Source: Desulfomonilaceae bacterium | GTDB lineage: Bacteria > Desulfobacterota > Desulfomonilia > Desulfomonilales > Desulfomonilaceae | Direction of reading: 5' to 3' | Assembly: GCA_031082285.1 (NCBI GenBank) | Contig: JAVHLK010000032.1 | Location: forward strand, 1 to 37,874 | Length of the DNA: 37,874 bases | Shown here: in pieces, positions 1-37,874 of the stretch | Layout: the number at the start of each line of letters is the position of its first letter | How positions within the stretch are numbered: the stretch's first letter is position 1 | Notes under the pieces: model-generated | Database searches by the model: none | What the model was told of the DNA's origin: nothing | Seen by the model: the letters and a program-made list of their open reading frames with translations, nothing else | Program-made: the position numbers and the translations under genes

Positions 1-1028
1 GCAGTGGCCATGGTGGGAAGAGCGAGAAAGAACCCGTCGTATCCTTGCTGCATGAGACGATGCAGGAGCACGATCGCGGCTTCGGTCTTGCCGGAGCCGG
101 TGATGTCCTCGATGATCCACAGCTGGGGTCCCGCGCCGATATCGCACTGACTGACATGGGCCTGGAGAGGACTTGGCCAGAAATCCTTGAGCTCGGGAAA
201 CAGGCCGGCCATCCCGGAAAACTGCCTACGCTTCACCGGGAGTATGCCTGCCTCGTCCACCGCGCGCTCCGCAGAATCGCATGCCCTCAGCCAGTAATCA
301 TCCAAGACCATTTCGTCCGAGCAATAAGGAAAGAAATCAGAATTGGATCCGATCCAGTCACAGACCACCGCAAATCCCGAAAGAAGCCAGGACCGTACCT
401 TCAACGCGTCATAGAGCGTCCCGAGATCCTGCGGCAGTGGGACCGGCTCCCGGACAAACAGTCTTGCGCAATCATAGAGGAACGCAATGGCGGCTTCCAC
501 GTCCTCATCGAGAAACTGCTCGCACGTGAGGACATCCCCGCTGTCGGCAGGCAGGCCGTGGTGACCGAGGAAGGGTTGTGCGAGCGGCAGGATATAGTTG
601 CCAATCCTGTGGGCGTCATCGGATTCGCCTTGAAAGACTGCGGAAGAACACATGCATTCCAAGAGTCGATCTTCCCACAGAGCCAGTCCAACGTCAGTGT
701 GGCGGCGTGAGTACGGCCTCATGCGGAGGGCTCGCCGCAGGATCTTTACGGCTTCTTCCACGAGACTCTGAAATGGTATACTAAACTTCCCTATGTCATG
801 CAGCGCGAGGAAGAGAATAACCAGCGTGTCAACATCCTCCGGTTTGAGAGGAAGATGCCCGCAGACCCGTTGCTGCAGCTGCGCGTCACGGTTCAACAGC
901 ACTCGACCCACAGCGGCCACGTCGAGGCAGTGATAGGGTAGCAGATGGAGGGTTTGCACGTGCTCGTCTTTGTCGCGCATCACCTTCCCCCAGTATTGGA
1001 AGTATGCCCTGCTTCGGTTGGAGTTCAT
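1..1028 (-). CDS. cas3: CRISPR-associated nuclease/helicase Cas3, N-terminal part (runs off left edge)
   Basis: The minus strand reads open without a stop from ATG 1028 to base 1 (342 codons), so the 3' part of the gene lies outside the window. Cas3 is the nuclease-helicase recruited by Cascade to degrade target DNA in type I CRISPR systems. An N-terminal HD nuclease domain is visible: H33 in LPYH, H77-D78 in ALHDIGKF, H110 in RRHTDVG, H156-H157 in GHHGLP and D224 in CDWIGSN. The helicase follows with Walker A ITGSGKTEAA at about 309-318 and the typical FFLALPTMATA strand. No frameshift is seen, so the visible half looks functional. A start at 1028 fits the family, where WGK follows within about 15 residues. 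The adjacent repeat pair points to subtype I-E; the Cascade genes would lie to the left, out of view. Confidence 0.93.
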   Translation of the reverse strand, partial: MNSNRSRAYFQYWGKVMRDKDEHVQTLHLLPYHCLDVAAVGRVLLNRDAQLQQRVCGHLPLKPEDVDTLVILFLALHDIGKFSIPFQSLVEEAVKILRRALRMRPYSRRHTDVGLALWEDRLLECMCSSAVFQGESDDAHRIGNYILPLAQPFLGHHGLPADSGDVLTCEQFLDEDVEAAIAFLYDCARLFVREPVPLPQDLGTLYDALKVRSWLLSGFAVVCDWIGSNSDFFPYCSDEMVLDDYWLRACDSAERAVDEAGILPVKRRQFSGMAGLFPELKDFWPSPLQAHVSQCDIGAGPQLWIIEDITGSGKTEAAIVLLHRLMQQGYDGFFLALPTMAT

Positions 1029-1153
1029 GGCGTCGTCCTTCGTGTAGAGGCTTGTGCGCGTCAGAAACATGACAAAGCGACAGTGTGGTCTGTCACGTTT
1101 GTGATACGTTTACCCGCGAAAACAAGGGTTCTCGGTCTCGAAAGTCCACCGCA

Positions 1154-1244
1154 CGATCCGACCCCACGTATGTGGGGAACTGTTCTTATCCGTCCAGTGA
1201 AAACGACGTATTATCCGGTTCATCCCCACGAGCCGTGGGGAAGC
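1154..1244 (-). CRISPR. Minimal degenerate CRISPR: repeat-spacer-repeat, type I-E repeat class
   Basis: Two 29-nt units (1154-1182 and 1216-1244) each carry the palindromic core CCCCAC-N4-GTGGGG, with core starts exactly 62 nt apart; this is the 29 + 33 spacing of type I-E arrays. Read on the minus strand, the 1216-1244 unit ends in GATGAACCG, the expected crRNA handle. The 1182-1154 unit has a degenerate 3' end (TCGGATCG), as terminal repeats often do. One 33-nt spacer lies at 1183-1215. No further repeat occurs at +/-62 nt. It sits 126 bp upstream of cas3 on the same strand. It may be a decayed array end, or a regulatory mini-CRISPR of the kind reported for Cas autoregulation. Confidence 0.75.
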
Positions 1245-1784
1245 ATGGCGCGCGATCTGTCCTGTTATGGGAACGCGATGAACCATTGCATGCCCGTCTC
1301 GATACCGCAAGGGAAGAAGCGGCACTTCGGAAGGGAGACGTGGAGGAGAAAACGCACGATGAACCGGCGTGTTTGGGCCTCTGGAATGCGTTTGGCTGGT
1401 AACACGCTTAACCTCCTTGAGCGGTCTCTTTAAAAGACGTTTTATCCTTAGCATGAGCTAAGCATGATCTTAATGTAATCTGTACCGGCCAAAATTGCAA
1501 CCCCTTTCCAACGGTTTTCTCTAGTTCTCGCATTATCATCGTCATCTTTCACAATTGCCCATAAGCCGGGACATAAGTCATGCACAAGTGAGCGAGCTAG
1601 TACCTTGGCCCGGCGCTTTATGCCAACCTGGCAGCTCATGCAGGCCAAGACCTCCCGGGTTTGGTCGTCCGGGGCTTTTGCCTCGTCTCTCGGTCTGCAT
1701 TTCTCACCCACATCCCTGAATGCCCTCTACCATCGCGCCGACCAATGTCATATGAGGTCATTTCAGAAGATTTTTTCTTGAGGT
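1245..1784. other. Non-coding stretch, no gene recognised
   Basis: Open frames here on both strands have no recognisable product; the minus-strand frame gives SPHTWG-type peptides, the usual by-product of translating type I-E CRISPR repeats. GATGAACC (1277) and GATGAACCG (1358-1366) recur on the plus strand, matching the crRNA-handle end of the repeat, but without the hairpin core. I see no promoter or RNA gene I can support. Confidence 0.4.
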
Positions 1785-1879
1785 AAGACGAAACCCGCAC
1801 GCGACCATGCACCGGGAGGCATTCTCTACGCCAACTGGAGCCGAGGGGCGGAATCGAACCACCCCACAAGGACTTTCAG
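1785..1879 (-). pseudogene. tRNA-Phe 3' fragment with terminator (candidate attachment site)
   Basis: Bases 1836-1879 match the 3' 45 nt of the intact tRNA-Phe at 4276-4320 (CCA, acceptor 3' strand, T-arm, variable loop, start of the anticodon arm) with one gap and a few mismatches, in the same orientation. Bases 1785-1802 match 17 of 18 bases of the terminator region downstream of that tRNA (4224-4241). The 5' half of the tRNA is absent. An isolated 3' tRNA fragment in direct orientation to an intact copy is the usual footprint of a tyrosine-recombinase integration. A decayed gene duplication is the alternative. Confidence 0.65.
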
Positions 1880-2009
1880 ACGCGAAGTCCCTCTGACTTG
1901 GATTTAGGAGCCGGTTCTTGCGAAGGCCCTGGGAATTCGCAGCCTACTCGGTAGAGATTGTGCTTACATATCGGCAACCTCAAATACCCGGCATATCGTT
2001 GCATAAATA

Positions 2010-2043
2010 CCCTCACCCCAACCCTCTCCCAGAGGGCGAGGGA
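2010..2043. repeat. REP-like palindrome (CCTCACCCCAACCCTCTCCC family)
   Basis: CCTCACCCCAACCCTCTCCC followed by AGAGGGCGAGGGAG forms an imperfect inverted repeat (CCCTCNCC.../...GGGCGAGGG). This palindrome family is widespread in intergenic DNA of Proteobacteria and gives the tell-tale HPNPLPEGEG peptide when translated. No gene lies between 1880 and 2457 that I can support. Confidence 0.6.
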
Positions 2044-2457
2044 GCAAGCGGATTTCGCCCATTGAGAGATGTAAAGCCAATTACGTACCGATGTACTGGT
2101 CTGCTGCGACTCGGAATAATCGGCATCGTTTACGTGTGCTAATCTTAAAGTAACCTTCGGCCTTTGCCGCCCATTCAGCGGTTATGAGCTTAGAGACTTG
2201 GCCAAGAGACTTTGCATCTTGTGGGCGGATCTCGATTCCCCATGTATGGAAACTGTTCCATAGAATGGTTTCCCGTCCTACCTCTTCTCAATTGCTTCGG
2301 GCTGTGGCACCACGAGAGGGATGCAGACGGGCTTCGCCTTCAGAGGGCCTGTGGATGCATCGTTCCTCATAGTGAACCTTTGCGGCGTCCAAGATCTTGG
2401 GGTGGCATGCATCTTGATACATGGTATAAAGACCGTCAATACCGTGAGGGGGGTTCC

Positions 2458-2691
2458 ATGACGAGAAAGGAACAGGTGGAGGCCGCACGGATGCTCCTGG
2501 AAGAAATCAAACTCGATCCCCGTTCGTATACGGCACGGGGACGGCAGCAAGCGCGAGAAACCGCGAGGATCAGCTGCAGCCTGCCGGCCGACGTGGTCAC
2601 ACGTCTGGACCGATTGGGAAACGCGAGATCCCACCATGTGGAGAAGGCGCTTAAGCTGTATTTGCTTCTGACGGAAGGAAAGAGAAGTTGA
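2458..2691 (+). CDS. Small ribbon-helix-helix (CopG/Arc-type) DNA-binding protein
   Basis: This 77-residue protein has a C-terminal segment with the ribbon-helix-helix pattern: a beta strand RISCSLP at about 38-44, then helix A DVVTRLDRLGN, a turn, and helix B SHHVEKALKLYLL. Such proteins are dimeric repressors or the antitoxin half of toxin-antitoxin pairs. The N-terminal 35 residues are charged and helical. The start at 2458 was chosen because a strong ribosome-binding site (GAGGGGGG) lies 4-5 nt upstream; the frame is open further upstream but without a better start. No toxin gene is adjacent, so it is either an orphan or a regulator. It lies inside the segment bracketed by the tRNA-Phe repeats. 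Confidence 0.65.
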   Translation: MTRKEQVEAARMLLEEIKLDPRSYTARGRQQARETARISCSLPADVVTRLDRLGNARSHHVEKALKLYLLLTEGKRS

Positions 2692-2774
2692 GCCCGTAGA
2701 GTATGGACCCGCCTATACGCGCCGGCACCGATGCAGACAACGGTGTAGACGGAGCGCACCCCGCATTTTTCTTG

Positions 2775-2816
2775 TTGAAATCCAGTATATTCTGAGCTAT
2801 CCTACACCGTAGGATA
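2775..2816 (+). promoter_or_regulatory. Sigma70-type promoter overlapped by a perfect dyad operator
   Basis: TTGAAA (2775-2780) is followed after 17 nt by TATCCT (2798-2803). The -10 box forms the left arm of a perfect inverted repeat, TATCCTAC-ACC-GTAGGATA (2798-2816). A repressor bound to the dyad would block the promoter. It reads toward the receiver-protein gene about 40 nt downstream. Confidence 0.6.
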
Positions 2817-2855
2817 ACATCCCCGGTATCACACAAATAACCTGTAGCCATCTCG

Positions 2856-3308
2856 ATGACGAGTGTTTCAGGCTCCGCTCCTACCGGAGACCTGGGATAC
2901 CACGGCAAAACAATGATGGGATGCCGAGAACAGAGTGGTTCCGCGACGATTCTCCTGGTTGAAGATGAATTGCTGATAACTGATCTGACAAGGAGGATCT
3001 TGGAGAGATCCGGATACTCGGTGCTGTCCGCAGCGAATGGGACGGATGCATTGAGCCTCTACGAGAAGGAGAGGCAGACCATATCCCTGGTAATTCTCGA
3101 TCTTATCCTGCCCGGCATGGGGGGTATTCAGTGTCTTGAAAAGCTTCGCGAGGTCGATCCCACGGTGAAGATCCTGGTCACCACCGGCCATCCGATCATC
3201 GGCGCCGAGAGACAGGCAATCGAATCGGGAGCACGAGGCTTCCTGCACAAGCCGTTCACCATGAAGCAGATGCTCACGGCTGTTCGTGCAGTCCTGGACA
3301 CTGAATGA
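2856..3308 (+). CDS. Stand-alone response regulator receiver protein
   Basis: The protein consists of one CheY-like receiver domain with no output domain. Visible hallmarks are the acidic pair in LLVEDE, the phosphoacceptor Asp in LVILDLILPGM, the Thr in ILVTTGH and the Lys in FLHKPF. It would be phosphorylated by a histidine kinase that is not in this window. The start is uncertain: ATG 2856 adds about 20 non-family residues, while ATG 2913 or 2916 leaves a more typical receiver length; none has a clear ribosome-binding site. It is transcribed from a dyad-overlapped promoter and followed by the periplasmic chaperone-like gene 111 nt downstream, suggesting an envelope-stress or phospho-relay role (inference). 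Confidence 0.85.
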   Translation: MTSVSGSAPTGDLGYHGKTMMGCREQSGSATILLVEDELLITDLTRRILERSGYSVLSAANGTDALSLYEKERQTISLVILDLILPGMGGIQCLEKLREVDPTVKILVTTGHPIIGAERQAIESGARGFLHKPFTMKQMLTAVRAVLDTE

Positions 3309-3419
3309 CGGCTCTTCCAATTGACGCAAAGCGATCCGCACAGAATTTTCCCACGTGGATTTAACATTCGCCGGGCCGAGCTGTCTACCAATATACAGTC
3401 AAATTACACAAGGAGAAGA

Positions 3420-3953
3420 ATGATGAGAATGAGAACACTGTTGATCGCGTCGTTGGCGGCCGTGCTGGCCTTAGGTGTTGTGGTCGCCCAGGCGGAACCC
3501 CTTCAGATCGCAAGAGCGGAAAAAGGCGGCGGAGAGACCATAGGCTCCCCGGGCGAGCGGGAGTTTGCACCCGGGCCCCGGTGGCACAAGGGTAAGCGCT
3601 TCGGGCCGTACGAGCGACTTGGGCTGACCAAGGAACAGAAGAAGGATATGCGAGCGCTTACCGCCGCGTTTATGAACGATACCAGATCCGCACGGACCAC
3701 CAAGATGGCACTCAAGGACGAAAAGAAGGCCATGATCATCGGCGGCAAGATCGACTTCACCCGTCTGGCTGCAATTGACGACGAACTCGTGAAGGTCAAG
3801 GGCCAAATCATGACGGAGCGCCTGAAGATGAAACGGGCTCGGCTGGAGCTGCTGACCGACGAGCAGAGGGACGTCCTGGCGGATTTCATGGCCAAGAAGA
3901 TCATGAAAAAGAAGCACCACGGCACGCATCACGGCATGCATCGAGGACGCTGA
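3420..3953 (+). CDS. Spy/CpxP-family periplasmic protein, His-rich C-terminus
   Basis: The start at 3420 (or 3423) follows the ribosome-binding site AAGGAG and opens with a signal peptide (MMRMRTLLIASLAAVLALG..., predicted cleavage after AQA). The mature part is helical and highly charged, and carries the two LTxxQ motifs of the Spy/CpxP/zinc-resistance family: LTKEQ at about 61-65 and LTDEQ near the C-terminus. The last 15 residues are Lys/His-rich (KKKHHGTHHGMHRGR), which could bind metal. Family members are ATP-independent periplasmic chaperones or inhibitors of envelope-stress kinases. The preceding receiver protein may belong to the same circuit. Total length is 177 residues, normal for the family. 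Confidence 0.8.
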   Translation: MMRMRTLLIASLAAVLALGVVVAQAEPLQIARAEKGGGETIGSPGEREFAPGPRWHKGKRFGPYERLGLTKEQKKDMRALTAAFMNDTRSARTTKMALKDEKKAMIIGGKIDFTRLAAIDDELVKVKGQIMTERLKMKRARLELLTDEQRDVLADFMAKKIMKKKHHGTHHGMHRGR

Positions 3954-3975
3954 TAGAGCAGTGTCGGTAACCCGG

Positions 3976-4001
3976 GCACGTGTTTCCGCAACAACACGTG
4001 C
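3976..4001. other. Hairpin downstream of the Spy-like gene
   Basis: GCACGTGTT and AACACGTGC form a perfect 9-bp stem with an 8-nt loop, 22 bp after the stop codon. There is no T-tract, so it is a possible mRNA 3'-end structure rather than a classical terminator. A second dyad (CCGGCGT/ACGCCGG) lies at 4033-4056. Confidence 0.45.
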
Positions 4002-4062
4002 TCACCACCCGATCTCCGTACGGTATGGAGCCCCGGCGTGCCTATCGTGACGCCGGCATCGG

Positions 4063-4079
4063 AAAAGCCCCGAAGGGGC
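4063..4079 (-). terminator. Intrinsic terminator for leftward transcription
   Basis: On the minus strand GCCCC-TTC-GGGGC is followed by TTTT; the loop is a C(UUCG)G-type tetraloop. It lies downstream of tRNA-Phe and its first terminator. Confidence 0.55.
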
Positions 4080-4221
4080 CTCACTCAGTACCACATCCTT
4101 TGAACGACGGGCTCTGTCGAACTGAAAGGTTCGAGCATCGGCCCGTCACGTCACCGGTCCTCCTTCGGCGAGGCGCTTCGTCATTCCCCCTGCTCGTCGT
4201 CCGAGGACCGGTTTTCCGCCA

Positions 4222-4259
4222 AAAAGACAAAACCCGCACGCCACAATGTAACGCACGGG
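4222..4259 (-). terminator. Intrinsic terminator of tRNA-Phe
   Basis: On the minus strand CCCGTGCG (4259-4252) pairs with CGTGCGGG (4240-4233), including two G-U pairs, and is followed by TTTTGTCTTTTT. It begins 17 nt after the tRNA 3' end. A diverged copy accompanies the tRNA fragment at 1785-1835. Confidence 0.7.
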
Positions 4260-4275
4260 CTCATCCATACGAAAA

Positions 4276-4351
<76 letters not shown>

Positions 4352-4365
4352 TTCGGCATCGGCCC

Positions 4366-4394
4366 ATGATAGTCGGAGCGATCTTTCGTGTCAA
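4366..4394 (-). promoter_or_regulatory. tRNA-Phe promoter
   Basis: The minus strand reads TTGACA-N17-TATCAT (-35 at 4394-4389, -10 at 4371-4366), a consensus -35 with optimal spacing. The -10 ends 14 nt before the mature tRNA 5' end. Confidence 0.85.
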
Positions 4395-4461
4395 TGAAAT
4401 TCAGAACACGTGAGCACCGTGTGCAGATTCACGGGCGGGACCGATGAATGCGGCCGGCGGG

Positions 4462-6312
4462 TCAATTCCTCTTGAGGTATTCGTGCGCGAAGTTGCGGAT
4501 GCCCTTGTTCTGAAGCATATGGAAGGTGCGCATCCTCTTGACGTGGATCGGGTTGAGAGAGCCCAGAGGGATGTAAATGATCCGTTTCCCCATGCTCTTG
4601 GCCAGCTTCTTCCATTTTGCGGGCGGAGGCTTCTTGCTCACATAGACGATGCCGGGCTTCTCGGAATACGCGATGCCGGCGACCAGCAGACGTTCGTGCC
4701 TCGTCGGAACGAAATCAAAGTCAGGGTCCATCCAGATGTCGAACATCCGCATGGGAGGATAGGACATGACGAATCCGCCGTGCTCGAGCCTGGAGATGCC
4801 CGGGCCGACGATTTCCGCGCCGGGAAGCGTGGAGTAAAACGCCATGTCGGATTCCTGAGAGTGCTCGCCAAGCCACGTCATCTGGAACGGGTACCGCACG
4901 GTTTTCTCGTCCTCGTCGAAGATCACCACCACTGAGCCGAATTCGAGCCCGCCCTGATCGTCGGTCTTGACGTAGATGCGCTGTTCGTAGAATCTCCTCA
5001 AGGTTTCCCGCACGTCGGGTCCGCCGCCGAAATCCGCGACAAAGGGTTCGGCATCCGTCTGCACGGCCTGGAGGATGTGATTCGCGTGCTTGATCAACGT
5101 ACCGCCCCACTTCTCCACTTCAACGTCCTCGGGCGGATACGAACAGATATCGAGTTCGTTGGGGTCGGCAGTCTCCCACTTGCGCTTGAGATGGTCCTTC
5201 CATTTGGACGTGTTCACCGCTTTCATGCGGTACCGTCGAGCGGTGTGAAAGAGCGTCCTCAACTTCTTGTGGAGGATGATCTTGTGACCGTGGAACATGA
5301 GGTTGTCTTCGTCCAAGAGCACCGCGGACGGGTCCAAAGGGTCGTGAGCCCAGGCATAATCCGAGAGGTATTCGTGGACGTGATACGCGAAATCTTCATC
5401 CATTGCAGAGCGCGCGGCCGCCACGAGATGGTACAGATCGGGAAGCATCTCCCCCTTGAAGTTGAGCCACTTTCTGAGGAATTTCGACCAGGTGACTCTC
5501 ACATAATCGGGCACGTCCTGATGGGTCTGGCGCGTGAAATACGCCGCGGACGCCGCCATGAGCGAAATGATCAACTCGTGGCGATTGTCCGGGTGAGGAC
5601 TGTCCGGCTCCTTGCGCCAATTCTCGAAGACTTCGGTGAGTTTGGGTATTTCGGTAAACCCCTTCTTCAACGAGTCGGGGTGGACCGGAGCGGTGATCGC
5701 GGCCGATACCCCGGTCTTCATCAACGGCAGCGCCTGAGGCGTCTCGAGCTTCTTCAGTATCCCGGGAATGTGGGCCAGTCCTCCCACGAACAGCACGTTG
5801 TCGAACTCCGCGGCCGCCTGCTGCAACTGAGAGGCCATGAAGGTCTCGCGACGTGAGTTCTCCTCGTCGTCGGCCGGAGGTCGCTGGACCAGGATCTTTT
5901 CAATGAACGTTTTCTGACCGATTGCGTCGATGAAGTACGCATCGGGGAGAGCATCCATGAAGAGCGGGTAGCGCATGCTCAACGGGTCTATCATGCGGAG
6001 CGGGATGTGTTCCGTCAGCGCGGAACGAGCCGCTTCCTGGACCCCGTCGGCTCCCTCGACGATCAGTACGGCATTCTCCTTGCCCGCGGTTTCGTACAGG
6101 ATCACGGAATGATATGGAAGCTGCTTCAGGGCTGAGACGATGTGATTCCGCAAGGCATTGGGCAGTTCGACACAGATGCAATCGGGTCTCTCCCTCCGGA
6201 TGTATGAATGCACCAGGACGGAGAACTCCATCCGGTAGTGAACCACGCCGATGAGGGTGATGTTCCTGAACCTGACCAGGTCAGACGAGTTTTGGCCCAT
6301 CAAGTGTGCCAC
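4462..6312 (-). CDS. Large protein with TraB/ChaN-like N-terminal domain; C-terminal 400 residues unrecognised
   Basis: This 616-residue cytosolic protein has no signal peptide or membrane segment. Its first ~200 residues show the TraB-type pattern: IGVVHYR (H25), a helix, then RPDCICVELP (E49), and NVLFVGGLAHIPGIL at about 172-186 resembling the VGxGHxxGI end of the domain. TraB/EreA/ChaN relatives include putative metallo-hydrolases. The remaining ~400 residues (helical centre, then a beta-rich part) match nothing I can name. Start GTG 6312 is supported by GGAG 6 nt upstream. It overlaps the stop of the MoxR ATPase gene by 32 bp, so the two are translationally coupled. TraB-like proteins of the DUF5682 type are known partners of MoxR and VWA proteins in predicted conflict systems, but no VWA gene is present here. 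Confidence 0.6.
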   Translation of the reverse strand: MAHLMGQNSSDLVRFRNITLIGVVHYRMEFSVLVHSYIRRERPDCICVELPNALRNHIVSALKQLPYHSVILYETAGKENAVLIVEGADGVQEAARSALTEHIPLRMIDPLSMRYPLFMDALPDAYFIDAIGQKTFIEKILVQRPPADDEENSRRETFMASQLQQAAAEFDNVLFVGGLAHIPGILKKLETPQALPLMKTGVSAAITAPVHPDSLKKGFTEIPKLTEVFENWRKEPDSPHPDNRHELIISLMAASAAYFTRQTHQDVPDYVRVTWSKFLRKWLNFKGEMLPDLYHLVAAARSAMDEDFAYHVHEYLSDYAWAHDPLDPSAVLLDEDNLMFHGHKIILHKKLRTLFHTARRYRMKAVNTSKWKDHLKRKWETADPNELDICSYPPEDVEVEKWGGTLIKHANHILQAVQTDAEPFVADFGGGPDVRETLRRFYEQRIYVKTDDQGGLEFGSVVVIFDEDEKTVRYPFQMTWLGEHSQESDMAFYSTLPGAEIVGPGISRLEHGGFVMSYPPMRMFDIWMDPDFDFVPTRHERLLVAGIAYSEKPGIVYVSKKPPPAKWKKLAKSMGKRIIYIPLGSLNPIHVKRMRTFHMLQNKGIRNFAHEYLKRN

Positions 6313-7123
6313 GATTTTCTCCGGTTACTTGTTGTATCGACTGGTCAAGGGCCTTGCGTTCGTCGGTGCTCTTGTCGAACTTGAGGAGCCTGTAGGCGTA
6401 CCGAGCGATGTTCAATCCGTCACGGACGCTCAGGTCCTCATCTCTTGCGTGGGATACCTGGAGCAGCTCGACCACCTGGCGAATCAGGTCGTCGGAAGGC
6501 CCGTCCAGTTTGCCGCGCAGGATGCGATACTCCTCTTCACGGGTGGGGAAGTCCATATGGATGGCGGGCTGAAGTCGGGAATGGATGTACTCGGGCACCT
6601 CGAAGGTGGACGCATCTTCGTTCATGGTGACGCAGACGCGAAATTCCGGCGCAGCCTTGATCTCCACACCCGCGACAATGGAATAGACGCTGCGACGCAT
6701 GTCCAGGAGGGGCGCAATTGATGCCCAGCTCTTTTCGCTCATGCGGTTGCCCTCGTCCAGGAGGCAAATGCCGCCGCGTATCATGGCGGTCACGAGAGGT
6801 GAAGCCACGTAGCGAATCTTTCCGTTGTCCGCGATGACCGGTGATATGATCAGGTCTTCCGGTTTGGTGTCCACGGTGCATTGCGTAATGTACAGGTCCT
6901 GCTTCATGTGCTTGGCCGCGGTGATGGCCAGGGAAGTCTTCCCCACGCCGGGCTTTCCCAGGATCCTCGGCTGCATGGCCGGATCCGATCCATCCTCGGA
7001 CCATGCCGCAAGAAGCTGAGTGAGCGGCTCTTGCATTCCCACCCAATCTACGTCCAGCGAGGGCGGATCCACCAAATGAATCTCCACGCCTTTCATGGTT
7101 ATGGTGTCGGGGCGTTGGGCCAT
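6281..7123 (-). CDS. MoxR-type AAA+ ATPase
   Basis: The 280-residue protein is a single AAA+ module of the MoxR/AAA_5 type: Walker A GKPGVGKT at 56-63, Walker B GGICLLDE at 117-124, sensor-1 TMNED near 168, and an arginine-finger region SRLQP. MoxR ATPases act as chaperones that remodel or activate a partner, usually a VWA-domain protein. The start at 7123 is supported by GGGAGA about 8-9 nt upstream; a longer in-frame version (to 7198) lacks this support. It is the first gene of a two-gene unit with the TraB-like protein (32-bp overlap), driven by a consensus promoter 120 bp upstream. The TraB-like protein is the obvious client (inference). Confidence 0.88.
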   Translation of the reverse strand: MAQRPDTITMKGVEIHLVDPPSLDVDWVGMQEPLTQLLAAWSEDGSDPAMQPRILGKPGVGKTSLAITAAKHMKQDLYITQCTVDTKPEDLIISPVIADNGKIRYVASPLVTAMIRGGICLLDEGNRMSEKSWASIAPLLDMRRSVYSIVAGVEIKAAPEFRVCVTMNEDASTFEVPEYIHSRLQPAIHMDFPTREEEYRILRGKLDGPSDDLIRQVVELLQVSHARDEDLSVRDGLNIARYAYRLLKFDKSTDERKALDQSIQQVTGENRGTLDGPKLV

Positions 7124-7242
7124 TGTCTTTTGTCTCCCGATTCCTACGTTCAATAAGCTCACCGGTACGTGCCGCGAAGCTCCGGCGATACATACCAAAC
7201 GGCTTTACCGCTAGTCGCATCCCGTACGGCGCTTCGTTCCTC

Positions 7243-7271
7243 ATTCTAGTTCACGGAGGTGAGAGTGTCAA
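7243..7271 (-). promoter_or_regulatory. Promoter of the MoxR-TraB unit
   Basis: The minus strand reads TTGACA-N17-TAGAAT (-35 at 7271-7266, -10 at 7248-7243). It is near-consensus and leaves a leader of about 115 nt before the MoxR start at 7123. Confidence 0.75.
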
Positions 7272-7305
7272 CTCAGGGGCGGGGAAGCGCGGTCGCTGCC
7301 CAGCG

Positions 7306-8484
7306 TCAAACCCATCGTGAGAACACAAGGTTGGAAAGGAGCCGTCCGCGGGGGGCAAGGCGGAGGTTGCTGCCGGACCGATGGATGAGACCTGCCTCCT
7401 CGAGATCGCGTACCGTCTCGTGCACAAAGCGAGGACAATCGATCCCGTAGCGCTTCCCATAGGCCTGCATATCGATTCCCTCAACGAGCCTGAGTCCCAT
7501 GATGAGGGCGTCCTTGAATCGTTCCAAGGGAGTCATGGGGGTAACGTTTGAAACCGGGAGAATACCGTTCCTCACGGCCTTCTCATACAGGTCAAGCTCG
7601 GAAAGATTCGCGTAACGGAGCCTGCCGGTCATCCCATGGGCGCCCGCACCCACGCCGATGTACACCTTGTCGGTCCAGTACTTGAGGTTGTGTGCGGAGC
7701 GCTTTCCCGAACGTGCGAAGTTCGAGATCTCATAGTGCACGAACCCCGCACTCGACGTGAGCGTACAGATGTCCTCGTACATGTCCGCGGCCGTGTCGTC
7801 GTCCAAGGTCAGGCCGCGATCGCGGAGCTGGGAAGCCAGCTTTGTGCCTTCTTTCACCTCCAGGAGATAGACCGACAGGTGGTCCGGTTCAAGGGCCAGG
7901 GTCTGTTCCACCGTCGCGCGCACGGTATCACGGGTCTGGTCCGGAAAGCCTGCGATGAGATCCACGGAGATGTTGTCGAAGCCGGCATCGCGAAGGTCCT
8001 GAAACGCGGCAAGTGCTTCCCCGGACGTGTGGGGCCTGCCCATGCGTTGGAGCTCGCGGTCGTGGAGAGACTGAATACCCAAGCTCGCCCTGTTTATGCC
8101 TGAACGGAGTAAATCTCGCATAGCTGCGGGTGAGGCCGTGCCCGGGTTGATCTCGATGGTGATTTCCGGTTGAGGGAGAACCCGGAAATTCGTCGTGCAC
8201 CCATCGATGATCCGCGAAATCAGATCGGGCCTGAGCAGCGACGGGGTGCCTCCACCAAGGTACACGGTATCGGCCGCTCCGGCCGAGGCGCGAAGGTCGT
8301 CCCCTGAGCGGCTTCGCATCTCCATTTCATTGACCACGGACCGCACATAGTGTTCTTCTCGCAGGGGATCGTGCGGAGTCGTCACAAAACCGCAATAGGT
8401 GCAGCGTCCCCTGCAGAACGGGAGATGAATGTAGATGCCCGCGGGGCCGTCATCGGACGGGAAGATAGGTGAATCGAGAAACAT
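7306..8484 (-). CDS. hemW: HemW-like radical SAM protein (coproporphyrinogen oxidase-like / heme chaperone)
   Basis: The protein (392 aa) opens with the radical-SAM cluster motif C24-R-G-R-C28-T-Y-C31, followed by GF, the CxxxCxxC form found in HemW. Further family signatures are YLGGGTPSLL, EINPGT, RASLGIQSLHDRELQRMGRPH, SVDLIAGFPDQT and SAHNLKYW with the GVGAGAHG segment. The C-terminal HemN_C domain is present. HemW proteins bind heme and are thought to insert it into respiratory enzymes rather than oxidise coproporphyrinogen; the length matches HemW better than HemN. ATG 8484 is the only start before the cluster. It lies just 8 nt from a TATAAT box, so the mRNA may be leaderless. It is divided from the MoxR unit by that unit's own promoter. 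Confidence 0.92.
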   Translation of the reverse strand: MFLDSPIFPSDDGPAGIYIHLPFCRGRCTYCGFVTTPHDPLREEHYVRSVVNEMEMRSRSGDDLRASAGAADTVYLGGGTPSLLRPDLISRIIDGCTTNFRVLPQPEITIEINPGTASPAAMRDLLRSGINRASLGIQSLHDRELQRMGRPHTSGEALAAFQDLRDAGFDNISVDLIAGFPDQTRDTVRATVEQTLALEPDHLSVYLLEVKEGTKLASQLRDRGLTLDDDTAADMYEDICTLTSSAGFVHYEISNFARSGKRSAHNLKYWTDKVYIGVGAGAHGMTGRLRYANLSELDLYEKAVRNGILPVSNVTPMTPLERFKDALIMGLRLVEGIDMQAYGKRYGIDCPRFVHETVRDLEEAGLIHRSGSNLRLAPRGRLLSNLVFSRWV

Positions 8485-8492
8485 GTTGGGAG

Positions 8493-8521
8493 ATTATAGT
8501 AATGCTCCGGATCCGTCCACG
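8493..8521 (-). promoter_or_regulatory. Candidate hemW promoter (perfect -10)
   Basis: TATAAT on the minus strand (8498-8493) lies 8 nt ahead of the hemW ATG; the -35 position (8521-8516, CGTGGA) is poor. Transcription would begin within 1-3 nt of the start codon. Confidence 0.4.
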
Positions 8522-8554
8522 GATAACCATCGCAGCGAAGTGGCGGTTTTCCTT

Positions 8555-8612
8555 CTCGTTCCCAGGCTCTGCCTTGGAACGCCTGTCTTTCCCGCGTCCC
8601 GCGGGATTGCCC
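8555..8612. repeat. REP-like element (GTTCCCAGGCTCTGCC family)
   Basis: GTTCCCAGGCTCTGCCTTGGAAC forms a palindrome and is followed by CCCGCGTCCCGCGGG. Related units recur near 12393, 15973, 25286 and, inverted, 28460. The gap 8485-8886 contains only this and the next repeat. Confidence 0.6.
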
Positions 8613-8744
8613 GTCATTTACAGCCGAGACGAAAGTGTCTCAAAACTCCGGCATGGAGACAAATCGTAGCACGATGCGGATTCATTTTCGTTACGGAATG
8701 CGCGACGGATTGCCGGCTCGTCGCGGATGTTTGCTGCAGACCCC

Positions 8745-8816
8745 TGTAGGGGCGGGTTTTACACCCGCCCGATTCTGGGTGCTCGATTGCGGGCGGGTAT
8801 AAAACCCGCCCCTACA
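8745..8816. repeat. Long inverted repeat (26-bp arms, GTAGGGGCGGGTTTTA type)
   Basis: Arms 8745-8770 and 8791-8816 are reverse complements with a single mismatch, separated by 20 nt. The core GTAGGGGCGGGTTTTA is a recurrent intergenic palindrome of the REP/MITE kind. It lies between hemW and the end of the OmpA-like gene and could act as a bidirectional 3'-end structure. Confidence 0.75.
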
Positions 8817-8886
8817 CCGCGGCGTGCCACGACTTGGGCGTACATTTCAGTTTTGAGACAATTTCGGGACGCCCGCCCCACGATGG

Positions 8887-10320
8887 TCAGATCGTCGTGA
8901 TCTTAATCTCTATGCGACGGTTGAGTCTTCGAGCCTCTTCCGAGGCTCCTTTGGCAACCGGGTGGAACTCACCGAGCGCGGATGCTCCGATGCGGGTCGG
9001 GGGAATTCCCTTCTCCATCATGTAGCGAACCACCTGCATGGCTCTCTCTGATGAGAGTTCCCAGTTCGATCGGTAACGGGCCGTCCGTACCGGCACGATG
9101 TCCGTATGGCCCTGTACCAAGATGAGCATAGGGATGTCCTCGGGAATCTTGGGCACCATCTCCTTGTAGATCTTGACGAACTTGTCCAGTTCCCGCTTTC
9201 CGGTTTCGTTTATCTCAGCGCTGCCGGAAGCGAACAGTATTTCGGATTGGAACACGAATCGATCGCCCTGGACCTTGATGTCGGACACGCCGGCAAACAC
9301 TTGCTGCAACTTGGCGAGGAACTCACTCCGGTACTTGGCAAGTTTGCGCAGGCGGTCAATTTCCTTTTCCTTTTCGCCGAGCAGATTCACCAGTTTGGCC
9401 ATGCGAAACTGCTCGTCTCTTTCCTTACTGACCTCTGCAAGTTTTTTCGAAATCTCGTGCAGCTGTGCCGTGAGCGACGCGATCTGTTTCTGGAGCGCAG
9501 ACGCTTTCGTCTTCTGCGTGGTCTCGGCTTCCTTGGCATCCGAAACCATTCGGTTCAGTCGGTCCACTTGATCGACGTAATCCGCAATCTGCTTGTTCAG
9601 TGCGGCAAGCCTGGTGTTGAGCGATTCGATGGTGTCGCTCATCGTGGAGACCGTCTTGCTCTTTTCCTTGATCTCCTCTCGAGTCTTTACCAGTGCGGAG
9701 CGGGTGTCCGTCAATTCGATGCCGAGATCAGCGGCAATCTTTTCCTTCTCCTTCAGCAGCGTGCTCTTTTCGGTCAGATCCGCGAGCGCGGACTGAATCT
9801 CCCGACGATACGCGCCCAGTAACTGGTCCTGGTCGAGCAGTCTGGCCGTCTTATCCTTAATGTCGGCAAGGGCCGCGTCGAGCTGCGTTCTCGCATCGGC
9901 CAGGGAGCGATCCGTCTCTTCAAGCTTAGACGATTTCTCAAGGAGTTCCGCGGTGACCGATCCCAGTTCTTCGGTTCGAGACGTCAAGAGCTTTTCCAGG
10001 GACGCGGTCTTCTCCACTTGAGTCTCAAACAGCTTTTCAAGACGGATGATATCGGCCCTGAGTTTTTCCAGTTCTTGCGATTTGAGAGCGATCTCCTCGG
10101 CAAGCCGTTCCATCTTCTCGGTTCTCTGCGAGATCTCCTCGTGCAGGCGCAGAAGTTCCTTGTCTTTCTTGCTCAGGGATCGTGAGAGAATCGTCTCCGA
10201 AATGGTGAAAAGGGTAACGACCAGGACGAACACGAGGAGCAGCCCGACCATGATGTCGGTGAAGCCCGGCCACACATTGGACCTTTCTTCAGCGCTTCCC
10301 TTTCTCCTGCTTCGCATCAC
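8887..10320 (-). CDS. MotB/OmpA-like peptidoglycan-binding stator protein with long coiled coil
   Basis: The 477-residue protein has a short charged N-terminus, then one membrane segment containing an Asp (GFTDIMVGLLLVFVLVV, D22) in the position of the proton-carrying Asp of MotB. About 270 residues of heptad-rich coiled coil follow (45-320), then a C-terminal OmpA domain with GHTDIVPV, SSERAMQVVRYM and LNRRIEIKI. MotB/ExbD-like subunits pair with MotA/ExbB-like channels to couple proton flow to work across the envelope. The ATG overlaps the stop of the upstream MotA-like gene by 4 nt (ATGA), so they are made together. The long coil is unlike flagellar MotB and would reach far across the periplasm. 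No flagellar genes are nearby. It is reminiscent of ZorB of Zorya defence systems. Confidence 0.85.
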   Translation of the reverse strand: MMRSRRKGSAEERSNVWPGFTDIMVGLLLVFVLVVTLFTISETILSRSLSKKDKELLRLHEEISQRTEKMERLAEEIALKSQELEKLRADIIRLEKLFETQVEKTASLEKLLTSRTEELGSVTAELLEKSSKLEETDRSLADARTQLDAALADIKDKTARLLDQDQLLGAYRREIQSALADLTEKSTLLKEKEKIAADLGIELTDTRSALVKTREEIKEKSKTVSTMSDTIESLNTRLAALNKQIADYVDQVDRLNRMVSDAKEAETTQKTKASALQKQIASLTAQLHEISKKLAEVSKERDEQFRMAKLVNLLGEKEKEIDRLRKLAKYRSEFLAKLQQVFAGVSDIKVQGDRFVFQSEILFASGSAEINETGKRELDKFVKIYKEMVPKIPEDIPMLILVQGHTDIVPVRTARYRSNWELSSERAMQVVRYMMEKGIPPTRIGASALGEFHPVAKGASEEARRLNRRIEIKITTI

Positions 10321-11597
10321 TCGGTTTCCTCTTGAGGGTCTCCTCGTTTGTCGATTCCGGGTCTTGTCCGGTCGAACCTTCGTGCGAGGTCGGAAAAGCC
10401 CATTGAGAGAGTCTTGTTGGTGATCTCTCCTTCGAGTTTTATGCGGTCGAGGAGAGCCTTGCCCATGTCTTCGGATTCGTCCCTGTTCAGGCGTGCTTCC
10501 TTGATCAATCTCTCGAACTGGCGGCCTACGTTGTCCATCCTTTCAAGCATGCCTTGACGCAACTGATTCGCCGCATACACTCCTTCTCGAGTAAGATTCT
10601 CTTCCTCCCGCAGCGTTTCGAGCATGCCCTTGATCTCGACCAGGGAGCTTGCCACCTTCTCATTGGTCGCGGATTGGTCGGAGATCACGTCGGTCAGTCT
10701 CCGGAGATTTTCCGCAAGCGCCTCTTGAGACGCGACAATGTACAATTCGCCGCTGCCCGGTTCCGCCGCAGATGCCACGCGTTCAGACGGAACTTGAGGC
10801 CGTGGAACCGGGGGAGACGCAGGAAAGGTCGCCTCCGATTCCGCTGCTCCGGCCGGCAACAGGTGAGTGACCACGAATCTGTCCAGGTCGGCTAAGACGC
10901 TGGATCTCGCACGCCTGGTCAGGACATCGAGAAACCCGACCACGACCGATCCGCCCAGTCCGAAGAGCGATGTGCTGAAGGCTGTGGAAAGCCCGCCAAG
11001 AAGTCCGCCCATGGATTGTTTGAGCTGGGTGACGAAGAGTGCGGGGTCGTCGATTCGTGCCGGCTCCATCGCGGTCAGTACCTTCTGCACTCCGCCCACG
11101 GTGAGCAGTACTCCCCAGAACGTCCCGATAAGGCCCGCGAAGACCATCACTCCGATGAGATACCGTACAAAGGCTCCCCGACTCTCTTCAGAATCCAGGT
11201 CCGCGTCGGAAAGAAGCGTCAGTGACTGCGAGATGGACGCGGTTCCGCTGCGCACCAATTCAAGGGTCCGAAGACAACGATTCGCGACGAGCCCTCTGCC
11301 GGTCGTTTTTACCAAGTCCTGGACGGACTTGTCCGATGCCGGTGAACCGGACTCCAACGACCCGGCCAGCAAATCCATGCGATTGGACTGCACCAGGAGT
11401 CTCAACAGTTCCATGAACGACAGGAGTATGCCCACCATTCCCAGAACGAGAATCGCGGCGTTGATTGAGGGTCGGGTCATGAAGAAGGGGACCAGTTGGT
11501 CTCTCGTCCAGTACACCCCTATGGCAAGGGCCACGCAGAAGACGACTGCCCAGAAAAGTGAACGATAGACTTGTCCTGAACTCGGAGAATAGTCCAT
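10317..11597 (-). CDS. MotA/TolQ/ExbB-like proton channel with C-terminal coiled tail
   Basis: The 426-residue membrane protein has an N-terminal pair of membrane helices (about 13-33 and 40-62) and a second pair at about 145-175 and 200-232 with GLIGTFWGVLLTV and the Ser/Thr-Gly-rich TAFSTSLFGLGGSVVVG, the MotA/ExbB channel signature. A 190-residue hydrophilic, partly coiled C-terminal tail follows. The start at 11597 is set by GGGAGG 7 nt upstream; a longer GTG version (11639) lacks a ribosome-binding site. It would form the 5:2 motor with the downstream MotB-like protein. The long tail parallels ZorA, whose tail is proposed to transmit the signal into the cytoplasm, but no ZorC/ZorD effector is present. 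Confidence 0.83.
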   Translation of the reverse strand: MDYSPSSGQVYRSLFWAVVFCVALAIGVYWTRDQLVPFFMTRPSINAAILVLGMVGILLSFMELLRLLVQSNRMDLLAGSLESGSPASDKSVQDLVKTTGRGLVANRCLRTLELVRSGTASISQSLTLLSDADLDSEESRGAFVRYLIGVMVFAGLIGTFWGVLLTVGGVQKVLTAMEPARIDDPALFVTQLKQSMGGLLGGLSTAFSTSLFGLGGSVVVGFLDVLTRRARSSVLADLDRFVVTHLLPAGAAESEATFPASPPVPRPQVPSERVASAAEPGSGELYIVASQEALAENLRRLTDVISDQSATNEKVASSLVEIKGMLETLREEENLTREGVYAANQLRQGMLERMDNVGRQFERLIKEARLNRDESEDMGKALLDRIKLEGEITNKTLSMGFSDLARRFDRTRPGIDKRGDPQEETE

Positions 11598-11787
11598 GAG
11601 GCTGCCTCCCAACTGAAGGCTTTGAAGGTGTTGATTCACGAGGGGGCCTACGGTCGGTCCTTCACTTCGACCGCCGCCAAGCCGGTAGGCCCGTCACGGC
11701 AAGACTCAGAGTAGTACATGGTTCCGCCCGGCATCCCACCCGCACGCTCGATACGATTCACCGGTAGGCGAGATCGGACCTGCCGGC

Positions 11788-11816
11788 ATTGTACGTCATT
11801 CCTCTTTGTGAGGCAA
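11788..11816 (-). promoter_or_regulatory. Promoter of the MotA/MotB-like pair
   Basis: The minus strand reads TTGCCT-N17-TACAAT (-35 at 11816-11811, -10 at 11793-11788), leaving a long leader of about 180 nt before the start at 11597. An inverted repeat CATTCCT/AGGAATG (11797-11826) spans it. Confidence 0.65.
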
Positions 11817-11851
11817 ATTAGGAATGAGTTTTGGCAGGGGAAATAATTCTC

Positions 11852-11888
11852 TTGACGGACGCGCGGCGGTACGTGTATATGCACCTAA
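11852..11888 (+). promoter_or_regulatory. marR promoter with operator copy 1
   Basis: TTGACG (11852-11857) is spaced 18 nt from TATATG (11876-11881). The -10 lies inside CGTGTATATGCACCTAA (11872-11888), a partial palindrome (GTGTAT/ATGCAC) that recurs with 14 of 17 identities at 12374-12390. This is the expected layout of an autoregulating MarR repressor. Confidence 0.6.
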
Positions 11889-11909
11889 ATGACCAAGTCC
11901 GGGAGCATA

Positions 11910-12356
11910 ATGAACGCGGAACACAAGCAAAGGGACAACGAAGTCGGACGAACCTGCGCGTGCTTCAATCTCAGGAGGGCCGCGCGTCTGGTTACGCAAC
12001 GCTTCGACGAGGCCTTCCGAGAACTGGGGCTGAGAGCGACTCAGTTGTCGGTGCTGACCGCGGTGTACCACGTCTCGAACCCCCCTCTTTCAAAACTGGC
12101 CGGCACGCTTGGGATGGACCGCACTTCACTGACGCGCAATCTTCAGGTGCTTCAGCGAAAGGGACTGATCGTTGTGAAGGAGGGCGATGACAAGCGGCAG
12201 CGGCGGATTTGTATTACTCCCGAGGGAGAGCGGGTTCTGGCAAGTGCGTTCCCGATTTGGCGAAAGGTTCAGACCGAAGTTGAGGAGGCCATCGGCGCGG
12301 AAAAGTGGGATGGTCTCTTGACGGGGTTGCACGAGGTAGCGCGTAAGTTCAGGTGA
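11910..12356 (+). CDS. MarR-family transcriptional regulator
   Basis: The 148-residue protein is a winged-helix MarR repressor: helices around CFNLRRAARLVTQRFDEAFRELGLRATQ, recognition helix LAGTLGMDRTSLTRNLQVLQRKGLI at about 57-81, and the wing EGDDKRQRRICITPEG with the conserved D-x-R. Start 11910 has GGGAG 4 nt upstream; ATG 11889 is an in-frame alternative that would be nearly leaderless. MarR proteins usually sense small aromatic ligands or oxidants; the CAC near residue 16 could be redox-active (inference). Its candidate operator occurs both ahead of itself and ahead of the Fe-S/molybdopterin operon downstream, which it probably controls. The MotA-like operon diverges from the same intergenic region. 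Confidence 0.92.
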   Translation: MNAEHKQRDNEVGRTCACFNLRRAARLVTQRFDEAFRELGLRATQLSVLTAVYHVSNPPLSKLAGTLGMDRTSLTRNLQVLQRKGLIVVKEGDDKRQRRICITPEGERVLASAFPIWRKVQTEVEEAIGAEKWDGLLTGLHEVARKFR

Positions 12357-12373
12357 TTTTTTTTGAGGCGTTG

Positions 12374-12390
12374 CGTGTGCATACACCTAA
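12374..12390 (+). promoter_or_regulatory. Operator copy 2, ahead of the Fe-S/molybdopterin operon
   Basis: CGTGTGCATACACCTAA matches the site in the marR promoter at 14 of 17 positions. A weak promoter TTGAGG-N17-CCTAAT (12363-12391) overlaps it. It starts 18 nt after the marR stop codon. Confidence 0.55.
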
Positions 12391-12392
12391 TG

Positions 12393-12520
12393 ACGGGCAT
12401 CCCGCGCAGAACGCGGGAGTCCCACGTAGATGGTTTTCTCGTTCCCAGGCCCCGCCCGGGAATGCCAATCGTCCGGGCTCTGCCCGGTTTCCCTCTGGTT
12501 CCCAGCTCTGCCTTGGAACC
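12393..12520. repeat. REP-like cluster
   Basis: Three palindromic units follow one another: CCCGCGCAGAACGCGGG, GTTCCCAGGCCCCGCCCGGGAA and GGTTCCCAGCTCTGCCTTGGAACC. They belong to the same family as 8555-8612 and occupy the leader of the downstream operon. Confidence 0.55.
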
Positions 12521-12540
12521 GGAACAAAGAGGAGGACAAG

Positions 12541-13641
12541 ATGCCCGGCCAGGTTTACCATGATTTGCGCGAGCAGATGGACCAGTATTCGGTGGGGTTC
12601 CCTTCGACTGAATCAGGGGTTGAGTTGAAAATCCTGGAGAAGCTCTTCTCGGAAGAGGAGGCCGCACTCTACCTAGATCTCAGCTTGATGCTGGAGACGC
12701 CCGAGACCGTGGCAACGCGGAGCGGCCGGGAACCGGGCGAGGTCGCGGCCATGCTGGAGCGGATGGTGGATAAGGGACTCATCTTCCGCGTCAAGAAGGG
12801 CGAGTCTGCCAAGTACGGCGCGGTGCCCTTTGTGGTGGGATCGTTCGAGTTCCAGCTGAAGGGCATGGACCGAGAATTTGCGGATCTGTTCGAACAGTAT
12901 TTCACCGAGGCTTTCGGCAGCCAGGGGATTGCTCAGGGCGCTCCCATGCGGACGGTTCCGGTGAACAAGGCAATCAACCATTCGTGGCCCGTGGCCCCGT
13001 ATGAGGATATCAGAGAGATCATCAAGAGCAAGGCCGAGATATCCGTGGCGGACTGTGTATGCAGGGTGCAGCAGGGGCTGCTGAATAAGGCGTGCGACAG
13101 TCCGCTGGAAGTATGTTTTCAGTTCGGAAGCCATGCACATTTTTACGTTGACAAGGGTATGGGTCGATACGTCACTCAAGAGGAAGCCCTCGGCATCATC
13201 GACAAATGCGAGGAAGCGGGGCTGGTATCACAGCCGTTCGTTGCTCAGGATGCGGGAGGTCTGTGCAACTGTTGCGGGGATTGCTGTGGAATCCTCAGGT
13301 CCATCAAGATGCACCCCAAACCATCGGAGATGGTCTACACAAACTACTTTGCGGAAGTCGATGCCGACGCGTGCTCCGCGTGCGGGACGTGCACGGATCG
13401 ATGCCAGATGGAGGCCATCGTGGTGGGGAGTGATGACGTTGCCGAGGTCGACCGTGACAGGTGCATCGGGTGCGGCCTGTGCGTTACGACATGTCCCAGC
13501 GAAGCTCTCTCGTTGCGGCAAAAGCCTGAAGCGGAACGCCGCGACCCCCCGGCAACAGGCAAAGACTATATTATGGGACTGGCATCCGCTCGGGGCACGT
13601 CGCTCATTCCTCTTTCAGTGGTCAAAGGTAAGCAGGCCTGA
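12541..13641 (+). CDS. 4Fe-4S ferredoxin-type protein with N-terminal winged-helix segment
   Basis: The 366-residue protein begins after GAGGAGG, 5 nt before ATG 12541. Residues ~30-90 look like a winged helix (LETPETVATRSG...AMLERMVDKGLIFRV). A Cys-rich middle carries C172-x-C174, C185, C192 and the cluster C242-N-C244-C245-x2-C248-C249. Two classical 4Fe-4S motifs follow: C278-x2-C281-x2-C284-x3-C288 and C308-x2-C311-x2-C314-x3-C318. It probably relays electrons to or from the molybdopterin enzyme encoded next in the operon. The combination resembles Fe-S proteins of anaerobes that act with oxidoreductases; a specific partner reaction cannot be read from sequence. The gene lies downstream of a MarR operator copy. 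Confidence 0.82.
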   Translation: MPGQVYHDLREQMDQYSVGFPSTESGVELKILEKLFSEEEAALYLDLSLMLETPETVATRSGREPGEVAAMLERMVDKGLIFRVKKGESAKYGAVPFVVGSFEFQLKGMDREFADLFEQYFTEAFGSQGIAQGAPMRTVPVNKAINHSWPVAPYEDIREIIKSKAEISVADCVCRVQQGLLNKACDSPLEVCFQFGSHAHFYVDKGMGRYVTQEEALGIIDKCEEAGLVSQPFVAQDAGGLCNCCGDCCGILRSIKMHPKPSEMVYTNYFAEVDADACSACGTCTDRCQMEAIVVGSDDVAEVDRDRCIGCGLCVTTCPSEALSLRQKPEAERRDPPATGKDYIMGLASARGTSLIPLSVVKGKQA

Positions 13642-13650
13642 AAACAACAA

Positions 13651-13714
13651 GGGGTCAGGTCTCTTCTTGTTCATGCAAGCGGAGCGCAGCATGAACAAGA
13701 AGAGACCTGACCCC
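13651..13714. repeat. Perfect 26-bp inverted repeat (GGGGTCAGGTCT REP type)
   Basis: Arms 13651-13676 and 13689-13714 are exact reverse complements around a 12-nt loop. The GGGGTCAGGTCT...AGACCTGACCCC termini match the REP palindromes associated with Y1/RAYT transposases. It lies inside an operon, ending 9 nt before the AAGGAGG of the next gene, so the mRNA would carry a very stable hairpin there. No transposase is in the window. Confidence 0.9.
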
Positions 13715-13733
13715 CTCCCTCAAGGAGGTTGAG

Positions 13734-15971
13734 ATGAGTTCTTGGCAGAAAACGAGCTGCATCTGTTGTGCTCAGAACTGCGGCTTGGAAGTTCTCGTGG
13801 AAGACAACAGGATCGTCAAAGTCAGGCCTGACAAGGAGAACCCTCGCAGCGAGGGGTACGTGTGCCGAAAAGGTCTCAAGATAGGTCACTATCAGCACAA
13901 TGCCGCTCGCTTGACACATCCTCTGAAGAGAATTGGAGACGGCTTTGAGCAAATCTCCTGGGATCTGGCCATTGAAGAAATAGCGGACAAGTTGAAACAG
14001 ATCATAGGCTCTCACGGACCCCGATCTCTCGCGTACATGGGAGGCGGCGGGCAGGGATGCCACTTCGAGGCCGCCTTCGGAGTGCGGCTTCTGCGCAGCC
14101 TCGGCTCTCAGTACCACTACAGTGCTCTTGGGCAGGAATTGACCGGAATGTTCTGGGCTCACGGACGTGCGCTCGGACGTCAGTATCTCCATACCATCCC
14201 TGATGAACACGAAACCGACATGTTGCTGGCCATCGGTTGGAACGGGTGGATGAGCCACCAGATGGTGCAGGCTCGACGTCACCTCAAACGGATTTCCGAG
14301 GATCCGGACAAACTCCTGGTGGTGATCGATCCCCGGCGTTCAGAACTCGCGGAAAGGGCGAATATTCACCTTGCCATACGCCCGGGAACGGACGCGCTCC
14401 TTACTCGGGCCATGATTGCGATAATTCTCCAGGAAGGTCTGCACGACACGAAATACCTTGAGGAGCACGTGAGCGGCTTTGACGCCATCCTCCCATGGTT
14501 TGCGGATTTCGACGCCCGCGCTGCGGTCAAGGTGTGCGAACTCGACTATGATCGAGTACGAGACGTCTGTCGCCTGTTTGCAACCCGCAGATCCTCGCTT
14601 CATGCCGACCTGGGCATCCTTATGAGCCGGCACAGCACGGTGACTTCGTACCTGGAAATAGTACTTCTTGCCATTTGTGGACGCATGGGAGTCAGGGGAG
14701 GAAACGTCATCGCGGGATATCTCATGCCTCTGGGTTCCCATTCCGACGAGCGAGAAGAGAAGACGTGGCGGACAACCGCAACGGGTTTCCCTGCCATCAT
14801 GGGCGTGTTCCCGCCGAACGTCATGCCCGAAGAAATAACCTCCGGCCGTGCGGACCGCCTCAGGGCAGTGCTGGTGAGCGGATCGAATCCTCTCAGATCC
14901 TATGCGGACACCTCCGCGTACGAAGAGGCGTTCAGGCAACTGGATTTGCTCGTAACCATTGACGTAGTGATGAGTGAAACCGCCATGTTATCTCACTATG
15001 TCCTGCCGGCGACGTCAGCTTACGAGAAATGGGATGCGGCCTTCTTTTCCTGGACATACCCGGAGGTGTATTTCCAGCTGCGCCGCCCGGTGGTGCAGCC
15101 GCAAGGCGAGCCTCTTGACGAGAGTGAGATACTGACACGGCTCGCGGACAAGCTCGGCATTTTGCCGGAGATTCCAACTTCCCTGTACGACGCGGCCCGC
15201 TCCAACAGGATGCAATTCGGAATGGCGCTGATGCAATACGCGCAAGCGGAACCGTCTGCAATGAAACTGATGCCGTTCATATTGGGCAAGACGCTCGGAC
15301 CGGTTCTTGGTTCGGCAAACACGGCAGCACTGTGGGGGCTGCTGCAGATCGCCCCCAAGTCCTTTCGAGAGAACGCCGGCCGGGCCGGGTTCGACCCCGG
15401 CATGGCGATGGGTGAACAGCTGTTTCAAGCCATACTGGATCATCCGGAAGGGCTCTGGATCGGAAAGTGTGACACGGAGAACAATCTGGGCTCAGTGCAG
15501 ACCGCGGACGGCAAGATCGACCTTCACATCCCTGAGTTGGCGGAATGGGTTCAGTCCATCACCGCGGAGAAAGAAGAGGCCGCGCTGAGGCCTGATCCTG
15601 AATATCCTCTTATTCTCACGGCAGGACGTCACTTTGACTACAATGCCAATACCATTATGCGCGATCCCGCGTGGAACGACGGTCGGGATGCGTGCACCAT
15701 GCTCATGCATCCTGCGGACGCTGAGGCGCTCGGACTCGAGAATGGACAAATGGTGAGAATCGCTACCGAAGCAGGGCAGGAAGAAGTCAGGCTTGAAGTG
15801 ACCGACGCGGCACGGGCCGGTCAGGTGGTGGTTCCGCACGGTTTCGGGCTTTCGTACGAAGGCGAGACCTACGGTGCCAATGTGAATCGGCTGGCCAAGA
15901 ATACAAATCGGGATCGGCTGGCAGGGACACCGTTGCACCGATACGTGCCGTGCAGGGTTGAGGCCTTGTAG
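13734..15971 (+). CDS. Molybdopterin-dependent oxidoreductase (DMSO reductase superfamily)
   Basis: The 745-residue cytosolic protein (no Tat signal) starts with the Fe-S motif C9-x2-C12-x3-C16...C44, then the DMSO-reductase fold: WDLAIEEIADKLK, IDPRRSELAERANIHLAIRPGTDALL, LVSGSNPLRSYAD, and the C-terminal molydopterin-dinucleotide-binding domain (LILTAGRHFDYNANTIMRDP, HPADAEALGLENGQMV). It would bind bis-MGD and one 4Fe-4S cluster. At the place of the metal ligand the sequence reads YHYSALGQELTGMFWAHG with no Cys, Sec or Ser in an obvious position, so it is not a formate dehydrogenase, and its substrate is unknown. The preceding Fe-S gene is its likely electron-transfer partner. Start is fixed by AAGGAGG 5 nt upstream. 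Confidence 0.88.
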   Translation: MSSWQKTSCICCAQNCGLEVLVEDNRIVKVRPDKENPRSEGYVCRKGLKIGHYQHNAARLTHPLKRIGDGFEQISWDLAIEEIADKLKQIIGSHGPRSLAYMGGGGQGCHFEAAFGVRLLRSLGSQYHYSALGQELTGMFWAHGRALGRQYLHTIPDEHETDMLLAIGWNGWMSHQMVQARRHLKRISEDPDKLLVVIDPRRSELAERANIHLAIRPGTDALLTRAMIAIILQEGLHDTKYLEEHVSGFDAILPWFADFDARAAVKVCELDYDRVRDVCRLFATRRSSLHADLGILMSRHSTVTSYLEIVLLAICGRMGVRGGNVIAGYLMPLGSHSDEREEKTWRTTATGFPAIMGVFPPNVMPEEITSGRADRLRAVLVSGSNPLRSYADTSAYEEAFRQLDLLVTIDVVMSETAMLSHYVLPATSAYEKWDAAFFSWTYPEVYFQLRRPVVQPQGEPLDESEILTRLADKLGILPEIPTSLYDAARSNRMQFGMALMQYAQAEPSAMKLMPFILGKTLGPVLGSANTAALWGLLQIAPKSFRENAGRAGFDPGMAMGEQLFQAILDHPEGLWIGKCDTENNLGSVQTADGKIDLHIPELAEWVQSITAEKEEAALRPDPEYPLILTAGRHFDYNANTIMRDPAWNDGRDACTMLMHPADAEALGLENGQMVRIATEAGQEEVRLEVTDAARAGQVVVPHGFGLSYEGETYGANVNRLAKNTNRDRLAGTPLHRYVPCRVEAL

Positions 15972-15972
15972 C

Positions 15973-16090
15973 CGGCGCAACCGAAGAATACCCCGCGGAA
16001 CGCGGGAAGGCCGGCGCTACCGAAGAGGTTCTCTGTGTCTCCAACCATATGGTAGCGTCCCGTCCCGCGTTCTGCGCGGGATGCCTGGCG
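15973..16090. repeat. REP-like palindrome pair
   Basis: CCCGCGGAACGCGGG and TCCCGCGTTCTGCGCGGGA hairpins, with GGCGCTACC and GGTAGCG blocks in inverse orientation, fill the gap between the convergent molybdopterin enzyme and scpA genes. They belong to the same family as those at 19565 and 20352. Confidence 0.6.
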
Positions 16091-16154
16091 TCCTCAAGAA
16101 TACGCAACCATATTTGTGAAACCCTGCACTTCGGCACAAGAAGACCGAATCCCT

Positions 16155-16889
16155 CTATTCTTGCTGATCTTGCACAGACGAGCGTCGTGAGATCAGTATG
16201 GTGCCGAACGGCTGGTCCTGGTACACACGCACCAGCTGAAGTTTGACCGTTTCCAGGAGGGCAAGGAAGGTGGTGAGGACGTTCACTCGGGAGATGTCAG
16301 TTTCAAAGAGCGAACCGAACGTTATCCACTGGTGGGCCTGCAGTCGATCCAGGATTTCTCGTATCTTGTCCTTGACCAGAAGACGTTCCGGTTCCACTTC
16401 AATGAGGTCGCGTCGTGACGTACGCTCCAGGATGTCCTTGAATGCGGCCAGAAGTTCATGGAGCCCCACGCTGAGGGGTTGCTGCGATTTGGGAGGCTCG
16501 ATAGGGTCTTCCTGAGCTTCTCTGGCGAACACGTCTCGATCGAGCATCCGCAGTTCGGAAAAGTTATCCGCAGCCTCCTTGTAACGCTTGTATTCCAGAA
16601 GGTGGGCCACCAGTTCATCCCGAGGGTCCTCACCCTTCTCCTGTGAGTCCTCCTCGTCGTCGACCGGCAAGAGCATTCTGGACTTGATGTGAGTGAGGTA
16701 CGCGGCCATCACGAGGTATTCGCCGGCAACATCCAGGTTCAGGGATTTCATCAACTCGATGGTCTCGAGGTACTGTTGGGTGATCAGAGATATGGGGATG
16801 TCGGTGATGCTGACCTCGTTGCGGTGGATGAGGTGCAGCAGAAGGTCGAGCGGCCCTTCGAACACCTCCAGCTTGATTTCATAGGACAT
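16155..16889 (-). CDS. scpA: Segregation and condensation protein A
   Basis: The 244-residue protein carries the ScpA/kleisin pattern: EVFEGPLDLLLHLIHRNEVSITDIPI at the N-terminus, YLVMAAYLTHIKSRMLLP, a variable acidic linker, and the C-terminal winged helix (FLALLETVKLQLVRVYQDQPFGTILI). ScpA bridges SMC dimers in chromosome condensation and normally acts with ScpB, which is not in the window. The start lies 3 bp after the stop of the M50 protease gene; such M50-scpA pairing is common. Length is typical. Confidence 0.95.
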   Translation of the reverse strand: MSYEIKLEVFEGPLDLLLHLIHRNEVSITDIPISLITQQYLETIELMKSLNLDVAGEYLVMAAYLTHIKSRMLLPVDDEEDSQEKGEDPRDELVAHLLEYKRYKEAADNFSELRMLDRDVFAREAQEDPIEPPKSQQPLSVGLHELLAAFKDILERTSRRDLIEVEPERLLVKDKIREILDRLQAHQWITFGSLFETDISRVNVLTTFLALLETVKLQLVRVYQDQPFGTILISRRSSVQDQQE

Positions 16890-16892
16890 GTA

Positions 16893-17552
16893 TCAGCCCA
16901 GACTTCCCAGAAGCAGGCCCTCGATAAACATGATGGGGGGAATGATGATGGAGCCGACCGCGCCGGTGAAGATGAGCAGGAGCAGGAGAATGAAGCCGTA
17001 GGGCTGCAACTTTTCGTATTGCACGGCCAGGTCGTGGGGGAGCATACCGGCCAGAATGCTGGAGCCGTCCAACGGCGGTATGGGAATCAGATTGAACACC
17101 GCAAGGACGATGTTGATTCGAACAGCGAAGCGGAGAATGAGGAAAAGCGGTCCCACAACGTAGTTGGATGCTTGACTTGCAGGCCTCCCCTCGAAGAGGA
17201 ACACGATGATGTGCAGCACCAGCGCCAGTACCACCGCGGCCGCGATGTTTGCCGCCGGCCCGCCCAGACTGATCCAGAGCATGTCCTGTCTGGGGTTCCT
17301 CAGATAGCGTGGGTCGACGGGCACGGGTTTGGCCCACCCGATCATCCGGGTGAGGACCAGCGCCAGAGTTCCAATCGGGTCCAGATGACTAATGGGGTTG
17401 AAGGTCAATCTGCCGGCGAGCTTGGCCGTCGGGTCTCCCAGTCTCAACGCCACGTACCCGTGGGTGTACTCGTGGACGGTTATCGCCAACAAGAACCCGG
17501 GAGCGATAAGAACCAGTTGGGTGATTATTTGCTGAATCGAGGAAGTGTCCAT
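16893..17552 (-). CDS. Site-2-protease-type M50 metallopeptidase (membrane)
   Basis: The 219-residue polytopic membrane protein has the zinc motif HEYTH at about residues 27-31 within TVHEYTHGYVALRLGDPTA, and the second ligand motif NLIPIPPLDGS near 160. GGPAANI is also typical. Members of this small M50 subfamily (YwhC/SpoIVFB-like) cleave membrane proteins within the bilayer; substrates are generally unknown. It forms an operon with scpA, 3 bp downstream. Four to six hydrophobic segments are visible. The region 17553-17725 upstream holds nothing I can identify beyond a weak TATTGT box. Confidence 0.92.
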   Translation of the reverse strand: MDTSSIQQIITQLVLIAPGFLLAITVHEYTHGYVALRLGDPTAKLAGRLTFNPISHLDPIGTLALVLTRMIGWAKPVPVDPRYLRNPRQDMLWISLGGPAANIAAAVVLALVLHIIVFLFEGRPASQASNYVVGPLFLILRFAVRINIVLAVFNLIPIPPLDGSSILAGMLPHDLAVQYEKLQPYGFILLLLLIFTGAVGSIIIPPIMFIEGLLLGSLG

Positions 17553-17725
17553 GGTTCCTTACAATAAGACTTCGCGATCGGCCGCGGCGCACGATCTCTT
17601 TTCTTCCGATCCTTTGCCGCGTACCTTGTCGACCGCATGCGGGACCCGGGATTGAACGGTCGCTCATCTCAGGCAGGACCAGACTTCCGAGGCGAGGCGG
17701 GGCTTCCGCACGCGCCGGAGGATTG

Positions 17726-18124
17726 CTACTTGCCCTTCTTCTTCGGCTGAGCTTTGCCTGCAGCGGGAGCCTTGCCGCCGGCTTGTTTCTTCTTCCCGGC
17801 TGCAGCTACTTTCTTCTCTTCCACCTTCTTTTTCTCTTTCTTCACGGTCTCGCCGGCTATCATCGCGGCTCTTTGAGCTTCCGCTTCGGCCTTGCGCTGC
17901 GCCTTCTTCTCTTCCAGTTGTTTGGACTGTTCGTCGAGGAATGCGATGCGGGCTATGGCAGCTTCGACCTGCTTGATTTTGGCTTTCAACTGCTTGATCT
18001 GAGGATCTTTCGCAACGTGGGAGTCGGTGACGCCCTTTTCCTTCAACTCTTGTGTCCGGGTCTCCACGAAGCCCAAATATCTACTCTTTTGCGATTCTCT
18101 TGTGTGCAACGATTTGGATGCCAT
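17726..18124 (-). CDS. Lys/Ala-rich coiled-coil protein of unknown function
   Basis: The 132-residue protein has no family I recognise. Residues ~20-90 are strongly helical and charged (coiled coil: KQLKAKIKQVEAAIARIAF... EEKKAQRKAEAEAQRAA). The last 45 residues are a Lys/Ala/Gly low-complexity tail (VKKEKKKVEEKKVAAAGKKK), similar in composition to histone-like tails that bind nucleic acid. It is well translated by appearance: ribosome-binding site GAGAGG and a near-consensus promoter upstream. A nucleic-acid or ribosome-associated role is plausible but not shown. Confidence 0.7.
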   Translation of the reverse strand: MASKSLHTRESQKSRYLGFVETRTQELKEKGVTDSHVAKDPQIKQLKAKIKQVEAAIARIAFLDEQSKQLEEKKAQRKAEAEAQRAAMIAGETVKKEKKKVEEKKVAAAGKKKQAGGKAPAAGKAQPKKKGK

Positions 18125-18164
18125 ACATCACCTCTCGGGGTATACCGGTCAATGGAAAACGTGT

Positions 18165-18193
18165 ATTGTAATGTCCGATCCATCCGAAGTCAA
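18165..18193 (-). promoter_or_regulatory. Promoter of the Lys/Ala-rich protein gene
   Basis: The minus strand reads TTGACT-N17-TACAAT (-35 at 18193-18188, -10 at 18170-18165), about 40 nt before the ATG at 18124. Confidence 0.72.
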
Positions 18194-18316
18194 CATTTTA
18201 TCGTGGGTCGGCCGCGCAAGGCCCGACTCCCTCCTTCTCGTCCCGGTCACCCTGTTTCCATACCCTTGGGATTAAAGTTCCCGGAAGATATCCGGCGGAT
18301 CTCGGCCGTTCGGTGT

Positions 18317-18391
18317 TGGCTGGGGTGGGAGGATTCGAACCTCCGAATGCGGGTTCCAAAGACCCGTGTCTTGCCACTTGACGACACCCCA
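18317..18391 (-). tRNA. tRNA-Gln (TTG), CCA encoded
   Basis: The 75-nt minus-strand sequence folds into a cloverleaf: acceptor TGGGGTG/CACCCCA, discriminator G and encoded CCA, anticodon loop TCTTTGGAA giving TTG, T-arm with GGTTCGAATCC. It lies 37 nt after ispE on the same strand, a common bacterial arrangement, and is probably co-transcribed with it. Confidence 0.96.
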
Positions 18392-18428
18392 GCAGAGCCG
18401 CATCCGAAAAGCGCGGCTGAACTACGGT

Positions 18429-19280
18429 CTAATCAATCACGATTCCTGTTTTGACGGGGCGAGCAGAGAAGCAGTTCCATGATCCGGACATACGGCCTGC
18501 AATTTTGTCCGCACGGCCCAATTCAACAACGGCAAAAACCGTCGGCCCGCTTCCCGTCATCAAGACGAATTCGGCCCCGGCAATCTCGAGAGCTCTCCGA
18601 ACGTCGGAGATTTCCGGGTATAGTTCTTCGGCCACGGGTTGAAGGTCGTTGTGCAGCAATCTTTCAACCCCTCGTGACCGCTCCAGAGTCCACCACAATG
18701 TACCTTTCCTTGGGGTGCCTGTCAAGGTCTTGGAGAAGTTACGAAATATCGTCGCGGTGGAAACCGAGAACCCCGGATTCACGAGCACCAATGAATAGTC
18801 CGTCGGCAATTGCACGGGCGTGAGGCGTTGGCCGATGCCTTCTCCAACCGCGGTGCCGCCGATCAGGAAGAAAGGTACATCCGCTCCCAGCGTTGCTGCG
18901 AGTTCATGCAAGTCTTCGTCGGTAAGGTCCAGTCCGTACAATGCACGGATTCCGAGAAGTGCCGCCGCGGCATCCGAGCTGCCCCCTCCCATTCCCGCGG
19001 CCACGGGGATATTCTTCTCGAGCCGAATCGCTGCGGGGAGAGTGCGACCGGTCTTTTGCTCTACACATCTCACCGCGCGGACGATGAGATTGGAATCGTG
19101 TTCGAGATCCGCGAACCCCGGCACCTCGAGGGAAATCTCACTCCGAGCCTTTCGAATGATGAGTCGATCGAAGAGGTCGACGGCCTGAAGCACGGTCTCG
19201 AGGTCATGATATCCATCGTCTCGCCTGGCAAGAACTCGAAGGTGCAAATTTATTTTGGCTGGTGCGTGGACTCTCAGCAT
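18429..19280 (-). CDS. ispE: 4-diphosphocytidyl-2-C-methyl-D-erythritol kinase
   Basis: The 283-residue GHMP kinase phosphorylates CDP-ME in the MEP pathway of isoprenoid synthesis. Signatures are PAKINLHLRVLARRDDGYHDLETV at the N-terminus, the ATP loop NIPVAAGMGGGSSDAAAAL near 90-108, the LGADVPFFL catalytic Asp region, and the C-terminal MTGSGPTVFAV. Length is normal. In many proteobacteria ispE-tRNA-Gln is followed by prs and rplY; here the tRNA is followed by the Lys-rich protein gene instead. The start ATG 19280 puts APAKINL close to the N-terminus, as in the family. Confidence 0.96.
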   Translation of the reverse strand: MLRVHAPAKINLHLRVLARRDDGYHDLETVLQAVDLFDRLIIRKARSEISLEVPGFADLEHDSNLIVRAVRCVEQKTGRTLPAAIRLEKNIPVAAGMGGGSSDAAAALLGIRALYGLDLTDEDLHELAATLGADVPFFLIGGTAVGEGIGQRLTPVQLPTDYSLVLVNPGFSVSTATIFRNFSKTLTGTPRKGTLWWTLERSRGVERLLHNDLQPVAEELYPEISDVRRALEIAGAEFVLMTGSGPTVFAVVELGRADKIAGRMSGSWNCFSARPVKTGIVID

Positions 19281-19564
19281 GTGTGTTCGACTCCACCTGT
19301 CGTCTCCAATGATTACCGAGGCATAGCATTTTGAACTGGCAAAATCAATGAGGCTCGAGTAGGGTCAAAGATCGTAAATCGTGTTCGTAGTACTGCCATC
19401 CCTAAATACGGTTTGGTATTCGCGGCATTGTCTCGACCGATGGGGTTCGAGGACTCACCCCATCCTACGGGACCTTTCCGGGCACGGCATACGCGACGGT
19501 ATTTGGGAAATGGAGCAAGTGCTCCGTTTTCTAAGTACGGTGTCGCATTTAGGCAACTGCCCCG
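19281..19564. other. Intergenic region, mostly repeat-derived
   Basis: No gene is recognised between ispE and the repeat at 19565. A weak ispE promoter (TTGATT-N17-TATGCC, minus) may lie within the first 60 bp. Two related blocks containing CTAAATACGGT and CTAAGTACGGT, and a hairpin GGAGCAAGTGCTCC, suggest old repeat debris. Confidence 0.35.
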
Positions 19565-19640
19565 CTTTGGTAGCGCCGGCCTCCGTGCCGGTATTCTTTC
19601 TTCCCACGCCCGGCAGGGACACCGGGACGCTACCGTGCTG
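19565..19640. repeat. Interspersed repeat, copy 1 (GGTAGCGCCGGCCTCCG)
   Basis: TTTGGTAGCGCCGGCCTCCG continues with TGCCGGTATT, and the unit closes with CCGGGACGCTACC, giving inverted termini GGTAGCG/CGCTACC. A second copy in the same orientation is at 20352-20453. Confidence 0.7.
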
Positions 19641-19691
19641 CTGCGAGAATGTGCGACTGCACTTATGAAATGGAGCATTACGGGAATCTCT

Positions 19692-20330
19692 ATGAACAGT
19701 AGCAGGATGCCTGTCGATGAGAAACAGATTGTCGTGACCATAGCCGACCTGGAGGTTCGTCTTCTCACACCAGCCGCGAGGGAAGAGTCCGGCGACAGGA
19801 TATCGTTCTGGTGGGGAGTGACATCCGCGGCAGTCGCTCTCGCCGGGCATCTAACCAGGCTGGGAGAATTGCGGAATGACCTTGTGGTGGATCTGGGCTG
19901 CGGCCTGGGTCTGGCGGGAATCACCGCGGGGCTCCTCGGCGCGTCGGTCACGTTTACTGATTATATGCCGGAAGCTCTCGAATTCGCCCGGAAGAATTGT
20001 GTGCTGAACGGCATGGATATCAACCGTTCGCGATTCCTCGAGCTTGACTGGGAGAATCCTGGTGATATCGGGGGGTTCACCATGGCGATCGGATCGGAAA
20101 TCGCGTATGACTATTTCACACATTCCGCCCTGATCAAGCTTATGGAACTACTGACGGCACCCGAAGGACGCATTATTCTGGCCGAGCGGAAACGCTTGGC
20201 GGTGTCGCGGTTCGTCGGGCGGCTCAGAAACCGCGGCTTCTCATCGTCCGAGACGAAATACCGGATCGACAACCCTGATCTGCCAAGGCAGGAAATCACC
20301 CTTTTCACGATCGAGCGGGCGGATCAGTGA
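19692..20330 (+). CDS. Class I SAM-dependent methyltransferase, family-16 (METTL21-like) type
   Basis: The 212-residue protein has motif I VVDLGCGLGLAGI near 66-78, the acidic motif II FTDYMPEALEFARKNCVLNG and the post-motif IGSEIAYDYFTHSALIKLMELL. The upstream SFWWGVTSAAVALAGHL and this GSEIxYD block are typical of Methyltransf_16 proteins (lysine or small-molecule methyltransferases). The substrate cannot be read. Start ATG 19692 has GGGAA 5 nt upstream; ATG 19665 and 19707 are alternatives. It is flanked on both sides by same-orientation copies of one interspersed repeat. Confidence 0.82.
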   Translation: MNSSRMPVDEKQIVVTIADLEVRLLTPAAREESGDRISFWWGVTSAAVALAGHLTRLGELRNDLVVDLGCGLGLAGITAGLLGASVTFTDYMPEALEFARKNCVLNGMDINRSRFLELDWENPGDIGGFTMAIGSEIAYDYFTHSALIKLMELLTAPEGRIILAERKRLAVSRFVGRLRNRGFSSSETKYRIDNPDLPRQEITLFTIERADQ

Positions 20331-20351
20331 GACCAGAGGCAGCCGTTCCTG

Positions 20352-20453
20352 CTTTGGTAGCGCCGGCCTCCGTGCCGGTATTTTTCTTGGTGGGGCGGGC
20401 GTCTCTGCCCGCCGTCAATTTCGCCCGGCAGGGACGCCGGGACGCTACCATCT
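20352..20453. repeat. Interspersed repeat, copy 2
   Basis: The unit starts TTTGGTAGCGCCGGCCTCCG and ends CCGGGACGCTACCA as at 19565-19640, with an extra internal palindrome GGCGGGCGTCTCTGCCCGCC. It lies between the methyltransferase stop and the end of the convergent radical SAM gene. Confidence 0.7.
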
Positions 20454-20462
20454 TCGCCTGCA

Positions 20463-22001
20463 CTAAGCCGGTTCGTCCAAGGCTCCAAGCTGTTCACGCA
20501 ACACTCTGCCGATCGTCGCGGAATACTCCGAGTAGTGCTCCAACCTCACACAATAGGTGAAAAAGTTCTTCAATCGCGCCGGGTTTTTCAACAGTAAGGT
20601 AAAGAGCCCCTTCCAAAAGACCCATCGCGACGAGTACAGGATTCCGTGACGAAACATCATCGTGAGGACCGTCTTGACCTCAAACATGTACGGCATCTGG
20701 AAAGGCCTGGGTTTAGGAGGTACTCTCATAATCATGAGGCATTGGAGAGCCCGTTCCAAGAAGAATTTCCGGTCGTATAATGTGTCGTAAAAATTGATGA
20801 ATTCATCGACGATCTGTTTTAACGGTCTTGTGGGGGTAAAATTGATCAGCGCGGTCTGGTTTGACAGATGCTCGTAATCGCTCGACGTGAGGCGATCTTC
20901 ACGTTCGAGGCGTTGCCAGAGTTCAGTGCCCGGTCCGGCCTGAAGGAGCGTGCCGAACATTTCGGGAATCCGGTTGCGCGATGCGAATTCGATGAGACGC
21001 TGATCCGCACCTTGTTTCTCGTTGTCAAAACCGATGATGCACCCTGCGATTATCTCAATGCCGGCCTCGTTGATCTGTCGGCAGGCCTGATCGAGGTCCG
21101 CGGCCACGTTCTGTTTCTTGCCGGTCAGCCTGAGACTATCCTCGTCCGGAGTCTCGATACCGAGGAAGACCCGATTCAAGCTCGCCTTTGACATCAGATC
21201 CAGGACCTGTTCGTGGGAAGCCAGGTTGACCGACGCTTGGGTATAGAACTCCATGGGACTGCCGTGTGAGTCATTCCAGGCGATCAGTTCCGTCAGCAGA
21301 TGTTTGGCGCTCATGACGTGCCCGATGAAATTGTCGTCCACAAAGAAGACTGTCCGCCTCCAGCCAAGTTCGTAGAGTAGGTTCAATTCATTGAGGATTT
21401 GGCTTGGCGTTTTGGTCCTTACCTTTCGGCCCAGCATGAGGGTAATATCGCAGAACTCGCACTTGAACGGGCAACCTCGGGAAAACTGAACGGCCATGTC
21501 CACGTACGAATCAACGTCAAGCAGGTCGAAGCGAGGAGTAGGCGATCGTTCCATATCGGCCATCACATTCGAGCGTATGATCTTCCCCGACACTCCCTGT
21601 TCCAGACATTCGAGGATTTCCGAAACGGTGGTTTCAGCCTCTCCCACTACCACCAGGTCTGCGCCTGTCTGGAGCGCGTCCTCCGGGAAATGAAAGGCCC
21701 ATGGTCCGCCCACGAGGACGATTTTGCCTCTTCGTTTGCCTTCTCTAATGGTCTCGAGAATGCCTTTATGTTGCACGGCCATTCCCGTGACGATCAGCAA
21801 ATCTGCAAATTCCCAATCCTTCTCGGAGATGCGGTTGAAGACCAGATCGAGGAGTCTGAAATTCCACGTCTGCGGGAGGAGTGCGGCAACCGTGAGCAGT
21901 CCCAGCGGTGGTAGCAGCGCCTTCTTGCCGGTGAGCTTGAGCACTTTGTTAAATGACCAAAATGTTTGGGGATACGAAGGATTTATCAAGAGTACGTTCA
22001 T
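20463..22001 (-). CDS. B12-binding domain radical SAM protein with DUF4070-type C-terminus
   Basis: The 512-residue protein starts with a Rossmann-like cobalamin-binding domain (MNVLLINPSYP, PLGLLTVAALLP, LIVTGMAVQHKG, IVLVGGPWAFHFPE, GADLVVVGEAE) followed by the radical-SAM core with CPFKCEFC at about 176-183 and FFVDDNFIGH, FLGIETPDEDSL. The C-terminal ~130 residues (FINFYDTLYDRKFFLERA...) match the DUF4070 pattern. Class-B relatives methylate unactivated carbons or modify hopanoids and other lipids; the substrate here is unknown. The gene stands alone, with 132 bp to the upstream polymerase genes. Confidence 0.88.
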   Translation of the reverse strand: MNVLLINPSYPQTFWSFNKVLKLTGKKALLPPLGLLTVAALLPQTWNFRLLDLVFNRISEKDWEFADLLIVTGMAVQHKGILETIREGKRRGKIVLVGGPWAFHFPEDALQTGADLVVVGEAETTVSEILECLEQGVSGKIIRSNVMADMERSPTPRFDLLDVDSYVDMAVQFSRGCPFKCEFCDITLMLGRKVRTKTPSQILNELNLLYELGWRRTVFFVDDNFIGHVMSAKHLLTELIAWNDSHGSPMEFYTQASVNLASHEQVLDLMSKASLNRVFLGIETPDEDSLRLTGKKQNVAADLDQACRQINEAGIEIIAGCIIGFDNEKQGADQRLIEFASRNRIPEMFGTLLQAGPGTELWQRLEREDRLTSSDYEHLSNQTALINFTPTRPLKQIVDEFINFYDTLYDRKFFLERALQCLMIMRVPPKPRPFQMPYMFEVKTVLTMMFRHGILYSSRWVFWKGLFTLLLKNPARLKNFFTYCVRLEHYSEYSATIGRVLREQLGALDEPA

Positions 22002-22133
22002 TATGAATTCCGTATTATTCCAACATTCGTGTCCGCAAGGGTACGGTTAGGCATCATGGTTCGTATTCGGTTTTACTGCATCGACGGGTCAATTGCAAGC
22101 CCGAGGTCGTCTTGGGGCGGGGTAGGTCCTTGC

Positions 22134-22625
22134 TCATCCGGACCTTTGCCTTGTTTCCTCGTGCGGGAGAAATTTCGACAGCGGCCCGGTCAGCGTGAGG
22201 ATCACTCTCTCCAGGACAATGGACTTTGACCGGCCGTCTGTTCCCTGGCGCTGCAGGATTCCTTCAACGGTAATCATCTCACTGGTAAGGATAGACCGGG
22301 CGTAGTCCTTTTGGGCCTTGGGAAATGCCACTACATCCAACAGTCCCGTCTCGTCTTCCATGGTGATGAACATGACCCGCCGGCCCGATCGAGTGGGCGG
22401 CGTGTGCACGATTACCAGTATTCCGGTCACCCGGACCCGGCTTTCCGAAGGGATACGGCGCAGGTCTTGTGCCGTGACCACGCCGTGTGCGGCAAGACGG
22501 GGTCTCAGACCGGTCAGCGGGTGTGCGTGACAGAAGACGCTCATTGACGCGGCCTCGTTGTAGGCCTTTACGAGCGTGCCGTCCGACATTTCCCGGATGG
22601 GGTCGTCAGGCATTGGCCACCTCAC
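22134..22625 (-). CDS. Detached C-terminal OB-fold domain of DnaE2-type polymerase
   Basis: The 163-residue protein corresponds to the C-terminal part of error-prone polymerase DnaE2: a linker (EMSDGTLVKAYNEAASMSVFCHAHPLTGLRPRLAAHGVV), then the OB fold (RVRVTGILVIVHTPPTRSGRRVMFITMEDETGLLDVVAF, QRQGTDGRSKSIVLERV). In most bacteria this is continuous with the polymerase. Here it is a separate frame that overlaps the polymerase stop by 20 bp, with its own ATG at 22625. The break falls in the linker between helix-hairpin-helix and OB domains and no residues seem lost, which favours a real split with coupled translation over a fresh frameshift, though the latter cannot be excluded. Confidence 0.8.
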   Translation of the reverse strand: MRWPMPDDPIREMSDGTLVKAYNEAASMSVFCHAHPLTGLRPRLAAHGVVTAQDLRRIPSESRVRVTGILVIVHTPPTRSGRRVMFITMEDETGLLDVVAFPKAQKDYARSILTSEMITVEGILQRQGTDGRSKSIVLERVILTLTGPLSKFLPHEETRQRSG

Positions 22626-25206
22626 GTATCAACTCCCACTCTTGCCCCTCGAGCCCTTCCAGGGCGCCCGCCATTGAGAGAACATTCACAATGCGGTCCG
22701 GAAGAGGGAGCCGGGAGAGAAATTCTTCCCGACTGCGAAAGGGGCCTCTTTTTTTACGTTCGGCAACGATTCGTCGGGCCATTGCCGGCCCCACGCCGTT
22801 GACCACCACCAGGGGAGCCCGGATACCGGAACCATCCGCCTCGTATTCCGTGCCGCCGGCATTTATGTGAGGAGGATAGACCGGTATTCCTCGTCGCCGA
22901 GCTTCATTGAGCATCACCGACGGAGGATAGGACCCCACATGGCCGGCATTGAGAAGCCCCAGGTAGAATGCCTGCGGATGATGGGCCTTCAAATAGGCGC
23001 TCTGATAGGTAATGTGAGCAAAAGACGCTGCGTGGGCCTTGCAGAAGCCATAGGAAGCCAGTGTGGATGCTTGCTGAAAGACCTTCTCCGCCAGAGACCT
23101 GCCGTGCCCCTTAGAGATCGCACCCTGGATGAATTGCTGCTTGAGCCGGTCCATCGTCTTGGATTTCCTGTCCTTGGTCATGGCTCGCCGAAAGGCGTCA
23201 GCCTCGGCATAGGACAAGCCCGCGAAGATGTGTACGATACGCAACACCTGCTCCTGAAAGAGAAATACTCCGAACGTTTCGGCAAGAACAGGGGTGAGGT
23301 CCTCGTGGGGAATCCGGATCGGCTCCTCACCGTGCCGTCTCTTCAGATAGACCTCCACCATGTTTCCGGTAACCGGCCCAGGTCGGAACAGAGAGATTTC
23401 GGATATCAAGTCTCCGAAGTTCGTTGGTTGAAGGCGTCCCAGCAGGTTCCGTTGACCGGGTGACTCAAGCTGAAAGATTCCGATGCTTTCCGTGCTGCGG
23501 AGAAGAGCATAGGTCTTGCGGTCATCGAGCGGCATCCGGTCCATATCCAAAACCACCCCTTTGTCTTTGAGGATTTCCAATGCCTTACGAATCGCGGTAT
23601 GCATGCGAAGTCCCAATAGATCCAGTTTCAGCAGCCCCAACGCATCCACGTCGTCCTTGTCCAGATGTCCTACCGGCAGTCCTTTGGGAGAAGATCCCAC
23701 GGGAGTCCATGACTTGATGTCGTCCGGCGCCACGATGACCCCTCCCAAGTGCACCGAACTCTGAAACGGGAGATTCGTCAATTTCGCGGCCACCTCAATG
23801 AGCCTACCCTCATGATGAAGAGGTGAATCCTTCAGTTCGGGCAAGTCTTCCAGAGCCGCATTCAGGTCCCGGCCTCGCAGAGACCAGGGAAGACACGAGG
23901 CAAGGCGGTCAATCTCGTCCAAGGGATACCCCAGGGCGCGGGCCGCCAAGCGTACGGCGCTGCGTACCTTGAACGTATGAATCGTGCACACCATGGCCGT
24001 TCGGCGTGGAAAAAGGTTCATGGTGTGGTGAATGACTTCATCCCTGCGGTCCGAATCGAAATCCAGGTCGATGTCGGGCATGTCTCCCCGCCCTTCATTA
24101 ATGAAACGTTCAAAGAGCAGGTTATGAGCCAACGGGTCCACGCCTCCGAGGAGAAGGTGCACCACCAGGCTGCCGGCGGCCGATCCCCGGACGCTGTGAC
24201 GGATGCCTCGGTTTCGGGCAAAATCCACCACCATTTTGACAAGGAGGAAGAAATCGGACAATTCCAACTTGTCGATCGCGGCCGTTTCACGGTCAAATTG
24301 TCGCAAGTAAGCCGGCGGGACCGGCCGATGAAGTCTGGACAGTTCTTTCAAACAAAGCGAGGAAAGCTTCCTCGATGCTTCCTCGGGCCTTTGCAACGAG
24401 GGAGGGTGGAGTTTTCCCACCGGGAGAGAGAATTCTCGGCAGAGTGTCGCAATATAACCGGTATTTTCAATGGCTTGGGGATAGGGGATCTTTCGTTTCA
24501 TCTCCTCGCCGGATGCCAAAAAAAACCGGTCACTGGGCAAGGACCTCACTTTTCTGTGATGGTGCCGCTCTTGGATGCCGATCATGGTCCGGTGAATGAG
24601 GTAGTCTCGTGGGTTGAGGAAAGCCACGGCGTTGGATGCCGCTACGGGAAGATGAAGTTGCGAGGCCAACTGAAAGGCTCGTTCCATGATCCCCGGATCC
24701 GCGGGATGATCGTGATTCTGAAGAACAACGAAGAGGTGCTCAGGGTTGTGAAGAATCTCCTTGAGTTCCAGAAGCTTGAAGCGAGCCGCATCAATCCTGC
24801 CCCTTTCCAAGGCGGATCGGATGCCGGAGCCTCTGCCGCCGGCCAGGCACACGAGACCGTTGGACCAGTGGTTCAAATCCTGTTTCGAAACAGGGTGTTG
24901 CGGGGACGTCCCGCCTTCGAAGGCAACCGACAAGAGCCTGCAGAGATTGCCGTATCCTGCAAAATCCGTCGCGAGCAGTGTTACGAAAGAGCCGTCCCAG
25001 AGGGAGAGTCTTGCACCGACAATAGGTTGAATGCCGGCCCTTACGGCCGCCTTGTAGAATCTCACCGCACCATAGAGACCGTCATCGGTGAGGGCAACGG
25101 CCTGCTGGCCCAGAGCGGCAACTTGCCGGACCAGGTCCTCGGGGTCGAATGTCCCCCAGAGAAAAGAATAGGCGCTTTGCACCTCAAGATGTACAAACGT
25201 ATCCAT
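22606..25206 (-). CDS. dnaE2: DnaE2/ImuC-type error-prone DNA polymerase III alpha, lacking fused OB domain
   Basis: The 866-residue C-family polymerase has an N-terminal PHP domain (VHLEVQSAYSFLWGTFDPEDL), palm catalytic Asps D380 and D382 in PDIDLDFD and D529 in LLKLDLLGL, the fingers (YGFCKAHAASFAHITYQSAYLKAHHP) and helix-hairpin-helix motifs (VNGVGPAMARRIVAERKKRGPF). The PHP metal motif HxH is replaced by HLEVQ, so proofreading by PHP is unlikely. DnaE2 performs damage-tolerant, mutagenic synthesis with ImuA/ImuB, neither of which is here. Start ATG 25206 is chosen because the family begins with the PHP strand; the frame is open further upstream through repeat DNA. lexA lies 204 bp upstream on the same strand. 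Confidence 0.9.
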   Translation of the reverse strand: MDTFVHLEVQSAYSFLWGTFDPEDLVRQVAALGQQAVALTDDGLYGAVRFYKAAVRAGIQPIVGARLSLWDGSFVTLLATDFAGYGNLCRLLSVAFEGGTSPQHPVSKQDLNHWSNGLVCLAGGRGSGIRSALERGRIDAARFKLLELKEILHNPEHLFVVLQNHDHPADPGIMERAFQLASQLHLPVAASNAVAFLNPRDYLIHRTMIGIQERHHHRKVRSLPSDRFFLASGEEMKRKIPYPQAIENTGYIATLCREFSLPVGKLHPPSLQRPEEASRKLSSLCLKELSRLHRPVPPAYLRQFDRETAAIDKLELSDFFLLVKMVVDFARNRGIRHSVRGSAAGSLVVHLLLGGVDPLAHNLLFERFINEGRGDMPDIDLDFDSDRRDEVIHHTMNLFPRRTAMVCTIHTFKVRSAVRLAARALGYPLDEIDRLASCLPWSLRGRDLNAALEDLPELKDSPLHHEGRLIEVAAKLTNLPFQSSVHLGGVIVAPDDIKSWTPVGSSPKGLPVGHLDKDDVDALGLLKLDLLGLRMHTAIRKALEILKDKGVVLDMDRMPLDDRKTYALLRSTESIGIFQLESPGQRNLLGRLQPTNFGDLISEISLFRPGPVTGNMVEVYLKRRHGEEPIRIPHEDLTPVLAETFGVFLFQEQVLRIVHIFAGLSYAEADAFRRAMTKDRKSKTMDRLKQQFIQGAISKGHGRSLAEKVFQQASTLASYGFCKAHAASFAHITYQSAYLKAHHPQAFYLGLLNAGHVGSYPPSVMLNEARRRGIPVYPPHINAGGTEYEADGSGIRAPLVVVNGVGPAMARRIVAERKKRGPFRSREEFLSRLPLPDRIVNVLSMAGALEGLEGQEWELIREVANA

Positions 25207-25285
25207 GGCTTTCTTTCGTGAACTGTTCGCATCACCATGTATGTGTCCAAAGCCGGCCGGCGAGACTCCTGTCCCACCAGACCGT

Positions 25286-25396
25286 AGGGTCCCGCGGAAC
25301 GCGGGATACCCGCCGTCTCTCCGGCGAACCGCCATCCCTCTCGTTCCCGCGCTCTGCCTGGGAATGCCTGTCAGCCGGGCTCTGCCCGGTCTCGGC
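25286..25396. repeat. REP-like cluster between lexA and dnaE2
   Basis: GTCCCGCGGAACGCGGGA and TCGTTCCCGCGCTCTGCCTGGGAA, followed by CCGGGCTCTGCCCGG, repeat the family seen at 8555 and 12393. They occupy most of the 204-bp gap. Confidence 0.6.
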
Positions 25397-25409
25397 GGTT
25401 CATTTTTCT

Positions 25410-26045
25410 TCACGACCTCGGGCGGATCAGCCCGATGAGCCTTCCCAGGATCCTTATCTTCGATCGTTCCTTTCCTTCAAAGACAAAGGGCCGATATTGG
25501 GGATTGGCCGGGTGCAACTCCACAGTCCCGTTGCGCCGCCGGAATACTTTGAGCGTGGCTTCGGGCTCCAGATCCTCAACCTGGACGGCGACGATCTGAC
25601 CGTCCTCCGCGTCGTCCTGTGGCCGTATGATGGCCAGGTCGCCATCGCGGATCTGGGCGTCTATCATGGAATCTCCCTTAATCCTGAGGGCAAAGGCTTG
25701 CCCGTGTCCGAACAGCGCGGGATCGACGGGAAGGTCGTCCTCCTTGTTTTCTTCCGCCAAGATGGGAGTGCCCGCCGCGATCTGTCCCACCAGCGGAATG
25801 GATGGAGGCGACGGCCTGCCGACGAGATCCCAAGCCTTGGGGGTGAGCTTCCAGGTCCGTTTCTTACCGGGCATTCTCTCCAGATATCCCCCTGTTTCCA
25901 GGGCCTCGAGATGTTTGTGCATGCTGCCGGCCGATGAGCGTTCCACGCCTTGGCAGATTTCCCTCACTGATGGGGGAACGCCTTCCCGGGCTTGAAAATT
26001 CCCGAAGAACTCGAGGATTTCTTTTTTTACGGTTGTGATCTTCAT
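25410..26045 (-). CDS. lexA: LexA repressor
   Basis: The 211-residue SOS repressor has an N-terminal winged helix (VPPSVREICQGVERSSAGSMHKHLEALE) and a C-terminal S24 peptidase domain: cleavage site A91-G92 in GQIAAGTP, catalytic Ser126 in KGDSMID and Lys166 in EATLKVF. RecA-stimulated self-cleavage releases the regulon. Its own promoter carries a perfect GAAC-N4-GTTC box between -35 and -10. Start ATG 26045 was preferred over upstream in-frame starts because it begins the family-typical MKITTVKKEILEFF and sits at the predicted transcription start, implying a leaderless mRNA. The error-prone polymerase gene lies downstream and is probably under LexA control. Confidence 0.95.
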   Translation of the reverse strand: MKITTVKKEILEFFGNFQAREGVPPSVREICQGVERSSAGSMHKHLEALETGGYLERMPGKKRTWKLTPKAWDLVGRPSPPSIPLVGQIAAGTPILAEENKEDDLPVDPALFGHGQAFALRIKGDSMIDAQIRDGDLAIIRPQDDAEDGQIVAVQVEDLEPEATLKVFRRRNGTVELHPANPQYRPFVFEGKERSKIRILGRLIGLIRPRS

Positions 26046-26051
26046 ACTCGG

Positions 26052-26080
26052 AGTATAGGGAACATTTGTTCTCTTGGCAA
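26052..26080 (-). promoter_or_regulatory. lexA promoter with SOS box
   Basis: The minus strand reads TTGCCA-N17-TATACT (-35 at 26080-26075, -10 at 26057-26052). The spacer contains GAACAAATGTTC (26071-26060), the GAAC-N4-GTTC LexA box known from Gram-positive bacteria and some others. A second 13-bp palindrome, ATACTC-G-GAGTAT (26044-26056), overlaps the -10 and the start codon. Confidence 0.88.
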
Positions 26081-26177
26081 GAAAAAAAGTGAATCGCACC
26101 GGCGAGTATTCAGCCGGCCGAGACCTGCACAGCCCCATAGTAAGCCTTCGCGATCACAAAAAACGGCCCGCGGCCAT

Positions 26178-26206
26178 TTGCCTATGGGTCGCACACCAAG
26201 TAATAT
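26178..26206 (+). promoter_or_regulatory. Promoter of the GlsB/YeaQ-like gene
   Basis: TTGCCT-N17-TAATAT (26178-26183, 26201-26206), ending 21 nt before the ATG at 26228. Confidence 0.65.
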
Positions 26207-26227
26207 GAATAACGAAAGGAGACGACC

Positions 26228-26470
26228 ATGGGCCTCATTGTTTTCCTCATAATTGGACTTATCGCGGGCTGGTTGGCTCAATTGATCATGAAGGGTCGAG
26301 GAGCCGGCCTGGTAGTGAACCTTGTGGTGGGAGTCATCGGGGCATTCATCGGAGGGCACGTCCTGGGGCTTCTCGGAGTGTCCCTCCACGGCTTTATTGG
26401 ATCGGTTATCACGGCAACCGTCGGCGCGATTGTCTTGCTGTTCATAGTGGGAGTATTGAAGAGAGCCTGA
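26228..26470 (+). CDS. GlsB/YeaQ/YmgE family small membrane protein
   Basis: The 80-residue protein is almost entirely hydrophobic with three membrane helices and Gly-rich turns (LIAGWLAQLIMKGRGAGLVVNLVVGVIGAFIGG), the hallmark of the 'transglycosylase-associated' GlsB/YeaQ family. These are stress-induced inner-membrane proteins of unknown biochemical role. The ribosome-binding site AAAGGAG lies 6 nt upstream and a good promoter precedes it. It is transcribed divergently from lexA (183 bp apart). Length is typical. Confidence 0.93.
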   Translation: MGLIVFLIIGLIAGWLAQLIMKGRGAGLVVNLVVGVIGAFIGGHVLGLLGVSLHGFIGSVITATVGAIVLLFIVGVLKRA

Positions 26471-26549
26471 AGGTGCGATTCATCGCAGCCGTCCGGAACT
26501 CAGGGTTCATTCTTGGATCGTGTATTGGTCTGCGCACCACGGGGCAGCG

Positions 26550-27320
26550 CTATGCGAACGCAACCGTGACCCGGGTACCTGGTGCTACGCCCAACTTCCG
26601 CGAGGCATTGCCCCTGGCGATTGCGATTTCCAACAGGCCGAAACTGTTGACCAAAGCAACCGGTCGACCCTCACAGGCCTCGTCGAAATACTGACTTACC
26701 CGGGAAATACTCACACCTGCCGTCCTTATCGATGCCACAGGCTCGGAAAGCATTCCTGCATCGATATTCGTGGTGAGATTGCCGAAACGGTCGATATGGA
26801 TCACTTCTCCTTCCACCCCCTGCTCAGTAATCACCGGTGAAGGCACGGGTACCATCACCGGATCGTGGATCCGCGTCCCGACGGATTCCAAGGTCTTGCC
26901 GGCGGACAGATGGGCCGCAACCGGTGCAAACACGTCTCTGCCGTGAAATGTGGGATGAGGGTTCGGAAGCATGTACCGGGTATTCTCGATCCGACGAGCT
27001 TCCCATGAACTGCTCTCGGCAAGCACCAGTGAAAAGAGACCGTTATCCGGACCGACGTACAATTGATCTCCGGCCTTCAAAGCCATTCCACGTCGATCAC
27101 TCCCCACTCCAGGGTCTACCACTGCAATGTGAATCGTGCCCGCGGGAAAGTACCGGGAGATGCCCTTTAACACCAGTGCGGCGTGCAACACGGAATAAGG
27201 CTCGATGTCATGGGTGACGTCGATGAGTCGCACCGAAGGATTGATTTGCAGAACGACGCCCTTCATCTGGGCGACAAATCCGTCCCGAGTCCCGAAATCC
27301 GTTGTGAGCGTGAGCACCAT
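26550..27320 (-). CDS. S-adenosyl-L-methionine hydrolase (adenosine-forming), DUF62/SAM hydroxide adenosyltransferase family
   Basis: The 256-residue protein carries the family's ordered motifs: TLTTDFGTRDGFVAQMKG at the N-terminus, DVTHDIEPYSV, HIAVVDPGVGSDRRG, YVGPDNGLFS, HPTFHGRDVFAPVAAHL and IDRFGNLTTNI. Members convert SAM to adenosine and methionine with a water-derived hydroxide; chlorinase and fluorinase relatives share the fold, but the loops that mark halogenases are not apparent. ATG 27320 is used; TTG 27326 is an in-frame alternative. The gene is convergent with the GlsB-like gene and divergent from comF. Confidence 0.93.
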   Translation of the reverse strand: MVLTLTTDFGTRDGFVAQMKGVVLQINPSVRLIDVTHDIEPYSVLHAALVLKGISRYFPAGTIHIAVVDPGVGSDRRGMALKAGDQLYVGPDNGLFSLVLAESSSWEARRIENTRYMLPNPHPTFHGRDVFAPVAAHLSAGKTLESVGTRIHDPVMVPVPSPVITEQGVEGEVIHIDRFGNLTTNIDAGMLSEPVASIRTAGVSISRVSQYFDEACEGRPVALVNSFGLLEIAIARGNASRKLGVAPGTRVTVAFA

Positions 27321-27569
27321 AGTCAACCCGTTCAGGACCTCCGGTCAGTAGAGTCTTGCCGAGCGGCGAGTAGAGCGTATCTCTTTTGACCGCGATCAGT
27401 CAAACAAATCAACCCCTCACGTCTTGTCTTGTGGTAGAGTAATCTCGGCGACCCAAGAACCGGTACCGGATTGTGCATTATGGCAATGGACTGTGAGGAG
27501 TTTGAGCGGGTCGATCCCTCGAAGCATCGATTCCGGCGGTTCGGTTGCCCGATCAGAGTGAGTCCGGCC

Positions 27570-28400
27570 ATGGAAAAGCTAAGACAGGCGGCACGTGACC
27601 CGGGAAGGGTCATTCGAATCTTCGGACGCGGATTGTCGGCCCTTGTCCGCGCCGCGTCGGACCTGGCATTTCCGGCCTCCTGCGCGTTCTGCGGAGAACC
27701 TCTCAGCGAGCCCAGCCTGTCTCTGTGCGCCGACTGTTGCGATCGGGTCGGGCGAATCGACGCCCCGTTTTGTGACAGGTGCGGGCGTAGTTTCGACGGA
27801 CTCCAAACGAACGGCCATGTCTGCGGTTCGTGCATGGTGAAGCCCCCGCCTTACGGAAAAGCCAGGTACGCAGTGAGGTACGAAGGTGATTTCAGAAAGG
27901 CGTTTATCGATTTCAAATTTCATGGGGCCTTGCATCTCGGCAACGTTCTCAGCCGGTTTCTGACCGAGGCGTATCAGTCTCACTTCGCGGGTTCACCCGT
28001 CGACGTCATCGTTCCCGTACCGCTTCACCCCAAAAGACTGTGCGCGAGAGGGCACAATCAAGTGGTGATTCTTGGTGAGAAGTTGTCACGCGCGTCGGGG
28101 ATTCCTCTGGCACGAACGTGCCTCGAGAAGACTCACAACAGGCAGCCTCAGGTCGGACTGTCCAGGAGAGAGCGTGCGGTCAACGTGCGCGGGTCTTTCA
28201 GAACGGCCCGGGCGGGCATGATCGCGGGGAGGAAGATTCTCCTCATCGATGATGTCGCCACCACCGGAGCCACCGTGACCGAAGCCGCGAAGACTATGAT
28301 GCGGAGCGGCGCGTCTCGCGTGGATGTCCTGGTGTTGGCTTTACGGCCGCTTTTTTCCCACGGGCCTGCTGGACCTGAAGCCGATGGGGCGAACGTTTAA
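27570..28400 (+). CDS. comF: ComF family phosphoribosyltransferase-like protein
   Basis: The protein has an N-terminal zinc-ribbon-like Cys set (CAFCGEPL, CADCC, FCDRCGRSF, CGSC) and a C-terminal type I phosphoribosyltransferase domain with VDVIVPVPLHPKRLCARGHNQ and the PRPP loop ILLIDDVATTGATVTEA. ComF homologues take part in DNA uptake or, more generally, nucleotide metabolism; the biochemical role is unsettled. The start is uncertain: ATG 27570 gives 276 residues, close to the family length, while ATG 27480 or 27486 adds about 30 residues of no family similarity. No other competence gene is near. Confidence 0.88.
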   Translation: MEKLRQAARDPGRVIRIFGRGLSALVRAASDLAFPASCAFCGEPLSEPSLSLCADCCDRVGRIDAPFCDRCGRSFDGLQTNGHVCGSCMVKPPPYGKARYAVRYEGDFRKAFIDFKFHGALHLGNVLSRFLTEAYQSHFAGSPVDVIVPVPLHPKRLCARGHNQVVILGEKLSRASGIPLARTCLEKTHNRQPQVGLSRRERAVNVRGSFRTARAGMIAGRKILLIDDVATTGATVTEAAKTMMRSGASRVDVLVLALRPLFSHGPAGPEADGANV

Positions 28401-28459
28401 GTGACGCGGATGCCGAACAGGCGAGAATGTCATTAAGATTAGCCGGTGAGTAATCAGAC

Positions 28460-28493
28460 GCTCCCGGCCCGGGCAGAGTCCGGGAACGAGAGG
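28460..28493. repeat. REP-like unit, inverted orientation
   Basis: CTCCCGGCCCGGGCAGAGTCC followed by GGGAACGAGAGG is the reverse complement form of the unit at 12430 and 25337. It lies in the 150-bp leader of the next gene, where I find no convincing promoter. Confidence 0.5.
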
Positions 28494-28550
28494 GCAATGA
28501 CGTGATTTCGGAGCCGTGTGGATGAAACACACACAACGAGGAGGCGAACG

Positions 28551-30020
28551 ATGGCTTTGATGACGCCGGAGGCTTTTGAGGATAGCCTGAAGAAGCTGAA
28601 ACCCAGAGTGTTCATGAACGGCAAGCGCGTAGAGAGCGTGCTGGACAATCCCAATACCCGAACGGTGGTCGAGTCCAACAAGGCGAGCTACGAGTGGGCT
28701 CTTGATCCCGTTTCCAGACCGATCATGACGTGCCATTCGCCGTTGATCGACGAGATCGTCAATCGTTACACCCACGTGAGTACCAGCGTGGATGACCTTG
28801 TGGCCAAAGCCCAGGCAGGCACGTTCACCGCGGAGCGACTGGGAACGTGCATCTACCGCTGCGTGGGATATGACGCGTTCCATTCCCTGGCGGCAACGAC
28901 CTGGGAAATGGACAGGGACCTGGGAACCGCGTACCATCCTCGTTTCCTCGATTACCTCAAGATGGTGCAGTCCAAGGATCTTTCAGTTGCCGGGGCGCTC
29001 ACCGAACCGCGCGGAAGCCGCCGGAAACGGGCGCTCGAATGGCCGGATCCTTATCTCTCCCTCAAGGTCGTGGAGCAAAAGAGCGACGGGATCGTGGTGA
29101 GAGGAGCCAAGATCAATATCAGCGGCGCGTTTGCGAGCCATGAACTGGTGGTGCTTCCCCAGTCTTCCCATCCTGAGGACGAAAAGGACTATGCCGTCGC
29201 GTTTGCGGTCCCGACCGACGCCGAGGGAATCACGTACGTGTGTCAATATTCGCCGTACTCCGCGGAACGGGATCAGGCGGACGACACGGAGGAACTGGGC
29301 AATCCTCGATTCGGCCAACGAGAGACCTCCATGGTGGTATTCGACAATGTCTTTGTTCCCTGGGAGCGGGTCTTTCACTGCGGAGAACCCAAGTACTCGG
29401 CAAGACTGGTCACGCGTTTTGCCAAGACTCACCGAATGACCTGCGGCGGCACGTGCAAAGTGGGGTTCATGAACCAGATCATTGGAGCCTGCAAGCTCAT
29501 CCAGGAGTACAAAGGACTGGACAAGGTGCCTCACATCAACGAACAGATCACTGAAATGGTGGTCCTCAGAGAGACCGGTCGGGCATGCGGCCTGGCGGCA
29601 GCGAGACTGGGGGCGGAAGATCCTCCCGGTTCGGGCGTGTTTCTACCCGATGAGGTCATGGGCAACGTCTCCAAGCTCAACATCTGCAACGCGTTCTGGC
29701 GAACCATGGCCTTGGCCGGCGACATCGGGGGCGGTCTGGTGGTGACCATGCCTTCCCTGAAAGACTTGAAGAACCCGGAAACCAAGGCTTATGTGGAAGA
29801 GTTCTTCAGCTTCGGTTCGGACGTACCGACCGAGAATATCCTCAAGGTTCACAAGCTGCTGCAGAACTGGACGGCAGGGCAACACGGCGTCGGAACCTGG
29901 CACGGCGCGGGTCCCGTGATGGCTCAGAAGATCATGCTGCAACGAGTGGTCAAGTTTGACCACGAAAAGGAGCTTGTGAAAAAGACTCTCAATCTGAAGG
30001 ATAAGGACACGCCGGAATAG
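28551..30020 (+). CDS. 4-hydroxybutyryl-CoA dehydratase / vinylacetyl-CoA isomerase family flavoprotein (HpaB superfamily)
   Basis: The 489-residue protein is colinear with 4-hydroxybutyryl-CoA dehydratase (AbfD), an FAD and [4Fe-4S] enzyme that dehydrates 4-hydroxybutyryl-CoA to crotonyl-CoA by a ketyl-radical route. C100-I-Y-R-C104 matches the first two cluster ligands (C99 and C103 of the clostridial enzyme), and H294 with a downstream Cys-Lys (C302-K303) the others. The segment H294-RMTCGGT-C302 is one residue longer than the clostridial motif as I recall it, and the catalytic Tyr position appears to be Cys298. Acyl-CoA-dehydrogenase-like fold marks (SGAFASHELVVLP, VFDNVFVPWERVF, TAGQHGVGTWHGAGP) are clear. 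Start 28551 is set by GAGGAGG 6 nt upstream. The exact substrate is uncertain. Confidence 0.82.
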   Translation: MALMTPEAFEDSLKKLKPRVFMNGKRVESVLDNPNTRTVVESNKASYEWALDPVSRPIMTCHSPLIDEIVNRYTHVSTSVDDLVAKAQAGTFTAERLGTCIYRCVGYDAFHSLAATTWEMDRDLGTAYHPRFLDYLKMVQSKDLSVAGALTEPRGSRRKRALEWPDPYLSLKVVEQKSDGIVVRGAKINISGAFASHELVVLPQSSHPEDEKDYAVAFAVPTDAEGITYVCQYSPYSAERDQADDTEELGNPRFGQRETSMVVFDNVFVPWERVFHCGEPKYSARLVTRFAKTHRMTCGGTCKVGFMNQIIGACKLIQEYKGLDKVPHINEQITEMVVLRETGRACGLAAARLGAEDPPGSGVFLPDEVMGNVSKLNICNAFWRTMALAGDIGGGLVVTMPSLKDLKNPETKAYVEEFFSFGSDVPTENILKVHKLLQNWTAGQHGVGTWHGAGPVMAQKIMLQRVVKFDHEKELVKKTLNLKDKDTPE

Positions 30021-30054
30021 GGGGTACTCCGGGCGTTGTCCGGGCGTGCCCGGG

Positions 30055-30840
30055 TCACTTGTCAGCGGATTTGGAAAAACCGTAGACCGCGTCCAGTGCG
30101 GCGAACGGGCTCACCTGTGCACCGTAGTGGGAAATGGGATATCGGATCCCTTTCTTGTAGAGCGTTTCCAGATTGGTGAGGATTCGTCGGCAATCAGAGA
30201 CCGGCAATCCTATCGCGAGTTCGTCGTCCGCCGCATGGCCGAACCGACGTTCACCGTAACAGGGTATGGAGAGCGCGGGAACCTGATCCACAAAGCACCG
30301 ACCGATGACGTCCGAGCACGAACCTTCGCCGACTGAATAGAACACGAGACGCTCGAACCGATCGTATTGGATCGCGTTTACCATGAGCGACATCTGGGCG
30401 GGGTTACCGTAAATAATCACGATATCGGGTATGAACGGGTCGTAGGCGGTGGGTGCCAGCATGAACGCGTTGTATTTCCCGACCGGAATACGCTGCATTA
30501 TCGCTTCGCAGTGGGCCGCGTCCTCCTTTTTTTCCAGCCACACGGTACTTCTCATGGTACCGTCGGTCACGAACTCGGGGAGTTCGGCCAGGCCGAGAAC
30601 GCTCGCACACCCCGGTGTGACCAGATCGTCGGCTGTGCCCCCGACGGACCAGTCAAAGGTCCGTACGATCGTGATCAACTGACACAATGACAGCTTTTCC
30701 TGCGGACGTCGGATCCACGGATTGGCGGAAAGATCGGCCGGATCTTCGATAAGCTTGAGCCCCACGGGGAACGTCTTCAGACGCAAGTAATGCTCCATGC
30801 TGCGAGTCCATGCGGACCACTTGATCTCTTGAGGATTCAT
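30055..30840 (-). CDS. DUF169 family protein
   Basis: The 261-residue soluble protein fits DUF169: an N-terminal helix with YLRLKTFPVGLKLIED, KLSLCQLITIVR, the Cys-bearing VTPGCASVLGL, PTAYDPFIPDIVIIYGNPAQMSLMVNA, GEGSCSDVIGRCFVDQVPALSIPCYGERRFG and a closing DDELAIGLP. DUF169 proteins are frequent in anaerobes and methanogens and have no established biochemical role. It is convergent with the dehydratase-like gene (34 bp between stops) and is the last gene of a minus-strand run with PHP and DUF2889-like genes. Four conserved-looking Cys suggest metal or cluster binding (inference). Confidence 0.85.
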   Translation of the reverse strand: MNPQEIKWSAWTRSMEHYLRLKTFPVGLKLIEDPADLSANPWIRRPQEKLSLCQLITIVRTFDWSVGGTADDLVTPGCASVLGLAELPEFVTDGTMRSTVWLEKKEDAAHCEAIMQRIPVGKYNAFMLAPTAYDPFIPDIVIIYGNPAQMSLMVNAIQYDRFERLVFYSVGEGSCSDVIGRCFVDQVPALSIPCYGERRFGHAADDELAIGLPVSDCRRILTNLETLYKKGIRYPISHYGAQVSPFAALDAVYGFSKSADK

Positions 30841-30953
30841 CTTGGTTACCTCTTCCTGTGAAGGGGAGCGTGAAAGTATATGTTACACTCCATGATTCTA
30901 CCGGGAAAAACATTGTGAACAGGAGTAGGGGGGCGGAAAAGAAGACCCCTCGG

Positions 30954-31580
30954 CTATTTTCTCTTTTCGATGGTGTGTCGGCCGCTGAGAATCGCCTCCA
31001 CAAGGCTGCGTTCGTCTTCTATGTAGTCCTCGAAAACCGTTACGCAGGTACCCACCCCCACCGTTCGGTGTGCATCGCTCCCACCGACTTTGAGAAGCCC
31101 CATGGCTCCGGCCACCTTGCCGGCGAATTCGTTTTCTTCGTCGGTCACGAGCCCGTTGCAGACTTCAAGCCCGTGAACGTGCGAAAATGTCGGATTTTCC
31201 ATGGCGGAATCGAGGTCCATGCTCAACGCGCCGAAACCGAACAGGAGAAAACCTCGGAACGGATGGGCCGCGATGGCCACGCCGCCCGCGGCATCAACTT
31301 TCCGTTTCAGTTCCGCCGGGGTGATTATACCGTCCGGTTCCTCGTCCAGGCCGAACACGATGATGTCGCCGCCGGTAGTGGTGATTTCCACTCCCCTGAA
31401 GACCGCCAGACCGTGCTTGTCGCTCAAGGCCTTCGCGTCTTCCGGTCTCCATATTTTGTTGTGCTCGGTGATACAGATTCCGTCCAACCTCGCCCTCTTG
31501 GCCTCTGTCATAAGCTCGTCGGGGCTCATATGGCTGCACGGAGAATAGGCCGTCGTATGAATATGCAGGTCGATGTCCAT
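30954..31580 (-). CDS. PHP-domain phosphoesterase
   Basis: The 208-residue protein is a complete stand-alone PHP domain with every metal-binding motif: DLHIHT at the N-terminus, ITEHN near 39, FRGVEITT near 65, AIAAHPF near 102 and GGSDAH near 167. PHP proteins hydrolyse phosphoesters (nucleotides, histidinol-phosphate, sugar 1,2-cyclic phosphates); the substrate here is not evident. It follows the DUF2889-like gene by 21 bp and precedes DUF169 by 113 bp on the same strand. Confidence 0.92.
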   Translation of the reverse strand: MDIDLHIHTTAYSPCSHMSPDELMTEAKRARLDGICITEHNKIWRPEDAKALSDKHGLAVFRGVEITTTGGDIIVFGLDEEPDGIITPAELKRKVDAAGGVAIAAHPFRGFLLFGFGALSMDLDSAMENPTFSHVHGLEVCNGLVTDEENEFAGKVAGAMGLLKVGGSDAHRTVGVGTCVTVFEDYIEDERSLVEAILSGRHTIEKRK

Positions 31581-31601
31581 AAATGCGATCGATTCCCTCG
31601 T

Positions 31602-32051
31602 CTAGCGGAGCTGAAGGTACCCCCTCAGGTCGGGATAGCGTTGATGAAAGTCCTCGACGAAACTTCTCCGGTCGAGGTCGGGGGTGTTCTCCAGGGCCGC
31701 CTTCAACTCACGAGCGAGTTCCGCCCGTGCCAGCGCCCGGCAACAGTCCACCATGAGTATGGCCATGTGTCGGCATCCGTACCGGCCAATTTCTTTCTTA
31801 ATCTTTCCATCGAGTTCCGAGTCGATCTTCCAGCCTTCAGCCCGGGTGAACACATCCTTTGCACGCGGACATCTGCCGGTCGTGAACCGCTTCATTCTGG
31901 TTTGCACGGACTCGATGGTGAGGCTCGGCCAATCGACCGAAATCTCACATGCCATGGCGTAGAGTTCGTCCTCCAATACGCCGCTCACGACGCGACGATC
32001 CTCTCCTTGTCTCTGAACTCCCACGCTCTTGCAACGCGAATACTCGAGCAT
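31602..32051 (-). CDS. DUF2889-like protein, paralogue 2
   Basis: The 149-residue protein aligns end to end with the neighbouring protein encoded at 32167-32676. Its WKIDSELDGKIKKEIGRYGCRHMAILMVDCCRAL block parallels LVGVRVGPGMTKIVRGVIGG...LVLEAMEML there, and both follow the DUF2889 pattern of a beta-rich start and the motif G-C-x-H near the C-terminal helix. This copy keeps Cys and His (GCRHMAIL); the other has GSNRAAEL. The ribosome-binding site AAGGAG is 5 nt upstream of ATG 32051. Function is unknown; several DUF2889 proteins occur near anaerobic acyl-CoA or aromatic pathways, which fits the adjacent dehydratase-like gene (inference). Confidence 0.6.
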   Translation of the reverse strand: MLEYSRCKSVGVQRQGEDRRVVSGVLEDELYAMACEISVDWPSLTIESVQTRMKRFTTGRCPRAKDVFTRAEGWKIDSELDGKIKKEIGRYGCRHMAILMVDCCRALARAELARELKAALENTPDLDRRSFVEDFHQRYPDLRGYLQLR

Positions 32052-32166
32052 TGTTACTCCTTATCGTCGGATCGTATTGCCGACGAGCGCCATGCCCGTT
32101 CCATGCTTGGCGGGAAGGTCTCGGATCGGGCATTCCAGGTACGGATCGGGCCCTCGTCGGAGGATA

Positions 32167-32676
32167 TCAAAGATCTCGAAACGCCGCGCAGCTGTCCTTC
32201 AGTCGTGGATTACCGGCCATCTTGCGGACCATGTCGTCCTCTATCACTACATCGTTCACGAAGACCTTGGGTCCGTCGTCTTCGGCCCTGTACGGCACAC
32301 CGGCCATTGCTGCGGCTTTTCTCAGCTCCGGCACGGTGATGGAATTCACCAGCATTTCCATTGCCTCAAGAACCAGCTCGGCGGCTCGATTCGATCCATC
32401 AGGACCGCCGATCACTCCGCGGACGATCTTGGTCATGCCCGGCCCGACGCGAACGCCGACGAGCTTCTCGGAGAGGGGCGTCAAGTCGGACGCAAGACCC
32501 AGTACATCCCGTTTCACGTCCAGGACGGCCCGCCGTATGTCGAGAGCCGGACCTTTCACGTCCAAGGTCACCTCAATGGAAAAGAGGTTGTCGTCGGAAC
32601 GTTGGGTGATACGCCAGAGGCCCTTTTCCAGAGCCTCTACGGTCGTAAGGTTATTCATCTGAAAGTCAAGTATCAC
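32167..32676 (-). CDS. DUF2889-like protein, paralogue 1
   Basis: The 169-residue protein shows the DUF2889-like order: FSIEVTLDVKGPALDIRRAVLDVKRD (N-terminal beta part), LVGVRVGPGMTKIVRGVIGG and a helical segment RAAELVLEAMEMLVNS, then a C-terminal tail. Relative to the family it lacks the Cys-His pair that its paralogue keeps. GTG 32676 is chosen as start because GAGGA lies 4 nt upstream; ATG 32658 lacks one. It heads the minus-strand run DUF2889-DUF2889-PHP-DUF169, and a perfect 14-bp palindrome lies 15 bp upstream. Confidence 0.55.
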   Translation of the reverse strand: MILDFQMNNLTTVEALEKGLWRITQRSDDNLFSIEVTLDVKGPALDIRRAVLDVKRDVLGLASDLTPLSEKLVGVRVGPGMTKIVRGVIGGPDGSNRAAELVLEAMEMLVNSITVPELRKAAAMAGVPYRAEDDGPKVFVNDVVIEDDMVRKMAGNPRLKDSCAAFRDL

Positions 32677-32691
32677 CGATTCCTCGCTTTC

Positions 32692-32705
32692 AATGCGTAC
32701 GCATT
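32692..32705. promoter_or_regulatory. Perfect 14-bp palindrome, candidate operator
   Basis: AATGCGTACGCATT is self-complementary and lies 15 bp ahead of the first DUF2889-like gene. Only weak promoter matches occur upstream (TTGACG or TTGACT with poor -10). Its site between promoter region and start would suit a repressor. Confidence 0.45.
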
Positions 32706-32819
32706 ACTGATGTGTGGGCTTTCTTGAAGGATGGTCCGGAAGAAAATAGCGTCAACAGTGTGTGACTTTCCCGCCCAAAAGTCAAGCGCCCATATCGGCA
32801 TCGATTCATCAGTCGCCGC

Positions 32820-34340
32820 CTACACGATTGTCGCCTTGACGTCGTCCGCGGCTTCATGGTCCAAGAGGACCTCGGTGCCGTCTTGTCGAACCAAACACCA
32901 GGCGGTTCCGCCCAGGGACCGTGGTCCCACTCGAACCGACTCGCCGGCCTCGATCCCCAGCCGCTCAGCCGTGGGACCGACCGATTCGATCCTGACCGTC
33001 ATCCCCTCCCGCAACTCGCTGATCGTGCACATGCCGCCGGCAAAACAGGCATTGACGGTCGGTGGAATCTCGGATCCGTGAGGGTCGTGCTCAGGATGAC
33101 CGAGCAGATCGTCCAGATACGCGACCGACTCCGGGTCGTGCACGTGTTCCAGCACGTGTGCCCTCCGATGCAAGTCTGCAACGGGCATGCCCACGTGTTT
33201 GAGATAGGTTTCCCAAAGACGGTGCGCGCGCAGAATCCGGCGTGCTTCCCGTTCACCGGCTTCCGTGAGCGTGACCCCATCGCGGTTCTTAGACAAGAGT
33301 CCTTCTCTGACCATGGATCTGAGAGCGCCGGCAACCCCGTCGCGGGACTCTTTCAGATAATCGCTTATGGCAGCCATTGAGACCGGAGAACCTCCGCCTC
33401 GCATCACCGTTGCCAGTACGTCCTCCATCAGCTGCTGGGGAACCATTCGTGTCCGGCGAATCCAGTTGGCCAGCATCCCGTATCTTGGGGCCGCCACCAG
33501 CACGACGAGAAACTGAAACGTGCAGAAGAGCATCACGGCTCCCCCGCCGGAAGAATCGAGCCACATGCAGAGGTAAAGCCCGCCGGTGACGCTGGTGACC
33601 CCGAAGACGGCCGCCAGAATCATCATACGGTCCAGCCTGTCGCAGAGAAGATACGCGGTGGCGGCAGGCGTGATCAACAGCCCCACCACGAGAATGACGC
33701 CGACCATGCTCACCGCACTCACCACCACGAGTGAAACGCACGTCGTCAACGCGTAGTCTATCAGGACAACGGGCATACCCAGGGATGCCGCCATGATGGG
33801 GTCGAAGCTCGTAAGTTGAAAGTAACGATAGAAGAGCACGACGACCGAGAGTACAAGTGCCGCGGCTATTGCCGCGACCCAGAGGTCCGAGTCCGCCACG
33901 CCCAGTACGTCGCCCATAATGAAATGCACGAGATCGATGTGGACGTAATTGCGGAATATGGAAACCAGGACCACTCCGGCCGCGAAGACCCCCGTGTACA
34001 TGATCCCGATTGCCGTGTCGTCCTTGATTCTCGACACCCGCGACACGAACCCGATGGAAGCAACCGTCACGACCGCGGCAATGAGCGACCCGATGAGCAT
34101 GGACGGGGCATGAGCTTCGACGGCAAAGAGGAGTTTCATGAACAGGTACCCGCCGGCTACGCCCGCAATCATCGCGTGGGAAAGTGCGTCGCCGAGGAAA
34201 GCCATCCGGCGAAGAATCACCAAACAGCCCACCACGCTGCACACGATCGCGGCCACGGATCCGCCGAGCAGGGCCTTCTGAAAGAAGGTTTGTCCCAGGG
34301 GATCTGCAAATGCGTGAAAGATCTGCTCAAACACGTGCAT
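32820..34340 (-). CDS. Metal ABC transporter permease fused to DtxR-type regulator and FeoA-like domain
   Basis: The 506-residue protein has three parts. Residues 1-290 are an ABC-3 (TroC/ZnuB) permease with about eight membrane helices, including RRMAFLGDALSHAMIAG and GVILVVGLLITPAATAYLL. Residues ~302-360 are a winged helix (MEDVLATVMRGG...ALRSMVREGLLSKNRDGVTLTEAG). Residues 361-422 are a DtxR/MntR dimerisation region with H373, E377 and H395-VLEHVH, ending GHPEHDPHGSEIPP, and 437-506 is a FeoA/SH3-like domain. It imports Mn, Zn or Fe with the ATPase and binding protein upstream and may sense the metal directly. The start at 34340 overlaps the ATPase stop by 14 bp; a longer open frame inside the ATPase gene is not coding. 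Confidence 0.9.
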   Translation of the reverse strand: MHVFEQIFHAFADPLGQTFFQKALLGGSVAAIVCSVVGCLVILRRMAFLGDALSHAMIAGVAGGYLFMKLLFAVEAHAPSMLIGSLIAAVVTVASIGFVSRVSRIKDDTAIGIMYTGVFAAGVVLVSIFRNYVHIDLVHFIMGDVLGVADSDLWVAAIAAALVLSVVVLFYRYFQLTSFDPIMAASLGMPVVLIDYALTTCVSLVVVSAVSMVGVILVVGLLITPAATAYLLCDRLDRMMILAAVFGVTSVTGGLYLCMWLDSSGGGAVMLFCTFQFLVVLVAAPRYGMLANWIRRTRMVPQQLMEDVLATVMRGGGSPVSMAAISDYLKESRDGVAGALRSMVREGLLSKNRDGVTLTEAGEREARRILRAHRLWETYLKHVGMPVADLHRRAHVLEHVHDPESVAYLDDLLGHPEHDPHGSEIPPTVNACFAGGMCTISELREGMTVRIESVGPTAERLGIEAGESVRVGPRSLGGTAWCLVRQDGTEVLLDHEAADDVKATIV

Positions 34341-35100
34341 TCTCCCGGCCCGGCAGATCCTGAAAGACCCGGAGCGTCCCTTCGTACACCTCACCGAGCA
34401 GTTCCGGGTTGAGAACTTGCACAGGGTCTCCGTACGCGTACAGACGCTGCTTGATGAGGACCAACTTGTCAAAGTATTCGGCTGCGGTCGCGAGATCGTG
34501 GTGTACGACGACGAGTGTTCTTCCGCTTGCCTTGGCACGGTCGAGTACGTCGAGGATCGCGCGTTCCGTGGCCGCATCCACACCTGCGAACGGTTCGTCA
34601 AGGAGCAGGATGTCGGCACCCTGGGCCAGGGCTCTTGCCATGAATACGCGTTGTTGCTGCCCGCCGGAAAGCCGGCCTATCTGCCGCTGTTGCAGATCAG
34701 ACATGCGGACCATCTCCAGGGCCTCGGCAACGATGCGACGGTCCTCCGCCGTGGGATCGCGCCACCAGGGAATGCGGCCGTACCGCCCCATCATCGCAAC
34801 TTCCTCTACGGTGATGGGGAAATCCCAATCGACCGCGCCTCGTTGCGGCACGTAGGCCACCTTTCCCTTGGCCGATTCGACGGTATCACCCTGAATAAGC
34901 ACTTTCCCAAAGTCGAACTTGACGAATCCGAGTATTGCCTTGATGAGCGTGGATTTTCCCGCGCCGTTTGGCCCGATTACACCGACGAGCAATCCGGGAT
35001 CAATGGAAAGGGTCACATCGAGCAGCGCCGGCCGGCAACCGAAACTTACGGTGAGGTTCTGAACTTCAATCGCGGGTACCCTGCCGGAGTCGTCACTCAT
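34327..35100 (-). CDS. Metal ABC transporter ATP-binding protein (TroB/ZnuC type)
   Basis: The 257-residue ATPase has Walker A GPNGAGKST near 42-50, Q-loop YVPQRGAVDWDFP, signature LSGGQQQR, Walker B ILLLDEPFAGVD and switch VVHHD. The VDWDFP segment after the Q-loop is typical of Mn/Zn/Fe chelate importers. It powers the fused permease encoded next (14-bp overlap) and itself overlaps the small membrane-anchored protein gene by 8 bp, so the operon is tightly coupled. Confidence 0.95.
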   Translation of the reverse strand: MSDDSGRVPAIEVQNLTVSFGCRPALLDVTLSIDPGLLVGVIGPNGAGKSTLIKAILGFVKFDFGKVLIQGDTVESAKGKVAYVPQRGAVDWDFPITVEEVAMMGRYGRIPWWRDPTAEDRRIVAEALEMVRMSDLQQRQIGRLSGGQQQRVFMARALAQGADILLLDEPFAGVDAATERAILDVLDRAKASGRTLVVVHHDLATAAEYFDKLVLIKQRLYAYGDPVQVLNPELLGEVYEGTLRVFQDLPGRENARV

Positions 35101-35596
35101 TATCGTGATCCTTTACCGCGGGTTCTTTTGCCAACGACACTTCGAACGAGGAGGCGATTCTTGATCCGGGTTCCGACCAGAAGGACCTGTCCGCGATCAA
35201 TTTCCCGTCGCGGAACAGCTGTGCGCGGATTGCGTACGACAGGTTCGCGTCGTCAAGAGGAGGATTTGCCTCGAGGTAGAATTCGTTTCGACCGTCGGTC
35301 AGTCCGGGAACCGGTTCCAGTTGAATCGGCTCCCCGGGGCGAACCCGGTCGGTACGCCGCAAGATCTCCTTACCGTTTACCTTGACGAGCAGTGCGGAAG
35401 CTTCGCGGTCATCGGTGCGAAGAGCGAACGGGTCGGGTTCGACCGGAAATGTGGTGGTGATTCGGAGCGCAAACGCGCCCTCGGCCGCGTGTAGTTCGTA
35501 CGACTCCCCGACAACCGCGGTTTCACGCGACTGCATGTACAGGGTCAGTCCTCCCATCAACGCAATCCAGATGACGACTACGAACGCGGGACGCAC
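35093..35596 (-). CDS. Membrane-anchored periplasmic protein of unknown function in metal-transport operon
   Basis: The 167-residue protein has one N-terminal membrane helix (PAFVVVIWIALMGGLTLYM) and a soluble, mostly beta-type domain with Asp/Glu-rich stretches; no Cys lipobox is seen, so it is probably a membrane-anchored periplasmic protein. I do not recognise a family. It sits between the binding protein (10 bp gap) and the ATPase (8-bp overlap), so it is an integral part of the operon; a role in metal delivery or in stabilising the binding protein is inference. Confidence 0.75.
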   Translation of the reverse strand: MRPAFVVVIWIALMGGLTLYMQSRETAVVGESYELHAAEGAFALRITTTFPVEPDPFALRTDDREASALLVKVNGKEILRRTDRVRPGEPIQLEPVPGLTDGRNEFYLEANPPLDDANLSYAIRAQLFRDGKLIADRSFWSEPGSRIASSFEVSLAKEPAVKDHDNE

Positions 35597-35606
35597 GGTT
35601 GACGCC

Positions 35607-36533
35607 TCATTTCAGTCCGTGAAGAATGGTGAGCACGTTTTCCCTCATCATACCGATATAGGTCTCCCCGGCCGAACCCTCCGGACCCATGGAATCCGAG
35701 TAGAGCCGGCCGCCGATCTTTACGCCCGCTTCACGCGCAATTTCACGGACGAGTTTCGGGTTTACGCTTGTTTCCACAAATACCGCCTTGACGTTAAGAT
35801 TTCTGATGGAATCGATGACCATCTTGCGACGCTCCGGAGTCATTCCGGCGCCAAGTTCGCTCCCTGTGGACCAGCCTACCGGTGCGTGATTCTTGAAGCC
35901 GTACTCGTTTGCAAAATAGTTGAACGCATCATGGCTGGTCACCAGGATTCTCCTATCCGGAGGGATCGCGTTGAATTGGGCCCGAATCCACGCATCGAGT
36001 ACTCGGAGCTGCTGCAGGTAGAGCTGTGCACGTGCCTCGTACTCACTCTTTTCTTCGGGGTCCAATTGCGACACCGCCCGGACGATGTTATTGACATAGA
36101 TTGCCGCGTTTCTCGGCGTGAACCATGCATGAGGGTCCCGTACCTTCATGCCCCCTTCGTCCAGGACGAGGGGTTCGAGGCCGTCGGTCGCGGTGACGAC
36201 CGGCTTGCCCGCGTCCTTGGCCAACGTGCCCATCCAGTTCTTGCCCTCCAAGTTTAATCCATTCTGGATGCACAGGTCGGCCTCCAAGGCAAGTCGAGCA
36301 TCGTTCGGCGTCGGCATGTACGTGTGTGGATCGGCTCCCGCTCCGAGCAGCGAAACCACTCGGCACCGATCGCCGACGATTTGACGAGTGAAATCAGCCA
36401 ACTGAGTTGTGGAACAGAGGATGAAGGGTTTGTTGCGCGACGGGTCCTGGGACGCCGAAGCGGTAAGGAGCGGCGAAGCGGCCGAAATGAGGCCGATGAC
36501 GAGCATTGCGAGGAATTGACGACTCAAGGACAC
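35607..36533 (-). CDS. Metal ABC transporter substrate-binding protein (TroA/ZnuA type)
   Basis: The 308-residue protein starts with a signal peptide (MSLSRQFLAMLVIGLISAAS...). Cluster-9 ligands are all present: H70 in ADPHTY, H135 in RDPHAW, H201 in VTSHDAF and D280 in LYSDSMG. This His-His-His-Asp set matches TroA (Zn or Mn) rather than the His-His-Glu-Asp set of PsaA/MntC. It lacks the long His-rich loop of ZnuA. It is the first gene of the operon TroA-unknown-ATPase-permease/DtxR, transcribed away from the CDF exporter 309 bp to the right. Candidate -10 TATACT (36607-36602, minus) has no good -35. Confidence 0.93.
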   Translation of the reverse strand: MSLSRQFLAMLVIGLISAASPLLTASASQDPSRNKPFILCSTTQLADFTRQIVGDRCRVVSLLGAGADPHTYMPTPNDARLALEADLCIQNGLNLEGKNWMGTLAKDAGKPVVTATDGLEPLVLDEGGMKVRDPHAWFTPRNAAIYVNNIVRAVSQLDPEEKSEYEARAQLYLQQLRVLDAWIRAQFNAIPPDRRILVTSHDAFNYFANEYGFKNHAPVGWSTGSELGAGMTPERRKMVIDSIRNLNVKAVFVETSVNPKLVREIAREAGVKIGGRLYSDSMGPEGSAGETYIGMMRENVLTILHGLK

Positions 36534-36842
36534 ACTCCCTTTCGTTTAATTTAATGGTCCTCATGACGTCCGTCCCGTTTTCGGGCACGCGGCGAAGTCA
36601 TAGTATACATGGTCTCACACCGGAATTCAGCCCCCAATTCTTACGGCACGTCGCGGGAGTCGACGAGCAACGACGTCGGTCCGACCCGGAACTCCGGATC
36701 GCACCGTATACCTCGACGGTACACGGTATGCGATTCCCGGCATGCTTGCAGACCGATGATTATGTATCTAAAATAGACGGTCCCGTACTCGGAGGATCTT
36801 ATGGCAGGTGAAGACGGGAGGTGTCCGGCGGAGGACTGATGC
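36534..36842. promoter_or_regulatory. Divergent intergenic region between metal importer and CDF exporter
   Basis: On the plus strand TTGCAG (36746-36751) and TAAAAT (36769-36774) are 17 nt apart, a good promoter for the CDF gene. On the minus strand TATACT (36607-36602) is a possible -10 for the importer. I looked for a Zur or DtxR/MntR palindrome and found none convincing; the rest holds no gene. Confidence 0.6.
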
Positions 36843-37796
36843 ATGGGACATGACCACAAGCACGGCATGGATGGGGAGAGAAGCGGCGAGAAACGTTTGC
36901 TCATCGTCCTGTTCATCACGGCCGGTTACATGATCGTCGAGGTGATAGGGGGGCTGTGGTTCAACTCACTCGCGCTGCTCGCCGACGCGGGGCATATGCT
37001 GTCGGATGTCATGGCTCAGGGGCTTGCATACGCCGCGATCCGCATCGGAAGACGTTCGCCTACCGAAAGGCTGACCTACGGTTTCAAGCGGACCGAGATT
37101 CTTGCCGCACTCTGGAACGGTCTCGCCCTCTGGGCCATCGTCGCGGTCATCTTCTACGAGGCGTGGCACCGATTCTTCAATCCCGCGCCGGTCGTCGGGA
37201 AAGGCATGCTGATTGTGGCCGCGGTAGGGCTCGCGGTCAATCTGTGCATGGCCGGTATTCTCATGAGGGATCGACATGCAAGTCTCAACGTGAGAGGAGT
37301 CTTCCTCCACGTGATCTCAGACGCACTGGGTTCGGTGGGGGCAATCGTCGCAGCAATCGTTATCCTCACAACCGGCCTGTACATTGCCGACCCGATGGTC
37401 AGCGTGTTCATAGGGGTGCTGATCCTCTATTCGTCGTGGGGACTGATACGCGAGTCGGTAAACGTGCTCATGGAAGGCGTGCCGTTCGGAATGGACATCA
37501 CCGAGGTTGAACGGGCCATGCTGGCGCGGGCCGGCGTCTGCTGTATCCACGATCTCCACGTGTGGACCATCTCGAGCAGGCGAATCGCACTCTCCGCACA
37601 CGTGGTCCTTGCCGATTCGGAAACGGATCGGGACGGCATCGTCAGGGACTTGAGAACTGTTCTGCGTGACGAATTCAACATCGGCCATATTACCATCCAG
37701 GCCGAAACCACCCACGACATTCCACAGGACGAGTCGAGCGTGCACTGTCGTCCCGGAACCGAATGCCGTTTCAATGACCGGCTCCGGACCGAATGA
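36843..37796 (+). CDS. Cation diffusion facilitator (zinc/divalent metal exporter)
   Basis: The 317-residue protein has an N-terminal His-rich tag (GHDHKHG), six membrane helices and the two transport-site motifs H-x3-D: LLADAGHMLSD in TM2 and HVISDALGSVG in TM5, the His-Asp/His-Asp set of zinc-selective ZitB/CzcD types. The C-terminal cytosolic domain (CIHDLHVWTISSRRIALSAHVVL) is typical. It exports Zn2+ (or Co/Cd) against protons. GGAGG lies 8 nt before ATG 36843, with a promoter upstream. Its location opposite a TroA-type importer operon suggests joint metal control. Confidence 0.95.
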   Translation: MGHDHKHGMDGERSGEKRLLIVLFITAGYMIVEVIGGLWFNSLALLADAGHMLSDVMAQGLAYAAIRIGRRSPTERLTYGFKRTEILAALWNGLALWAIVAVIFYEAWHRFFNPAPVVGKGMLIVAAVGLAVNLCMAGILMRDRHASLNVRGVFLHVISDALGSVGAIVAAIVILTTGLYIADPMVSVFIGVLILYSSWGLIRESVNVLMEGVPFGMDITEVERAMLARAGVCCIHDLHVWTISSRRIALSAHVVLADSETDRDGIVRDLRTVLRDEFNIGHITIQAETTHDIPQDESSVHCRPGTECRFNDRLRTE

Positions 37797-37874
37797 TCAC
37801 GGCTCCATGGAAGGATTCGCCACGGTCCGGTTGCCGGGGAAGTCCTATCCGGACAGGTGAAGAAAATCACTGAA

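Follow-up and report, generated by a model that had tools for sequence, protein, structure and literature searches.

A co-inherited MoxR-class ATPase and DUF5682-related protein without a VWA gene: a candidate two-component remodelling machine

Results

Organisation of the locus

The window analysed here is a stretch of 37,874 nucleotides from a Desulfomonilaceae bacterium, and on its reverse strand it carries a MoxR-class ATPase gene followed by the gene for a larger partner protein (Table 1). The ATPase gene is intact; it starts with ATG and the partner with GTG. The 32-bp overlap between them is exact in 12 of 16 called loci, that of the window included, and at the other four the gene caller chose a start codon further upstream. 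The site upstream of the ATPase, read from 7271 to 7243, matches the promoter consensus at 11 of 12 bases; promoter-like sites within 4200-8800 numbered four, whereas shuffled sequence gave 1.4 on average. The initial annotation had given these gene coordinates, the overlap and a single near-consensus promoter for both genes, all of which were confirmed. The neighbouring tRNA-Phe has a separate promoter-like site at 4394-4366.

Both frames are genuine genes and not chance frames, since both were recovered in 15 of 17 other genomes of the same family. Identity to the window protein in these genomes is 75-88% for the ATPase and 46-78% for the partner, the latter range including two contig-edge fragments. 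The two genomes of the family without the genes are 81-82% complete.

Table 1. Features of the ATPase-partner locus and its surroundings in the window
Feature	Position	Strand	Remarks
tRNA-Phe	4276..4351	-	downstream neighbour of the pair, outside the module
Partner protein, 616 aa	4462..6312	-	DUF5682-related N-terminal part and C-terminal domain
C-terminal domain, residues 384-616	4465..5163	-	most conserved part; without confident fold match
Helical middle, residues 223-347	5272..5646	-	aligned to DUF5682 in profile comparison
TIKI/TraB/ChaN-type domain, residues 12-200, with His25 and His181	5713..6279	-	
MoxR-class AAA+ ATPase, 280 aa	6281..7123	-	AAA_5, AAA_3, Walker motifs
Reading-frame overlap, 32 bp	6281..6312	-	different frames
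GGAG, Shine-Dalgarno-like, 6 bases 5' of partner GTG	6319..6322	-	read directly
Sigma-70-type promoter-like site TTGACA-17-TAGAAT, 5' of ATPase gene	7243..7271	-	

The ATPase

Placement of the smaller protein in the MoxR class, as first proposed, is supported by Pfam matches above the curated cut-offs to both AAA_5 (1.7e-18, 67.4 bits against a cut-off of 22) and AAA_3 (1.3e-7, 32 bits against 27). Walker A (GKPGVGKT) occupies residues 56-63 and Walker B (LLDE) residues 121-124. In profile comparison the ATPase matched YehL-type proteins at 94% (E 1.4e-7), and the nearest solved relatives of its profile are midasin and CbbQ/NorQ. Midasin and CbbQ have VWA proteins as partners. NorQ likewise is partnered by the VWA protein NorD (PMC9976466, partial text), and VWA cofactors are described as general companions of MoxR-class ATPases (PMC3893208, partial text). 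Some relatives of the ATPase were listed with one TGA inside, and selenocysteine was considered as a result; it was rejected, as all four loci checked translate without an internal stop.

The TraB-type head of the partner

Structure comparison and profile matches assign residues 6-194 of the partner to a TIKI/TraB/ChaN-type fold, in agreement with the TraB-like N-terminus originally described. In VIA-align the head model matched HopBA1 (Z 7.8, rmsd 3.7 over 144) and ChaN (Z 7.4, rmsd 4.7 over 152), both with residues within 1-194, EreC (Z 5.8, rmsd 5.6 over 150, with residues to 242) and, at Z 10.5, a Tetrahymena complex IV chain; single Z values of this kind are weak, phosphatase rows coming next at Z 4-6. 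It is the sequence matches of the partner profile to PF01963 proteins that carry the assignment.

His25, His181, Glu49 and a second Glu are the putative counterparts in the window partner of the 2His/2Glu set that a TIKI endopeptidase requires (PMC6254334, in extract). This requirement, the fold of the head and the presence of both histidines in 76 of the 82 proteins aligned, among them that of the window, all favour an alternative in which the head itself does the work, as a peptidase or esterase to whose substrate the ATPase controls access. We regard this as unlikely, though worth weighing. Both histidines are missing in the other six of the 82 proteins, always jointly and never singly, and this loss falls at two positions on the tree (one five-row clade and L128) where the ATPase and the C-terminal domain are retained; moreover the most conserved part of the partner is the C-terminal domain and not the head. 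Because the two histidines are lost jointly, hydrolysis is probably dispensable in the lineages concerned. The label of hydrolase given to the partner in the initial annotation is therefore doubtful as regards hydrolysis as an essential activity.

Relationship of the partner to DUF5682

In hhalign, residues 16-416 of the partner aligned with the DUF5682 family (E. coli YehM type) with a probability of 98.1% and E 1.4e-13. By this profile evidence the first 416 or so residues are distantly homologous to DUF5682, and the relatedness that had been suspected is borne out. The window partner scored 13.1 bits against PF18934, under the Pfam cut-off of 26 bits, and over that cut-off there were just five matches in 198 genomes of the phylum, all at positions of the partner family. 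The C-terminal part of the partner compared with the YehM family gave a probability of 0.1% (E 0.61). A C-terminus of 400 residues without known relatives, as previously described, is thus too long, since the DUF5682 alignment to residue 416 leaves about 230 residues (384-616). DUF5682 genes reside in operons with MoxR and VWA genes, namely yehL-yehM-yehP-yehQ of E. coli and annotated plasmid operons. Pfam lists DUF5682 as a family of unknown function, and no mention of it by name was found in the literature searched.

The C-terminal domain and the VWA question

Among 50 non-redundant rows, 40 of 233 positions are invariant in the C-terminal domain, compared with 7 of 189 in the N-terminal domain and 3 of 125 in the middle. 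Foldseek searches of the C-terminal domain in PDB and BFVD gave no match at E<=0.001; the absence of a listed fold family is no evidence of a new fold.

It could be supposed that this domain is a highly degenerate VWA, so that the partner would be a fused DUF5682-VWA adaptor without MIDAS, a known layout in disguise. A genuine DUF5682-VWA fusion is present in Streptomyces atratus, and YehP aligned best to the partner family at a D-x-x-x-T-L-R stretch immediately ahead of its VWA domain. The distant homologue L044 also aligned at this stretch, which was the commonest alignment place in single-sequence runs, though in only 9 of 81. Among the BFVD structures listed, VWFA or CobT-like entries made up 6 of 50 rows and include the two that head the list by TM-score (0.25 and 0.23), and a second look with VIA found chain 9qhe_G of the NorQD complex, which we take to be NorD, among the PDB matches (Z 2.8).

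Several results nevertheless make the idea improbable. Pfam gave no VWA match at E<=1 for the C-termini of the 82 aligned proteins, and the MIDAS motif DxSxS is absent from the window partner; it occurs in 3 of the 82 proteins, where it lies outside the C-terminal domain (residues 198, 142 and 258). The VWA-like alignments lie at noise, with E of 0.04-0.28 against a 10% quantile of 0.0955 in a control of 366 ORFs from the same neighbourhoods, a set unfiltered for relatives, the ATPase family or antisense frames. Profiles were built from 12 YehP-type and 16 CoxE-type proteins, four of 20 CoxE stretches being without the required motif. One comparison had its best place elsewhere than D-x-x-x-T-L-R, as did the window partner's own C-terminus (E 0.14). 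The 16-protein CoxE profile gave E 0.038, below all 26 families of genes neighbouring the pair (lowest 0.05; ATPase family and antisense frames not filtered out), but at another place in the VWA domain. The superposition with 9qhe_G has an rmsd of 10.6 A, and rows of an RNase H-like kind are at least as numerous as VWA-type rows among the structure matches. A degenerate VWA is accordingly held improbable, the profile alignments being neither significant nor consistent in place, and as both kinds of structure row are at noise level we claim neither an RNase H-like nor a VWA-type identity.

Neighbouring genes

The initial annotation had noted that a VWA gene was missing, and for the CoxE and YehP types this applies beyond the window. 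Searches of six-frame ORFs of at least 100 aa with CoxE- and YehP-type HMMs found no such VWA gene at E<=1e-4 in the window and 82 relatives' loci (1,014,671 bases); as a positive control, the CoxE HMM recovers YehP at 2e-10. Across 345 genomes of the phylum VWA_CoxE is independent of the pair, being found in 37 of 54 pair-bearing genomes and 173 of 291 others (p 0.23), and 17 pair-bearing genomes are without any at E<=0.001. Neighbourhood clustering with a crude gene caller found no third gene recurring across lineages. Neighbours are lineage-specific only: some members of the window family have a HemW-like gene nearby, and other groups show local synteny.

Co-occurrence and distribution

Tight coupling of the two genes had also been proposed, and the co-occurrence analysis agrees. 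Among 345 genomes of the phylum, 54 carry both genes, none carries one and 291 carry neither, so that the loose association which would speak against coupling is not seen (Fisher p 1.7e-64, shared ancestry not being accounted for). The 54 genomes span 20 family labels. The genes lie within 300 bp in 41 of them, 300-1000 bp apart in four, 7-10 kb apart in two and on different contigs in seven; joint presence therefore holds even where they lie apart. Distances of the ATPase and the partner correlate at r 0.94 over 70 pairs, a value without a baseline gene for comparison. Where a partner locus was without the ATPase in seven bacterial genomes, the ATPase was located elsewhere in six. No ATPase was found in the metagenome-assembled genome G374, whose locus L107 has the partner, nor in the IMG/VR record L127, where the partner gene starts near the record end.

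Of 573 matched stretches the best 80 were read. Members of Geobacteraceae, Desulfobacterales and Omnitrophota carry relatives, as does one Neochlamydia plasmid. A quick tree, as drawn, groups the rows by lineage (Desulfomonilaceae, Geobacteraceae, Desulfobacterales, Omnitrophota), and places Neochlamydia, Armatimonadetes and IMG/VR rows among those of Desulfobacterota, on account of which some transfer of the pair between lineages is possible. A phylum-label test counted 21 changes on the tree (least possible 4, shuffled mean 26.0); these were rejected as a sign of transfer, because rows titled 'Deltaproteobacteria bacterium' are filed as Myxococcota.

Discussion

We suggest, with a probability of roughly one half, that the two genes encode one obligate two-component AAA+ remodelling machine in which the partner acts as adaptor. 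By analogy with MoxR-class relatives the ATPase would form a ring, and the partner would bind a client and couple it to that ring, a task that falls to the VWA protein in NorQ-NorD or RavA-ViaA. The TraB-type head would recognise or process the client, its hydrolytic site being one that could be dispensed with in some lineages, and the output would be maturation or remodelling of the client, not killing. The identical presence sets of the two genes and the correlation of their distances point to a single machine, as do the joint loss of the histidines, the invariance of the C-terminal domain and the VWA partnerships of midasin and CbbQ/NorQ. An adaptor role is suggested by the homology to DUF5682 and the residence of that family in MoxR-VWA operons. 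The C-terminal domain may be the ring- or client-binding part, an inference given that it matched no solved fold. Against the machine stand the two partner records in which no ATPase was found, and the retention of both histidines in most of the aligned proteins, which argues that catalysis usually matters.

In E. coli YehL-YehM-YehP-YehQ (AAA, DUF5682, VWA, SWIM), as in the window, the AAA gene is directly followed by a DUF5682-type gene, and the homologies of the ATPase to the YehL type and of the partner to the YehM type reinforce the likeness. However the window pair has no YehP-type VWA gene and no SWIM neighbour was seen; its ATPase is about 80 residues shorter than YehL and nearest in solved structure to midasin and CbbQ/NorQ, and a different conserved domain replaces the C-terminal part of DUF5682. 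CbbQ has CbbO as its large partner. NorQ-NorD and CbbQ-CbbO, of the CGN subfamily of MoxR, are also two-component, with an ATPase of about 270-280 aa and a large partner, and NorQ/CbbQ are the nearest small ATPases of known structure; the window partner differs from NorD and CbbO in its TraB-type head and in having no recognisable VWA domain. The head shares its fold, histidine pair and profile similarity to PF01963 with the TIKI/TraB/ChaN/EreA superfamily, but here it is part of a 616-residue partner of an AAA+ ATPase, and some members have lost the histidines.

A role as a stripped-down phage-defence or conflict system is very improbable, and little points that way: the parts resemble MoxR-VWA conflict systems, presence across the phylum is patchy (54 of 345), one pair is plasmid-borne (Neochlamydia), two IMG/VR contigs hold relatives and the placement of such rows leaves room for some transfer, but 15 of 17 genomes in the window family retain the pair, no third gene recurs across lineages, the partner matches none of the PADLOC-DB families, the ATPase has weak AAA-type matches only (best TRIP13, 2.2e-4, then IetA, 0.0037), and matches were obtained in a single plasmid record and in none of the phage records. 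Of the earlier proposal that DUF5682 belongs to MoxR-VWA conflict systems, the link to MoxR-VWA operons stands and the conflict or defence framing is unsupported. The plasmids and viral contigs searched yielded no homologue of L044. The MoxR-vWA ternary conflict systems, as presented in the main text of their description (PMC7159879, partial text), likewise join a MoxR-class ATPase to a further dedicated partner; the window pair differs in that no VWA gene was found, no variable effector gene was noticed and nearly all genomes of the family keep it. The words TraB, EreA, PrgY and DUF5682 are absent from that main text.

On the best reading, then, the pair would be an undescribed VWA-less MoxR-class remodelling machine with a DUF5682-like adaptor. 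A broader proposal, which we put forward tentatively and hold somewhat less probable than the machine itself, is that the pair represents a MoxR-class AAA+ subfamily without VWA whose adaptor is a DUF5682/TIKI-derived protein with an unseen C-terminal fold, the two being kept as an obligate pair in lineages as far apart as sulfate reducers, Geobacteraceae, Omnitrophota and Chlamydiota, with the TIKI site dead in some of them. The pair would tie DUF5682 and its ATPase directly together as one functional unit, and a minimal, co-inherited pair without a VWA cofactor is a clean two-protein system in which to ask what an adaptor contributes. Geobacteraceae relatives occur in named strains of Geomonas, Citrifermentans and Geotalea, so that deletion and tagging of both genes may be feasible in harmless laboratory species.

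Predicted function of the pair

The likeliest reading of the MoxR-class AAA+ ATPase and its 616-aa partner is that they form an ATP-driven remodelling machine in which the partner would act as adaptor. This is suggested by their parts, their pairing and their kinship to MoxR/adaptor systems. A role in conflict or defence, as put forward in the initial annotation, is unlikely, since nearly all genomes of the window's family keep the pair, no third gene recurs across lineages in its neighbourhoods, and PADLOC leaves the partner unmatched and gives the ATPase nothing beyond weak AAA-type matches. We found no paper on DUF5682 in the open-licence literature, which does not mean that none has been published; two papers there mention at least two of YehL, YehM, YehP and YehQ.

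Gene layout and co-occurrence

Features of the window around the pair
Feature	Positions	Strand	Remarks
Partner gene	4462-6312	-	616 aa, GTG start
AAA+ ATPase gene	6281-7123	-	280 aa, intact; Walker A GKPGVGKT, Walker B LLDE
Promoter-like site upstream of pair	7271-7243	-	11/12 consensus bases
MotA/ExbB-like gene, then long coiled-coil OmpA/MotB-like gene	8887-11639	-	

In the window the 3' end of the ATPase gene and the start of the partner gene have 32 bp in common, GGAG stands 6 bases before the partner's GTG, and tRNA-Phe downstream of the pair has a separate promoter-like site. The neighbouring MotA/ExbB-like and OmpA/MotB-like genes resemble Zorya ZorA/ZorB (ZorB3 model 2.3e-27, ZorA3 1e-10), and homologues of them lie at the corresponding place in another of the genomes compared, G003.

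Partner and ATPase are present in exactly the same 54 of 345 Desulfobacterota genomes, the other 291 having neither, and the tight pairing that had been proposed thus holds, with never one gene alone in that sample. The count used limits of E<=3e-20 for the partner and E<=1e-30 for the ATPase; the latter was fixed before the search, the former chosen afterwards at a jump in E-value from 3e-20 to 1.5e-7, and 22 further genomes with weak matches to the partner profile were left out as partner carriers. Joint presence has a Fisher p of 1.7e-64, a value that ignores ancestry, and 20 family labels are represented among the 54 genomes. The two genes are at most 300 bp apart in 41 of them, 300-1000 bp in four, 7-10 kb in two and on different contigs in seven. 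Their separation in G050 is real, because there they occupy long contigs (95 and 188 kb), each gene at least 40 kb from the contig ends.

Among 82 loci (the best species-genome loci and those from IMG/VR), the ATPase and partner genes are no more than 300 bp apart in 70. Eight have no local ATPase; whole-genome search of the seven bacterial genomes concerned found it elsewhere in six, and it was absent from the whole search of one MAG (G374) despite the partner, as well as from the IMG/VR record that is the eighth locus. Distances for ATPase and partner correlate over 70 pairs (r 0.94; 0.915 minus the window's clade), which fits joint inheritance and is no proof of interaction.

Is a VWA component missing?

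According to PMC3893208, MoxR proteins are generally accompanied by a VWA cofactor whose gene lies nearby, and they fall into seven subfamilies, one of them YehL. The ATPase has the Pfam domain AAA_5 (1.7e-18), with AAA_3 also above its cut-off; its closest solved structures (71-row profile) are midasin, CbbQ/NorQ and then the uncharacterised 2r44, and E. coli YehL is a distant relative (hhalign 94%, E 1.4e-7). The absence of a VWA gene claimed in the initial annotation was borne out for the CoxE and YehP types: HMMs for both, in a search whose positive control succeeded, had no match in six-frame ORFs of the window and of 1,014,671 bases around 82 relatives. Of the 54 genomes with the pair, 37 have a VWA_CoxE gene, as do 173 of the 291 without it (p 0.23), so that no VWA_CoxE gene is an obligate unlinked partner. 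In the known relative yehL-yehM-yehP-yehQ the components are separate proteins; on a Streptomyces atratus plasmid (L167 1840-5607) DUF5682 and a YehP-type VWA are fused in a protein of about 1255 aa beside an AAA gene.

The partner's C-domain (residues 384-616) may descend from a VWA domain. Weak alignments to it at a pre-VWA motif, and some VWA rows in its structure-search lists, point this way; however, the statistics of those alignments are at noise level and their placing is inconsistent, and the window partner has no MIDAS motif (DxSxS), which also counts against such descent.

Family and fold of the partner

As a single sequence the window partner scores 13.1 bits against Pfam DUF5682, below the cut-off of 26. 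When profiles are compared (82 rows, the window and 81 relatives, against 11 YehM-type proteins), its residues 16-416 align to the YehM-type family (98%, E 1.4e-13). DUF5682 has only five matches in 198 genomes of the phylum, all above cut-off and all members of the partner family.

In the full-length model (mean pLDDT 84.9, pTM 0.61) residues 6-194 group with TIKI-type proteins (HopBA1 Z 7.8, ChaN Z 7.4, EreC Z 5.8); the top Z for this part, 10.5, is to a Tetrahymena complex IV chain, and phosphatases come further down (Z 4-6). The partner profile also weakly matches, at positions 9-110, other proteins of about 390-500 aa, two of which were checked and are PF01963 TraB proteins. Modelled alone, the C-domain has a confident fold (pLDDT 87.0, pTM 0.80), to which Foldseek found no solved match at E<=0.001 and a viral-model structure search no match; the best Z among solved structures was 3.6. 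In 50 non-redundant rows, 40 of the C-domain's 233 positions are invariant; the N-domain has 7 such positions out of 189 and the middle region 3 out of 125. With up to three partner candidates scored per genome, the 345-genome search gave C-domain matches without the rest of the partner in G304 (31 residues) and, partially, in G212 and G235, where we take them for gene pieces cut at contig ends.

A TIKI endopeptidase uses 2His/2Glu, according to PMC6254334. From the alignment His25 and His181 of the window partner are probably equivalent to the TIKI histidines. Both are present in 76 of 82 aligned partners and neither in six, with no protein having a single one; in the tree those six are a five-row clade adjoining the window sequence and one IMG/VR row. 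Such paired loss suggests that the histidines form one joint site, dispensable in some lineages.

Distribution and possible transfer

Both genes occur in 15 of the 17 other genomes of the window's family, the remaining two being 81-82% complete. Another family in the class is represented by 24 genomes, of which G020 alone has a pair, a distant one (ATPase 33% identical; partner aligning almost end to end, E 1.3e-27). At that locus (L044 1-7311) the distant AAA gene and a gene for a 782-aa TraB-type protein are followed by a TPR gene, and upstream of them lies an AAA gene with a RyR domain.

Scanning the species-genome collection turned up 573 stretches that encode relatives. The best 80 loci, which were kept, come from named strains of Geobacteraceae, among others, as well as from Desulfobacterales, three Omnitrophota MAGs, one Lambdaproteobacteria MAG and one Armatimonadetes MAG; among them the nearest named relatives, by the tree, are Desulfomonile MAGs. 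A linked pair is also found on plasmid pS13 of Neochlamydia sp. S13 (Chlamydiota; L158 5093-7806). In our reading the rows of a quick tree cluster largely by lineage; phylum labels change 21 times (minimum possible 4, shuffled mean 26.0), in a test spoilt by vague record titles. Neochlamydia, Armatimonadetes and IMG/VR rows are placed among those of Desulfobacterota, and some transfer of the pair between lineages is therefore possible on tree position.

Partner relatives occur in two IMG/VR contigs classed as viral (L127 and L128), in the second of which the partner is linked to the ATPase and is without both histidines. One Desulfobacteraceae MAG has its partner gene divided into two frames (L066 7944-9827), by either a genuine break or an assembly error. 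The Lambdaproteobacteria MAG (G376, L112) has two ATPase relatives, on C98 and C116 (E 4.7e-141 and 1.4e-109), possibly through duplication or contamination.
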